From positions 1 to 64,000 of the forward strand of contig CACEGO010000002.1 in the NCBI GenBank assembly GCA_902559075.1: DNA of 64,000 nt. Reading direction: 5' to 3'. The stretch comes from an uncultured Pelagibacteraceae bacterium (GTDB lineage: Bacteria; Pseudomonadota; Alphaproteobacteria; Pelagibacterales; Pelagibacteraceae). Position 1 is the first letter of the stretch. Each line of letters starts with the position of its first letter. The position numbers and the translations under genes are program-made. The notes beneath the pieces were generated by a model. That model saw nothing but the letters and a program-made list of their open reading frames with translations, had not been told where the DNA came from and ran no database searches. Below, piece by piece: positions 1 to 64,000 of this stretch.

Positions 1-8
1 TATACAAT

Positions 9-464
9 ATGATCACTATTGAAGAATTTAAAAAAAAACAGTCTGAAACCTCTAGATTGATTGGTTTAGATCTAGGTTCAAAAAGAATCGGTGTATCAAT
101 TTGTGACGAAAAACAGTCAATAGCCACACCTTTTAAAACAATCAATAAAACCAATAATGAAGATCTAATAAACGAATTAAAAAAAATAATAGAGGAAAAC
201 AATATTAAAGGAATTATCATTGGATACCCAATTAACATGGATGGTTCAAGGGGTCCTTCTGCTCAATCAGTAAGTGATGTGTCTAAAAATATAGACCAAA
301 ATGTTGACGTAGATGTATGTCTTTGGGATGAAAGACTTTCAACTGTTGGTGCATTTAATCTATCCAGTCAGCTTGATGTTAATGTTTCTAAGCGTGAAAA
401 ACACATAGATCAAAATGCAGCTGCATTTATTCTTCAGGGAGCTATAGATTATTTAAATAATTAA
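9..464 (+). CDS. ruvX: RuvX/YqgF-family Holliday junction resolvase-like protein
   Basis: GLDLGSKRIGVSICD N-terminus, DERLST and late DQNAAAFILQ motifs typical of YqgF/RuvX. Confidence 0.93.
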   Translation: MITIEEFKKKQSETSRLIGLDLGSKRIGVSICDEKQSIATPFKTINKTNNEDLINELKKIIEENNIKGIIIGYPINMDGSRGPSAQSVSDVSKNIDQNVDVDVCLWDERLSTVGAFNLSSQLDVNVSKREKHIDQNAAAFILQGAIDYLNN

Positions 465-467
465 TCC

Positions 468-1448
468 TTGCCATTTAAGGACTTTATAGCTATAGAGTTA
501 ATTTTAATGGCAATTAAATCCAATAAAGCTATTAAAATCTCACAAAAACATCTGTTAGGTATCCAAGATTTATCAGTTAGCGATATCAATTATATTCTAG
601 ATGAGTCAGAAGCTTTCATAAAATTAAATCAGAGTAAAAATAAAAAAATCGATGTGTTAAGAGGTAAAACACAAATAAACTTGTTCTTTGAACCATCCAC
701 CAGAACTCAAAGCTCATTTGAACTTGCTGGGAAAAGACTTGGTGCAGATGTCATGTCAATGAATATGGGTAACTCAGCAATTAAAAAAGGTGAAACTTTG
801 ATTGATACAGCAATGACTCTAAATGCAATGCACCCTGATATAATTGTGATCAGGCACCAAGACTCTGGTGCTTGTAATCTTTTATCTCAAAAAGTTAATT
901 GTGTTGTATTAAATGCTGGTGATGGTAGACGTGAACACCCTACTCAAGCTTTACTTGATGCATTAACAATTAGAAATCGAAAAAAAAAAATTCAAGGATT
1001 AAAAATAGCTATATGTGGAGATATACTTCATTCTAGAGTAGCTAGATCAAACATTTATCTTCTTACAATGTTGGGAGCTGAGGTCAATATAGTAGCACCA
1101 TCCAATCTTATGCCTAAAGAAATTGAAAAGTTTGGTGTTAATACTTTTACTGACATGAAAAAAGGTCTCAAAGATTGTGATATTGTAATGATGCTTAGAT
1201 TACAAAATGAAAGGATGACTAGTTCATATCTTTCATCAAATAGAGAATACTATGAATATTATGGATTAACACCAGATAAGCTTGATCATGCAAAATCAGA
1301 TGCGTTAATTATGCATCCTGGTCCAATGAATAGAGGAATTGAAATTGATACGAGATTAGCAGACGACATAAACAAGAGTGTAATTAAGGAGCAAGTTGAA
1401 TTAGGAGTTGCTGTAAGAATGGCATGTTTAAAAATATTTTGTGAATAA
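468..1448 (+). CDS. pyrB: Aspartate carbamoyltransferase catalytic subunit (true start probably ATG at 510)
   Basis: [28 protein letters not shown] and MHPGPMNRG motifs. Confidence 0.96.
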
Positions 1449-2735
1449 ATGAAAAAACAATACTTTATAAATGCAAATATTATAGATCCTCATAATTCTC
1501 TTAATGAAAATGGTGGAATGATAATTGGAGAAGATGGAAAGATAGAAGCGGTAGGTAAAAAGGTAAATACAAACAATTTACCAACTAGGGAAAAGCCTAC
1601 CGATTTAAAAGGTAAATATCTATTTCCTGGCTTAGTAGATATGAGAGTTTTTGTAGGCGAACCAGGATATGAATATAAAGAAAATTTTAGAACTTTAAGT
1701 AATGCAGCATTGTCTGGTGGAGTTACTTCAGTTGTAACAATGCCTAATACAGATCCAATTATTGATAATGTTTCAATTGTAGATTTTCTAAAAAGAAGAG
1801 GACGTGACAAATCAAAAATAAATATCTTTCCTTGTGCTTCATTAACTCAAAACACAGAAGGTACTAATATGACTGAATTTGGTTTATTGGCTAAAAAAGG
1901 AATTATTGCTTTTACTGATGGAGTAAAAACAATTCAAAACACAAGGTTGATGTCTAGAATTATGAGTTCAGCAAAAGATTTAGGATGCCTTATAATGCAA
2001 CATGCTGAAGATTACGATTTAGCTAAAAATGGAATGATTAATTCTGGTATTATTGCAACAAAACTAGGTTTATCAAGCATACCAGATATTGCTGAAAGAA
2101 TTATAATAGAAAGAGATCTCACCCTTTTAGAGAGAGCTAAATGTCGATATCATATATCTCAACTTTCAGCGGGTAAATCTGTTGATATAATTAAGGAACG
2201 TAAACAAAATGTTAAATTTACTTGTGGTGTATCAATAAATAATCTCTCATTAAATGAAAATGATATTGGAGATTTTAGAACATTTTTAAAATTATCACCT
2301 CCACTGAGAAGAGAAGAAGATCGTGAAGCTTTAGTTCAAGGATTAAAAGATAAAACTATTGATGTAATTGTTTCCGACCATAAACCAGAAGATGAGGAAT
2401 CTAAAAGATTAACTTTTGCTCAGGCTGCAACAGGTGCGTCTGGTATTGAGACACTGTTGTCTTTAAGTTTAGAATTATTTCATAACGGATCTGTAAAACT
2501 TGAAACTATCATTGAAGCTTTAACTTCCAACCCAGCAAAAATATTAAATATTAACAAAGGAAACTTGTCTATAGGTAATGATGCAGATTTTTGTATAGTA
2601 GATATCAATAAACCATGGATTGTAAAAAAAGAAAATTTAATCTCTAAATCTAAAAATACTTCAATTGAAGATAAGAAACTTCAAGGAAAAGTAACCAATA
2701 CATTTGTAAAAGGTATAGAATTATTTAAAATATAA
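1449..2735 (+). CDS. pyrC: Dihydroorotase / dihydroorotase-like
   Basis: Amidohydrolase with DLKGKYLFPGLVD, GGVTSVVTMPNT, VSDHKPE; follows pyrB. Confidence 0.9.
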   Translation: MKKQYFINANIIDPHNSLNENGGMIIGEDGKIEAVGKKVNTNNLPTREKPTDLKGKYLFPGLVDMRVFVGEPGYEYKENFRTLSNAALSGGVTSVVTMPNTDPIIDNVSIVDFLKRRGRDKSKINIFPCASLTQNTEGTNMTEFGLLAKKGIIAFTDGVKTIQNTRLMSRIMSSAKDLGCLIMQHAEDYDLAKNGMINSGIIATKLGLSSIPDIAERIIIERDLTLLERAKCRYHISQLSAGKSVDIIKERKQNVKFTCGVSINNLSLNENDIGDFRTFLKLSPPLRREEDREALVQGLKDKTIDVIVSDHKPEDEESKRLTFAQAATGASGIETLLSLSLELFHNGSVKLETIIEALTSNPAKILNINKGNLSIGNDADFCIVDINKPWIVKKENLISKSKNTSIEDKKLQGKVTNTFVKGIELFKI

Positions 2736-2737
2736 AA

Positions 2738-3316
2738 ATGGAACTTTTTATAATAGGTATAATCTCATACCTGATGGGATCAATTCCATTTGGATTAATT
2801 TTAACCAAAATATTTTTAAAAAAAGATATTAGAGAAATTGGTTCTGGTAATATTGGTGCAACAAATGCATTAAGAACCGGTAACAAACTAATTGGTTATT
2901 CAACACTGATATTTGATGTGTTTAAAGCGGTAATACCTGTTTTATATATAAAAATTAATTTCCCTGAAGCGATCTACATATCAGCTTTATGTGCTTTTAT
3001 AGGTCATGTATTCCCAGTTTGGTTAAAATTTAAAGGTGGTAAAGGTGTAGCAACATATGTTGGAATACTTTTTTCTTTAAATATTATTTTTGGTTTAGTG
3101 TTTGGTGTTTGCTGGTTAATAATCTTTTTTATTTCTAAATATTCATCTTTAGCATCCTTGATAGGATCACTTTCCATACCTGTATATATTTTTATTATGG
3201 AAGGTTCAGAAAATATATTTTTTTATGTAATAATGATTATTTTGATATTTTTTACCCACAGAGAAAATATTAAACGCTTGATAAATAAAGAAGAAACCAA
3301 GACTAAAATTTATTAA
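2738..3316 (+). CDS. plsY: Glycerol-3-phosphate acyltransferase PlsY
   Basis: GSIPFGLIL, GSGNIGATNALRTG, FKGGKGVAT motifs; multi-TM. Confidence 0.95.
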   Translation: MELFIIGIISYLMGSIPFGLILTKIFLKKDIREIGSGNIGATNALRTGNKLIGYSTLIFDVFKAVIPVLYIKINFPEAIYISALCAFIGHVFPVWLKFKGGKGVATYVGILFSLNIIFGLVFGVCWLIIFFISKYSSLASLIGSLSIPVYIFIMEGSENIFFYVIMIILIFFTHRENIKRLINKEETKTKIY

Positions 3317-3353
3317 TTTGACTATCAAACTCTTTTGAGTAGTTTGTTATTTT

Positions 3354-5945
3354 ATGAATCTAGTCATAGTTGAAAGCCCTGCTAAAGCAAAAACAATTAA
3401 TAAATATTTAGGAGATAACTATACTGTTTTAGCTAGCTATGGTCATATCAGAGATCTTCCCTCAAAAAATGGATCTGTTGATCCTGATCAAAATTTTAAA
3501 ATGGAATGGGAAGTTGATAGTTTTTCAAAAAAATATTTAAAAGAAATTACTGATGCTGCGAAAGATTCCTCAAAAATAATTCTTGCTACTGACCCAGATC
3601 GTGAGGGTGAAGCAATTGCTTGGCATGTAAAAGAATATTTAGATGAAAAAAAACTTTTAAAAGACAAAGAAATTGAACGTGTGGTGTTTAATGAAATAAC
3701 AAAAAAAGCCGTCACACATGGCATTGAAAATCCAAGACAGATAGAGCCTTTATTAGTCGATGCATACATGGCTAGAAGAGCGCTCGATTATTTGGTTGGA
3801 TTTAATATATCACCAATACTGTGGACTAAATTACCTGGTTCAAAATCTGCAGGTAGAGTTCAATCTGTTGCATTGAAATTGATTACTGAAAGAGAACATG
3901 AAATTGAATTATTCAAGCCTGAAGAATTTTGGACTTTAAGTATTAATTTTCAGGATAAAAATAAAAGCAACATTACAGCAAGTATTTCTCAACTTGATGG
4001 AAAAAAAATTGAAAAATTCTCATTTAAAAATAAAGAAGAAATTGAAAAAGCTATTGATAATATTAAGAATAAAAAATTTAATATAACTGATATTTCCTCT
4101 AAAGTTGTCAGTAGAAATCCCTCAGGGCCATTTACGACTTCAACACTTCAACAAGTTGCGTCTAGCAGATTAGGCTTTGGTGCATCTAGAACAATGCAAA
4201 TAGCACAAAAACTTTATCAAGGAATAGAAATGGAAGGTGATACAGTTGGGTTAATTACTTATATGAGAACTGATGGAACTAACTTATCAGTTGATGCGGT
4301 CTCAGATTTTAGAAATTTTATTAAAAAGGAATATGGAAACGAATATTTGCCAGAAAGTCCAAATAATTACTCAGGAAAAAAAGCAAAAAATGCCCAGGAA
4401 GCTCACGAAGCTATAAGACCAACTGATATCAATAGAAACCCAGTTTCTGTAAAAAAATATTTAAGCTCAGATCAACAAAAATTATATGATTTAATTTGGT
4501 CTAGAGCGCTGTCCTCGCAAATGGAAACAGCTAAATTTGATAGAAATACAATAACAATTGAATCTGAGGACAATAAAACAATATGTAAATCAAGTGGTTC
4601 GGTTTTAAAATTTGATGGGTTTTTAAGAATTTATTCAAATCAAAATAAAGATGATGATGAGCAAATTTTACCTGAAATGTTTAAAGGGCCCATTAATATA
4701 GAAGCTCTTATTGACGAACAGCATTTTACTCAACCGCCTCCACGTTACTCTGAGGCAAGTTTAGTGAAAAGATTGGAAGAGTTAGGAATAGGAAGACCTT
4801 CAACTTATGCAAGTATAATTTCAACAATAGCGAATAGAGGTTATGCAGAAATAATTAATAAAAGATTTTTTCCAACAGACAGAGGTAAATTAATTTCTGC
4901 ATTTTTGGAAAAACTATTTTCAAAGTATGTGGATTATAATTTTACAGCAGGACTAGAGGATCAACTAGATGAAATTACTTCTGGAAAAGAAAGTTGGTTA
5001 AGAGTTTTAGAAATGTTTTGGAAAGATTTTAATAGCAATGTTTCAGAGGTCAAAGAAAAAAGAACTAGAGAGGTTTTAGATCTTTTAAACGAAAGTTTAG
5101 GTGCATTGATATTTGATACTGATAAAGAAGGAAATATAATAAGAAAATGTAAGTTATGTACAACAGGTTCTCTAAGTTTAAAGAATAGTTTTAGAGGTGG
5201 TGCCTTCATAGGATGCTCAAACTATCCGGAATGTAATTTTACAAGACCTCTATCAAAAGCCAAAGCTGCTGCACAGTCACAATTAGCAGAACCTAAATTT
5301 CTTGGTAAACATGAAAATGGAAATGATATTTTTCTGAAAAATGGAAGATTTGGTCCATATCTTCAATATGAGAGAGTTCTTGAGGAAAATATAGAGGAAG
5401 AAAAACCTAAAAAGAGAAAAAAAACCAAAAAACATAAATCAGATGTTAATGAATTATTGAAAAATGTATCTATACCTAAAGGTATAGAGTTAGAAAGTAT
5501 TGATTTGGAAAAGGCTCAATTTTTATGTTCATTACCTAAATCTCTAGGAATAAATCCCGATAACAAAAAAGAAATTACATTAAATACAGGTAGATTTGGA
5601 CCATATTTAAAATGTGAAAATAAATCAGCGAGAATAGAAAATGTAGAGGAAATTTTTTCTATTGGATTAAATAGAGCTATTACTCTAATTGCAGAAGCTA
5701 AACCTGGACGAATGTCTTCGTCAATTATAAAAGACTTAGGAGAACATCCAGAAGATAAAAAACCAGTACGAATCATGAAAGGTCAATATGGACCATATAT
5801 CAAATACAAATCCTTAAATGCAACAATACCTGAAGAAAAAGACCCTACTGAATTAACAATTGAAGATGCATTAATATTGATTGAGAAAAGAAAAGAATAC
5901 GATAGAAGTAAAAAAAATAAAAAAACAAGAAAGACAAAAAAATGA
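3354..5945 (+). CDS. topA: DNA topoisomerase I
   Basis: TOPRIM N-terminus MNLVIVESPAKAKTINKYLG, active-site ITYMRTDGTNLS, C-terminal zinc ribbon and repeats. Confidence 0.97.
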   Translation: MNLVIVESPAKAKTINKYLGDNYTVLASYGHIRDLPSKNGSVDPDQNFKMEWEVDSFSKKYLKEITDAAKDSSKIILATDPDREGEAIAWHVKEYLDEKKLLKDKEIERVVFNEITKKAVTHGIENPRQIEPLLVDAYMARRALDYLVGFNISPILWTKLPGSKSAGRVQSVALKLITEREHEIELFKPEEFWTLSINFQDKNKSNITASISQLDGKKIEKFSFKNKEEIEKAIDNIKNKKFNITDISSKVVSRNPSGPFTTSTLQQVASSRLGFGASRTMQIAQKLYQGIEMEGDTVGLITYMRTDGTNLSVDAVSDFRNFIKKEYGNEYLPESPNNYSGKKAKNAQEAHEAIRPTDINRNPVSVKKYLSSDQQKLYDLIWSRALSSQMETAKFDRNTITIESEDNKTICKSSGSVLKFDGFLRIYSNQNKDDDEQILPEMFKGPINIEALIDEQHFTQPPPRYSEASLVKRLEELGIGRPSTYASIISTIANRGYAEIINKRFFPTDRGKLISAFLEKLFSKYVDYNFTAGLEDQLDEITSGKESWLRVLEMFWKDFNSNVSEVKEKRTREVLDLLNESLGALIFDTDKEGNIIRKCKLCTTGSLSLKNSFRGGAFIGCSNYPECNFTRPLSKAKAAAQSQLAEPKFLGKHENGNDIFLKNGRFGPYLQYERVLEENIEEEKPKKRKKTKKHKSDVNELLKNVSIPKGIELESIDLEKAQFLCSLPKSLGINPDNKKEITLNTGRFGPYLKCENKSARIENVEEIFSIGLNRAITLIAEAKPGRMSSSIIKDLGEHPEDKKPVRIMKGQYGPYIKYKSLNATIPEEKDPTELTIEDALILIEKRKEYDRSKKNKKTRKTKK

Positions 5946-6082
5946 AAAAAATAATCATAATAATTTTTACATTAACCTTTTTAACCTCGTGTGCAGATAT
6001 CTCTCTTGACACAGATAATATGAAAGAAAAGTTATTAAAATTTAAAAATAGTAAAACCCATAATGAATTTATAGAAAAATAA
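5942..6082 (+). CDS. 46-aa putative small lipoprotein (MKKIIIIIFTLTFLTSCADISLDTDNMKEKLLKFKNSKTHNEFIEK)
   Basis: Not in the supplied ORF track (<60 aa). ATG overlaps the topA stop; lysine-rich N-terminus, hydrophobic core and lipobox-like LTSC; stops 1 bp before the next gene. Confidence 0.65.
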   Translation: MKKIIIIIFTLTFLTSCADISLDTDNMKEKLLKFKNSKTHNEFIEK

Positions 6083-6083
6083 A

Positions 6084-6545
6084 ATGAATTTTAATGATAA
6101 ACTTATTGAACATAAAATTAAATTACCTGAAGCAAAGCCACCTGTTGGATCTTATGTGGCTACAAAAGTAGTTGGAAAATTACTTTACATTTCTGGACAA
6201 ATTTCTATTTCCGAAAATGGAGAGCTAATAAAAGGTAAAGTTGGAAAAGAACTTACAACAGATGAAGGATACAGAGCTGCTAAAAGATGTGGACTAAGTA
6301 TAATTTCACAGGCAAAAGTAGCCTGTGGGGGAGATCTTTCTAAAATCAAATGCTGTGTAAAACTAACAGGTTTTGTTAACTCAACTGATGATTTTATTGA
6401 ACAACCAAAAGTAATAAATGGTGCTTCAGATTTAATTTCTTCCATTTTTGGTGATGCCGGAATGCATACAAGGGCAGCTGTAAGCACAAATAGCTTGCCT
6501 CTTGGCGTGTCAGTAGAAGTTGATGCAATATTTGAATTAAACTAA
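6084..6545 (+). CDS. RidA/YjgF-family protein
   Basis: GKLLYISGQI and AAVSTNSLPLGVSVEVDAIFE C-terminus typical of RidA family. Confidence 0.88.
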   Translation: MNFNDKLIEHKIKLPEAKPPVGSYVATKVVGKLLYISGQISISENGELIKGKVGKELTTDEGYRAAKRCGLSIISQAKVACGGDLSKIKCCVKLTGFVNSTDDFIEQPKVINGASDLISSIFGDAGMHTRAAVSTNSLPLGVSVEVDAIFELN

Positions 6546-7844
6546 CTATCTTCCTACACCAAAATATTTAATATTCAATTTTTTCATTTTTGAAGGAGAA
6601 TACAGATTTCTCATATCAAAAACTTTAAAATTATTTTTTTTAACTAATTTTTTAAAATTCAATAACTTAAAGTCATTCCATTCTGTATGCAGAATAATTA
6701 AATCTGCATTTAGACATGCTGAAGAAACAGTGTCACAATATTTTACATTTTTCATGTTTTTAAATTCATATTTTTTACCTGAAGGATCATAATAAGTAAT
6801 TTTACAATTTTTTTTGTTTAGATAATTAATCATAGGGATACTTGAGGCTTCTCGCATATCATCTGTATTTGGTTTAAAAGTAACACCTAAAAAAGTGATT
6901 TTTTTATTTTTAAGTTTATTATTTAAAATTGATACAACTCTTTTTGTAAATAAACTTTTTCTAGAGTCATTGGATTGTACTACTGTTTTTACAATAGACA
7001 TATTAGTTTTAAATTTCTGTCCTATATCAATTAATGCACGCGTATCTTTAGGAAAACATGACCCACCATAAGCAGGACCTGCTCTTAAAAATCTATCTCC
7101 AATACGCTGGTCCGATCCCATTCCTATAGATACATCTTTAACATCTACACCCGTTTGCTCACATAAATTTGCAATTTCATTAATAAATGAAATTTTGGTT
7201 GCTAAGAATGAGTTAGATGCATATTTAATTAGTTCTGCACCTCTACGTGATGTATTAAAATATCTACTTGTTTTTTTAATTATAGGCATATACAGAGATT
7301 TAAGGATTTTATTTGCTTTGTTGCTATCAGTACCAATAATTACACGATCAGGATAAATAAAATCCCTTATAGCCTCACCTTCTCTAAGAAATTCTGGATT
7401 TGAAACTACATCAATTAATTTTTTATTTTTTAAATTTTTTAATATTTTTTCAATTTTATCTCCAGTTGTTACTGGCACTGTGGATTTAGTTATAATAATT
7501 TTATATTTGTTAATTATTTTTTTTAACTCATGTGCAACGTTAAATACATATTTTAATTCAGCTGAATTTGATTTTTTTTTTGTTGGCGTTCCTACGCAAA
7601 TAAAAATTATATCAGAATTACTTACTGCTTTTTTAAGATCTGTTGTAAAAATTAATCTTTTTTGTTTGTAGTTTTTTTTTAAAATTTCCTCTAAACCAGG
7701 TTCATATATCGGTACAAAGCCTTTATTTAAGGAATTTATTTTATTAATATCTTTATCTACACAATAAACTGTATTACCTAAGTCAGAGAAACAAACTCCG
7801 CTTACCAGGCCGACATATCCTGTTCCAATCATGCACAATTTCAT
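6546..7844 (-). CDS. ugd: UDP-glucose 6-dehydrogenase
   Basis: MIGTGYVGLVSGVCFSDLG, NPEFLREGEAI, GGSCFPKDTRAL motifs. Confidence 0.95.
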   Translation of the reverse strand: MKLCMIGTGYVGLVSGVCFSDLGNTVYCVDKDINKINSLNKGFVPIYEPGLEEILKKNYKQKRLIFTTDLKKAVSNSDIIFICVGTPTKKKSNSAELKYVFNVAHELKKIINKYKIIITKSTVPVTTGDKIEKILKNLKNKKLIDVVSNPEFLREGEAIRDFIYPDRVIIGTDSNKANKILKSLYMPIIKKTSRYFNTSRRGAELIKYASNSFLATKISFINEIANLCEQTGVDVKDVSIGMGSDQRIGDRFLRAGPAYGGSCFPKDTRALIDIGQKFKTNMSIVKTVVQSNDSRKSLFTKRVVSILNNKLKNKKITFLGVTFKPNTDDMREASSIPMINYLNKKNCKITYYDPSGKKYEFKNMKNVKYCDTVSSACLNADLIILHTEWNDFKLLNFKKLVKKNNFKVFDMRNLYSPSKMKKLNIKYFGVGR

Positions 7845-8656
7845 AGTTTACCTATTTCTATTGAAGAATTTATATAACCAGTCATTGTTCCACAGTCGAG
7901 ATATTTGCCCTCAAAATTATGAGCTATAAATTTTTCTTTATCATCAATTAATAGCTGGATAGCATCTGTAATATGTATTTCTTTACCTCTTCCAGGTTTT
8001 AGAGATTTAATTTTACTAAAAATTGATCTAGGTAAAATATATCTTCCAATAACAGCCTTATTTGATGGAGCTTTATTTACAGAAGGTTTTTCTATAACTC
8101 CATCAATAATAAAATTTCTTTTATTTAATTTTTTTTTAATTTTATATATTCCCCATCGAGAAACATTGTTTTTTTTAACTTGCATAGAAGCCATAACAGA
8201 TGATTTGTATTTTTGGTGAATCTTAATCATTGCTTTAGAACAATTTTTTTTAATAATTAAATCATCCGGTAACAACATTAAAAAGTATTTACTTTTTATA
8301 TATTTTTGTGTTTTAAGAACAGCATCACCTGTGCCTTTAGGAATATTTTGAAATACAAACTTAATTTTTTTTTTATATTCAAGTATCTTTTTATATTCGT
8401 TAACTATTCTCTGATCTTTCTTTTTTTTAATAATACTTTTATAAAATTGATCACTGTAAAAATATTTTTTTATCATTAATTTTTTATTGGAAATAATAAA
8501 TACGATCTCTTTGATGCCTGCTTCGATGCATTCATCAAGAATATATTCTAGTCCAATCCTACCATTAATAGGTAGAAGTTCCTTAGAAAATACACTTGTT
8601 AAAGGTATTAACCTAGTACCAAGTCCAGCCAAAGGAATAATTGCTTGTTTAATCAT
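7841..8656 (-). CDS. galU: UTP-glucose-1-phosphate uridylyltransferase
   Basis: IIPLAGLGTRLIPLT, LLPDDLI; paired with ugd. Confidence 0.93.
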   Translation of the reverse strand: MIKQAIIPLAGLGTRLIPLTSVFSKELLPINGRIGLEYILDECIEAGIKEIVFIISNKKLMIKKYFYSDQFYKSIIKKKKDQRIVNEYKKILEYKKKIKFVFQNIPKGTGDAVLKTQKYIKSKYFLMLLPDDLIIKKNCSKAMIKIHQKYKSSVMASMQVKKNNVSRWGIYKIKKKLNKRNFIIDGVIEKPSVNKAPSNKAVIGRYILPRSIFSKIKSLKPGRGKEIHITDAIQLLIDDKEKFIAHNFEGKYLDCGTMTGYINSSIEIGKL

Positions 8657-8660
8657 TTAA

Positions 8661-9506
8661 ATGTTTTACTTATTAAATATTTTAATACAAATGAAAATTT
8701 TGTCTGATAATACTTCATTATTAAAATCATTGAGGCCATTTAATGACCTTGGATTTGTTCCTACTATGGGAGGAATACATAAAGGTCATTTATCACTTAT
8801 TAATAAATCAAATAAACTTTGTAAAAAGACTATTGTAAGTATTTTTATTAATCCAAAACAATTTAATAAAAAGACTGATCTAAAATCCTATCCACAAAAT
8901 ATAAAAAAAGATTTAAAAATTTTAAAAAAAAGTAAAAAAGTAGATTTCGTTTATATTCCGAAATTTAACGACATATATAAAGATAGAAAAAAATCAAAGA
9001 TTAAAATTCTTAAAGAAGATAAAATTTTGTGCGCTAAGTTTAGAAAAGGTCATTTTGAGGGTGTTCTAGATGTAATGACTAGACTTACCAAAATTATAAA
9101 GCCTAATAAAATATTTATGGGAGAAAAAGATTTTCAACAATTTTACTTGGTTAAAAAACTATTAGAAACAAATTACGTAACAAAAATTATTCCTTGTAAA
9201 ACTATTCGTGACAAAAATAATTTAGCTTTATCAACAAGAAATCTTCTTTTAGATAAGTCTCAATTAAAAATTGCAGCAATTGTATATAAAAGTATGTCAA
9301 GGATTAAAAAAAATATTAAAAATAAAAAAAATATTCCACATTTTTTAAAATTTAAAAAAAAAGAATTGAAAAATAATTATAAAATTAAAATTGATTACTT
9401 AGAGTTAAGAAACAAAAAAAACTTAAAACTATCAAAAACAACAAATAATTCACGATTGTTTATAGCTTATTATTTAAATGAAGTTAGATTGATTGATAAT
9501 CTCTAA
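8661..9506 (+). CDS. panC: Pantothenate synthetase (start probably ATG at 8691)
   Basis: LGFVPTMGGIHKGHLSLI, MGEKDFQQ, LALSTRN motifs. Confidence 0.93.
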   Translation: MFYLLNILIQMKILSDNTSLLKSLRPFNDLGFVPTMGGIHKGHLSLINKSNKLCKKTIVSIFINPKQFNKKTDLKSYPQNIKKDLKILKKSKKVDFVYIPKFNDIYKDRKKSKIKILKEDKILCAKFRKGHFEGVLDVMTRLTKIIKPNKIFMGEKDFQQFYLVKKLLETNYVTKIIPCKTIRDKNNLALSTRNLLLDKSQLKIAAIVYKSMSRIKKNIKNKKNIPHFLKFKKKELKNNYKIKIDYLELRNKKNLKLSKTTNNSRLFIAYYLNEVRLIDNL

Positions 9507-9508
9507 TT

Positions 9509-10882
9509 TTATAAAAAGTAAGCTCCAACACCTAAAAATGAAACAAAACCAATCACATCTGTAATTGTGGTTACAAAAACACTAGATGCAATAGCTGGAT
9601 CTATATTCATTTTTTTTAATGTAAAAGGAACTAAAATTCCAAATAATCCTGCAATGATCATTGTGAGTATCATGGATATAGCAATAATAATTGACAGGAT
9701 ACTGTCTTGAAACCAAATCTGAACAACAAATGCACTTATTGCTGCAAAAATAATCCCATTTAAAATACCAATAGAAAATTCTTTAAATACATTCGACGAA
9801 AAATTATTTTGTGTTAAATCATTTGTTGCTATTGTTCTTACTGTTACAGCTAATGTTTGCATTCCTGCATTTCCACCCATTGAAGCAACAATGGGCATTA
9901 AAAAAGCTAATACGACCATTTGTTCTATAGTTGCTCCGAATAAACTAATACACCAAGTAGCCAAAAAAGCTGTGAACAGATTTAACAAAAGCCAATTAAA
10001 TCTTCTTTTTGTTTTTTTTACTACACCATCAGTAATTTCTTCGTCTCCTACCCCTGCTAATCTTAAAGCATCTTCTTCTGCCTCTTCTTTCAAAACTGTT
10101 AAAACATCATCGTTCATGATCATACCTACTAATTTATTTTTTTTGTCTACAACAGCAGCAGAATTTAAATTGTAGTTTTCAAATAAATTAGCAACTTCCT
10201 CTTTATCCATTTCAACAGGAATTAATAATTGAGACTCTGACATAATTGTTGCCATTTTAGTATCACGTGGTGTTGTTAAGACTCTAGATGATGGAACGGT
10301 TCCTATTGGTTTAAAATCCTCGTTAACAATAAAAATTTCTAAAAATTCCTCAGGTAAATCTTTGTTTTCCCTTAGATAGTCAATAGTTTGACCTACAGAC
10401 CAATTACTTGGTATTGCAGTAAATTCTCGCTGCATAAGTCTTGCAGCAGTATCTTCTGGATAACTTAAGCTTTCTAGTAAAGCAAAACGATCTTTGGGTG
10501 GTAGAGAGCTAAGGATTGCGTTTTTATCTTCTTCTGGAACATTTTCTAAAATAGAAATAGCATCATCTGACTCAAGTCCTTTGAGAATACTAACTATAGA
10601 GTCTGATGATAAAAAAGTAATAATTTCTGATTGAATAGACTCATTTAATTCAACAAAAACGTCTGGATCAATATTGAAATTATTTAATTTAATTAAACTT
10701 TCTCTATCACCCTCACTAAGATGCTCAATAATATCTGCGGCATCTGCAGGATGCATTTCATTGAAAGAATTAGTAATAAATTGAGCGTCATTGTTAGCTA
10801 TTTTGCTAGTAACAACTCTTATATACTCTTTATTAAATTCAAAATTTACTTTTTTATCTTTAGTTTTTTTTGTTAAAGACAT
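9509..10882 (-). CDS. mgtE: Magnesium transporter MgtE
   Basis: N-domain + CBS pair + TM domain with MPIVASMGGNAGMQTLAVTVR. Confidence 0.95.
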   Translation of the reverse strand: MSLTKKTKDKKVNFEFNKEYIRVVTSKIANNDAQFITNSFNEMHPADAADIIEHLSEGDRESLIKLNNFNIDPDVFVELNESIQSEIITFLSSDSIVSILKGLESDDAISILENVPEEDKNAILSSLPPKDRFALLESLSYPEDTAARLMQREFTAIPSNWSVGQTIDYLRENKDLPEEFLEIFIVNEDFKPIGTVPSSRVLTTPRDTKMATIMSESQLLIPVEMDKEEVANLFENYNLNSAAVVDKKNKLVGMIMNDDVLTVLKEEAEEDALRLAGVGDEEITDGVVKKTKRRFNWLLLNLFTAFLATWCISLFGATIEQMVVLAFLMPIVASMGGNAGMQTLAVTVRTIATNDLTQNNFSSNVFKEFSIGILNGIIFAAISAFVVQIWFQDSILSIIIAISMILTMIIAGLFGILVPFTLKKMNIDPAIASSVFVTTITDVIGFVSFLGVGAYFL

Positions 10883-10943
10883 AAATCAACCTGTATTTTA
10901 GATTTGCACTATTAATACATAATAAAGATAATACAAATTATAA

Positions 10944-11561
10944 ATGAACATAGAGATCAAAAAGTCAATAAAACCAGTAAATTATTTTGATGCTATTGAT
11001 ATACTAGAGTCAAGATTAAAGCATTTATATGAAAATAATGAGAAAGAATTAATTTGGACTTTGGAGCATAATGAAGTTTTTACAGCTGGAACCTCTTATA
11101 AAGAAAATGAGATTATTGATAAATCCATCAAAATATTAGAGACAAATAGAGGCGGCAAAATTACATACCATGGGCCAGGTCAGTTAATTTGTTATTTTGT
11201 TATAGATTTAAGAAAAAAAAAAGATATCAGAAAATTTATAACAATTATTGAAAAAACAATAATTCAAACCTTAAAATTTTATAAAATAGAAACTTTTTCA
11301 GATGAAGATAATATTGGAATATGGCATAAATCTAATAATGAAGTTAACAAAATTGCTGCAATAGGTATAAGAGTTAGCAAGTGGATTGCCTATCATGGTT
11401 TTGCAATTAATATAAATAATGATCTTGAAAATTATAAAAAAATTATACCATGTGGTATTTCAGATAAAGGAGTAACTAATTTAAAAAATATTTTAGATCA
11501 GGATTACTCAAATCTAAGTGATATATTAATTAAAAAATTTATTTCAAATTTGAAAATCTAA
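10944..11561 (+). CDS. lipB: Lipoyl(octanoyl) transferase
   Basis: [27 protein letters not shown] motifs. Confidence 0.94.
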
Positions 11562-12456
11562 GTCTTTTAGATTTTAAAAGTTTTTTAAAATAATCAGGTA
11601 ACAATGCTGAATAAGTATGTTTTATATCATTAATCTTAAATTTAATTTGATATGAATGTAACATTAAGTTTTTATTAATTCCTTTATTGGAATTTGATAA
11701 TTTATATTTTGTGTCTCCAAATATAGGATTTCCAATTGCATATAATTGTTTTCTTAACTGATGTTTTCGTCCAGTAATAGGTTTTAACTCTAATAAACTT
11801 GCTTCAGAATTTTTATCAATGACTGTGAAAATTGTTTTTGCTTTTTCACTTATTTTTTTATTACCGTCGTACCTAATTAAATCATCATCCCATACACCAG
11901 ATTTTTTATTTATTTCCCCTTGACATATAGCTAAATAAGTTTTGTGTACTTTTCTTAGTCTAAATAAAGAAGTAAGTAATTGAGCGCTCTCTCTGTTTTT
12001 GGCCATAATGAAAACTCCAGAAGTATCTTTATCTAATCTATGAACAGAATATGGTTTTGTTCCTTCAAAAATTTCACTTTTAGCAAAAATATCAACTAGA
12101 TTTTTTTTTGATTTAGTTCCACCTTGCACTGACATGCCTGATGCTTTATTTAAAACAACAAAATTATCATTGTTGTCAATAATTTGATCTTCATTTGATT
12201 TTACAATTTCTTTTGATGGTAAAAACTTAATTTTTTTTTGCTGAATTGTTTCTTTAAATTCAATGTTAAATATATTTATTTCATCTTTCGTTTTTACTTT
12301 AAAAGAACTTTTAACTTTCTTTCTATTAAGCTTTATTTTTCCTGTTCTTAAATATTTTTCAACAAGTCCTTGTGGAATTTTACCAATTTTTAATCTTAAC
12401 CATCTGTCCAAACGCATATCATTACACGTTGACTCAACGATGTAAGATTTCTTCAT
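11539..12456 (-). CDS. RluC/RluD-family pseudouridine synthase
   Basis: S4 domain, [17 protein letters not shown] active-site motif, [10 protein letters not shown]. Confidence 0.92.
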
Positions 12457-12466
12457 GATTTAAGAT

Positions 12467-12910
12467 TTAAGCTGTAGCTTGCTTTTTCTCTTCAGTTTTA
12501 GGAGACTCTTTAGTTGTGTCTTTTTTTGGTTTATCAACTCTCTTGGCTTCAACGTCTCTATCAACAAATTCAATTATTGCCATTGGAGCATTATCTCCAT
12601 ATCTAAATCCAGCTTTAATTATTCTTGTGTAACCACCTTTTCTATCTTGATATCTTTTAGAAAGTGTTTTTTTAACTTTATTAGCTGATTTAATATCTTG
12701 TAGTTTAGAAACTAACATTTTAGTTGTCTGTAAAGTTTCTTTTTTACCTAATGTTATTATTTTATCGGCTTGAGGTTTTAAAAATTTAGCTTTTGGCAAA
12801 GTAGTTTTAATCTGCTCATATTTAATTAAAGAATTAAGCATATTTTTAAGTAGAGCTTTTCTGTGCTCTGATGTTCTGTTTAACTTCTTATTTGCCAAAC
12901 CATGTCTCAT
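12467..12910 (-). CDS. rplQ: 50S ribosomal protein L17
   Basis: [23 protein letters not shown]; adjacent to rpoA. Confidence 0.97.
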
Positions 12911-13938
12911 TAAATTGCTTCCTCCAATTTCTTAGACATTTCTGCAATGTTGTCTGGTGGCCAGTTAGGTATTTCCATTCCTAAATATAAAGACATACCT
13001 GTTAAAACTTCTTTAATTTCATTTAACGATTTTCTTCCAAAATTAGGTGTTCTCAACATTTCACCTTCAGATTTTTGAACTAGGTCACCGATATAAATAA
13101 TATTGTCATTTTTTAAGCAGTTCATAGATCTAACTGATAACTCTAACTCATCTACTTTTCTTAGTAAGTTTTTGTTAAATTCAGGTTCAGTAGAAACTTC
13201 TTTTACAGGAGCTTCAACTGGCTCATCAAAGTTTACAAACATTTTAAGCTGATCTTGGAAAATTCTAGCTGAATAAGCTACAGCATCTTCAGCAGAAATT
13301 GATCCATTAGTTTCAACTTCCATTATTAATTTATCATAATCTAATGCTTTACCTTCTCTAGCGGTACTTACTGAATATGAAACTTTTTTAACTGGACTAT
13401 AAAGTGAGTCTATAGCAATAAGGCCTAATGGTGGCTCTTCAGGTTTATTTAACTCTGCAGGAACATATCCTTTACCTGTATTAACATTCATCTCCATATG
13501 AAAAGTAGTATTTTCATCTAGATTACAAATAACTAAATCAGGATTTAAAATCTCAACATCTGCAACTGGAGCTATATCTGAAGCTTTAATTTCTCCAGGT
13601 CCTTTTGCGTCTAATATTAATTTTTTTGTACCCTCAGAATTACTTTTTAATGCTAAAGATTTTACGTTTAAAACGATATCAGTAACATCTTCTCTAACAC
13701 CTTTAATTGAAGTGAATTCATGTAAAACTCCATCAATTTGAATTGATGTTACAGCAGCTCCTCTTATAGATGATAATAAAATCCTTCTTAGAGAATTTCC
13801 TAAAGTTAATCCATAACCTTTTTCTAAAGGCTCAGCTATAATTTTTGCATGAGTTAAGTCATCACTTATTTGAACATCTAATTTAGACGGCTTAATTAAT
13901 GACTTCCAATTTTTTACATTAACATTTTCGACTTCCAT
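12910..13938 (-). CDS. rpoA: RNA polymerase alpha subunit
   Basis: [23 protein letters not shown]-terminal alpha-CTD. Confidence 0.98.
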
Positions 13939-14387
13939 TAAACTCTCCTTTTTTTTGGTGGTCTGGTTCCATTATGAGGCATAGGCGTAGTGTCTTTAAT
14001 TGACAAAATTTTAAATCCTCTAGCTTGCAATGCTCTTAAAGCTGTTTCTCTTCCTGATCCAGGGCCTTTAACTTCAACAGATAAAGTTTTCATTCCGTAC
14101 TCAAGAGCTTTCGAAGCTGCAGAGTCGGCTGCTATCTGTGCAGCGTAAGGAGTTGATTTTCTTGATCCCTTAAACCCTTTTTGTCCTGCAGATGCCCATG
14201 AAATTACGTTTCCATTTGTATCAGCAATAGAGATGATGGTATTATTAAATGTTGATTGCACATAAGCAATTCCATTTAAAATATTTTTCTTAACTTTCTT
14301 CTTTTTTGAATAAGAACTTTTTACACTTTTTTTAGTAGACTTTTCTACTTTCTGATCTTTATTTTCAACTTTATCAGTTTTAGCCAT
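13938..14387 (-). CDS. rpsK: 30S ribosomal protein S11
   Basis: [33 protein letters not shown]. Confidence 0.97.
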
Positions 14388-14389
14388 AG

Positions 14390-14773
14390 TTATTTTTTAG
14401 TTGGTGTTAATTTTTTTCCAGCAATCGCAATTGCTTTTCCTTTTCTTGTCCTTGCATTACATCTGGTTCTTTGTCCTCTAACAGGTAATTTTTTTCTATG
14501 TCTTGTTCCTCTATAACAAGCTAGATCAATTAATCTTTTAATACTTAATGAATAATCTCTTCTTAAATCACCTTCTACTTTAAAATTTTGATCAATGTAT
14601 TCCCTAATTTTTAAAATCTCTTCATCCGTCAATTCATTTACTCTTTTAGCTCTTGGAATTTCTAAAGATGAGCAAATTTGCTGAGAGAATTTATCTCCAA
14701 TTCCATAAATATAAGTTAAACCTATATGAACGAGCTTATTTTGTGGAATATTTATACCTGCGATACGAGCCAT
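14390..14773 (-). CDS. rpsM: 30S ribosomal protein S13
   Basis: [34 protein letters not shown]. Confidence 0.97.
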
Positions 14774-14828
14774 AATTTTTGTGATAAATTGTGCCTTTTA
14801 TATAAGAAGATTAATCAAAGTCAATGTC

Positions 14829-15392
14829 TTATGCATTGATAAAAGCGTCTATTTTCCTTGTTATTTCCTCAATTTCTAAGCCTCCATCGATCTCCTTAAA
14901 ATTTGGATTCTTAGAGTAGAAATTTAGAACTGGTTGAGTTGTTTTCATGTATTTCTCATACCTTTTAACTATAGTATCAGAGTCGTCATCAGATCTATTT
15001 TCTAAAATTTTTCTTTTTTCAACCCTTTTGATAATTGTTTCTTTATCTACGTTTAAAAATAAAATTAAATCTATGCTCTGATTAGAATTTTTTAGTAACA
15101 CTTCTAAATTTTTAGCCTGACTTAATGACCGAGGATATCCATCAAAGATAAATTTATTTTTTTTTTTAGGATCAAGTATTATATTCTCTATAAGTTTATT
15201 AACTATATCATCACTAATAAATTTTCCATTCTTCATATCATCAGTTATATCTTTACCAATATCTGAATTTTTTTTGATTTCTTCTCTTAAAAGATCACCT
15301 GTTGAAATTTGAAAAGCTTTTAATTTATTTACTAGATATTTAGACTGAGTACCTTTTCCAGCACCAGGAGGTCCAAATAAAATAATATTCAC
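14829..15392 (-). CDS. adk: Adenylate kinase
   Basis: MNIILFGPPGAGKGTQSKYL, DGYPRSLSQA. Confidence 0.97.
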   Translation of the reverse strand: MNIILFGPPGAGKGTQSKYLVNKLKAFQISTGDLLREEIKKNSDIGKDITDDMKNGKFISDDIVNKLIENIILDPKKKNKFIFDGYPRSLSQAKNLEVLLKNSNQSIDLILFLNVDKETIIKRVEKRKILENRSDDDSDTIVKRYEKYMKTTQPVLNFYSKNPNFKEIDGGLEIEEITRKIDAFINA

Positions 15393-16673
15393 TTACTTAC
15401 CAAATTTTGTTTTTTTAATTAGTTGCTCATATTGAGAGCTCATTAATCTTGTTTGAATTTGAGTTACAGTATCAATAGCTACCACTACAACAATTAATAT
15501 AGACGCTCCACCCAAATAAAAAGGTATTGGATAATTTGCAATTAAAAATTCTGGCATTAAACAAACTAAGGTTAGATATAAAGCTCCTATTGTAGTTAGT
15601 TTTGTTGAAATATTTTCAATATACAAGGCTGTACTTTCACCTGGTCTAATTCCTGGCACAAAACCTCCATACTTTCTAAGATTCTCTGCAGTTTCTGTTG
15701 GATTAAAAGTTATAGAAGTGTAAAAAAAAGTAAAAAATATTATTCCTGATGCATAAAGCAACATATAAAGAGGTTGTCCTTGGGTAAAATAAGAGCTCAA
15801 GTTTAAAAATGTTTCGTTATTAGAAAACGAAAAATTTGAAAATGTTACTGGTAGTAATAAAAGGGCAGAAGCAAAAATTGCTGGGATTACTCCAGCCTGA
15901 TTAATTTTTAAAGGTAAATGAGATGACTCTCCACCGTACATTTTGTTACCCATTTGTCTTTTTGGATAATTTATTAAAATTTTTCTTAATGCTCTTTCCA
16001 TAAATACTACAAATAAAATTGTTACTATTAATAGAACAAATATAGCTAAGATCATAAATGTTGATACTGCTCCAGTTCTACCTAATTCAAAAGTTGTAAC
16101 CAAAGCTCTTGGAATTTCAGCTACAATACCAGCAAAAATTATTAACGATATACCGTTACCAATACCTCTTTGGGTAATTTGTTCACCTAACCACATTAAA
16201 AATACTGTTCCTGCAACAATAGTTGTGACCGTAGTTATTTTAAAAAAAGCTCCTGGATTAATTACTAAGTCAGCCGATGACTCTAAGCCAACAGATAAAC
16301 CATATCCTTGTACTGTTGCAAGTAGGACTGTTCCATATCTAGTAATTTGTGTAATTTTAGCTCTTCCTGTCTCACCTTGAGCTTTTAGATTTTTAAAATA
16401 ATCAGAAACTCCAGTTAAAAGTTGAACTATAATTGCAGATGAAATGTAAGGCATTATACCTAATGCAAATATCGCCATTCTGCTAACAGCACCTCCTGCA
16501 AAAACATTAAACATGCCTAACAATCCTTTTTGATTGCCTTCCATCATTATTTTTAATTGCTCAGGATCTATTCCTGGTAAAGGTACAAAAGTTCCAAATC
16601 TGTAAACGGCTAATACTAAAATAGTAAATATAATTCTATTTCTTAAATCATTTGTTGATGATGATGCACTCAT
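15393..16673 (-). CDS. secY: Preprotein translocase subunit SecY
   Basis: 10-TM protein with AIFALGIMPYISSAIIVQLL; spc operon position. Confidence 0.97.
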   Translation of the reverse strand: MSASSSTNDLRNRIIFTILVLAVYRFGTFVPLPGIDPEQLKIMMEGNQKGLLGMFNVFAGGAVSRMAIFALGIMPYISSAIIVQLLTGVSDYFKNLKAQGETGRAKITQITRYGTVLLATVQGYGLSVGLESSADLVINPGAFFKITTVTTIVAGTVFLMWLGEQITQRGIGNGISLIIFAGIVAEIPRALVTTFELGRTGAVSTFMILAIFVLLIVTILFVVFMERALRKILINYPKRQMGNKMYGGESSHLPLKINQAGVIPAIFASALLLLPVTFSNFSFSNNETFLNLSSYFTQGQPLYMLLYASGIIFFTFFYTSITFNPTETAENLRKYGGFVPGIRPGESTALYIENISTKLTTIGALYLTLVCLMPEFLIANYPIPFYLGGASILIVVVVAIDTVTQIQTRLMSSQYEQLIKKTKFGK

Positions 16674-16682
16674 ATAAACAAA

Positions 16683-17135
16683 CTATTTTTTTAATTGAAT
16701 AGATCCACCAATTTTTTCTAGTTTTTCTATTGCTGATTTAGATGCTAGGTCAGCTTCAATATTAATTTTAATCTTTACTTCTCCTGATCCTAAAATTTTC
16801 AGTTTTTTTGAGTTTTTATTTATTAATTTAAGTTTTTTAAGTAATTGAGAATTTAGAACTTCATTTGGATTAATATTTTTTTTATCAATATAAAATTGGA
16901 TTTTATCCAGATTTAAAATTGCTATACTCTCCTTTGAAATTGGATTAAAGCCTCTTTTTGGTAATCTTCTATATAACGGCATTTGACCACCTTCAAAACT
17001 TTTTATAGCTACACCGGATCTTGATTTTTGACCTTTAACTCCTCTACCTGATGTTTTTCCTTTTCCAGAACCAATACCTCTTCCTACTCTCAATTTAGAT
17101 TTGTTAATTTTTTCTCTGTTATTTAAAGTTATCAT
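16683..17135 (-). CDS. rplO: 50S ribosomal protein L15
   Basis: [26 protein letters not shown]. Confidence 0.96.
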
Positions 17136-17650
17136 TATCCTCTTTTTTCTATTATTTCAGAAATTTTTTTATTTCTTATTGCAGATATTTGTTTTGGCGA
17201 ACTTTGTTTCATTAATGCTTTCATTGTTGCTCTAATTACGTTGTGTGCGTTAGAAGTTCCCATAGATTTAGCAACAATATCTTTAACACCCAAAACTTCA
17301 CATACAGCCCTTACTGGACCTCCGGCTATGATGCCTGTTCCTTTTGAGGCAGCACGTAAAACTATTCTACCTGATCCATCTTTTGCTTTAACATCGTGAT
17401 GAATTGTTCTTCCCTCCCTTAAAGGTATGTGTGTAAGTTTTCTTCTTGCCATTTCATTTGCTTTTTTAATGGCATCAGGAACTTGTTTAGCTTTTGCATG
17501 TGCAATACCAATTTTACCTGCTTGATTTCCAACTACAACAAGAGCTGAAAATCCAAATCTTCTACCACCCTTAACAACTTTTGTTATACGATTTATGTGG
17601 ACTAATTTTTCTAAAATGTCGTCTGTTTTTTTTTCTTTTAAATTTTCCAT
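17135..17650 (-). CDS. rpsE: 30S ribosomal protein S5
   Basis: [18 protein letters not shown]. Confidence 0.97.
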
Positions 17651-17652
17651 AA

Positions 17653-18009
17653 TTAAAATTCCATTCCATTTTCCCTTAAGGTATCAGCAAAAACTTTAAT
17701 CCTACCATGATATTTATATGAACCCCTATCAAAGTATATTTTGGTAATTTTTTTTTCTTGAGCTTTTTTTGCTAATTTTTGTGCAACTAATTTGGATAAC
17801 TGAGTTTTATTTACCTTTTCAACTGATTTGAGGTCCTTTTCTACAGATGATGCTGATAACAAAGTTACATTTTTGGTATCATCAATTATTTGAGCTGAAA
17901 TATTTTTTGATGATCTGGAAATGCTTAATCTAAATCTATCTTTTGAAGCAACTCTTTTAACTTTATTGCTAACTCTAAATCTTTTTCTGACACTTGTGTT
18001 CAGTTTCAT
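17653..18009 (-). CDS. rplR: 50S ribosomal protein L18
   Basis: [41 protein letters not shown]. Confidence 0.96.
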
Positions 18010-18548
18010 TACTTTTTCTTTCCCTCTTTTTTAAGAACATACTGTCCTTTTTCTCTTACACCTTTTCCTTTATATGGTTCGATTTTTCTTAATGTTTTTA
18101 TTTTAGATGCAACTTCACCAACTAGCTGCTTATCAGAGCCTGTTATTTTTAATGTTGTTTGTTTTTCAACAGCAATTTTAATGCCCTCTGGTATGTCAAA
18201 ATTGATATCATGACTATAACCCAATTGTAAATTTAACTGATTCCCTTTTAAAGCTGCTCTATATCCAACTCCAACTAATTCTAAAATTTTTTCATAACCT
18301 GTGCTTGATCCAATTACAGCGTTATTGATTAAACTTCTATTCATTCCCCATAATCTTTTAGTTTTTTGATCTACTTTTTTTGGTTTGATAGCAATTTCTT
18401 TTCCTTCAATAATGTCTAAATTAAAAATGTCTAAATCGACATTAATTGTTTTTTTTCCCAAAGGGCCTTCTATATTTAAAATATTACCAGCTAAAACAAC
18501 TTTGACTTTTTCTGGAATCGAAATATTAATTTTACCTATTTTAGACAT
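18009..18548 (-). CDS. rplF: 50S ribosomal protein L6
   Basis: [26 protein letters not shown]. Confidence 0.97.
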
Positions 18549-18943
18549 TAAAATACCTTACAAATTATTTCGCCACCAACTTTTTGTTTTCTTGCATCTA
18601 TATCGGTCATTACTCCTTTTGGAGTTGACACAATAGCAATACCTAAGCCATTATTGATTTTAGGTAGGCTATCTGCTGAAGAAAAAATTCTTCTACCTGG
18701 TTTTGACACTCTTTCAAAAGCGCTTATTACAGGATTACCAGAATGATACTTAAGTTCTAATGATAACATTGGTTTTTTTTCTTCAGAACTTACTTTAAAA
18801 TCATTTATGAAACCTTCATTTTTAAGTATATCTGCAATTTTAGTTTTAAATTTAGATGAAGGTAAATCTACTTTTTTATGATTCCTCTCTTGAGCGTTCT
18901 TCACTCTTGCTATCATATCTCCTATCGGGTCACTTAAGCTCAT
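18548..18943 (-). CDS. rpsH: 30S ribosomal protein S8
   Basis: MSLSDPIGDMIARVKNAQ, GLGIAIVSTPKGVMTD. Confidence 0.97.
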   Translation of the reverse strand: MSLSDPIGDMIARVKNAQERNHKKVDLPSSKFKTKIADILKNEGFINDFKVSSEEKKPMLSLELKYHSGNPVISAFERVSKPGRRIFSSADSLPKINNGLGIAIVSTPKGVMTDIDARKQKVGGEIICKVF

Positions 18944-18954
18944 AATTTTCCTTT

Positions 18955-19260
18955 CTACCAGCTAGATTTAACTAAGCCAGGTATCTTTCCTTGTAATCCT
19001 AATTGTCTTAATGCAATTCTTGAAATTTTTAATTTTCTGTAAACACCATGAGGTCTTCCAGTAATCTCACATCTATTCATAACCCTTGTTTTAGCAGAGT
19101 TTCTTGGCATTTTTGATAATTTTTGCTGCGCTTTAAATCTTTCTTCTAATGTTATTTTTTTATCCATAACAATTTTCTTTAATGCTTGTCTTTTTTTAAA
19201 AAGCCTATCTGATAGCTTAATTCTTTTTTTATTTTTATTAACAGCGCTTAACTTTGCCAT
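18955..19260 (-). CDS. rpsN: 30S ribosomal protein S14
   Basis: NRCEITGRPHGVYRKLKISRIALRQL. Confidence 0.97.
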   Translation of the reverse strand: MAKLSAVNKNKKRIKLSDRLFKKRQALKKIVMDKKITLEERFKAQQKLSKMPRNSAKTRVMNRCEITGRPHGVYRKLKISRIALRQLGLQGKIPGLVKSSW

Positions 19261-19262
19261 AA

Positions 19263-19817
19263 TTAATTATCTCCTTTTTTAATAAATGGAAAATTCATTT
19301 TTTGTAGTAACGCAAAGCTATGATCTTTATTAATAGCTTTAATCACTATAATTACATCTAATCCTCTAACTTTATCTGCTCTATCAAAGCTTACTTCTGG
19401 AAAAATTATATGTTCTTTAATACCAAATGTGTAGTTACCAAATTTATCAAAGCCTTTTGATGATAGCCCTCTAAAATCTTTAATTCTAGGTAAAGCAATG
19501 TTCAATAATCTATCTAAGAATTCATACATTCTATTTTTTCTTAACGTTACCTTTAAGCCAGCATTTGATCCTTTTCTTGTTTTAAAATTTGCAACTGATT
19601 TTTTAAATTTTGTTATTACTGGTTTTTGTCCAGTAATTTTAGCCATATCCTCTTCACATGATTTTAAAATTTTTGAGTCTGATGCATCTAAACCAAGTCC
19701 CATATTTAAAATAACTTTCTCAATTCTTGGAGCCATATAAATATTTTTGAAACCAAACTGGTCCTTTAACGCAGGCTGTATTTCTTTATTAAATATTTCT
19801 TTTAATCTTGGTGTCAT
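19263..19817 (-). CDS. rplE: 50S ribosomal protein L5
   Basis: PRIEKVILNMGLG, TGQKPVITKFKKSVANFK. Confidence 0.97.
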   Translation of the reverse strand: MTPRLKEIFNKEIQPALKDQFGFKNIYMAPRIEKVILNMGLGLDASDSKILKSCEEDMAKITGQKPVITKFKKSVANFKTRKGSNAGLKVTLRKNRMYEFLDRLLNIALPRIKDFRGLSSKGFDKFGNYTFGIKEHIIFPEVSFDRADKVRGLDVIIVIKAINKDHSFALLQKMNFPFIKKGDN

Positions 19818-20062
19818 TACTTTTTAGCCTCTTTTTTCTTAGCCGCTTTTTCATCAATTAGTATTAAGTTTGAAATATGAATAAAACTTTCCTTTGAAAA
19901 AATTCCACCTTTTTTCTCTTTTGTTGTTTTAACGTGCTTTTTAACCATGTTTATTTCTTTAACTTTTGCTCTGTTATTAGCCCTATCAATTTCAATGACT
20001 TCACCTTCTTTTTTTTTATCTTTTCCAGTTAAAACTCTTACTTTCAATCCTTTTTTAATCAT
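19817..20062 (-). CDS. rplX: 50S ribosomal protein L24
   Basis: [22 protein letters not shown] motif. Confidence 0.95.
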
Positions 20063-20430
20063 TATAAAACCTCCGGTGCTAAAGAAATTATTTTCATTTG
20101 GCCTCTGCTTCTCAATTCTCTTGTAACTGGACCAAAAATCCTTGTTCCTACAGGTTCTCCTTTATCATCAACTAATACAGCTGCATTGTTATCAAATCTT
20201 ACTTTGGAACCATCGTTTCGGTGTATCCCTTTTTTAACTCTCACAACTACAGCTTTGTGAACAGAACCTTTTTTAACTTTTCCTTTAGGCATCGCTTCTT
20301 TAACTGCAATTACAATTGTATCACCAATACTAGCATATCTTCTTTTTGATCCACCTAAAACTTTAATGCATTCTATTTTTTTTGCACCAGTATTATCAGC
20401 TACTTGTAATTCTGTTTGAACACCAATCAT
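20062..20430 (-). CDS. rplN: 50S ribosomal protein L14
   Basis: [27 protein letters not shown]. Confidence 0.98.
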
Positions 20431-20666
20431 TACTTATTATTCTCCATAACTTGAAATTTTTTATTTTTAGAAAACGGTTTGCTCTCAATTATTGAAACTT
20501 TATCTCCAGTTTTGTACTTATTATTTTCATCGTGAGCATTATAATTTTTTCTGACTCTGATTACTTTTTTTAGGACAGGGTGTGAGTATTTACGTTCTAC
20601 CATAACAGTGACTGTTTTATTTGGTTTGTCGCTTATAACTACTCCTGTAAGTATTTTTTTAGGCAT
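20430..20666 (-). CDS. rpsQ: 30S ribosomal protein S17
   Basis: [23 protein letters not shown]. Confidence 0.96.
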
Positions 20667-20850
20667 TTGCTTTTCCTTTTAAAATTGTTTTTAATCTCGC
20701 TATTGTTTTTCTAATTTCCCCAATTTTAGATGGATTTGTTACTTGTGAATTCATTTTTTGAAATCTGAAATTAAAAAGATCTTTTTTAAGTTTATCAATA
20801 TTCTTTACAATTTCGTCCTTTGATAATTTTTTAATTTCTTGTTTTTTCAT
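20659..20850 (-). CDS. rpmC: 50S ribosomal protein L29
   Basis: Length, [10 protein letters not shown] motif, operon position. Confidence 0.93.
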
Positions 20851-21260
20851 TATGCAAATCTCTTAATAGTTTTAGTCTTAATTGGTAATTTAGCTGAAGC
20901 TTTGTATAAAGCTTCTTTAGCAATTTGTTCTGAAACACCATCAACTTCAAATAATATTCTTCCTGGTTTTACTCTACAAGCGAAGTATTCGGGAGAACCC
21001 TTTCCTTTACCCATTCTGACCTCTATTGGTTTTTTAGAAACTGGTATATTTGGAAATATCCTTGTCCAAACTCTTCCTTGTCTTTTCATGTGTCTTGTTA
21101 AAGCAACTCTAGCAGCCTCTATTTGCTTTCCTGTAACTCTTTCTGGTTGCAAAGCTTTCAAAGCGTAAGCACCATAATTAATAGTACTTGCTCTTGTAGC
21201 AGCACCATGAATTCTACCTTTATGAGCTTTTCTCCATTTTGTTCTTACTGGTTGAAGCAT
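20850..21260 (-). CDS. rplP: 50S ribosomal protein L16
   Basis: [29 protein letters not shown]. Confidence 0.97.
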
Positions 21261-21940
21261 TATTGTTTGCCTTCCTTTGGTGTTACTTTGTTTGTTTCTT
21301 GGCTAAATTCTCTTGCAAAAACTTCACCTTTATAAATCCAAACTTTAATTCCAATTATTCCGTAAGTTGTAAGAGCTTCTGCTTCTGCATAATCTATATC
21401 AGCTCTTAAAGTGTGTGACGGAATACTTCCATCTCTTAACCACTCGGTTCTTGCTATTTCATTTCCACCAAGTCTACCACTAACTGAAACTTTAATCCCT
21501 CTAGCACCTAATCTTATACATGATTGCATAGCTCTTTTCATAGCTCGTCTGTAAGAAATTCTTTTAACAAGCTGCTGAGCAATATTTTCTGCAACTAAAT
21601 ATGCATTTGTCTCTGGTTTTTTTACTTCTTTAATATTCAGATTAACTTCATTGGTTGTGAATTTTGAAAGATTGTTTTTAATTTTATCTATATCACTACC
21701 TTTTTTTCCAATCACAAATCCTGGTCGTGAAGTATAAATTGTTACATAACATTTATTAGATGTTCTCTCGATCATTACCTTAGATACACCAGAGTTAATT
21801 ACATTTTTTTTAATATATTCTCTGATTTTAAAATCTTCGATTAAATAATTCCCAAAATCCTTTTTCTTAGCATACCATACAGAGTCCCATCCTCTGTTGA
21901 CACCCAATCTAAAACCTACTGGATTAACTTTTTGTCCCAT
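21260..21940 (-). CDS. rpsC: 30S ribosomal protein S3
   Basis: [26 protein letters not shown] domain. Confidence 0.98.
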
Positions 21941-22322
21941 GTTTCTCCATTTGCTTTGCTTCTGATAAAATTATTGTAACAGTTGACCAAGGCTTTAATA
22001 TTGGTGCTGCTCTACCTTTTGCTCTAGGTCTAAATCGTTTCATTACTATTTTTTTTCCACAATAAGCTTCTTTGACAACCAAATTATCAATATCGTATTG
22101 AAAGTTATTTTCAGCATTGGCAACTGCAGAACTAATAGTTTTTCTAACATCTTTAGTAACTCTCTTTTCAGAAAATTGTAAATCTCTTATAGCAACATCA
22201 ACTTTTTTACCAACAATACTTCTAAGTATTGGATTTAGCTTCCTAACGCTCGACCTAATACCGTTGTTAACAGACTTCACTGTTTTATCCTTAGTTTTAT
22301 CAATTTTCTTTTTCTTGCTCAT
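21924..22322 (-). CDS. rplV: 50S ribosomal protein L22
   Basis: [22 protein letters not shown]. Confidence 0.95.
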
Positions 22323-22324
22323 AT

Positions 22325-22621
22325 TTATTTCTTATCTGCTGTTGCTGGTTTAGCCTTCTTGTCAGCTGGTGTATGCCCAAAAAATGTTCTTGTGGGTGCA
22401 AACTCACCTAATTTATGTCCAACCATATCTTCTGAAACCGTTATTGGTATAAATTTTTTTCCATTATAAATTTGGAAGCTTACTCCTACAAAATCTGGTA
22501 AAATTGTAGATTTTCTTGACCACGTTTTAATAGGGATTTTTTTTGGATCGTCTTTATACTTGTCCACTTTCTTTATCAAGCTCTCCTCTACAAACGGTCC
22601 TTTCCACACTGCTCTAGCCAT
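22325..22621 (-). CDS. rpsS: 30S ribosomal protein S19
   Basis: [30 protein letters not shown]. Confidence 0.97.
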
Positions 22622-23460
22622 TACTTAGTATCCTTCCTCTTATTTCTTCTCTTAACTATAAATTTATCTGTTCTCTTATTATCTCTAGTTTTTAAACCTT
22701 TGGCAGATTGACCTGTCGGTGACACTGGGTGTCTTCCTCCTGCAGATTTTCCTTCTCCACCTCCATGTGGGTGATCAACTGGGTTTTTAACAACACCTCT
22801 TGTATGAGGTCTTCTACCCAACCATCTTGATCTACCCGCTTTCCCAATTTTTATATTTTTTTGATCTGGATTACTTAAAATTCCAATTGTGGCTAAAGCT
22901 CTTGAATCTATTTTTCTAACTTCACCTGAAGCCATTTTTATCAAACTATAGTTACCATCAAGACCACTAATAGTAACAGATGAACCAGCTGCTCTAGCGA
23001 TTTTTCCACCTCCACCTGGCTGTATCTCAACATTATGTATATTGATACCTACTGGTATATCTTGTAATGGCATACAATTACCAATTTTAATTTCTTTTTT
23101 TTCACCACTTTCAACTTTATCTCCAACTTTAATTTTTTGTGGTGCTAAGAAGTATGCGTGAGAACCATCTTCAAATTTAACTAACATAATGTAACAAGAT
23201 CGGTTTGGATCATATTCTATTCTTTCAACTACTGCTTCCATATCGAATTTTTTTCTATAGAAATCGACATGTCTGTACATTTTTTTATGCCCACCAGCTC
23301 TGTTAATAGAAGTAATATGTCCGTTGTTATTTCTTCCTTTCATGGCATTTTTAGGTGAAACTAAAGACTTAAACGGTTTACCTTTCCATAGACCAGTTCT
23401 ATCGACTAAAATCGTACCTCTTGTAGATTTTGTATATGGTTTAAAAGTTTTTAATGCCAT
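22621..23460 (-). CDS. rplB: 50S ribosomal protein L2
   Basis: [14 protein letters not shown]. Confidence 0.98.
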
Positions 23461-23463
23461 TTA

Positions 23464-23757
23464 TTAAATTCCTGTTGTTAGATCAATGCTTTGACCCTTT
23501 TTTAGAGTTATTATTGCTTTTTTATATCCAGATACTTTGACTTTTCTTCCTCTGGTAACTTTTGTTCTGTTTTGTTTGTTTATAATATTTATCTTGGTCA
23601 CATTAACTTTAAATATTTTTTCTATATTCTTTTTTAAGTTTTTCTTATTTGCTCCATCTGGAACTTTAAAAACTATTTTATTCAATTCAGATAGGTTAGT
23701 TGATTTCTCAGTAACAACTGGTGAAAGAATTTTGTCATATAAGTGAATTTTTTCCAT
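23464..23757 (-). CDS. rplW: 50S ribosomal protein L23
   Basis: SPVVTEKSTNLSE, position between L2 and L4. Confidence 0.95.
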   Translation of the reverse strand: MEKIHLYDKILSPVVTEKSTNLSELNKIVFKVPDGANKKNLKKNIEKIFKVNVTKINIINKQNRTKVTRGRKVKVSGYKKAIITLKKGQSIDLTTGI

Positions 23758-23758
23758 T

Positions 23759-24382
23759 TTATGAGTATCTCTTTTCTAATTCCTTTACAGAGCTTTCTGT
23801 AAAAACAACTTTTTTAAATTTGATTATATCGTAAGCACTGAAATGATTTACATCTGTAACTTTAACATTTGGAATATTTCTTACTGATTTTTCAATTTTA
23901 TCTTTAGAACTTTTATCTAAAATTATTAGTGAATTTGTAATTTCAAGTTTATTAATGATTGAGTTCATCTCTTTTGTTTTTTTAATTTCAGAAATAAAGT
24001 CATTTAAGATTAATAAATTTTTATTATTATTTTTTTCTGTAATTAACGAGGCTACACTTTGTTTTTTCTCAGTTTTGTTTAATTTTCTTTTTTTATAAGC
24101 CAATTCACCTTTTGGTCCATGAGCAATACCACCACCTACAAATATTGGAGCTTTTTTACTAGCGTGCCTTGCGCCACCTGTTCCCTTTTGTGCATAAATT
24201 TTTGATGTCGGTCCTTTTACCTCATTTTGTTGTTTAGTTTTAGCATGCCTACCCTTGTAATTAGCATTTGTTTTATAAAGAACAGCAGAAACTAACTTGG
24301 GGTTAATTTTTGCAGAGAAAATTTTGTCTAAAACTTCAATGCTATCTTTTTTCCCGTCTATACTAATTTTATCTAATTTCAT
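23759..24382 (-). CDS. rplD: 50S ribosomal protein L4
   Basis: KIYAQKGTGGARHASKKAPIFVGGG. Confidence 0.96.
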   Translation of the reverse strand: MKLDKISIDGKKDSIEVLDKIFSAKINPKLVSAVLYKTNANYKGRHAKTKQQNEVKGPTSKIYAQKGTGGARHASKKAPIFVGGGIAHGPKGELAYKKRKLNKTEKKQSVASLITEKNNNKNLLILNDFISEIKKTKEMNSIINKLEITNSLIILDKSSKDKIEKSVRNIPNVKVTDVNHFSAYDIIKFKKVVFTESSVKELEKRYS

Positions 24383-25092
24383 TATTTTTTCTTTTTCTCA
24401 GGTGTTTTTTTAGCTTCCTCTGCTGCTGATTGTTTTTCACCAATTGTCATTTTATTAATATTTTTTACCGATTTTTTAACCATTACTTCTGAATTTTTTG
24501 AACCTGGTATTGATCCTTTTAAATAAAGAAGTTCGTTTTCTATGTCTGTTTTTATTATTTCAATATTTTGCATTGTTCTTAACTTGTCACCCATATGACC
24601 AGCCATTTTTTTTCCTTTAAAAACTTTTCCTGGGTCTTGGCTGTGCCCAGTTGAACCATGTGCTCTGTGTGATATCGAAACACCATGACTGGCTCTTAAA
24701 CCACCAAAATTATGTCTTTTCATGGCGCCTGCAAAACCTTTACCAATTGTTTTTGATCTTGTGTCTACAAATTTAATATCTTTGAATATTTCTAAACCAA
24801 ACTCGTTTCCTTCTTTGTAAACAGATGTATCATTTACTCTAAATTCTTTTAATTTTTTCTTAGCTTCAGTATTTTTTTTAGCAAAAACACCTTTCATAGC
24901 TTTTGTTAATTTTGAATTTTTTATTTTTCCATATCCAAGCTGAACAGCTTTGTATCCTCTTTTTTCTTCCTCAATAACTTGAATAACTCTAGCTTTTTCA
25001 ACCTTAAGCACAGTCACAGGAACTAATTGACCAGATTTATAGAACTCTCTCGTCATACCTATTTTCTTTCCTAATAAAGCTATCTCATTCAT
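24382..25092 (-). CDS. rplC: 50S ribosomal protein L3
   Basis: LLGKKIGMTREF, SHGVSISHRAHGSTGHSQDPGKVFKGKKMAGHMG. Confidence 0.97.
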   Translation of the reverse strand: MNEIALLGKKIGMTREFYKSGQLVPVTVLKVEKARVIQVIEEEKRGYKAVQLGYGKIKNSKLTKAMKGVFAKKNTEAKKKLKEFRVNDTSVYKEGNEFGLEIFKDIKFVDTRSKTIGKGFAGAMKRHNFGGLRASHGVSISHRAHGSTGHSQDPGKVFKGKKMAGHMGDKLRTMQNIEIIKTDIENELLYLKGSIPGSKNSEVMVKKSVKNINKMTIGEKQSAAEEAKKTPEKKKK

Positions 25093-25094
25093 AA

Positions 25095-25403
25095 TTAAAT
25101 TTTTATCTCCACATCTACACCGGAAGCTAAATCAAGCTTCATTAATGCTTCTACTGTTTGTGGTGTTGGTTCAATAATGTCGATTAATCTTTTATGTGTT
25201 CTTGATTCAAATTGCTCTCTACTTTTCTTATCTATATGAGGTGACCTTAATACTGTGTATCTTTCAATTCTTGTTGGTAATGGAATTGGTCCTTTGATTG
25301 TAGCTCCGGTTCTTTTTACTGTATTTACAATCTCTTCAGTCGAAGCATCTAGAACTTTATTATCATATGCTCTTAATTTAATTCTAATATTCTGTTTTTC
25401 CAT
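25095..25403 (-). CDS. rpsJ: 30S ribosomal protein S10
   Basis: [22 protein letters not shown]. Confidence 0.97.
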
Positions 25404-25405
25404 GA

Positions 25406-27484
25406 TTAACCTGCAATCTTCTTAGTTACTTCGTCTTGAACATTTTGTGGAACTTTTGAATAATGATCAAAAAACATTGAATATTGTGCTCTACCTTGAG
25501 ACATTGATCTTAAATTATTTATATAACCAAACATATTAGCCAAAGGAACCATTGCTGTAATCACGGTTGCATTACCTCTTTGCTCTTGAGTACTGATTTG
25601 ACCTCTTCTACTGTTCAAATCACCTATAACATCACCCATGTAATCTTCAGGAGTTACTACTTCAACTCTCATTACTGGTTCTAATAACTTTAAACCTCCT
25701 TTTGTACATGCCTCTTTAAAGCAAGCTCTACTTGCTAATTCAAAGGCTAATACACTTGAGTCAACATCGTGATGTAAACCATCTAGGATCGTTACTTTGT
25801 AATCAATCATTGGAAAACCGGCTAAAATACCAGTGTCTGAAACTGTTTCTATACCTTTTTCAACACCAGGAATAAATTCTTTTGGAATAGCACCACCTTT
25901 GATTTTGCTCTCAACATCTCGACCTTTGCCAGGTTCTTGAGGCTCTACTAGAAGTTTAACTTTTGCAAATTGACCAGCGCCACCACTTTGTTTTTTATGA
26001 GTATATTCAACCTCTGAAGCAGCTTCTATGGTTTCTCTATAAGCAACTTGTGGAGCTCCAACATTTGCCTCTACTTTAAATTCTCTTTTCATTCTATCAA
26101 CAATAATATCCAAATGTAATTCACCCATACCTTTAATAATTGTTTGTCCCGACTCCTCGTCTGATGTAACTCTAAAGGAAGGATCTTCCTTAGCTAACCT
26201 ACCTAAAGCTTCACCCATTTTTTCTTGATCTGCTTTTGTTTTTGGTTCTACAGCAATTTCAATTACCGGATCAGGGAATTCCATTGGTTCAAGTAGAACT
26301 GAATTTTCTTTATCACATAGAGTGTGTCCTGTAATAGTATTTTTTAATCCTGCTAAAGCTACTATATCACCTGCATTAGCTTCTTTAATATCTTCTCGAG
26401 AGTTTGCATGCATTAATAGCATTCTTCCAACTCTTTCTTCTTTTTCTTTAGAAGAATTGAAGACAGCTGTACCAGTTTTGATTGTACCTGAATAGATTCT
26501 AATAAAAGTTAATGAGCCAACAAATGGATCGTTAGCCACTTTAAAAGCTAAAGCAGAAAATGGAACACTGTCTTCAAATTTCATTTCCATCTCATCTTCA
26601 CTGCCTAATTTAGTGCCTTTGATAGACCCGATATCTACTGGGCTTGGTAAATAATTCACAACAGCATCAAGTAAAGGCTGAACACCTTTGTTTTTGAATG
26701 CTGAACCTGTTAAAACTGGAACAAAACTAAAATTAAGTGTTCCTTTTCTTATACATTTAATTAAATCCTCTTCTTTAATTTCATCTCCATTTAGATAAGC
26801 CTCCATTAACTTTTCGTCTTGTTCAACGGCTGTTTCCACTAATTCTGTTCTATATTTTTCTGAAATTTCTTTTAAGTCTTCTGGGATTTCTTTATACTCC
26901 CATTCAGCTCCTAGTGCCTCATTTTTCCAAACTTGAGCTTTCATTTTTACGAGGTCAACTACACCAGATAAAGAAGCTTCAACACCTATAGGTACTTGAA
27001 CCACCAGTGGTTTAGCACCTAATCTATCTCTAATCATGTCTACACATCTAAAGAAATCAGCACCTGTTCTATCTAATTTATTAACAAAACAAATTCTAGG
27101 TACCTTGTACTTATCAGCTTGTCTCCATACTGTTTCAGATTGAGGCTCTACACCTGCAACACCATCAAAAACAGCAACTGCTCCATCTAAAACTTTTAAA
27201 GATCTTTCTACTTCGATTGTAAAATCAACGTGACCGGGAGTGTCTATAATATTAATTCTGTGTTCGTTCCAAAAACAAGTAGTAGCCGCAGATGTAATTG
27301 TAATACCTCTCTCTTGTTCTTGTTCCATCCAATCCATAGTTGCCGCACCATCATGCACTTCACCAATTTTATGACTCTTTCCAGTATAGTATAGAACTCT
27401 TTCAGTAGTGGTTGTTTTTCCAGCGTCTATGTGAGCCATGATCCCTATATTTCGATATTTATCTAATGTATGAGTTCTAGCCAT
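25406..27484 (-). CDS. fusA: Elongation factor G
   Basis: [25 protein letters not shown]; full-length EF-G. Confidence 0.98.
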
Positions 27485-27490
27485 AATTTA

Positions 27491-27961
27491 TTACCATCTA
27501 AAATGAGCAAATGCCTTGTTGGACTCTGCCATTTTATGCACATCCTCTCTCTTTTTAACGGCAGCTCCTTTTTTTTCGTAAGCATCGTAAAGCTCATTAA
27601 ATATTTTATCTGCCATATGTTTATCTTTTCTTTTCCTCGCTGATTCTACTAGCCATCTAATCGCTAAAGCTTGTGCTCTTTTGCTTTTTACCTCTACAGG
27701 TACTTGATAAGTTGCACCACCTACTCTTCTAGATCTAACTTCAACTGTTGGTTTAATGTTGTTAATAGCTTCATTAAAAATGTTAATGGGTTCATCTTTC
27801 GTTTTAGTTTTAATTTTATCAATCGCATCATAAACTATTTTAGCAGCAATACCTCTTTTACCATCATACATGATGTTATTGATTAATTTTGGAATAATAG
27901 TTGATTTAAATTTTGGATCTGGAACTACATTTTTTTTTGGTTGAGTTTTTTTTCTAGACAT
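27491..27961 (-). CDS. rpsG: 30S ribosomal protein S7
   Basis: EVRSRRVGGATYQVPVEV. Confidence 0.97.
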   Translation of the reverse strand: MSRKKTQPKKNVVPDPKFKSTIIPKLINNIMYDGKRGIAAKIVYDAIDKIKTKTKDEPINIFNEAINNIKPTVEVRSRRVGGATYQVPVEVKSKRAQALAIRWLVESARKRKDKHMADKIFNELYDAYEKKGAAVKKREDVHKMAESNKAFAHFRW

Positions 27962-28332
27962 TATTTACCTTTTTTTGTTCCGTACAATGATCTTCTTTTT
28001 TTTCTGTTTGCAACACCTTGGGTATCCAGGTTACCTCTTAAGATATGATAACGAACACCTGGTAAATCTTTTACTCTTCCACCTCTAATTAGTACTACTG
28101 AGTGTTCTTGCAGGTTATGACCTTCACCAGGAATGTAAGCTGTAACTTCAAAACCATTCGATAATCTTACTCTAGCAACTTTTCTTAATGCAGAATTAGG
28201 TTTCTTAGGAGTTGTTGTGTAAACTTTTACGCAAACTCCTCTCTTTAAAGGTTGTTTTTGTAAAGCAGGAACTTTGTTCCTTGCGGCTGGTTTAACTCTT
28301 TTTTTTCTTAACAACTGATTAATAGTTGGCAT
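27961..28332 (-). CDS. rpsL: 30S ribosomal protein S12
   Basis: [31 protein letters not shown]. Confidence 0.98.
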
Positions 28333-28401
28333 AAATTTTTATTAAATTAATTAATTTATTTTTAGATGAAAATAACTGACAGGTTATTTTGTGGCAGCGT
28401 T

Positions 28402-28421
28402 TAGTACTGTTAGAAGTACTA
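28402..28421 (-). other. 7-bp perfect hairpin in the rpsL leader (TAGTACT-GTTAGA-AGTACTA)
   Basis: Perfect inverted repeat downstream of the candidate promoter; no adjoining U-tract. Confidence 0.4.
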
Positions 28422-28443
28422 CATTCCAACCAAAAACATCGCC

Positions 28444-28471
28444 AAATTACTTATTAATAGCTCTTTGTCAA
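28444..28471 (-). promoter_or_regulatory. Candidate sigma70-type promoter for the str operon (TTGACA-N16-TAATTT, minus strand)
   Basis: Consensus -35 and near-consensus -10 in the 168-bp rpoC-rpsL gap, oriented toward rpsL. Confidence 0.5.
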
Positions 28472-28500
28472 ACTAAAACTGCAATTTTCAAGCGATTTTT

Positions 28501-31500
28501 TTACTGATTTGCTTGTTTTTCATCAGGTTCTACTGATTCAATTTTATCTTGCTCTGCTAAGAAATTATTATCGTCTTCTAAAGCTTTATTGTTCCATCTA
28601 TTTTTAATATTACCAGTGCCTGCAGGAACTAATCTTCCAACAATTACGTTCTCTTTTAAGCCGTTTAATGGATCAACTTTTCCTTTAATTGCAGCATCAG
28701 TTAATACTCTTGTTGTTTCTTGGAACGAAGCCGCAGAAATGAAAGACTCGGTTTGAAGTGAGGCTTTAGTTATACCCATTAGAACTCTTTCTCCAACAGC
28801 TGGTGTTTTACCCTCTGCTACTAATTTTTCGTTAATATTATCAAACTTAATTCTATCAATTACTTCACCAGGTAAATAACTAGAATCTCCAGATGCTTTA
28901 ACTTCAATCTTTTTAAGCATTTGTCTTAAAATAGTTTCTATATGCTTATCATTTATTATTACACCTTGTAATCTATAAACTTCTTGAACTTGGTTAACAA
29001 AATATTCAGTTAATTCTTTAATTCCTAAAATTCTTAAAATATCATGTGGTAATGGTTGACCATCTAAAAGATACTCTCCTTTTTGAATTTTTTCACCAGG
29101 ATTGAAATTAATATGTTTTCCTTTTGGTATCAAATAATTCGAAGGTTCTGATCCATCTTCTGGAACAATAGATACTTTTTGTTTTCCTCTTACTTCTTTT
29201 CCAAATACAACACTTCCATCGTTTTCTGCAATGATTGCACTATCTTTAGCTTTTCTAGCTTCAAATAACTCTGCAACTCTTGGAAGACCTCCAGTAATAT
29301 CTTTTGTTTTTGTGGTTTCTTTTGGTAGTCTAGCAATTACATCACCGGCATAAACCTTTTGACCATCTTTGATTGATAAAATTGAGTCTGGTACTAAATA
29401 ATATCTGGCTTCATTATCGTCAGCTTTTTTAATTACATTTCCTTTGTCATCTCTAAGCGTAATTCTAGGTTTTAAATCAGTGCTTTTTGATTGACCTCTC
29501 CAATCAATAACTGATTTAGAGGAAATTCCTGTTGCATCATCAGTAGTTTCCTGAATTGAGACACCATCAATTAAATCTACATAACTAGCAGTACCACTTT
29601 TTTCTGCAATAACTGGAGTTGTGTATGGATCCCATTCACAAATTTTAGTATTTGCTTTTACTTTATCACCATTATTAAAAAATAGTCTTGAACCATAAGC
29701 AACTTTATAAACTGCTATCTGAACTCCTTTATCATCCTCTATTGAAAGTTGAGTATTTCTTCCCATAACAATCAAATTCTTTTTAGAATCCTCTAATATA
29801 TTTGAGTTTATTATTTTTAAAGTTCCGTCACTCTTAGTTACTATTTGAGAATCTTGTTTAACAGAAGCTGTTCCTCCAACGTGGAAAGTTCTCATTGTTA
29901 ACTGTGTTCCTGGTTCACCAATTGATTGAGCTGATATCATTCCAATAGCTTCTCCAACGTGAACCATCTTACCTCTAGACAAATCTCTTCCATAACAAGT
30001 TGCACAAACACCCTCTTTTGAACTACATGTCATTACTGAATAAACTTTTATAGATTTAACACCTGCAGCATCAATTTTATCACATCCTGCCTCATCAATC
30101 ATTTCAGATTTTTTAATAATTACTTCACCTGACAATGGATTTTTAACTTCAGCAGCTGTAACTCTTCCTAATGCTCTTTCAGATAAACTTACAACAACAT
30201 TACCGCCCTCTAAAATTTCAGAAAGCTCTATAAATCCAGGATCATCACATTTAAGTTTAGTTATTGTTAAGTCTTGAGCTACATCACATAATCTTCTTGT
30301 TAAATATCCAGAACTAGCTGTTTTAAGTGCTGTATCTGCTAATCCTTTTCTAGCTCCGTGAGTTGAATTAAAATATTCTAGAGCTGTTAATCCTTCTTTA
30401 AAGTTTGAAATAATAGGACTTTCTATAATTTCTCCTGAAGGTTTAGCAATCAAACCTCTCATACCTGCTAATTGTTTCATTTGGGCAGCAGAGCCTCTTG
30501 CTCCACTATCAGCCATCATAAATACAGAATTTATTTTCAATCCTTCATCGGTTTTTTCTGTAGCTGAAATTCCCTTCATCATTTCTCCAGCGACCTTATC
30601 TGTACATTTGGACCAAGCATCTACAACTTTGTTATATTTTTCACCTCTCGTTATTAAACCTTCAGCATATTGAGTTTCATAATCTGCGATTAATTTCTTA
30701 GTATCATCAATTAATTGTGTTTTATTTGATGGAATAACAAGATCATCTTTACCAAATGAAATTCCTGCTTTAAACGCATGTTTGAACCCCAAATCTTTAA
30801 GCTTATCACAGAAAATTACAGTCGTTTTTTGTCCACAAAATCTGAAAACAACATCAATTATTTCAGAAACTACTTTTTTAGGTAATAATCTATCCACTAA
30901 AGAGAACTTTATGAAACTATTCTTGGGTAATAAATTTGCTAATAAAAATCTTCCAGCTGTTGATGTATATTTTTCAAATTTTTTATTTCCTTGTTCATCA
31001 ACGGTTTCATATCTTGATATAATAGTGCTATGTACATTTATTTGACCAGATGATAATGCAAATTCGATTTGATCTGAATTTGTAAAATATCCAGCTGGCT
31101 TATCTGATATTGGGTCTTGTGAAAGGTAATATATTCCTAGAATCATATCCTGACTCGGAACGATGATTGGTTTACCATTTGATGGAGAAAGAATATTATT
31201 TGTAGATAACATTAATATTCTTGCCTCTAATTGTGCTTCTAAACTTAATGGGACATGTACCGCCATTTGGTCACCATCAAAGTCAGCATTAAATGCTGCA
31301 CAAGTTAAAGGATGTAATTCAATTGCGTCACCTTCAATTAATTTTGGTTCAAATGCTTGAACCCCAAGTCTATGAAGTGTTGGTGCTCTATTTAAAAGTA
31401 CAGGATGTTCTCTAACGATTAATTCTAAAGCATCCCAAACTGCATTTGTTTCTTTTTCAACTAATTTTTTAGCTTGTTTGATTGTTGATGCTAGACCTAA

Positions 31501-32673
31501 TTTATTTAATCTTGCATACAAAAATGGTTTAAATAATTCTAAAGCCATTTTTTTTGGTAAACCACACTCATGCAGTTTCAGATCTGGACCAACAACGATT
31601 ACTGATCTTCCTGAATAATCAACTCTTTTTCCTAATAGATTTTGTCTAAACCTACCTTGCTTACCTTTAAGCATTTCAGCAAGAGATTTCAATGGTCTCT
31701 TACCTGTTCCTGTAATTACTCTACCTCTTCTACCATTATCAAATAAAGCGTCTACAGACTCTTGGAGCATCCTTTTTTCATTTCTTACTATTATGTCTGG
31801 AGCTTTAAGATCCATTAATCTTTTCAATCTGTTATTTCTATTAATTACTCTTCTATACAAATCGTTAAGATCTGAAGTGGCAAATCTTCCGCCATCAAGT
31901 GGAACTAAAGGTCTCAATTCAGGTGGTATAACTGGAACTACAGTCATAATCATCCACTCTGGTTTTTGACCGGTTTCAATAAAAGACTCGATTAATTTTA
32001 ATCTTTTTATTGCTCTTTCTTCATTAACTTTTGATTTTGTTTCTTTAATGAAGCTTACAAGATTTTTTCTTTCTAATTCCAAATCTAAATTCTTTAGCAT
32101 CTCTAATACAGCTTCTGCACCAATTCCAGCTGTAAAGCTTTCTTCGCCAAATTCATCCTGATATTTTGCTAATTCTTCCTCATTTAAAAGTTGATTTTTT
32201 TGTAAACCAGTTAAGCCTGGTTCTATTACTATAAAGTTTTCAAAATAAAGAACTCTCTCAATTTCCTTTAACTTCATATCTACAGCTAAAGCTATTCTGC
32301 TTGGAAGAGATTTTAAGAACCAAATATGTGCTACTGGTGTAGCAAGGTTAATGTGTCCCATTCTTTCTCTTCTTACATTTGATTTAGTAACTTCAACACC
32401 ACACTTCTCGCATATAATTCCTCTAAATTTCATTCGTTTATATTTACCGCATAAACATTCATAATCTTTTATTGGTCCAAAAATTCTTGCACAGAATAAA
32501 CCATCTTTTTCAGGTCTAAACGTTCTGTAATTAATTGTTTCTGGTTTTTTGATTTCGCCAAAAGTCCAAGATTTAATTTTCTCTGGGCTGGCAAGTGAAA
32601 TTTTAATACTATTAAAATTTTGAGCTTCTGAAATTTCGCTGCCCTTAAATAGATCGGTTAGTTCTTTTTTCAT
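28501..32673 (-). CDS. rpoC: RNA polymerase beta' subunit
   Basis: [16 protein letters not shown] catalytic motif; full length. Confidence 0.99.
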
Positions 32674-35600
32674 TAATTTAGCTCCACATTTAATGCTAAT
32701 GATTTAATCTCTTTAACTAAAACGTTAAATGACTCTGGTATCCCAGACTCAAAGTTTTCTTCACCTTTTACAATAGTCTCGTAAACTTTAACTCTTCCTG
32801 CTACATCATCAGATTTAACAGTTAAAATTTCCTGCAATGTGTATGATGCACCATAAGCTTCAAGGGCCCATACTTCCATTTCACCAAATCTTTGGCCACC
32901 TAATTGCGCTTTACCACCAAGCGGTTGTTGGGTAACCAAACTGTAAGGTCCGGTAGATCTTGCATGAATTTTATCTTCAACTAGGTGATGAAGTTTTAAC
33001 ATGTAGATTATTCCTACTGTAACTGGTCTATCAAATTTTTCTCCCGTTCGTCCGTCCCATAAGTAAGTTTGTCCTGATCCTGGCAAATTTGCTAGTTCAA
33101 GCATCTCTGTAACATTTTTTTCTTTAGCACCGTCAAAGACAGGCGTTGAGATAGCAATACCATTTTGTAAGTTTTCACAAAGATCTTTGAACTCATTCTT
33201 ACTTAACTTATCAACTTTCTCATTAAAAATTTGTTCTCCATATACAGATTTCAAGAATTTTTCTATCTTTTCTGTTCTCTCAATTTTCTTATTATTTTGA
33301 TTAACTAAATTTTTAACCTGTTCTCCAAATTCTTTACAAGCCCAACCTAAATGAGTTTCTAAAATTTGACCAACATTCATCCTACTTGGAACTCCTAGTG
33401 GATTTAATACAATATCAACTGGTCTACCATCTTCTCTGTATGGCATATCTTCTACAGGTACAATTTTACTTACAACGCCTTTATTGCCATGTCTTCCAGA
33501 CATTTTATCTCCAGGTCTTAATCTTCTTTTGATAGCAACAAAAACTTTTACCATCTTCATAACACTTGGTAACAAATCATCACCACTTCTTATTTTTAAA
33601 ACTTTGTCTTCAAATCTCTCTGTAATATCCTGTTTGGCTTTATTGTACTGGTCTTTTAATTGAGCTAGTGTTTCTTCATCGTTTACATTTCCAACCATAA
33701 TTTTAAAAACATCATTAATTGATAATTTGTTAATAGTGCCAAAATCTAACTTGGTTCCTTCAGTCAAATCTTTTACTTTTTTTATTAAAGTAGATCCTGA
33801 TAGAAATTGTGAAGCTCTTTGTTTAATGCTTCTTTCTAAAATTTCTTCTTCAACAATTTTATCTTGCTGAACTTGCTCAATTTCTGCTCTTTCAATAGTT
33901 ATCGATCTTTCATCTTTTTCAATACCATGTCTATTAAATACTCTTACATCAACTACTGTTCCACTTGATCCTCTTGACATTCTTAAAGAAGTATCCGTAA
34001 CATCAATTGCTTTTTCCCCAAAAATTGATCTTAATAATTTTTCCTCAGGTCCAGATGCCGAATCTCCTTTAGGAGTAACTTTTCCAACTAAAATATCACC
34101 AGCATTTACTTCAGCTCCAATGTAAACAATCCCAGATTCGTCAAGGTTTTTTAAAGCTTCTTCATTAACATTTGGAATATCTCTTGTTATTTCCTCTTCA
34201 CCAAGTTTTGTATCTCTAGCCATAATTTCATACTCGACAATATGAACAGATGTAAAAACATCATCCGTTACACATCTTTCTGAAATCAAGATTGAGTCCT
34301 CAAAATTATATCCCTGCCAAGGCATAAAAGCTACGGTTACATTTTTACCTAAAGCAAGTTCACCTAATTTTGTAGATGGACCATCTGCAATAATATCTCC
34401 AGATTTCACTTTGTCCCCGACTCTGACAAGAGGTCTCTGGTTTATACAAGTATTTTGATTTGATCTTTTAAATTTTTGAAGATTGTAAATATCTACACCA
34501 GACTTACTAAAGTCTGTTTCTTCAGTTACTTTAATTACAATTCTTTTACCATCAATTTTATCAACCACACCGTCACGTTTTGCTACAATTGTTACACCGG
34601 AGTCTAGTGCGACATCGCTTTCTATTCCCGTACCAACAAGTGGGGACTCGGGTTTTAAAAGCGGAACTGCTTGTCTCATCATGTTAGATCCCATCAATGC
34701 TCTGTTAGCATCGTCATTTTCTAAAAATGGAATTAATGATGCTGCAACTGAAACAAGTTGTTTAGGTGATACATCGATGTAATCAATAGTGTCAGGTTTT
34801 GATAAAAGAAAATTAAGGTTTTGTCTACACGAAACAAGTTCTTCTGTAATTTTACCATTTTTATCTAGCTTAGTGTTTGCTTGAGCGATAGTAAATTTTG
34901 TTTCTTCCATTGCTGACAAGTATTCGACCTTATCTTGCACAACACCGTCTTTAACTTTTTTATAAGGGCTCTCAATAAAGCCATACTTATTAATTTTAGC
35001 GTATGTTGATAGACTATTAATCAAACCAATATTTGGACCCTCAGGTGTCTCAATTGGACATATTCTTCCATAATGAGTTGGATGCACATCTCGAACTTCA
35101 AAACCTGCTCTTTCTCTTGTTAAACCACCCGGCCCTAAAGCTGAAACTCTTCTCTTATGAGTGATTTCAGATAATGGATTTGTTTGATCCATAAACTGAG
35201 AAAGTTGTGAACTTGCAAAAAAATCTTTTAACGAAACTGTTAATGGTTTTGCATTAATTAAATCTTGTGGCATAGCTGACTCAACATCTAGAGTTGTCAT
35301 TTTTTCTTTAATAGCTCTTTCCATTCTGTAAACACCAATTCTGGCTTGGTTTTCAACTAACTCCCCCACAGAACGTACTCTTCTATTTCCTAGATGATCA
35401 ATATCATCAACATCATCTTTACCATCACGCAAATCTAACATTTTGTGAATTATTGCAATGATATCGTCATTTCTTAATATTGTAATTTTATCTGAACATT
35501 CTTGGTTTAATCTTGAGTTCATTTTAACTCTTCCAACATCAGATAAGTCATATCTGTCTGAGCTAAAGAAAAGATTATTAAATATTTGTGTTGCTATCTC

Positions 35601-36761
35601 TATGGTTGGTGGCTCACCAGGTCTTAACATTTTATAGATTTCTGTAATAGCTTCGTCTTTTGTATTATTTTTATCAGCTAATATAGTTGTAAGTAGATAA
35701 GGTCCTTTATTTATTGAGTTTGTAACAGAAATTTGAAGTGAATGCACATTGGCATCTAAAATTTGTTGAACGATTGTATCATTTAATTCAGTACCAATTT
35801 TGAATACACCATCTTCTTCTTCATTAACTTTTACATCTCTATGCAAAAATTTACCAAACAATGACTCCCTAGAAACTAGTATATCTTTCAAGCCATCATT
35901 AGCTAATTTTTTTGCACTTAAAAAATTGATTTTGTCACCTAATTTAATTACAACTTCACCAGTCTTAGCATCAATCACTTGTTCAGAGAAATTTTTAGCT
36001 TTATAGTTTTCTGGATTAAATTTAGTTTTCCATTTTTCTGTTTTTGTATCAAAAGTATATTGTTCGCTCTCATAGAATTCATCTACTATTTCAGGTTTTG
36101 TGTAACCTAAAGCTAATAATAAAGTAGATGAAAAAATTTTCTTTTTTCTGTCAATTTTAAAATAAAGAAAATCTTTAACGTCATATTCAAAATCTAACCA
36201 AGAGCCTCTATTAGGTATTACCCTACAATTAAATAAAAGTTTACCGCTTGCATGAGTTTTTCCTTTATCATGATCAAAAAATACACCAGGACTTCTATGC
36301 ATTTGGTTTACAACAACTCTTTGAACACCATTAGTAATAAAAGTTCCACTGCTAGTCATCATAGGAACTTCACCCATATATACTTCTTGCTCTTTTGCTG
36401 ATAATATATCTTTAGTATTATTTTCTTGATCTATTTCGTAAACCACTAACCTTAATGTACATTTAAGTGCTGATGAATATGTTAGACCTCTTGCTATACA
36501 TTCTTCAACATCAAATTTTGGTTTTTCTAATCTGTATGAAACATACTCTAGTGTTGCTTTATCGTTTAAATCTTCAATTGGAAAAATGCTTTTAAATACT
36601 CTATCAAAACCTTTAGTAAGATCAGCTGCCTCTGCATTAAATTCTGTTAATTCTTTATAAGAATTTTTTTGTACTTCAATTAAGTTTGGAATAGATAAAC
36701 TTTCTTTTAGTTTACCAAAACTTTTTCTAATGTTTTTCTTTTCAGTAAAAGATAATTGCAT
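32673..36761 (-). CDS. rpoB: RNA polymerase beta subunit
   Basis: [46 protein letters not shown]. Confidence 0.99.
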
Positions 36762-36772
36762 CTATGTTTAAT

Positions 36773-36798
36773 AATACTGATTAAAAATAATCAGTATT
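36773..36798 (-). terminator. 11-bp perfect stem-loop between rplL and rpoB (attenuator or RNase III-type processing site)
   Basis: AATACTGATTA-AAAA-TAATCAGTATT in the 56-bp rplL/rpoB gap; no strong U-tract. Confidence 0.55.
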
Positions 36799-36817
36799 CG
36801 AATTCTTTCTATTTAAT

Positions 36818-37183
36818 TTATTTAAGTTCTACTTTAGCGCCAGCAGCTTCTAACTTAGCTTTGATTTCCTCAGCCTCTTTTTTATTTACACCAGATTTAA
36901 CTTCTTTTGGTGCTCCCTCTACAAGATCTTTAGCTTCCTTTAAACCTAGTGAAGTAGCTGCTCTAACTTCTTTGATAACATTAATTTTTTTGTCACCTGC
37001 AGAAACTAACATGATTGTAAAATCATCTTTATCTTCTGCTGGAGCTGCACCACCTGCTGCTGCTGGAGCTGCTGCTGCCATTGGAGTTACACCCCATTTT
37101 TCTTCTAATTGTTTTGAAAGTTCAGCTGCCTCTGCAACAGTCAAACTTGATAAGTCTTCTATAATTTTGTTTAGGTCAGGCAT
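36818..37183 (-). CDS. rplL: 50S ribosomal protein L7/L12
   Basis: [36 protein letters not shown]. Confidence 0.98.
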
Positions 37184-37188
37184 AAGTA

Positions 37189-37710
37189 TTACTCTTTGGG
37201 TTGTGTTTCAGAATTTTCTGCCGACAAACTACTCATTTTTTCTGAATGTGCAAGCAAAATACTGATTAATTTAGATGCAGAAGCATTCAAAATACCCACA
37301 ATATTAGCTCTTGCTTCATCTAATGTAGGTAAACTTGCTACATTTTGGACACCAGCCTGATCCAAGACCTCGTTATCCATGATTCCACCGATTAATTTTA
37401 GGTTTTCGTTATCTTTTGCAAATTTTGAAAGAATCCTGGCTGACATTATAGCATCCTCTCCAAATGCAACTGCTGTAGGACCAGTAAATAAATTTGATAA
37501 ATCTTTACACTTTGTTTTTTCTAAAGCTAATTTTGTAATTCTGTTTTTGGTTATTTTGAAAATTATTCCATGTTCTCTCATTTTCGCTCTCAATTCATCT
37601 AATTGAGTCATAGTTAAACCTTGGTAATGGGTAACCATAACAGCTTTGCTGTTTTCAAACTTACTGGTCATCTCTTCTATATAATTTTTCTTTTGCTCTT
37701 TATTCATCAT
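37189..37710 (-). CDS. rplJ: 50S ribosomal protein L10
   Basis: [21 protein letters not shown]; upstream of rplL. Confidence 0.95.
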
Positions 37711-37712
37711 AA

Positions 37713-38402
37713 CTATATCGATTTCCCTAATTTAACTTTATATGAAACACCCATTGTTGATGTAGCAAATACACTTCTAATTAAATCACCTTTTAATGTG
37801 TTATTTGATTTTTCTTTTTCTAAAACATCTAAAATTGAATTGTAATTTTTTAGTAATTCATCGTCACTAAAAGATTTTTTTCCTATACTAACTCCAATAT
37901 TTCCATCTTTATCATTTCTTATTTCTACTTGACCAGATTTAGCATTAGTTACTGCTTCTTTAATATTATCTGAAACCGATCCAAGTTTGGGGTTAGGCAT
38001 CAAACCTTTTGGTCCTAAAACTTTTCCTAATTTAGAAAGTTTAATCATCATTCCTGGAGTACAAATTAATTTTTCAAAATTCAATTCTCCTCCTTTAATT
38101 CTTTCAACAAACTCATCACCACCTACAATATCTGCACCAGCATCTTTTGCTTCTTGAGCTTTATTATCCTCACAAACTACCGCAACTTTAACTTTCTTTC
38201 CTGTTCCACCAGGTAAATTAACTACTGTTCTGATATTAACTTCACTTTTTTTTTGTTTGTTGTTTATTTGAAAACTTAAATCTAAAGACTCATCAAATTT
38301 AGTTGTACAGTTTTTCTTAAGTTCAGGTAATAATTTCTCGATAGACTCTGCAGTCAAGTCTTTTGTCTTTTCAGGTAATTTTTTATATCTTTTAGATGAC
38401 AT
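37713..38402 (-). CDS. rplA: 50S ribosomal protein L1
   Basis: GKVLGPKGLMPNPKLGSV. Confidence 0.97.
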   Translation of the reverse strand: MSSKRYKKLPEKTKDLTAESIEKLLPELKKNCTTKFDESLDLSFQINNKQKKSEVNIRTVVNLPGGTGKKVKVAVVCEDNKAQEAKDAGADIVGGDEFVERIKGGELNFEKLICTPGMMIKLSKLGKVLGPKGLMPNPKLGSVSDNIKEAVTNAKSGQVEIRNDKDGNIGVSIGKKSFSDDELLKNYNSILDVLEKEKSNNTLKGDLIRSVFATSTMGVSYKVKLGKSI

Positions 38403-38827
38403 TACTCTTTTACCTCAATACCCATTGATCTGGCTGATCCAGCAATAATTTTTGTAGCTTCTTCAATATCGTGCGCATTTAAATCTTTCATTTTTTCTTT
38501 TGCAATGCTCTCTAATTGTTTTTTTGAAATTGAGGCAACAATATTTCTACCAGGTTCTTTAGAACCACCTTTAAGTTTAACTGCTTCTTTAATATAAAAA
38601 GATGCTGGAGGTGATTTTATTTTAAAATCAAATTTTTTATCTTTATAGACTGTAATTTCAACTGGAACAGGTTTACCTGCCATTGATTTAGTCTTGTCAT
38701 TAAATGCTTTACAAAACTCCATTATGTTCACCCCTCGCTGACCTAAGGCAGGTCCAACTGGAGGAGCTGGGTTTGCTTGACCACCTTTAATTTGCAACTT
38801 TATAAATCCACTAATTTCTTTTGCCAT
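38402..38827 (-). CDS. rplK: 50S ribosomal protein L11
   Basis: [30 protein letters not shown]. Confidence 0.98.
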
Positions 38828-39357
38828 TAACTTACCTTCTCTACCTGATTATACTCTAAATCTACAGGTGTTGGACGACCAAATATAGAAACTGAAACCT
38901 TAAGTCTAGCTTTTTCTTCATCAATTTCTTCAATCATTCCATTAAATGATGCAAATGGTCCATCTACAACCTGAACTTTTTCACCAACGCTGTACTCTAT
39001 ACCAGATTTTGGTTGAGCCACACCATCTTTTATTTGACCTAAAATCTTTTCAACTTCTTTATCTGATACGGGTACAGGAATACCTCTTGTGCCTAAAAAA
39101 CCACTTACTCTTTTTATGTTCTTGATCATATGATAAATATTATTATCCATCTCGCTCTTAATTAATACGTATCCAGGAAAGTATTTTTTTTTTCTTTGAA
39201 TTCTTTTTCCTCTCTTGACCTCAGTAACGTCGTGCGTAGGTACAATAATTTCCTCAAATTTATCTGCAATTTTTGCTTTATCTGCTTCTTCTTTAATTAA
39301 AGATGCAACCTTGTTTTCAAAACTTGAATGAGATTGAACAATGTACCAGTTTTTCAT
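38827..39357 (-). CDS. nusG: Transcription termination/antitermination protein NusG
   Basis: [39 protein letters not shown]. Confidence 0.97.
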
Positions 39358-39548
39358 TATATACTTACCTTAAGTAGTAATTCTAGGAAAAATTTCAAAA
39401 CCTGATCTAAAAGGAGAAAAAATAAAGACATAACAACTGCCATTACAAATACCATCAAAGCACCTTGCAATGTCTCTTTCCAAGTTGGCCAAGTAACTTT
39501 GAAAGCCTCTTGTTTAACTTCCTGAATAAATTTAATCGGGTTTCTCAT
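39357..39548 (-). CDS. secE: Preprotein translocase subunit SecE
   Basis: EVKQEAFKVTWPTWKETL + single TM; upstream of nusG. Confidence 0.94.
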   Translation of the reverse strand: MRNPIKFIQEVKQEAFKVTWPTWKETLQGALMVFVMAVVMSLFFLLLDQVLKFFLELLLKVSI

Positions 39549-39565
39549 AATTTACATGCTCAAAT

Positions 39566-39641
39566 TGGCAGGAGCGGAGGGACTCGAACCCTCAGCCTCC
39601 GGTTTTGGAGACCGGCGCTCTACCAATTGAGCTACACTCCT
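39566..39641 (-). tRNA. tRNA-Trp(CCA)
   Basis: Complementary strand AGGAGTGTAGCTCAATTGGTAGAGC...CTCCAAA...GGTTCGAGTCC...CTCCTGCCA; encoded CCA; between secE and tuf. Confidence 0.96.
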
Positions 39642-39651
39642 ATTTATAGAG

Positions 39652-40842
39652 TTACTCTATAATTTTAGTTACTACTCCTGCTCCAACAGTTCTTCCACCT
39701 TCTCTTATCGCAAAGTTTAATTTTTCGGCCATTGCAATTGGCGTAATAAGTTTAACAGTAAATTTAGCATCATCACCTGGCATAACCATTTCAGTTCCAG
39801 CTGGTAATTCTACTTCACCTGTTACATCTGTTGTTCTAAAATAAAACTGAGGTCTATATTTAGTAAAGAAAGGCGTGTGTCTTCCACCCTCGTCTTTTTT
39901 AAGTACATAAGCTTGAGCCTCAAATTTAGTATGTGGAGTAATTGAACCAGGCTTACAAAGAACTTGTCCTCTTTCAATGTCAGTTCTTTCAATACCTCTC
40001 AATAAAATCCCTACGTTATCACCAGCTTCACCAGAATCTAAGAGTTTTCTAAACATTTCAACTCCAGTACAAACTGATTTCTTAGTTTCTTTAATTCCAA
40101 CTATTTCAACTTCTTCTCCAGTTTTAATTACACCTGATTCAACTCTACCTGTCGCAACTGTTCCTCTTCCAGAAATTGAGAACACGTCTTCAATCGGCAT
40201 CAAGAATGGTTTATCAACCTCTCTAGCTGGTTGTGGAATATGTTCGTCAACAGCTTTCATTAACTCTAAAATTGAATTTTTTCCAATTTCATCATCTCTT
40301 CCTTCAACTGCTGCTAAAGCTGAACCTTTAACAATTGGTGTTTTGTCACCTGGATATTTATATGATGTTAAAAGCTCTCTGATTTCTTCCTCAACAAGTT
40401 CAATCATTTCTTTATCATCAACTTGATCTACTTTATTTAAGTAAACAACTATAGCTGGAATACCAACTTGTCTTCCCAAAAGAATATGTTCTCTTGTTTG
40501 TGGCATTGGACCATCAGCTGCATTAACAACTAAGATAGCTCCATCCATTTGTGCAGCACCAGTAATCATGTTTTTTACATAGTCAGCGTGTCCAGGACAA
40601 TCCACGTGAGCATAGTGTCTTTTTTCAGTTTCATACTCAACGTGTGCTGTTGAAATTGTTATACCTCTCTCTTTTTCTTCAGGTGCTTTATCAATTTGAT
40701 CATAAGCAACTGCTGTTCCGCCGCCCGCTTGTGCTAATACATTTGTAATCGCGGCAGTAAGAGTTGTTTTACCATGGTCTACATGACCGATAGTCCCAAT
40801 GTTACAGTGGGGTTTATTTCTTACAAATTTTTCTTTTGACAT
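39652..40842 (-). CDS. tuf: Elongation factor Tu
   Basis: [18 protein letters not shown]; full-length EF-Tu. Confidence 0.99.
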
Positions 40843-40890
40843 TACTTTTTTTACCTCAGTTTATTTGTTTTCATTTCTAATTTTATTTCT

Positions 40891-40964
40891 TGGAGCGGGT
40901 AAAGGGAATCGAACCCTTACATCCAGCTTGGAAGGCTAGCGTTCTACCATTGAACTACACCCGC
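40891..40964 (-). tRNA. tRNA-Gly(TCC)
   Basis: Complement GCGGGTGTAGTTCAATGGTAGAACGCTAGCCTTCCAAGCTGG...TACCCGCTCCA. Confidence 0.95.
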
Positions 40965-41009
40965 ACAACCCCAAGAGTAACACTCCATGTTAAAAAAAAA
41001 ATTATTGAA

Positions 41010-41095
41010 TGGTGGAGGGGGAAAGATTCGAACTTTCGAAGACCGAAGTCAACGGGTTTACAGCCCGCCCCATTTGACCGCTCTGGAACCCCTCC
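41010..41095 (-). tRNA. tRNA-Tyr(GTA)
   Basis: Complement GGAGGGGTTCCAGAGCGGTCAAATGGGGCGGGCTGTAAACCCGTTGACTTCG...CCCCTCCACCA; long variable arm. Confidence 0.95.
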
Positions 41096-41224
41096 TTTGG
41101 GGAAGTGTCCCCTTGTTCAATAAAGCTTCAAATAACAAGCGTTTTATATATTTTATTTGTGCAAATGCAACACGTGATTTAATAAGAAAATATCAAAAAA
41201 AACGTGTAAAACTCCTGTTAATTT

Positions 41225-41968
41225 ATGAATAAATCATCTTTTTTTATTGTTGGACAACATGCGGTGATGGAAGCTCTTAAAAACCCCAAAAGAAAAGTGT
41301 TAAGAGTTTTTTTAACTGAAGAGTCTAAAAAAAATATTCATAGAAAAAACCCTAACACTAACGTTTTAGAAGACGTTAAAGTTTATTTTAAATCTAAAAA
41401 AGAATTAGACAAGTACACATCTAAAGAACAATTGATGCATAATGGTTATGTTGCTGAAATTGAACATTTAGATCAACCAGACTTAAAAAATTTCATTAAA
41501 AATAAGAATAATTTAACATTTGTTTGTCTTGATGAAGTTTCAGATCCAAGAAATATAGGTGCATTAATAAGAAGTGCAGCCTCATTTGAAATTGATGGAT
41601 TAATAATTAAAGAAAGACATTTTCCTAAAGAAAGTAAATTAATGTATAAATCAGCAAGTGGGTGTATGGAACACGTTAATATATTTCAGGTATCAAACAT
41701 TAATTCTACGCTAAAAAATTTAAGAGAGAAAAATTTCTGGGTTTATGGTTTTGATCCAAGGGGCCAAAAAAATTTCACTGATATAAAGTGGGAAGGCAAT
41801 AATATACTTTTGTTTGGTTCTGAAGGATTTGGAATGAGAGAGCATACAGGTAAATATGCAGACTTTTTTGTAAAAATTAATATAAGTAAAGAGATTGAAA
41901 GTTTAAATATCTCAAATAGTGCAGCAATTGTATTTCATCATCTAAGTTATATAAAAAAAAAGAGTTGA
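41225..41968 (+). CDS. rlmB: TrmH-family 23S rRNA (guanosine-2'-O-)-methyltransferase, RlmB-like
   Basis: GQHAVMEALKNPKR, LDEVSDPRNIGALIRSAASFEIDG, LFGSEGFGMR. Confidence 0.9.
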   Translation: MNKSSFFIVGQHAVMEALKNPKRKVLRVFLTEESKKNIHRKNPNTNVLEDVKVYFKSKKELDKYTSKEQLMHNGYVAEIEHLDQPDLKNFIKNKNNLTFVCLDEVSDPRNIGALIRSAASFEIDGLIIKERHFPKESKLMYKSASGCMEHVNIFQVSNINSTLKNLREKNFWVYGFDPRGQKNFTDIKWEGNNILLFGSEGFGMREHTGKYADFFVKINISKEIESLNISNSAAIVFHHLSYIKKKS

Positions 41969-42001
41969 TTATTTACAAAATTGTTAATAACTATTGCGCA
42001 T

Positions 42002-42077
42002 GCCCTTGTAGCTCAGCTGGTAGAGCAATTGATTTGTAATCAATAGGTCCGCGGTTCGAATCCGTGCGGGGGCACCA
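42002..42077 (+). tRNA. tRNA-Thr(TGT)
   Basis: GCCCTTGTAGCTCAGCTGGTAGAGCAATTGATTTGTAATCAATAGGTCCGCGGTTCGAATCCGTGCGGGGGCACCA. Confidence 0.96.
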
Positions 42078-42782
42078 CTTCACTTACTTTTTTATCAAAA
42101 TTATTTATTCAAAAGCTATTCTTAACACAAAAAGTGTGGTCAGAGTGTGGACAGATTTGTAGACCAATCAAGTAGTCTAAAGCAAAATTAATTTACACCA
42201 TTCTTAATTAATTTTTTAAAAGTTTTTTTATCAACAATATTACATTTTGAGTCCATGGCTAAATTTAAATCATCACCCATTTTTAAAATCATAGATTGAT
42301 GATATTCGCCATTTATATTTTCAATAGCGTAACCAATCTGTAAAGAGTCTAATGTTGCTCCCCATGAATAGATATTATCTTTATATTCAAATTTATCTTT
42401 ATTCGTTTCATCTGGTTTTTTATCTTTCCAATCTGTCTCTGTCATCATTCCTTGTTCATAAACAGTAACTGTTGTTTTTTTTTTAACATCTTTTAATTTG
42501 TAAAATATATGACCATTGTAAGAACCTATAGATAAATGAGGTTGCTCATCAGGACTAAAAGCTCCACTTGCAGATTTATTTTCTTTTATAATTTGTTTAC
42601 ATGATAGATATGTAAAAGGTGTAGCTGCAATAGCATTAACACTTAATATTAATCCTAGAACCGTAATCCCTAAAAGTTTTTTCATAGTGAAAACTCTACC
42701 ACTGCACCCATAATGTGACCAGACTAAAAATATTTAGAGTTTATCGTTGCAAACAAATAATTATTTAAACTTTAGTAATTGT
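42033..42782. mobile_element. Putative integrase-less tRNA-Thr-anchored unit T1 (750 bp repeat-to-repeat)
   Basis: Bounded by a 45-bp perfect direct repeat of the tRNA-Thr 3' part (42033-42077 = 42783-42827) starting at the anticodon loop; one secreted-protein gene inside. Confidence 0.75.
42188..42685 (-). CDS. Hypothetical secreted protein, 165 aa (cargo of T1)
   Basis: Signal peptide MKKLLGITVLGLILSVNAIAA; ORF fills the unit. Confidence 0.8.
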   Translation of the reverse strand: MKKLLGITVLGLILSVNAIAATPFTYLSCKQIIKENKSASGAFSPDEQPHLSIGSYNGHIFYKLKDVKKKTTVTVYEQGMMTETDWKDKKPDETNKDKFEYKDNIYSWGATLDSLQIGYAIENINGEYHQSMILKMGDDLNLAMDSKCNIVDKKTFKKLIKNGVN

Positions 42783-42827
42783 TTTGTAATCAATAGGTCC
42801 GCGGTTCGAATCCGTGCGGGGGCACCA
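42783..42827 (+). repeat. Second copy of tRNA-Thr anticodon-loop-to-CCA segment (att-like)
   Basis: 45/45 identity with 42033-42077. Confidence 0.95.
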
Positions 42828-42994
42828 TCACTCAATAAATTCAACACTAATTATTTTTGCAAAGCTAAAGCTAAACTAAATTATGATGTTGAGTGTATCG
42901 TGAGTGTGTCAAGATTTCGAGATAGTTAAAATTTTTTATCTATGATTTGAAATCTAACCTTAGGGCACAAGATTATGAGGACCGTGCATAATTA

Positions 42995-43588
42995 TTAATA
43001 AGCTTCATATTGTAACCAATCAAAAAACAAATTTGAACCAATACTAACTTGTAATGAGTCTCTCCAAGGCCTGTTATTTTTAATTTCTTTGCTCCACTCA
43101 TAACAAGATATGTTTATTTCACCATCACTAAGCACGAAAGTAATTTGATGAATTTTACTTTTGCCTGTTTTATCAGCTTTATGAGAAAATGAGTCTTTAT
43201 ATTTATCAATAAAATTAATTGAATTTTCAATATTATTAGATATTTCTTCTCTTTTTTCTAAACATTCATCAATTTTATTTTCAAAAATTAAACCACCTTT
43301 AAGCTCAACAATCTCAAAGCTTCCGTCGTTTCTATAATGAAAATTATATTGTATATATTCTGAATTTGAATCTGGATTGAAAAAAATTCTTTTAAATTTA
43401 TCACTTTTATAAAACGAACTCATTTTAGGTAACTGATTATCAATTTCTTTTTTGGAATAGTATTCCAATAAACTTTTACCTATGCTCATTCCATCTATTT
43501 CAAAATCAGAAATACCATCTGCCTTGGTCCATGATTGAAGACTAAAGATTAAAATCAATACTGATAGAAATACTCTCATAAAGAGCAC
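42995..43588 (-). CDS. Secreted protein of the array paralog family, 197 aa (cargo of T2; start may be 43579)
   Basis: MRVFLSVLILIFSLQSWTKADGISDFEIDGMSIGKSLLEYYSKKEI...YEAY; paralogous to 47416-48060 and 48138-48728. Confidence 0.85.
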   Translation of the reverse strand: MLFMRVFLSVLILIFSLQSWTKADGISDFEIDGMSIGKSLLEYYSKKEIDNQLPKMSSFYKSDKFKRIFFNPDSNSEYIQYNFHYRNDGSFEIVELKGGLIFENKIDECLEKREEISNNIENSINFIDKYKDSFSHKADKTGKSKIHQITFVLSDGEINISCYEWSKEIKNNRPWRDSLQVSIGSNLFFDWLQYEAY

Positions 43589-43676
43589 TTTCTCACTGTG
43601 TCATATGTGTGTCAAGATTTGAAATATTTTTCAATTAATTTTAATAGCATTTGTTTATTTATACTTTGACTCTCGA

Positions 43677-43704
43677 TTTGTAATCAATAGATCCGCGGTT
43701 CGAA
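43677..43704 (+). repeat. Third, truncated tRNA-Thr fragment (28 bp, 1 mismatch)
   Basis: tttgtaatcaatagAtccgcggttcgaa versus 42033-42060. Confidence 0.88.
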
Positions 43705-43707
43705 ATT

Positions 43708-43845
43708 TTACCAGGCTGTTAGTTTCCAGCACTCATTAGCATCCTCAATACGAACATAACAACCTAGAAAAGACATAATTTTAAATGCACAAAAGCCTCC
43801 AACTAAAATAATGACTACGAGCATTATTGGATTAATTTTTTTCAT
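43708..43845 (-). CDS. 45-aa putative membrane microprotein (MKKINPIMLVVIILVGGFCAFKIMSFLGCYVRIEDANECWKLTAW)
   Basis: Not in supplied ORF track; hydrophobic N-terminal helix; fills the gap between the third att-like copy and nadK. Confidence 0.45.
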   Translation of the reverse strand: MKKINPIMLVVIILVGGFCAFKIMSFLGCYVRIEDANECWKLTAW

Positions 43846-43848
43846 TTA

Positions 43849-44619
43849 CTAACTAGTTTCTCTTCTTATTTGTTCAATTTTAATCTTTTTCTGTAGACTT
43901 CTATTTTTATCATAAAGGAGATTAAACTTTATTTTATTATTAGTTTTAACTGTAATTGATTTAGCATTTCTTACTTCTAAATTATCTGCAACAGCACTAA
44001 TAGGTCTTTTAGTTGGGTTTAAGTTAGTTATAACTATTTTAGTTTTGTCATTAACTATTTTACCCTTCCATCTTCTTGGTCTAAATGCACTTATTGGTGA
44101 TATTGATAATTTTTTTGAATGAAGACTTAAAATAGGTCCATGAACTGAGAGATTATAAGCTGTACTTCCTGCGGGTGTTGATACTAATACCCCATCTGAA
44201 ACTAATTTTTTAATTATTTGTTTTGAGCCTTGTTTAATTGATAAAGATGCTGCTTGTCTACTTTGTCTTAGTACAGAAACTTCATTGATTGCTATAGATC
44301 TTCTTGTTTGATTATTTTTATTTTTAACAATCATTTCCAGTGGAGAAATTGAAACCAAATTTGCTTTATATAAGTTTTTTAAAATATCTTTTGAAGAAAA
44401 TTTATTCATAAGAAAACCATAATTTCCAGAATTAATTCCATAAAAATTTTTATTCGAATTTTTATTTTTTTTTAGTGTTTGAAGCATAAAACCATCACCA
44501 CCTATAACAATTATGAGATTTTCTATTTTAAAATGATTTGTTTTTATTTTTTTTAATAATAAATTTTTAATACTTGACGATTTCTTATTTTTATCTGAAA
44601 TGATTTGAAGTTTACTCAT
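43849..44619 (-). CDS. nadK: NAD kinase
   Basis: IVIGGDGFMLQTLKK, GINSGNYGFLMN, VSTPAGSTAYNLSVHGPIL. Confidence 0.93.
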   Translation of the reverse strand: MSKLQIISDKNKKSSSIKNLLLKKIKTNHFKIENLIIVIGGDGFMLQTLKKNKNSNKNFYGINSGNYGFLMNKFSSKDILKNLYKANLVSISPLEMIVKNKNNQTRRSIAINEVSVLRQSRQAASLSIKQGSKQIIKKLVSDGVLVSTPAGSTAYNLSVHGPILSLHSKKLSISPISAFRPRRWKGKIVNDKTKIVITNLNPTKRPISAVADNLEVRNAKSITVKTNNKIKFNLLYDKNRSLQKKIKIEQIRRETS

Positions 44620-44623
44620 TTAA

Positions 44624-44709
44624 TGGTGCCCTCGGCCAGACTCGAACTGGCACTCCGCAAGCGGCAAGGATTTTAAGTCCTTTGTGTCTACCAATTTCAC
44701 CACGAGGGC
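44624..44709 (-). tRNA. tRNA-Leu(TAA)
   Basis: Complement GCCCTCGTGGTGAAATTGGTAGACACAAAGGACTTAAAATCCTTGCCGCTTGCGGAGTGCCAGTTCGAGTCTGGCCGAGGGCACCA. Confidence 0.96.
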
Positions 44710-44792
44710 ATTAATGAATTTCATGAGTGTTTAAGCTAATATTTATAATTCAACAAGACTAATAAGTAAAATTTTTTTAATTTATCTCACTA

Positions 44793-44811
44793 GGTACTGG
44801 TCAGGTACTGG
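44793..44811 (+). repeat. L1 left iteron pair GGTACTGG-tca-GGTACTGG (11-bp period)
   Basis: Direct reading. Confidence 0.95.
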
Positions 44812-44841
44812 TTGTCCTATATTATCCTATAAGATTTTCCT

Positions 44842-47001
44842 TTATCTATAACTCATTAAAACTTTATCTGGATCACCTGCAAGCGATGGATTTTGTTCTC
44901 TGCCCTGTTCTGCTGCCTTCTGAGATACATTTTCATCCATATAAGCTAACAACTCTCCATTGGTAATCTTTTTATCTTCATTAAAATCTGCATAACCTTC
45001 TAAACCTTTCATTAAATAATATGAAAATATTCCATGTTTAGCTTCTTTTAATCCTGATGAAATTTGATCTAATTTTGATGCACTAAAAATAGTAAAGTTG
45101 TCTGGAATACCATCTTGCTCATCAGCAACAATTCTAACTGGTCTAGCTGATGCCAATAAAGTTTCTTCATCTCTAGATACTCCACTATAACAAGTATCAA
45201 AAAATATTGTCACGCTTTTTGGATTTAAAGCAATTATTTCTTTAAATAATTCTGTTCTAGATAAAGCCGTTCTATCTAATAAATCAGGATCACTATCTTG
45301 ATGTAATAAGTACAATTCCTTACCATCACTTGAAGCTAAGCCATGACCTGCAAAAAAAATAATTAAATTAGTTTTGTTAGATTTAACTTTAGCAGGTAGC
45401 CATTTTTCTAAAGTAGATATTATATCAATAAAACTTGCATCTGTATCCAATAATTGCTTAATATTTTTTTGTTTTATGCCAAACCCTTTCTTTGCATATT
45501 CAGCAAAGTATTTTGCATCTAGATTTGCAAAGGTTGCATCTGGAGATTTTTTGTACTTTTCAATACCTACAATCAATGCAACTGTATCTTCAGAAATTTT
45601 ATTGTTTAAAATTGTTGGGTTCAATGGTTCTAATTTTTCAACAATTTCCTTATCTTTTAGATTAATAGATATTTTAACTAACTTTGGTTTTGATCTATTA
45701 CCCCATTGGTCAATTGCTACAATTGATATTTCTTCATCTATGGGACTAAATCTTCTAATAATAAATTTTCCGTTCTTTACTTTAATTGGTCTGCCTTCGG
45801 CTTCTATATAAATTTTTTCAGACTCATCTTTAACAAAACCCTCTATTTCATAATCAGTATCATTAACAGTGATTGCTGATGCTATATTTATTACAGGTGG
45901 ATTTTGATCCAAATTTTCAGTCTTTGGTTTAAATTCTTCTTGAGTATCTATTTTTTTAACTATTTTTTTCTTCTCTTTTTTCTTCTCTTTTTTTACGATT
46001 TTAGTTGTTGTTTCATAAAAACTATCTTGTTCAATTTTTTGTTGATCAAAAGCATTGTACGAAATATTGGTTCTTCCAATCCAATATTCCCATTTATATT
46101 TATTCTTACGTAACCATTTTTTTGCAGCATCTTCATGTGTCATTTTTTCGACATCTACGTAGTAAGCCATTTTTCCCATATCTTTTGTTGTAAATGAAAT
46201 CTTTTCAAATATCTCAAAAGCATCAGGATGTTGATTTGCAAATTTTGAACTTGCAGCTTTTTTTAAGTAACCTACAGGAGATCCACAGGCTCCACTTCCT
46301 CCATCATCAGGCCTACAACCAGCATAATATTTGGGCCACTTAATCATGGTAAATCCTTCTGCATCAGTAAAATTTGGAGACCAATTAAACATTAAAATTC
46401 CTTTACCTTTTCTTTTAGCGTCATAAAGTTCTTTCCATAATTGATCAGCACTACTTGCAAATTTAACTTTATATTTGCTGTCTAGACCTAAAGCTTTAAT
46501 TCTTTGAGGAATTAAATCACCATGCCAGCTTTGTGGACCTTCTAAAATTATTCCTTTACCATTTGACCCAGGTCTAGCAAAAACATCTGCACAATTTTTT
46601 AAAGCTTCCCAGTTAGGTAAACCTGGGCATAGATTTTTTTCAATCACCCAAGTTGGTACTCCGATATCTTCCATTGTTGATGCTGGATGTAAACCTACAT
46701 CAATAATTCCACCTTTTGATAATGCTTGATTGAAAGATCTTCCAAAAGCACTTTCCCACACTTCATGAGAAATAGAAACATCACCTTTTCTTATTCTTTC
46801 GTAAACTGCTTGGCTATCATGGTTTTTGTACTTAACGTTTTTTCCAATAGATTCAAATATTCCTCCAATTACATAAGCACCAACAATTTGTGATGACCAA
46901 TTATGAGTTGGAATAATAATAGGCTTGTTACTATTTGCATTTACATTAAACGTTAACCCCAAACAAAGAACGATAAACAGATATGCTAGTAAGCGTTTCA
47001 T
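44842..47001 (-). CDS. Secreted fusion: glycine betaine/ProX-like substrate-binding domain + Ig-like linker + caspase-like (C14) protease with an EF-hand-like loop, 719 aa
   Basis: Signal peptide; PIIIPTHNWSSQIVGAYVIGGIFESIG...HEVWESAFG; C-terminal VALIVGIEKY, IIFFAGHG (His), TIFFDTCYSG (Cys), DFNEDKKITNGE loop. Confidence 0.88.
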   Translation of the reverse strand: MKRLLAYLFIVLCLGLTFNVNANSNKPIIIPTHNWSSQIVGAYVIGGIFESIGKNVKYKNHDSQAVYERIRKGDVSISHEVWESAFGRSFNQALSKGGIIDVGLHPASTMEDIGVPTWVIEKNLCPGLPNWEALKNCADVFARPGSNGKGIILEGPQSWHGDLIPQRIKALGLDSKYKVKFASSADQLWKELYDAKRKGKGILMFNWSPNFTDAEGFTMIKWPKYYAGCRPDDGGSGACGSPVGYLKKAASSKFANQHPDAFEIFEKISFTTKDMGKMAYYVDVEKMTHEDAAKKWLRKNKYKWEYWIGRTNISYNAFDQQKIEQDSFYETTTKIVKKEKKKEKKKIVKKIDTQEEFKPKTENLDQNPPVINIASAITVNDTDYEIEGFVKDESEKIYIEAEGRPIKVKNGKFIIRRFSPIDEEISIVAIDQWGNRSKPKLVKISINLKDKEIVEKLEPLNPTILNNKISEDTVALIVGIEKYKKSPDATFANLDAKYFAEYAKKGFGIKQKNIKQLLDTDASFIDIISTLEKWLPAKVKSNKTNLIIFFAGHGLASSDGKELYLLHQDSDPDLLDRTALSRTELFKEIIALNPKSVTIFFDTCYSGVSRDEETLLASARPVRIVADEQDGIPDNFTIFSASKLDQISSGLKEAKHGIFSYYLMKGLEGYADFNEDKKITNGELLAYMDENVSQKAAEQGREQNPSLAGDPDKVLMSYR

Positions 47002-47022
47002 GAGGTTTATAATATCTCTTTA

Positions 47023-47041
47023 GGTACTGGTTTGGTACTGG
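47023..47041 (+). repeat. L1 right iteron pair GGTACTGG-ttt-GGTACTGG (11-bp period)
   Basis: Direct reading; same motif and orientation as the L1 left pair. Confidence 0.95.
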
Positions 47042-47121
47042 TTTTGAAACATTTAATAAACTTTATTTTCTTATATTTATTTGAGGTTTATTTAAAATTA
47101 TAAGATTTTATAGGATGTTTA

Positions 47122-47149
47122 GACTACGTTAGACTACTATGGACTGACT
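47122..47149 (+). repeat. 10-bp-spaced GACT iterons in the L1 right arm
   Basis: GACT at 47122, 47132, 47142 (plus 47146). Confidence 0.6.
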
Positions 47150-47168
47150 AATTTGTGAATCCCTCGGC

Positions 47169-47209
47169 TTTTAAGTCCTTTGTGTCTACCAATTTCACCA
47201 CGAGGGCAT
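47169..47209 (-). repeat. Second copy of the tRNA-Leu 5' half (att-like)
   Basis: 41/41 identity with 44671-44711; similarity continues about 80 bp into the 5' flank. Confidence 0.95.
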
Positions 47210-47292
47210 TTGTGAATTTCATGAGTGTTTATGCTAATATTTATAATTGAACAAGTTTAATAAGTAAAATTTTTTTTATTTTATCTCTCTGT

Positions 47293-47310
47293 GTACGAGG
47301 CATGTACGAG
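47293..47310 (+). repeat. L2 left iteron pair GTACGAG-N4-GTACGAG (11-bp period)
   Basis: Direct reading. Confidence 0.95.
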
Positions 47311-47415
47311 ACATCCCATATTATCCTATAAAGATACTGAGATAGTTGTAATTAACTAACTATACTTTGAAACCACGCTACAGGGCAAGAGATTATGAGT
47401 GCAGTGCGTGATTAA

Positions 47416-48060
47416 TTAGTAAGCCTCATTTTTTATCCAGTCTGATAATAATTCTGATACAATGCTTATTTTAAAATTGTCCTTAAGTATTCTGCCATTA
47501 GAGTCTTTAAAGTCTCCAGACCAATCTGTACAAGTAATTCTGATTGATCCATTTTCTAATTTTAAATTATATACTTTGCTAAGTGATTTTCCTGTATTGT
47601 CAGCAACATGTGCTTTTTCTTTCCCTTTTTTAATTTCTAAATTTGAAAATGAGTCATTTAATTCTTTAAAAACTAGATCCATTTTATTGTAGCATTTTGC
47701 TTTGTTATTTTCGAAAGGCTTTTTAATTTTGCCTGAAATAGAATAAATCTTATAATCATTTGGATCAATATGAAATTGTACTGATTCATATACCTTATAA
47801 TTACCTTGATCAGGTATACTTAAACCTACAAATTTTTTACTTTTTGGATAATAAGCAAATTTCATTTTTTTTATTTCTTCAATTGAAAAACCAATAATGT
47901 TTTCATAGTCTAGCAAACTATCACCTATACTCATTCCTTCTATCTCAAGGTCTCTGATATCATCAGCCTTAGTTAGCGATTGAAGGCTAAAGATTAAAAT
48001 TAAAATTATAAGAAACATCCTCATATCAAACATTTTCTCACTGTGTTCTGTGTGTGTCAA
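47416..48060 (-). CDS. Secreted protein of the array paralog family, 214 aa (start more likely 48024)
   Basis: MRMFLIILILIFSLQSLTKADDIRDLEIEGMSIGDSLLDYENIIGFSIEEI...NEAY. Confidence 0.83.
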   Translation of the reverse strand: MTHTEHSEKMFDMRMFLIILILIFSLQSLTKADDIRDLEIEGMSIGDSLLDYENIIGFSIEEIKKMKFAYYPKSKKFVGLSIPDQGNYKVYESVQFHIDPNDYKIYSISGKIKKPFENNKAKCYNKMDLVFKELNDSFSNLEIKKGKEKAHVADNTGKSLSKVYNLKLENGSIRITCTDWSGDFKDSNGRILKDNFKISIVSELLSDWIKNEAY

Positions 48061-48137
48061 GATTTTGGGTAAATGAAATTTATTGATAACACAGATGATC
48101 GGACGAATAGACTCGGTATTATGTAAGTCTAGTATGA

Positions 48138-48728
48138 TTATTTATAAGCCTCATTTATATAAAAATCATAAATTTCTTTTGTAGCTAAGGCTACACTAAG
48201 ATGATCTTGAGAACCATGCTCCTCAGAATAATCATAGCAAGCCAATTGAACAGAATCTCCATTATTAAAAACATATTCAATATCTGTAACTAAACTTTTT
48301 TGAGTAGGATCATTTCTGTGCTTAAAAGTCATCTCAGGATTTTTTTTTGTAAAGGGAAATATTTTATCCATTTCTGTTTCTATTTCTCTTAATTTAACAT
48401 AGCAATCTTCAACATTATTTTCATAATATAATACACCCGCTAACTCATGTATTATATATTCTTTATCACCTGTCCTATAAACAAAATCTACAGCGTCATA
48501 AGTTGTAAAAAAAGATAGTTGATCATTTTGAACAGGTGTAAATCTTTTTGATTTAAAAAAATTCATAGAATTATTTTTTATTTCATTAATGCTAAAAAAA
48601 TCCAATGCACTATCTCCAATACTTATCCCTTCAATCTGAAAGTCACTAATGTCATCGGCCTTAGTCCAGGATTGAAGACTAAAGATTAAAACTAGAACAA
48701 GAAACTGATATGCTAGTAAGCGTTTCAT
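48138..48728 (-). CDS. Secreted protein of the array paralog family, 196 aa
   Basis: LVLIFSLQSWTKADDISDFQIEGISIGDSALDFFSINEI...NEAYK; N-terminal MKRLLAY shared with the 719-aa L1 protein. Confidence 0.85.
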   Translation of the reverse strand: MKRLLAYQFLVLVLIFSLQSWTKADDISDFQIEGISIGDSALDFFSINEIKNNSMNFFKSKRFTPVQNDQLSFFTTYDAVDFVYRTGDKEYIIHELAGVLYYENNVEDCYVKLREIETEMDKIFPFTKKNPEMTFKHRNDPTQKSLVTDIEYVFNNGDSVQLACYDYSEEHGSQDHLSVALATKEIYDFYINEAYK

Positions 48729-48750
48729 GTAGTTTATATTATCTCTTTAT

Positions 48751-48768
48751 GTACGAGGTGTGTACGAG
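48751..48768 (+). repeat. L2 right iteron pair GTACGAG-N4-GTACGAG (11-bp period)
   Basis: Direct reading; same motif and orientation as the L2 left pair. Confidence 0.95.
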
Positions 48769-48847
48769 AATTTTATCATTTTGATCTATTGATTTTACTA
48801 TTTTTTTAAATGAATAAAAAATTTTATAAGATTTTATATGATATTTA

Positions 48848-48871
48848 GACTTCACTGGACTATCACAGACT
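48848..48871 (+). repeat. 10-bp-spaced GACT iterons in the L2 right arm
   Basis: GACT at 48848, 48858, 48868. Confidence 0.6.
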
Positions 48872-48894
48872 CACTTTGATCTTTAAACCTCGTC

Positions 48895-48935
48895 TTTTAA
48901 GTCCTTTGTGTCTACCAATTTCACCACGAGGGCAT
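48895..48935 (-). repeat. Third (distal) copy of the tRNA-Leu 5' half
   Basis: 41/41 identity with 44671-44711; different upstream flank, so probably the original chromosomal 5' end. Confidence 0.95.
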
Positions 48936-49004
48936 GAGTTGTTTTCATCGCTTATTGTGCTAAAAAACTTAAATCTGACAATTATGAAGTTAAAAAATAT
49001 TTAA

Positions 49005-49904
49005 ATGACAACAGAAAAAATTAAAACAATAGCAATTACTGGGGCTAGCAGTTACATCGGAAAAAATCTTATTAGATTATGTTTAGATAATGATATAAAT
49101 GTGAAGGCATTCTGCAGAGATATTAGTAAATTAGATAAAAATTTTTTAAATAATAAAAATTTAAGTATTTTTGGTTACGAAATATCAAAGAAAAATATTT
49201 TAGAATTTAATAATGTTGACGGTATAATTCATTTGGCTCATGAAAGAGTAAATTTTTCAAGAAGAAATATTAAAAAAGATAATAATATTTTAGCTGCACA
49301 TGAGTTAATTGAAAATGCAAAAAAATTTAATATCAATAAAATTATTTATCTTTCCAGTCATCTCGCACATAACGAAACATATTCTCAATATGGTAAAAGC
49401 AAATTATTATGTGAAAAAATTTTCTTAAAAAATAATTATACAGTTTTAAAAGCTGGCTTTGTCTTTGGTGGTGAGGTCTCCGGTTTTCTAAAAATATTAA
49501 TTTCTCAATTTAAAAAAAAATTATTTCCTCTTATTTTTCCAAATGCACCAATTTATCCTATACATGTAGATGATCTTAATAAGAGTTTATTGCTCATTTT
49601 AAATAACAACAATCAATTAAGGGATAAATATATTTTAGGTCTTAAAATGCCAATTAAATTAAAAGATTTTTTTAAGAAAATGTGTATTAAATATTGCGGC
49701 AAAAAAATTAATTTAATAACACTTCCGGGAAATGTTATTTTTAAATTGAGCTACATTATTGGATATTTTTCAAGTATCTTTAATAAAATCTATGAAAGAG
49801 CAGCTGGAGTGAAAAGTTTGATAATTCTAGATACAGATGAACAAATTACTGATGAAATTGATTATCTTAAAAATACAAAATTCTTTTTAAATAATGATAA
49901 CTAG
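49005..49904 (+). CDS. NAD-dependent epimerase/dehydratase family protein
   Basis: IAITGASSYIGKNLIRLC, YLSSHLAHNETYSQYGKSKLLCEK (SDR Y-x3-K). Confidence 0.85.
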   Translation: MTTEKIKTIAITGASSYIGKNLIRLCLDNDINVKAFCRDISKLDKNFLNNKNLSIFGYEISKKNILEFNNVDGIIHLAHERVNFSRRNIKKDNNILAAHELIENAKKFNINKIIYLSSHLAHNETYSQYGKSKLLCEKIFLKNNYTVLKAGFVFGGEVSGFLKILISQFKKKLFPLIFPNAPIYPIHVDDLNKSLLLILNNNNQLRDKYILGLKMPIKLKDFFKKMCIKYCGKKINLITLPGNVIFKLSYIIGYFSSIFNKIYERAAGVKSLIILDTDEQITDEIDYLKNTKFFLNNDN

Positions 49905-49907
49905 TAA

Positions 49908-51446
49908 ATGGATATAATCGTTGATCAAGTTTACGATGCAATAATTGTAGGAAGTGGTCCTGCAGGCGCTTCATCTGCTTGGCCTTTAGTAGAAAATGGT
50001 AAGAAAATCTTAATGTTGGATGTTGGTTTTAATTCAACTGAAGTTTCAAATAATGAAAATATAAATTTAAACTCTTCTCCAAAGGTAAGGGCTCCAGAAT
50101 TTTCACATGTTTTTAAAGAATATAAAAATTTCTACAATCTAGAAACTGAAAACTTTACTGCGAATGGATCTCTGGCAATTGGAGGATTATCAAATGCTTG
50201 GTCAACATTAGTAAGTTCTTTTACTGAAAATGAATTTGATGAATTTCCATTTAAAAGAGAAGATATCTTAAGTAGTTATAAAAATATCTCAAATAGAATT
50301 GGTATAAGTGGAGATAGAAGTGGTGATTTGAAAGAATGGTTGGGTCAAGATTACAATTTACAACCTAATCTTCCAATACATTCGCTTATTGAAAAATTAT
50401 TATCAAAATATCGAAGAAAAAAAGATTTTATTCAAAAACTCAATATTAAAATGGGTAGACATCATCAAGCAATATTAAGTTCACCAATTAGTAATAGACC
50501 TGCTTTTACACAAGATTCTATGCTGGGCTATAAAAATATAAACGGTTCTGCATATAATGCATCTGACGAAATTGCAAATCTACAAAAATTTCAAAATTTT
50601 AAATATCTTGATAAAAATTTTGTAGTAGATTTAGAAGAGATAAATAGTATTTGTCATGTTAAATCAAAAAACCTAAATGATAATAAAAAATATATTTTTA
50701 AATCTAAGTTAATTATTCTTGCAGCTGGAACAATAGGTACAACTAAATTAATTTTAAGATTAAATAAATATTTTAATAAATCAATAGCTCTAAAGAATAC
50801 ACCAATGTACCCATTTGCATTATTTTTTCCTCAGGAATTATTTAGGAGATCAACTTTTAAAGTTTTTTCTTATTGGCACATGTCATATTTTTTATCTTTA
50901 AAGGATTTGCCTCAAAAATACAGGATTTATGGACATCTGACACCTACAGATGGAATTAGCCAACTAGAATTAAGTAAAAGAATTCCAATATTCAGTCCTA
51001 TAAATAAATGGATTGCAAATTTTATTTGGCCAAAAATGCTACTTGGGACATGTATATTTCCAGGATATTTTTCAAACAATGAGATTACCCTATATGAAAA
51101 TGATATTCTTAAAATTAAAGGAAATACTAAAAATAACTTTGAAAATTGTGTTGTTAATACAAAAAAAATTTTAAAAAAAGCTTTTTTTAACCTAGGTGGA
51201 ATTTTTATAACTGATAAGTTTTTGCCAACACTTGGAGAGGATAGCCACTATGCATCTACTTTACCTATGCGAGATAAGCCTAGTAAATTAGAAACAGATC
51301 TAAATGGAGCAATATACGGATTTAACAATATTCATTGTGTTGATGGATCGGTATTAAGTGAATTACCCGCTAAAAGCCATACTTTAACGATTATGGCGAA
51401 TGCTGATAGGATTTCTAGAAATTTAGTTAATAAGTTAAACAAATAA
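49908..51446 (+). CDS. GMC-type FAD-dependent oxidoreductase
   Basis: DAIIVGSGPAGASSAWPLVENGKKILMLDVG; C-terminal CVDGSVLSELPAKSHTLTIMANADR. Confidence 0.83.
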   Translation: MDIIVDQVYDAIIVGSGPAGASSAWPLVENGKKILMLDVGFNSTEVSNNENINLNSSPKVRAPEFSHVFKEYKNFYNLETENFTANGSLAIGGLSNAWSTLVSSFTENEFDEFPFKREDILSSYKNISNRIGISGDRSGDLKEWLGQDYNLQPNLPIHSLIEKLLSKYRRKKDFIQKLNIKMGRHHQAILSSPISNRPAFTQDSMLGYKNINGSAYNASDEIANLQKFQNFKYLDKNFVVDLEEINSICHVKSKNLNDNKKYIFKSKLIILAAGTIGTTKLILRLNKYFNKSIALKNTPMYPFALFFPQELFRRSTFKVFSYWHMSYFLSLKDLPQKYRIYGHLTPTDGISQLELSKRIPIFSPINKWIANFIWPKMLLGTCIFPGYFSNNEITLYENDILKIKGNTKNNFENCVVNTKKILKKAFFNLGGIFITDKFLPTLGEDSHYASTLPMRDKPSKLETDLNGAIYGFNNIHCVDGSVLSELPAKSHTLTIMANADRISRNLVNKLNK

Positions 51447-51523
51447 AAAATATATTATATATATTAACTATAATTCTAATATTTCCATAATAAATGAAAT
51501 AATGTAAGCATTTAAATGTCACG

Positions 51524-54500
51524 ATGAGTAATTTAATTAATAAAATCCTAAAAAAAATAAAATCTGAAAGAAAAGAAAAGATATTCATCCTTGGTATTGA
51601 TGGCCCGACTGCAGCTGGTAAAACAATTTTAGCTAGTAAGATTGAAAAAAGACTTAAAAATATCAAATGCTTTACTATAAAGATGGACTGGACCTTGAAA
51701 TCAAGGTCATACAGGGAAAGATCACTAAAAGAATACAATAAAAACAATAAAGAATTTTTATATGAGGCTGAAGAGCATATGAGCCTAAATATAATTTCAA
51801 ATCTTTTAAAAAAAATTCAAAAATTTAATAATAATAAAAATTCAAGAATACTTAAAATAAATTTAGAAAAATTATATAATAGAGAAAAAACAGCTAAAAA
51901 TGATCTTAAGATTAAAAAAACAATAAATAAAAAATATATAGTGATTGTTGAGGGTCACTACACAGGACATCCATCGGTCTTCAAATATATTGATTATAAT
52001 CTATTACTTCTTTCATCAAAAAATGAATTATTAAAAAGAAAAATTAATAGAGTTAAGAATTATAGAAATCCAAATTTAACAAAAAAATATTTTGAACTTA
52101 TTGATATCCCATCATTTATAAATTTTATAAGTAGGTACGGAAATAACTACTCACTATTAGTTGATAATACAAATTATAATAATCCACAGATTAAAAAATT
52201 AGATTATATTAAAAAATGGGTCAAAGAAGTAGATAAAGTAGAAAGATATAAAAAACAAAATCTTAAATATGAAGATCTGTATAATGAAATTAAATTTACA
52301 GAACTTTACGGAACACAGGGATTAGATGTTAAAAATTTTAATGAAATTTTTAATTTTATTGAAAAGTTAGATAATTTTACAATTAAGAATTTTAGACTAG
52401 CTATAAAAGACATAAAATTAAGCACATCTAATTTTATAAAATCAAATTTAAAATTATTAAATATTAAATTAAAAAAAATTAAAATAGATTTTGTATATAC
52501 AAACAATTTTCATAATCTTTATTTCAAAAAATTCCCAATTTTATCGGGCTTTAAAATATTTTTAAAAGATAATAACAATACTGTAGGTAACTTTGTAATT
52601 TATATTAATGAGGATAGCATCAAATTTGTACTATACTGGAACGGAGGAGTTGAGGAAGTTTTCAAAAAAAGAAAAATTAATTTTAATTATAAAAATAATA
52701 CACTGTATGAATATAAAAAACTGAACATAACAAACTTTGGTTTTAAAAATTATAGTAGTTCCAAAAGTTTTATCCCCACAGATTTCACAAATATAGATTT
52801 TTTAAATTCAAAACAAAATAACGATATAATTCTAACTGACAGAGAGGAAACAAATATCAATTCCTTTGAAATACTAAGTAAATTCTATGATACAAATATT
52901 TTTTGGGTCCAAAGATTTGCTAAATTCAGTGAGAGAGATTTTTTTAACGATATATTAAATAACATCGGTGTAAATACGTTTTTAATAAATAATTACCTAT
53001 TTGCAATTAAATCAACTGAACCAGATGATATTGACAGATTTAGATTATTTTTTGAAAATTGGGTTATTGAAGAAAAATTTAGTAAACAAAAAAATCTTGA
53101 AAATAAATCATATGATCGAATTATCGATTACCAAAGAGAATATTTAGAAAAAGAGGTAAATTCCAAAACAAAAAATTTTAAAGTTTTGGATGGAAAAATA
53201 TTTTATATACCAAGTGACAAGAGTAAAAAAAATAGAAAACTAATTGAAAAAGATTTACAGTTTCTTTTAAATCATAATGAAAGAATAGTAAGAAAATCCG
53301 TTGTTAATTTTTTAACCTTAAACGTTTTTAATTTAAGCTTAGATACATCAAAATTATGGCCTACAAACAAAGATATTCAAAAAAAAAATATTACTTTGAA
53401 TGATTTTGTAAAGATTTCACCAACTATATTAAGTGATATTTATTTTTGGCTTAATTTAAAAAGACAAAATTCTTCAATATTAGCTTGTAATATTTATGAT
53501 ATTAGAAGAGAAAGTTTTGATGTATCTGCTTACTTAAAAGCAGCACAAGAAGAAAATACGCCAATAGTTCTTCAATCGTCATTTAATTCAATCGGACAGG
53601 CTGAAAAATATAAAAATAAAATTTCCTCAGGTTATTTAAGATTATCTAATGGTCCTAAAGATTTTGTTCAAAATTGTTTAGCAGAAGCGAGAAACTTATT
53701 TTTAAATACAGGAAAAGATTTTTTATTTGGCATAGGAATAGATCATTTAGATTTCAAATATAATCTACCAAAAGGAAGAATTTACAGATTTTTAAAAAGT
53801 TGTCAGAAAACAAAAAGCTTAACACATTATACTCTAGATAGTTCATATTTACTTGAGGATAAAAAAATTAGAAACTTTAAAAAAAATAAAAATAAAATTG
53901 TTAAAAAAATAATTAAAAATGAAATAGATTTACTTAAAAGAATTAAAGATAATCATATTTTTGATTTCGAATACTGTGCAAATGAACTTAATTATATAGA
54001 AAATGAAAAAAAAGTTTTTTTACCAAATCAGAAAGATATCAATTTCTTTGCTGAAGAATTTTCAAAACAAATAATTGAAAACAATATTAACTATATTAAT
54101 TCAAGACCAAGGTTAATTATTGGTAATTTGGGCACAGTGCATCATGGTGTGGATAAAGATAATTATGTAAAGACTGAAGTTTCTGAAAAATGGATAAATT
54201 ATACTCAAAAATTTAATTTTATTTCTGCAGTTTTACATGGCACATCTAGAAGTCACCCTGAAGTTTTAAAAAGAGCTACGGCTGGTTGTATGAAAATTAA
54301 TGTTGCAGGAGATTTTTTGCAAATACTTGTAGCAAATCTTCCGGATAACTTAAAAAAAATTGTAATTGATAAAAATGATAACGAAAAGAAAAAACTATAC
54401 TTAATTAGAAAAAAATTGAATTCACTCAATAATGAACAAAAAAAAAGAATTTTTTCATCTTTATACTACAAATGTAAGGATTTAATAAAACTAATCAATT

Positions 54501-55357
54501 CACCAAACTTAACCGATAATGATAAAGAATACTTTAAATATAAATTATATAATTTTGATGCCACTCAATCTAAATATATTTCAAAAGAAGCATCAGCAAA
54601 ACTTTTAAATTATAATTTAGTTACTAAAAAAAAAATAAACTCTAAAAAAATAAAACAAAAGTTTTTAATGTCACCAATTGAATTAGACTACGGACATTAT
54701 TTTAAAAAGATAGTAAAAATCTTTAATAAAAATAATCTTAACGAGTTTCATCTTGATGTTGGTGATGGTCATTTTATTAATAGAGTATTAGATGTCACAG
54801 ACAAGCTTAAATACATTAAAAAATTATCTAGAGGAAATAAAATTCATTTACATTTAATGGTAAAAAATCCTCATAAAAGTTATAAAAATGATTTAAGTTA
54901 TTTAGACCATTATGCAAAGTTGGACGCAGATTATATTGGATTACATAGAAGATCTTTTACACATAGTTTTGACTTTGAAAATTCAATTAAAAGAATAATT
55001 TATTTAAAAAAAGAACCAACTATTTTTTTAGAAATAGATGAAACATTTGATGATCACGTAATTTCGATGATTCATAAGTATAATATTAAAAAAATAACAT
55101 TTATGGGAGTTCCTCTAGGATACGGAGGCCAGTTCTTTAAACTAAATGTGATACATAATATTGAAACTGCAATTAATTATATAGAAAAAAATAAATTGAA
55201 TGTAAAAATTGAAATTGATGGTGGAATAAACTTTGAAATATTAGAACAGCTAAAAAATTTAAATATTCATTATTTTGCTGGCTGGTCTATATTAAAATCT
55301 GACAATGAAAAAGTTGTTGAGAAAAAACTAAATCAAGTAAGAAAAATATTAAGGTGA
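51524..55357 (+). CDS. Multidomain fusion: P-loop (uridine kinase-like) + unknown middle + class II aldolase-like + ribulose-phosphate-3-epimerase-like, 1277 aa
   Basis: GIDGPTAAGKTILASKI Walker A; aldolase signatures GIGIDHLDF, GNLGTVHHGVD, SAVLHGTSRSHPEVLKRATAGCMKINVAGD; C-terminal FHLDVGDGHFI, IHLHLMVKNP, IEIDGGI. Confidence 0.85.
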   Translation: MSNLINKILKKIKSERKEKIFILGIDGPTAAGKTILASKIEKRLKNIKCFTIKMDWTLKSRSYRERSLKEYNKNNKEFLYEAEEHMSLNIISNLLKKIQKFNNNKNSRILKINLEKLYNREKTAKNDLKIKKTINKKYIVIVEGHYTGHPSVFKYIDYNLLLLSSKNELLKRKINRVKNYRNPNLTKKYFELIDIPSFINFISRYGNNYSLLVDNTNYNNPQIKKLDYIKKWVKEVDKVERYKKQNLKYEDLYNEIKFTELYGTQGLDVKNFNEIFNFIEKLDNFTIKNFRLAIKDIKLSTSNFIKSNLKLLNIKLKKIKIDFVYTNNFHNLYFKKFPILSGFKIFLKDNNNTVGNFVIYINEDSIKFVLYWNGGVEEVFKKRKINFNYKNNTLYEYKKLNITNFGFKNYSSSKSFIPTDFTNIDFLNSKQNNDIILTDREETNINSFEILSKFYDTNIFWVQRFAKFSERDFFNDILNNIGVNTFLINNYLFAIKSTEPDDIDRFRLFFENWVIEEKFSKQKNLENKSYDRIIDYQREYLEKEVNSKTKNFKVLDGKIFYIPSDKSKKNRKLIEKDLQFLLNHNERIVRKSVVNFLTLNVFNLSLDTSKLWPTNKDIQKKNITLNDFVKISPTILSDIYFWLNLKRQNSSILACNIYDIRRESFDVSAYLKAAQEENTPIVLQSSFNSIGQAEKYKNKISSGYLRLSNGPKDFVQNCLAEARNLFLNTGKDFLFGIGIDHLDFKYNLPKGRIYRFLKSCQKTKSLTHYTLDSSYLLEDKKIRNFKKNKNKIVKKIIKNEIDLLKRIKDNHIFDFEYCANELNYIENEKKVFLPNQKDINFFAEEFSKQIIENNINYINSRPRLIIGNLGTVHHGVDKDNYVKTEVSEKWINYTQKFNFISAVLHGTSRSHPEVLKRATAGCMKINVAGDFLQILVANLPDNLKKIVIDKNDNEKKKLYLIRKKLNSLNNEQKKRIFSSLYYKCKDLIKLINSPNLTDNDKEYFKYKLYNFDATQSKYISKEASAKLLNYNLVTKKKINSKKIKQKFLMSPIELDYGHYFKKIVKIFNKNNLNEFHLDVGDGHFINRVLDVTDKLKYIKKLSRGNKIHLHLMVKNPHKSYKNDLSYLDHYAKLDADYIGLHRRSFTHSFDFENSIKRIIYLKKEPTIFLEIDETFDDHVISMIHKYNIKKITFMGVPLGYGGQFFKLNVIHNIETAINYIEKNKLNVKIEIDGGINFEILEQLKNLNIHYFAGWSILKSDNEKVVEKKLNQVRKILR

Positions 55358-56829
55358 AAACAAATTTAATTATTCCAATGGCTGGAATGGGTTTTAGATT
55401 TGTAAAGGAAGGATACAAAACATATAAACCTTTCTTAAAATACTATGATGGAAAGACTATATTAGAAGGCATAATAAATAATTTTGACGCAAATACTAAT
55501 AAAATTTTTATTATTAATAAATCTATTGAAAAAAAATACATTACTAATCTAAAGAAAATTAAAAATAGCAAAATAATATTTATAAAAAAACATAAACTTG
55601 GTCCCGGCTTCTCTTTGTTTAAAGCAAAAGATGAATTAAAGAATTTAAAAAATATATATGTAAGTTATTCAGATATAATTTGGAAATGGAAAAAAAGAGA
55701 ATTAATTCATAACAAAAATACTATATTTACTTATAAAGGCTGGCATCCTTATACATATAATTCAAATAATTATGCATTCTGTAAAAGTAGAAAAAATCAA
55801 CTTTTACAAATAAAAGAAAAATCAAGCTTCACAAATACATGGCAAAATGAACCTTTATCCATAGGATTATTTTATTATAAAAATAGCAATGAATTGATTT
55901 ATAGTTTAGAAAAAATTATTAAAAAAAATATTAAAACTAATAATGAATTTTTCCCCTCAGTAGGGTTTAACTTTATTAAACGAAATACTCAAATAAAATT
56001 TGTCGAAAATTTTGCACACATAGGAACACCAAAATATTATGAGCAATATGTAAATACTGAAAGTTTTTTTTATGATGCTAAAAATTTCCAAAAACGTATA
56101 AAAAAATTTTTTTTAGCAAATAAAATACTCATTCCAGCTGGGGGTGTGAGTGAAAGATTTAAAAAAGAAGGTATTACTGTACCTAAGCATGCTTTATTTT
56201 TGAAGTTTATAAATAAATCTATGATTGATTATGTTAGCAGCTTTCTACCCCAAAAAAATAAAGTTTTAATTACTTATAAATCAAGGCACAATAAAAAAAT
56301 TAATAAAAAAAATTTTGAAATTTTTAATCTAAAAAAAAAATCTAAGGGTCAAGCAGATACTGTATACAAATATCTGCATAATCTTAATGAAAAAGAATCT
56401 TTTTTTATAAACTCTTGTGACGTATTCTCGATTTTTAGTCTCAAAAAATTTAACAATCTAGTTAAAAAATCAGATATCATTGTTTTTGCCTCAAGAAAAT
56501 CTTTTGTTGATCTCTCAGAAAAATCTTATTCCTGGGTTGAGATTGATAATGACAGGCTAAAAAATATTTACATTAAAAATAAACCAAAAGAAAAACTTAA
56601 AATATTGACAGGCAACTTTTATTTTAAAAATAAAACAATATTCTTAAAAAGTTATGAAAAAATGGAAAAAAGAAAAAATGAATTGTTTGTTGATGACTTA
56701 ATACATGAGGCTCATAAATTAAAATTTAAAATAAATGTAATTATTGATGATATTTATATTAATTTAGGTACTCCAACTCTTTTAAAAAACTTTATTTTTT
56801 GGAATAATTTATTTAATAAATCTAAATGA
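55354..56829 (+). CDS. Tandem NTP-transferase-domain protein, 491 aa (GTG start overlapping upstream stop)
   Basis: Two nucleotidyltransferase-type N-termini in one ORF: LIIPMAGMGFRFVKEGYKTYKPFL and ILIPAGGVSERFKKEGITVPKHAL. Confidence 0.8.
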   Translation: MKTNLIIPMAGMGFRFVKEGYKTYKPFLKYYDGKTILEGIINNFDANTNKIFIINKSIEKKYITNLKKIKNSKIIFIKKHKLGPGFSLFKAKDELKNLKNIYVSYSDIIWKWKKRELIHNKNTIFTYKGWHPYTYNSNNYAFCKSRKNQLLQIKEKSSFTNTWQNEPLSIGLFYYKNSNELIYSLEKIIKKNIKTNNEFFPSVGFNFIKRNTQIKFVENFAHIGTPKYYEQYVNTESFFYDAKNFQKRIKKFFLANKILIPAGGVSERFKKEGITVPKHALFLKFINKSMIDYVSSFLPQKNKVLITYKSRHNKKINKKNFEIFNLKKKSKGQADTVYKYLHNLNEKESFFINSCDVFSIFSLKKFNNLVKKSDIIVFASRKSFVDLSEKSYSWVEIDNDRLKNIYIKNKPKEKLKILTGNFYFKNKTIFLKSYEKMEKRKNELFVDDLIHEAHKLKFKINVIIDDIYINLGTPTLLKNFIFWNNLFNKSK

Positions 56830-57530
56830 GTAAAAGTATAGGGTGTATTATATCTTGTTATAATGAGGAAAATAATATTATTAAGCTAGTTGATAATATT
56901 GTTGAATTAAATCTAAATAAAAAAATAAATTTTGTTTTAGTTAATAATGCATCAACAGATAATACAAAAAAAGTTTTTGAAGAATTAGAGAGCAAATATG
57001 CTGATATTAAATTTGTTACGAATGATACTGATAAAGGATGGGGCTACGGAATAAGATTTGGCTTACAATTTATAAATACAAATATTGTAGGTTGGACGCA
57101 TAGTGATCTTCAATATGAAATGAAAGATTTAACAAAAGTTATAGATATAATTAATAATGAAAGCTTTGAAAAAGATAAAAATTTTCTCATCAAAGGTAAC
57201 AGAGTTAATCGAAAATTTTTTGATAAATTTGTAAGTTTTATGATGCAAATATTATGTTCGTTAATATTAAAAAAAAATTTAAAAGAAATAAACGCTCAAC
57301 CAGTGTTTGTGAATAATGAACAACTCAAAAACTTTAATTTACCTGATGGCTTAGAGATGGATTTATATGTATATTATAATTGCATAAAAAATAATTCAAA
57401 AATAATTAGATTAAATGTAATACAACATGAAAGAAATTTTGGAACCTCAAGTTGGAACACTAGTCTAGTATCAAAAATACAATTGAGTTTAAAATTTCTT
57501 AAACATGCTATAAAGATTAGAAATGGTTAA
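56826..57530 (+). CDS. Glycosyltransferase family 2
   Basis: GCIISCYNEENNIIKLVDNIVE, VNNASTDNTKKV. Confidence 0.88.
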   Translation: MSKSIGCIISCYNEENNIIKLVDNIVELNLNKKINFVLVNNASTDNTKKVFEELESKYADIKFVTNDTDKGWGYGIRFGLQFINTNIVGWTHSDLQYEMKDLTKVIDIINNESFEKDKNFLIKGNRVNRKFFDKFVSFMMQILCSLILKKNLKEINAQPVFVNNEQLKNFNLPDGLEMDLYVYYNCIKNNSKIIRLNVIQHERNFGTSSWNTSLVSKIQLSLKFLKHAIKIRNG

Positions 57531-58119
57531 GATTATAGTTCATCGAATAAATAAGCTTAAAAATTATAAAAAATTAAAAAATATTTACGGGATCGAAACA
57601 GATGTAAGAGATTTTGGAAATAAAATAGTACTTTCACACAATCCACATACCAATGGGGAAGATTTTTTTAAATTTATCAAAAATATAGATAAAACAATTT
57701 TTTTAAACCTTAAGTCTAGCGGTATAATAAAAAAAATTATTCATTTTGTTAAAAATAAAGATATTTACTTTCTTGATATTTCGTTTTCAGAATTTGATTT
57801 TTTATTTAAAAAAAATTTATCGCATAGGTTTATTTTAAGATTTTCTTCCTATGAAAACTTTGATTTAAAGAATAAATATTTTAAAAAAATAAAATGGGTA
57901 TGGTTTGATTATTTTAATAATTCGAAATTAACTTTAAAAAATTATAAATATTTAAAAAAAAATAAAAAAAAAATCTGTATAGTATCTCCAGACTTACTAG
58001 GGGAAAAAAAAGATATATTAAAATATATTAAGTATTTAAATAAAAATAAAATTGCTGTTGATGCTGTATGTACTAAAAGACAAAATATTAAATTATGGCA
58101 AAATAATTATATTTATTGA
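57523..58119 (+). CDS. Glycerophosphodiester phosphodiesterase-like protein
   Basis: IIVHRINKLKN...GIETDVRDFGNKIVLSHNPH. Confidence 0.6.
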   Translation: MVKIIVHRINKLKNYKKLKNIYGIETDVRDFGNKIVLSHNPHTNGEDFFKFIKNIDKTIFLNLKSSGIIKKIIHFVKNKDIYFLDISFSEFDFLFKKNLSHRFILRFSSYENFDLKNKYFKKIKWVWFDYFNNSKLTLKNYKYLKKNKKKICIVSPDLLGEKKDILKYIKYLNKNKIAVDAVCTKRQNIKLWQNNYIY

Positions 58120-59828
58120 TTTTGTTTTTTTGATTTATGCAAATAATATTCATCATATTGAAATTTTTGTTTTTTTTGAACGCAATACATTCTCACTCCA
58201 TATGACATAGCCAAAGAAGTTAATGCAGTATAATCAGGTATAAATCTTTCAAATTTTTCATCTTCACAATTTTCTAATTTTTTATTGAAGAGATTTTTTT
58301 CTTTTTTAACACTTTGGTAATAACTATCTTTAAATGATAAATTTTTTTCTGAGGTTAGTGCAAAATTGAATATTCCATAGATTAAAAAAAATAAAATAAA
58401 TTTATAAGTTATTTTTTTGTTTAAAAAATAATATAAAATATATGTAAAAGAATATAGGGATATGTAAAAGTAAACATAAGATTGATGACTCAAATTGTAT
58501 CCAGATGAATTTCTTACAAAAAACCAACCTAAAATAGAAGTTATTAATAGGATATTAAACTCTTTTTTAAAATTATTATAATTGGTTATATGATTAATAT
58601 AAAATAGAGGAGCATAAAACTTTAATAAAAAAAATAATACTATTAGAAAACTATAAAGAACTTTACTTGTAAAAATAGAAGCTTCAACCTTACCTCCTTC
58701 TGAGTCCGCATATTTTGTTACAATATCTGTAAATTGTACATATAAATCAGTATCTAAATATAAATTATTTATTTTATTAATTAATCTTTTTTCAATACTT
58801 CCCTCAAAAAAAGGAGGTTCAAATTTTACGTAACTAACAATGCCAGTTTTTGAGGTAAAAGATAATTTGTATTCAGTTTGAGCTTTAAGCCAACCATTTC
58901 CTTTGGGCATTAAAAAAATGTTTGCAACCACTACTAAACTCAATAAAGAAATTAACCAAAAAGATTTTTTTTTTGCAAAATGAAGATTTTTAATAAAAAT
59001 ATAAAATCCAACTGGTACAAAAATATAACCTATAGGTGCCTTCGAATGAAATTGAATAATTAAAAAAATTAACAATAGATACATTTTCTCATCTAAACTA
59101 AGTGACTCATCATGAAAAATATAGATTGTAATTATTGCGAATATAAAAAATAAATAATTGGAGCCAATATCGTAATTTAATTTTATTTCTGAGTAAAAAA
59201 ATAAATAAATTACTACTGTAACTAAAAAAATTTTTATAGGATCGTTAATTTTCCTATTTACAGCAAAGATAAAACTTGAAAAAATTATACACGTAACAAT
59301 TAGTTTTGTTTCCATTATCAAATGGAGATTCGGATTAATTGAAAATACATTTAAGACTGCAAGAGTTGAGTTGCTTAATAAATGAAAAGGACCTAACTCA
59401 ACTGGATAATGATGAGGAAATTTAATATTTCCAAAATAATCAGCTGTTAAAATTTCAAAAGCTAAACCATGGTGAAGAAGATTATTATTTAAAAACTTTA
59501 CTAAAAAAATACTTTTATCAAGAAATAAAATATAAGAAAAAACAAAGAATAAAATAATAATTTTATAATTTGAGTTAAAATAGTTGAATGTATGCTTAGT
59601 GTATTTAATTTGCTCTTCTCTAATAACTAAAAATGACAAAGCAATTATAATTATCACTAACTCTCTAGAGTAATTTGGAATAAAATACGCTGTAAAAGCT
59701 AAAACCAATGACGTAAACAGCCACCCAATAGCAAAATTATAAAAAAAGTTTTTTTTAATTATTGCGTTTCCTACAATTGACATCAAAAAAACAGAGATTG
59801 CTATTAATAATAAATTTATATAGATCAT
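58113..59828 (-). CDS. Multi-pass membrane protein, 571 aa (possible glycan polymerase/glycosyltransferase)
   Basis: Many hydrophobic helices; function inferred only from neighbourhood; 7-bp convergent overlap with 57523-58119. Confidence 0.6.
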   Translation of the reverse strand: MIYINLLLIAISVFLMSIVGNAIIKKNFFYNFAIGWLFTSLVLAFTAYFIPNYSRELVIIIIALSFLVIREEQIKYTKHTFNYFNSNYKIIILFFVFSYILFLDKSIFLVKFLNNNLLHHGLAFEILTADYFGNIKFPHHYPVELGPFHLLSNSTLAVLNVFSINPNLHLIMETKLIVTCIIFSSFIFAVNRKINDPIKIFLVTVVIYLFFYSEIKLNYDIGSNYLFFIFAIITIYIFHDESLSLDEKMYLLLIFLIIQFHSKAPIGYIFVPVGFYIFIKNLHFAKKKSFWLISLLSLVVVANIFLMPKGNGWLKAQTEYKLSFTSKTGIVSYVKFEPPFFEGSIEKRLINKINNLYLDTDLYVQFTDIVTKYADSEGGKVEASIFTSKVLYSFLIVLFFLLKFYAPLFYINHITNYNNFKKEFNILLITSILGWFFVRNSSGYNLSHQSYVYFYISLYSFTYILYYFLNKKITYKFILFFLIYGIFNFALTSEKNLSFKDSYYQSVKKEKNLFNKKLENCEDEKFERFIPDYTALTSLAMSYGVRMYCVQKKQKFQYDEYYLHKSKKQNQ

Positions 59829-59946
59829 TCTTATAATTATGTATCTAAAACACTCTAATTAATTAGTTATATTTTTAAATAAATTTAATCAACTTAGACT
59901 AATTATTTAAACTAAAAAGAGTATTTCTTCTTCTTAAAATAAATCT

Positions 59947-60822
59947 TTAATTTCTTTGCGCAACTTTGAATTTTATTTTTTTTCCCTCACTATCTTTTCC
60001 ATTTCCACTTACAGAACCTGTTTCATTATCCCATTTCAATATACCAGATGCATTAACATCTCTATTTTCACAATAAATTGACCAGGTTCCTTTTTTTCTT
60101 GAAAGAACGTACGTTCCAATACAATCTCCATCATTAGGTAAAGTAAAAACCATTATTCCCATTAAATCTCTCTCACTAAATTTAACATTTCCTAGTATTA
60201 AATCTTCATAGCCTTCCCATGAAATTGCTATTGATCTTTCACCTTTAATTATTTTTTTAGATTTTAAAGAACTCTTATCTATGTCTTCATCATCATTATC
60301 TTTAATTGCTGTTTTTATTACACTTTCCTGTTCAAATTCTTCTTTCTCAATCTTCAAGCATCTACCAGAGGACTCATATTCATGATTTTTTTTTAATTGA
60401 TTTTGATTATTTGAAGACCAATAAAACTCTTTTCGAGTAAATGCATAAGTATCGTTTAATTTGATGAAATTATAGGTATTCTCAACACTTGCTCCATTGT
60501 CGTCATATTTACTAAAAATTTCATAACCTATTGAATTTTCATTAACTTGTTTGTTAATAATTATTTTTTTAGCAGAGTTATTACTTCCAAGTTCTTTAAA
60601 TTTTACTGTAATTCTTTTAAAAGGTGATGATAAACCGGAAAACTTTACATAGTTTACTCCTATTATTGAGTCTGCTGTTATGTACTGACTTTCACCTGAT
60701 AGAACTGTATTTATTTTTTCTGGACATTTGTAGTATTCATTTTTTGCAAAAGTTTGCTCTGTTAAAAAAAACAAAATTAAAAAATAAAAAAAAATATTTT
60801 TAATGTTCTTATTCGTTAACAT
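59947..60822 (-). CDS. Hypothetical secreted protein, 291 aa
   Basis: N-terminal signal-like hydrophobic segment; translationally coupled to 60816-61853. Confidence 0.65.
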   Translation of the reverse strand: MLTNKNIKNIFFYFLILFFLTEQTFAKNEYYKCPEKINTVLSGESQYITADSIIGVNYVKFSGLSSPFKRITVKFKELGSNNSAKKIIINKQVNENSIGYEIFSKYDDNGASVENTYNFIKLNDTYAFTRKEFYWSSNNQNQLKKNHEYESSGRCLKIEKEEFEQESVIKTAIKDNDDEDIDKSSLKSKKIIKGERSIAISWEGYEDLILGNVKFSERDLMGIMVFTLPNDGDCIGTYVLSRKKGTWSIYCENRDVNASGILKWDNETGSVSGNGKDSEGKKIKFKVAQRN

Positions 60823-61853
60823 GCATCTCCAGCATATTGTCTACAAGCCTCTAAAGCGTCTTCGTCAGTACCACCAAGTGCATATACAATAATCATTGCT
60901 TCAATTGCAGCGGCTGCAGCGGCTTCACTAACACCTTGTTGAACTGCATATGCTATAGCAGCATTTATTTCTCTTGCCATCTCTTGTTCTACCGCATCAT
61001 CGATTGCTAAACCTGTTACATTTTCAATTTCAGTAATAAAAGCATTTGCCATTTCTTCACCAATTGTTCTCTCTATCTCTTTTCTTATCTGTTCAGTTAT
61101 TTCTTTACCAGCATATTTTTCCGTCAATTCTTTAATAAGCTTTTCTTGTTCCTCTGAAATTATTTTTTCTGTTTCTCTTGCGAGAGCATCATTTCTTGTT
61201 TCCATAATTTTATCTATGTCTGATATAGATAAATTATACTTTAATGATAATTCTTCTTTTACTTTTTTAACTGCTTTTTCAATTTTTTTATCAAATAATT
61301 TAAAGTTTAAAGAAATAGTTTTTTTTCCAGGAATGACTATAAAATAATGAAATGGTTCTATGCCATCGACTTGCATTTGATGAAAAGTTGCTTGATAGCG
61401 TGAAACATATCTCCCTGTCCAATTAATTAATTTCCTTCCTTTATAATAAAGATCACTTTTTAAATTCTCTTCATCAAATTCAAACTTAAAAAAATTTTTT
61501 GCATTACTGGTAAATCTGGTTTTAAAATTTCCATAAAGTGTTACTTCTGTCTCGCCAGTTAACATATTATCAATTCTTATTGTACCAGGAGAAAGGGTAT
61601 GCACTCTAAAGTTATCGATATAAAATTCATATTTTTCAAACTTCTCTCTACCGGTAGCACCTGTTATTTTAATTTGATTAATTTTAATTTTACTTTTTGG
61701 TTTTTCACTTATATTTAAAATTTTTTTAAATTCGGCCTCAGAAATTAAGCCTTTTTCCAACATTAATTTTAATTTTTCAGTTCTTTCGTCTGATATCGCG
61801 ATGTTTATTGATGTAATACAAATAATTAGAGCAACGATTGTTTTTCTAATCAT
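60816..61853 (-). CDS. Hypothetical secreted protein with N-terminal SHOCT-like helix pair, 345 aa
   Basis: TEKLKLMLEKGLISEAEFKKILN; Ala-rich C-terminus. Confidence 0.65.
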   Translation of the reverse strand: MIRKTIVALIICITSINIAISDERTEKLKLMLEKGLISEAEFKKILNISEKPKSKIKINQIKITGATGREKFEKYEFYIDNFRVHTLSPGTIRIDNMLTGETEVTLYGNFKTRFTSNAKNFFKFEFDEENLKSDLYYKGRKLINWTGRYVSRYQATFHQMQVDGIEPFHYFIVIPGKKTISLNFKLFDKKIEKAVKKVKEELSLKYNLSISDIDKIMETRNDALARETEKIISEEQEKLIKELTEKYAGKEITEQIRKEIERTIGEEMANAFITEIENVTGLAIDDAVEQEMAREINAAIAYAVQQGVSEAAAAAAIEAMIIVYALGGTDEDALEACRQYAGDAC

Positions 61854-61861
61854 GAATTAGA

Positions 61862-62515
61862 TTAATTTTCTAATAATTTTTTTTTAGCTTCTTCAAATTC
61901 TTCTTTAGATAGTGCGCCACTCTCAAAAAGCTTAGTTAAAGTTTCTAATTCTTTAACTATATCATTTGCATCTGAATTTGTTACAGCATCTGTTTCCTTT
62001 TCTCCAGTTATGCTTATCTCTTCATTTATTTGTCCGGTTGAAACATCTATTCCAATTAATTTTGATATATCACCATCATAAAAACCGGCCTCTTGAATTT
62101 TCTTTGCTACCACGTAAGGACTTTTAAGATCTTTTTTTTTAATTTTAACTTTTGGACCACCATTTTTCCAAACAATTCGTCTTTTTTTTGCAAATATGAA
62201 GCAGGGTGATCCATTTGAATATTTTTCACATGATACTATTGCACTTCGAGCAATTCCGGTTTCTACACAATTATTTTGATATTGAACTGGACAATAATAA
62301 TACATATAGCTAGTACCATCCTCAGATACAGCCATCATCATTGGATCATTTTTTCTTTTGGCAGCACCAGAATATTTTTTATTACCAGCTCCATACATAT
62401 ACATTATTGCTGTTTCCATAGTTTCTTTGCTTAACTTTAATTCACCTTTCCCCCATTTAGCATAAGAAGGTTGCGTCAGAAAAATAAATGTGATGATTAA
62501 AACTGCTATCCTCAT
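61862..62515 (-). CDS. Secreted DUF4189-like protein with C-terminal SHOCT-like motif, 217 aa
   Basis: Signal peptide; AVSEDGTSYMYYYCPVQ...SAIVSCEKYSNGSPC; C-terminal LTKLFESGALSKEEFEEAKKKLL. Confidence 0.65.
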   Translation of the reverse strand: MRIAVLIITFIFLTQPSYAKWGKGELKLSKETMETAIMYMYGAGNKKYSGAAKRKNDPMMMAVSEDGTSYMYYYCPVQYQNNCVETGIARSAIVSCEKYSNGSPCFIFAKKRRIVWKNGGPKVKIKKKDLKSPYVVAKKIQEAGFYDGDISKLIGIDVSTGQINEEISITGEKETDAVTNSDANDIVKELETLTKLFESGALSKEEFEEAKKKLLEN

Positions 62516-62561
62516 TTCAAAAGACTAATTTAAAAAACAATGAAAATAAATAAAAATTAAT

Positions 62562-62963
62562 TCAATTTTTAAGTGATTTTATAAGATAATTTTTATCTAA
62601 TTTACAATCTTTATAACCCTTTTTTACAATATTAAGATATCTTTCAGTTGGATATTTGAACGGAGATTTTTTAACCATAGTATAAGTCATAACTTTTTTT
62701 CCATAATAATAAAAATAATGTTTTCTATAAAGAATTGGAAAATCTTCATAAACATCTAATTTTTTTTCATCACTTTTTGAAATTTCAAATAAAGCACCTG
62801 GTACAACAGAATTTTTTTTAGGTTCTATATCTGCGGCTCTATACTTGCTTCTAAAGGTTAATTTAAAATCTTTTAAATTTATTTTTTTTAAAAAAATACT
62901 ATCCTTACATCTGCGTTTCATCTGAAAATGGTGAAGATTACTACCATAAGCAAAATACAACAT
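62562..62963 (-). CDS. Gamma-glutamylcyclotransferase (AIG2-like) family protein
   Basis: MLYFAYGSNLHHFQMKRRC, PGALFEISKSDEKKLDVYEDFPILYRK. Confidence 0.85.
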   Translation of the reverse strand: MLYFAYGSNLHHFQMKRRCKDSIFLKKINLKDFKLTFRSKYRAADIEPKKNSVVPGALFEISKSDEKKLDVYEDFPILYRKHYFYYYGKKVMTYTMVKKSPFKYPTERYLNIVKKGYKDCKLDKNYLIKSLKN

Positions 62964-63712
62964 TATCGATCCACAACTTCAATATTTTTTTCATTAATAA
63001 ATTTTAAAATTTGAGAATTACAATCATCAATTTTACTTTGATCTTCTGATCTTATCACTATTGAAACACCTAATTTTCCAGCATGAAAAAATGGATAACT
63101 TCCTATTTCAACATCTTGATTATCATCTTGTACTTTTGTTAATGAATTTGCTATTTCACTTTCAACAGTTCTTAAGCTTATTGTTAGACTTTTAATAGGT
63201 TCTCCTCCAACTATACTGTTAGTTAAACCTCCTAACATTGATTTTAAAATAGATGGAACTCCCGGTAAACAAAAAACATTTTCAACATTAAAACCTGGAG
63301 CGCCACTTGTTGGATTTAAAATTAAGTTAGCATTCTCTGGCATCCAAGCCATCTTTTGTCTACCGTCATTAAATTTACCTGGTTCATAATATGCTTCTAG
63401 AATTTTAAAAGCCTCTTTATGTGCCTCATATTTAATTCCAAAAGCCTTTGATACAGATTGAGCTGTAATATCATCATGTGTAGGACCAATACCACCAGTT
63501 GTAAAAACATAATCATAAGTTGATCTAAGAAAATTGAGTGTTTCTACAATTATTTTCTCAATATCAGGAATTACTCTAACCTCTCCAACACTGACACCTA
63601 TTGAATTTAACCACGTAGCTAGAGTAGATGTATTAGTGTCTTTAGTCCTGCCGGATAGAATTTCATTACCAATTATTAAAATTGATGCATTAACTTTTAC
63701 TTTTTTATTCAT
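62963..63712 (-). CDS. Molybdopterin-binding/CinA N-terminal-like protein
   Basis: ILIIGNEILSGRTKDTNTSTLATWLNSIGV, VFTTGGIGPTHDDIT. Confidence 0.88.
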   Translation of the reverse strand: MNKKVKVNASILIIGNEILSGRTKDTNTSTLATWLNSIGVSVGEVRVIPDIEKIIVETLNFLRSTYDYVFTTGGIGPTHDDITAQSVSKAFGIKYEAHKEAFKILEAYYEPGKFNDGRQKMAWMPENANLILNPTSGAPGFNVENVFCLPGVPSILKSMLGGLTNSIVGGEPIKSLTISLRTVESEIANSLTKVQDDNQDVEIGSYPFFHAGKLGVSIVIRSEDQSKIDDCNSQILKFINEKNIEVVDR

Positions 63713-63732
63713 ATGAAATATATAATTTAGGA

Positions 63733-64000
63733 ATGGAATTTACCAAGTCTTTAGTAAAAGGTAAACTAATCAAACGTTATAAAAGGTTTTTTACAGACGT
63801 TAAACTTGGAAATGAAATTGTCACAGCTCACTGTCCAAATACAGGGTCAATGAAAGGTTTATTGGATGAAAATAATGAGGTTTATCTGCTTCCAAATAAT
63901 GACCCTAAGAGAAAACTCAAGTATGGATTGGAGATAATTAAATCAAGAAAAAATTTAGTTGGAGTAAATACTCACATGGCAAATAGAATAGTTGAGCATG
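63733..64000 (+). CDS. sfsA: SfsA-family protein, 5' part (truncated by window end)
   Basis: MEFTKSLVKGKLIKRYKRFFTDVKLGNEIVTAHCPNTGSMKGLL; absent from ORF track because it runs off the end. Confidence 0.88.
   Translation, partial: MEFTKSLVKGKLIKRYKRFFTDVKLGNEIVTAHCPNTGSMKGLLDENNEVYLLPNNDPKRKLKYGLEIIKSRKNLVGVNTHMANRIVEH

What the first reader, a model, noticed from the sequence alone, without database searches (positions are those of the whole stretch)
42002..48935. Two facing arrays of integrase-less cassettes that split tRNA-Thr and tRNA-Leu at the anticodon loop
Seen directly: tRNA-Thr (plus) is followed by two tandem units ending in copies of its 3' part. tRNA-Leu (minus) is preceded by two tandem units ending in copies of its 5' half. 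In both tRNAs the repeated block starts in the anticodon loop. All four units are small (0.75-2.5 kb), carry only secreted-protein genes, and share internal architecture (outer tRNA fragment, about 80-150 bp arm, 11-bp-period iteron pair, cargo, iteron pair, arm, next tRNA fragment). No recombinase, transposase or helicase ORF is present in the window. Known precedent: tyrosine integrases use tRNA anticodon or T-loops, and tRNA-associated elements such as tycheposons are described in marine picocyanobacteria. Inference: these are non-autonomous cargo cassettes mobilised in trans, stacking at tRNAs like a tRNA-based cassette array.
Basis: partly seen in the sequence, partly recalled or inferred. 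Interest (0 to 1): 0.93.

Follow-up and report, generated by a model that had tools for sequence, protein, structure and literature searches.

The report
Integrase-less tRNA cassettes mobilised by satellites
In the ocean bacterium SAR11, small gene cassettes without any mobility gene pile up at two tRNA genes, and each carries at both ends the same short address code that also flanks integrase-encoding phage-satellite-like elements at the same tRNAs, which suggests that the cassettes move by borrowing those integrases.

Summary
In this Pelagibacter genome, two units follow tRNA-Thr (copies of its 3' half) and two precede tRNA-Leu (copies of its 5' half). All repeats start in the anticodon loop.

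Across about 60 relatives, the tRNA-Leu locus holds 0-3 units. Occupied and empty genomes align from the first base after the outermost repeat, and the same unit occurs at 97-99% identity in species whose core genes are 76-85% identical. So these are mobile cassettes.

New anatomy: each cassette has an 11-bp-period iteron pair at fixed distances from each end. The iteron sequence differs between cassettes but matches left to right (0 of 20,000 permutations).

The probable helper was found. Integrase-bearing elements of 7.7-9 kb (primase, RusA-like resolvase, no capsid genes recognised) have the same arms at the same offsets, at tRNA-Leu, tRNA-Ser and tRNA-Cys. Four virome contigs are circularly permuted. 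The window's own tRNA-Leu cassette shares a 24-nt iteron pair exactly with one such element in another SAR11 genome. The integrase's N-terminal arm-binding domain diverges where iterons differ.

Best reading: satellite-derived, integrase-less cassettes mobilised in trans by helpers of matching address. Excised cassettes and trans-mobilisation were not seen directly. New variant of a known kind.

The parts
42002..42077 (+). tRNA-Thr(tgt), target of the first array; its 3' part from the anticodon loop on is the repeated core
42133..42152 (.). cassette T1, left iteron pair (AGTGTGGTC-AGAGTGTGGAC)
   Evidence: sequence; same position as in Thr cassettes of relatives
42188..42685 (-). T1 cargo: 165-aa secreted protein with the recurrent signal peptide MKKLLGI-VLGL-LS-N
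   Evidence: no Pfam match
42700..42724 (.). T1 right iteron pair, next to the cargo start codon
42774..42827 (+). copy of the tRNA-Thr 3' part, border T1/T2
   Evidence: 96% over 54 nt
42891..42912 (.). T2 left iteron pair (GAGTGTATCGTGAGTGTGTCAA)
42995..43588 (-). T2 cargo: secreted protein, paralogue of both L2 cargo genes
43594..43616 (.). T2 right iteron pair (CACTGTGTCATATGTGTGTCAAG)
43675..43704 (+). truncated outermost tRNA-Thr fragment, end of the Thr array; homology to the empty site resumes at 43707
44624..44709 (-). tRNA-Leu(taa), target of the second array; its 5' half (44671-44709) is the repeated core
44710..44791 (.). L1 left arm: copy of the genus-wide tRNA-Leu upstream region, so the cassette gives the tRNA a new upstream (probable promoter) region
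44792..44812 (.). L1 left iteron pair AGGTACTGGTCAGGTACTGGT
44842..47001 (-). L1 cargo: 719-aa secreted protein, OpuAC (glycine-betaine-type binding) domain plus caspase (Peptidase_C14) domain
47021..47044 (.). L1 right iteron pair TAGGTACTGGTTTGGTACTGGTTT, identical over 24 nt to the left iteron pair of the integrase-bearing element at tRNA-Leu of SAG AG-909-L14
47120..47149 (.). L1 right end: ~10-bp-period GACT repeats, present near the right end of most units
47169..47207 (-). tRNA-Leu 5' half copy, border L1/L2
47292..47310 (.). L2 left iteron pair TGTACGAGGCATGTACGAG
47416..48060 (-). L2 cargo a: secreted protein of the T2 family, inside a stretch derived from a Thr-type cassette
48042..48065 (.). 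Thr-type right iteron inside the Leu-type cassette L2 (mosaic mark)
   Evidence: repeat family D10
48138..48728 (-). L2 cargo b: secreted protein of the T2 family with the MKRLLAY signal-peptide start also used by L1
48750..48768 (.). L2 right iteron pair TGTACGAGGTGTGTACGAG
48895..48933 (-). outermost tRNA-Leu 5' half, end of the Leu array

Best explanation
The four units are integrase-less cargo cassettes derived from, and mobilised in trans by, small integrase-encoding SAR11 elements that look like phage satellites. An autonomous element of 7.7-9 kb carries an attP. In order, this is: right-arm iterons overlapping or beside the start of the integrase gene, GACT repeats, a tRNA core, a left arm with a substitute tRNA upstream region, and left-arm iterons. 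A cassette keeps the whole attP at the same spacing but has cargo where int and the replication genes stood. The integrase's N-terminal arm-binding domain reads the iterons, and its core-binding and catalytic parts recombine the tRNA anticodon loop. Because the attP supplies the missing half of the tRNA and, at Leu, its upstream region, each insertion restores a working tRNA. The intact tRNA stays an open target, so units stack with the newest beside the tRNA. Any helper whose integrase reads the cassette's iteron type could excise and insert it. Shown: anatomy, polymorphism, exact empty sites, transfer between species, lack of integrase in cassettes, helper elements with identical arms. Inferred: arm binding by the integrase, trans-mobilisation, stacking order, and carriage between cells by phage particles.
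For: Copy number of the tRNA-Leu half varies from 1 to 4 per genome over 121 genomes. The Thr site is empty in a 99%-complete relative, with 42082-43706 missing exactly. Leu outer flanks align from base 1 between genomes with 0, 1 and 2 units, e.g. 94% over 2 kb. The same unit is 97-99% identical where NADK is 76-85% identical. Left and right iterons match within units: mean shared stretch 14.9 nt against 7.4 permuted, 0 of 20,000. None of the 68 other units has an integrase hit; only the 8.8-kb autonomous unit does. 133 of 136 cargo ORFs face the way int does. Helper elements have arms at the same offsets, and exact 21-24-nt iteron pairs are shared with cassettes of other genomes for three helpers. 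Four virome contigs have 99-127-bp terminal repeats, so the sequence is circularly permuted. N-domain versus rest identity of integrase pairs is 94/94% for like iterons but 77/95% and 58/96% for unlike iterons. The predicted N-terminal fold matches arm-binding domains of HAI7, HPI and P4-like integrases. At tRNA-Thr, a 328-aa-integrase element has iterons TTGCGGACATAGTGCGGAC, against TTGCGGACATAGTGCGGTC in a Thr cassette.
Against: No excised circle of a cassette was seen. No helper is present in this genome, though 28% of it is missing. Helpers with the 515-558-aa integrase family are rare: 6 of 399 genomes. No exact helper was found for the iterons of L2, T1 and T2. Cassettes could also move by homologous recombination between the shared arms. 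A few units have unmatched or missing iterons (L042, L060), so some are fossils or hybrids. The arm-domain argument rests on three integrase pairs, and the structure model has modest confidence (mean pLDDT 74).
Confidence: 0.82

Rival explanations
1. The cassettes arrived long ago as integrase-bearing elements that lost their integrase, and now spread between strains only by homologous recombination between the conserved tRNA halves and arms; the iterons are relics.
For: Arms are long and conserved (entropy near 0 over ~65 bp), which suits homologous exchange; hybrid and decayed units exist (L042_u1, L060_u2-u3, decayed outer copies); the 228-bp cargo-free unit L049_u1 looks like a deletion between left and right iterons.
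Against: Relic arm sites should drift apart, yet 31 distinct units keep left-right identity while differing from one another. Three helper iteron pairs are shared exactly with cassettes of other genomes. Spacing +83/-146 is kept as in the elements that carry int.
Confidence: 0.13
2. The mobiliser is a temperate pelagiphage integrase (HTVC105P type, 298 aa) that uses the same tRNA-Leu site, not the satellite integrase.
For: HTVC105P and AP013542 carry the exact 46-bp tRNA-Leu core next to int; several IMG/VR phage contigs do too.
Against: Their attP lacks the iteron arms and the left-arm framework of the cassettes, whereas the 515-551-aa integrase elements share them.
Confidence: 0.04
3. Tandem duplication or assembly artefact: the repeated tRNA fragments arise by slippage or misassembly, not by mobile units.
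For: Assemblies are single-cell genomes or MAGs in many contigs.
Against: Same structure in dozens of independent genomes, with single-unit and empty alleles in complete genomes (G012, G081), cargo unrelated between units and strict arm anatomy.
Confidence: 0.01

Closest known systems
Additive flexible genomic islands with tRNA-fragment repeats (Ca. Actinomarinales, PMC7771536; Methylophilaceae fGI-2 at tRNA-Lys, PMC10872708)
   Same: Small gene cassettes stacked at a tRNA, borders marked by repeats of part of the tRNA, content varies between close strains.
   Different: The passages read describe no arm-site anatomy, helper integrase or matched iterons; here both tRNA halves are used and the likely helper is identified.
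Tycheposons (Prochlorococcus; known to me from Hackl et al. 2023, not in the library; described in PMC10872708)
   Same: tRNA-targeted tyrosine-recombinase elements with cargo in marine oligotrophs.
   Different: Tycheposons are given as 4-200 kb and carry a recombinase; these cassettes are mostly 0.7-6 kb and carry none.
Cis-mobilisable elements / ssrA genomic islands (Dehalococcoides, PMC3146451)
   Same: Tandem islands bounded by repeats of an RNA gene, some without integration module and thought to be mobilised by relatives.
   Different: There: serine recombinase, T-loop of tmRNA, larger islands, mobilisation by accretion with a neighbour. Here: tyrosine integrases, anticodon loop, arm iterons as an address, helper usually absent from the genome.
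Virion-encapsidated marine satellites (VEIMEs; Eppley et al. 2022, from memory) and PICMIs (PMC10803314)
   Same: The helper elements: small elements with integrase and replication genes, no capsid genes recognised, recovered as circularly permuted contigs from virome collections.
   Different: The cassettes have neither integrase nor replication genes; they would be parasites or riders of the satellites.
Integron gene cassettes
   Same: Arrays of interchangeable promoter-proximal cargo mobilised by one integrase in trans.
   Different: No attC hairpin, no IntI; the site is a tRNA anticodon loop and specificity lies in double-stranded arm iterons.

Membership tests
tRNA-integrated mobile units (general) | Empty sites and variable copy number cut at the tRNA repeat | tested here: met
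Tycheposon | Encodes its own tyrosine recombinase | tested here: not met
   (only the 8.8-kb unit of G119 does); for the own genome
Tycheposon | Size 4-200 kb | tested here: not met
   Window units are 0.75-2.5 kb; Leu median 2.6 kb, Thr median 1.5 kb; size limit from PMC10872708
Cis-mobilisable element (CIME) | Flanked by att sites, no recombinase | tested here: met
Cis-mobilisable element (CIME) | Mobilised in cis by accretion with an adjacent integrative element | tested here: inconclusive
   Adjacent helper in G201 and G325 only; most arrays have none
Additive fGI cassette | tRNA-fragment direct repeats at borders, strain-variable content | tested here: met
Integron cassette | attC recombination site and IntI integrase | tested here: not met
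   No PF00589 protein in the assembly; borders are tRNA halves
Phage satellite (helper elements only) | Integrase and replication genes, no capsid genes, circular form | tested here: met
   no structural genes recognised
Phage satellite (helper elements only) | Packaged by a helper phage | not testable with these tools
   Contigs come from IMG/VR, which suggests but does not prove particles

The most novel reading that the evidence does not exclude
An addressable cassette system. Every cassette carries a matched pair of arm iterons that acts as an address for one specificity class of satellite integrase. Satellites diversify their arm-binding domain and iterons, perhaps to shed the cassettes that ride on them, and cassettes re-acquire current addresses by recombination. 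The host's tRNA-Leu, tRNA-Thr and tRNA-Ser thus work as open loading docks for surface and defence genes in the most abundant ocean bacterium.
Probability: 0.5. Interest if true: 0.9.

Novelty: new variant of a known kind. Interest (0 to 1): 0.82.

Why it matters
How streamlined SAR11 cells, which lack conventional mobile elements, keep such a varied pool of accessory genes is an open question. Here is a concrete, testable route: tiny cassettes without mobility genes at several tRNAs, with the cognate integrases named. Cargo includes secreted binding and caspase proteins, pilins, autotransporters and restriction-modification systems, i.e. what cells show to phages and neighbours. The natural change of arm domain and iterons on an otherwise constant integrase also gives a ready-made system for programming arm specificity.

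Tried and rejected
Pelagiphage integrase as helper: same tRNA core but no iteron arms. Promoter and terminator scans of the window: no more hits than in shuffled sequence. Rfam: no RNA family in the arrays besides tRNAs. Sequence search of solved structures with the integrase profile: nothing; the fold search did find lambda Int and arm-binding domains. tRNA-Thr exact core in viral contigs gave three records, one useful (L164); L162 is GC-rich and unrelated in gene content. Wider integrase searches added few helpers. The units L040_u2/L073_u1 were first taken for a shared cassette, but they have no iterons and start with a native-looking flank also seen in the unoccupied L097, so they are not counted as transfer evidence. 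L097 keeps a decayed outer fragment, so its '0 units' means none within 5 mismatches.
Full report
WHAT IS THERE. The window lies in a Pelagibacteraceae (SAR11) genome; the integrase-bearing relatives found in the named collection are nearly all SAR11 single-cell genomes. tRNA-Thr (42002-42077, +) is followed by two units ending in copies of its 3' part. tRNA-Leu (44624-44709, -) is preceded by two units ending in exact 39-nt copies of its 5' half. NAD kinase sits between the two arrays and is not part of them.

POLYMORPHISM. A 39-nt tRNA-Leu pattern was searched in 121 genomes of the genus. 82 have it, with 1 to 4 copies, nearly always on one contig and strand, and the reversed control pattern never matches. 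Sixty loci were fetched (59 from relatives plus a second contig of this genome) and oriented. Gene order EF-Tu, tRNA-Gly, tRNA-Tyr, RlmB, tRNA-Thr, NADK, tRNA-Leu is conserved, with spacers from about 10 bp to several kb after tRNA-Thr and before tRNA-Leu. Of 60 Leu loci (window included), 36 have at least one further tRNA half, four more have the iteron pair only, and 20 have neither. The Thr site is empty in G081 (99% complete) and G096: window 40901-42081 and 43707-44762 are adjacent there. For Leu, outer flanks align from the first bases after the outermost tRNA half between genomes with different numbers of units: G117 (1) with G077 and G085 (0) at 93-94% over 2 kb; G087 (1) with G050 (0) at 90%; G091 (2) with G087 (1) and G050 (0) at about 85%. 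'Zero' means no copy within 5 mismatches; G050 keeps a decayed copy further out. One 2.8-kb unit is 99.1% identical over 2,688 bp between G079 and G117 (NADK 85%) and 97.1% over its whole length between G079 and G031 (NADK 75.6%).

ANATOMY. 48 Leu units were cut out. Most read: tRNA 5' half; about 70 bp that copy the genus-wide tRNA-Leu upstream region, which is also found at unoccupied sites; TATCTC; an iteron pair of 11-bp period at +83; cargo; an iteron pair at about -146; GACT repeats near -50, -37 and -27; next tRNA half. An iteron pair sits at +70..116 of the intact tRNA in 34 of 60 loci, against 1.5% of random windows. The iterons vary (GTACTGGT, GTACGAG, ACGTCTAGT, TTCCGAG, GTACAAGT, GTGCTGGT ...) but left and right match within a unit: mean shared stretch 14.9 nt over 31 distinct units, permuted mean 7.4, maximum of 20,000 permutations 10.5. 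Thr units follow the same plan with their own iterons at about +75 and -82. 133 of 136 cargo ORFs lie on one strand; the lead gene starts beside the right arm. One unit (L049_u1, 228 bp) is a cargo-free cassette with a single iteron pair.

THE HELPERS. Of all Leu and Thr units, only the 8.8-kb unit of G119 contains an integrase. IMG/VR contigs L129, L144, L148 and L150 carry the joined attP with the same offsets and encode a 545-549-aa tyrosine integrase, a helix-turn-helix protein resembling AlpA, a primase (AEP-TOTE + DUF5906 or phrog_1156) and a RusA-like resolvase; no structural genes were recognised. L129, L144, L148 and L167 have terminal repeats of 99-127 bp, i.e. circularly permuted sequence; L167 uses a tRNA-Cys half, also split at the anticodon loop. 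Integrated relatives sit at tRNA-Leu in G119, G167, G201 and AG-909-L14 and at tRNA-Ser in G325. Those of G201 and G325 are followed outward by cassettes. In profile searches only 6 of 399 genomes have this integrase family, so cassettes far outnumber helpers. In these elements the right iterons lie at the start of int, which is where cassettes begin their cargo.

ADDRESS MATCHES. Exact iteron-pair matches between helper and cassettes of other genomes: AG-909-L14 with the window's own L1 and with G064 (24 nt, TAGGTACTGGTTTGGTACTGGTTT); G167 with G041 and G010 (21 nt); G119 with G109 and G022 (22-23 nt). At tRNA-Thr, contig L164 has a 328-aa integrase and iterons TTGCGGACATAGTGCGGAC, one letter from a cassette of G042. 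Integrase pairs: L129/L150 (same iterons) are 94% identical in both the N-domain and the rest; L129/L144 are 77% and 95%; L147/L145 (GGGTAACT vs GGGCAACT) are 58% and 96% by alignment, or 54% and 96% by BLASTP. The predicted structure (mean pLDDT 74) has a beta-beta-beta-alpha N-domain and matches lambda Int and the arm-binding domains of HAI7, HPI and P4-like integrases. Arm sites read by an N-terminal domain are established for lambda-type integrases; that these iterons are such sites is inferred.

CARGO. Of 118 cargo proteins scanned, 8 have the pilin N-terminal methylation motif; others are DNA methylases and type I specificity subunits, autotransporters, trypsin-like and caspase proteases, an EcoRI-type methylase, a carbamoyltransferase and others. 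In the window, L1 encodes OpuAC + caspase. Two signal peptides (MKKLLGIVVLGLLLSGN and MKRLLAYLFIVLGLG) recur in front of unrelated mature proteins at Leu, Thr and Ser sites, so signal-peptide DNA close to the right arm may help cargo exchange (inference).

VERDICT. Observation confirmed and interpretation supported. The kind (tRNA cassette islands, CIME-like elements, satellites) is known. The combination of integrase-less cassettes, matched unit-specific arm addresses, an identified satellite-like helper family and use of both tRNA halves was not found in the papers searched; many subscription papers are not in that library.

Noticed in passing
L137 (IMGVR_UViG_3300025897_000973), reverse strand 36-700: A contig with a PhoH-like and other phage-like genes carries a cassette-like left end (tRNA-Leu 5' half, left arm, iterons ATGTACAGGTCATGTACAGGT, lipoprotein cargo) next to phage genes; a phage-borne cassette or a chimeric assembly.
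   Followed up: partly
own genome contig C28 (L079) 4006-8474: A third array start: tRNA-Ser(tga) with iterons GGTACAAGTTTGGTACAAGTTT and cargo related to the window's L1 and T2/L2 proteins; the contig ends before the array does.
   Followed up: partly
L049_u1 (G076, C2 about 20488-20793): A 228-bp cargo-free cassette with both arms and one shared iteron pair, as expected from a deletion between left and right iterons.
   Followed up: no
L053_u2, L051, L061, L070 and others: Cassettes packed with up to ten tandem type IV pilin-like genes (GFTLIELLVVVAIIGILAAVGVVAYNGYT), almost identical at the N-terminus and variable behind it.
   Followed up: no
window 42191-42685, 44845-47001, 48141-48728; L045, L047, L053, L056, L073, L077, L092, L158: Two recurrent signal peptides are joined to unrelated mature proteins in cassettes at different tRNAs, as if signal-peptide DNA near the right arm were part of the cassette frame.
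   Followed up: partly
MH598804 (HTVC105P) 4682-4727; AP013542 34495-34540: Pelagiviruses carry the same 46-bp tRNA-Leu core beside a 298-aa integrase, so phage, satellite and cassettes compete for one tRNA.
   Followed up: partly
L176 (G081) near 8080: A 345-aa integrase distantly related to the tRNA-Thr one also has an 11-bp-period iteron pair at its start codon, with no tRNA nearby.
   Followed up: no
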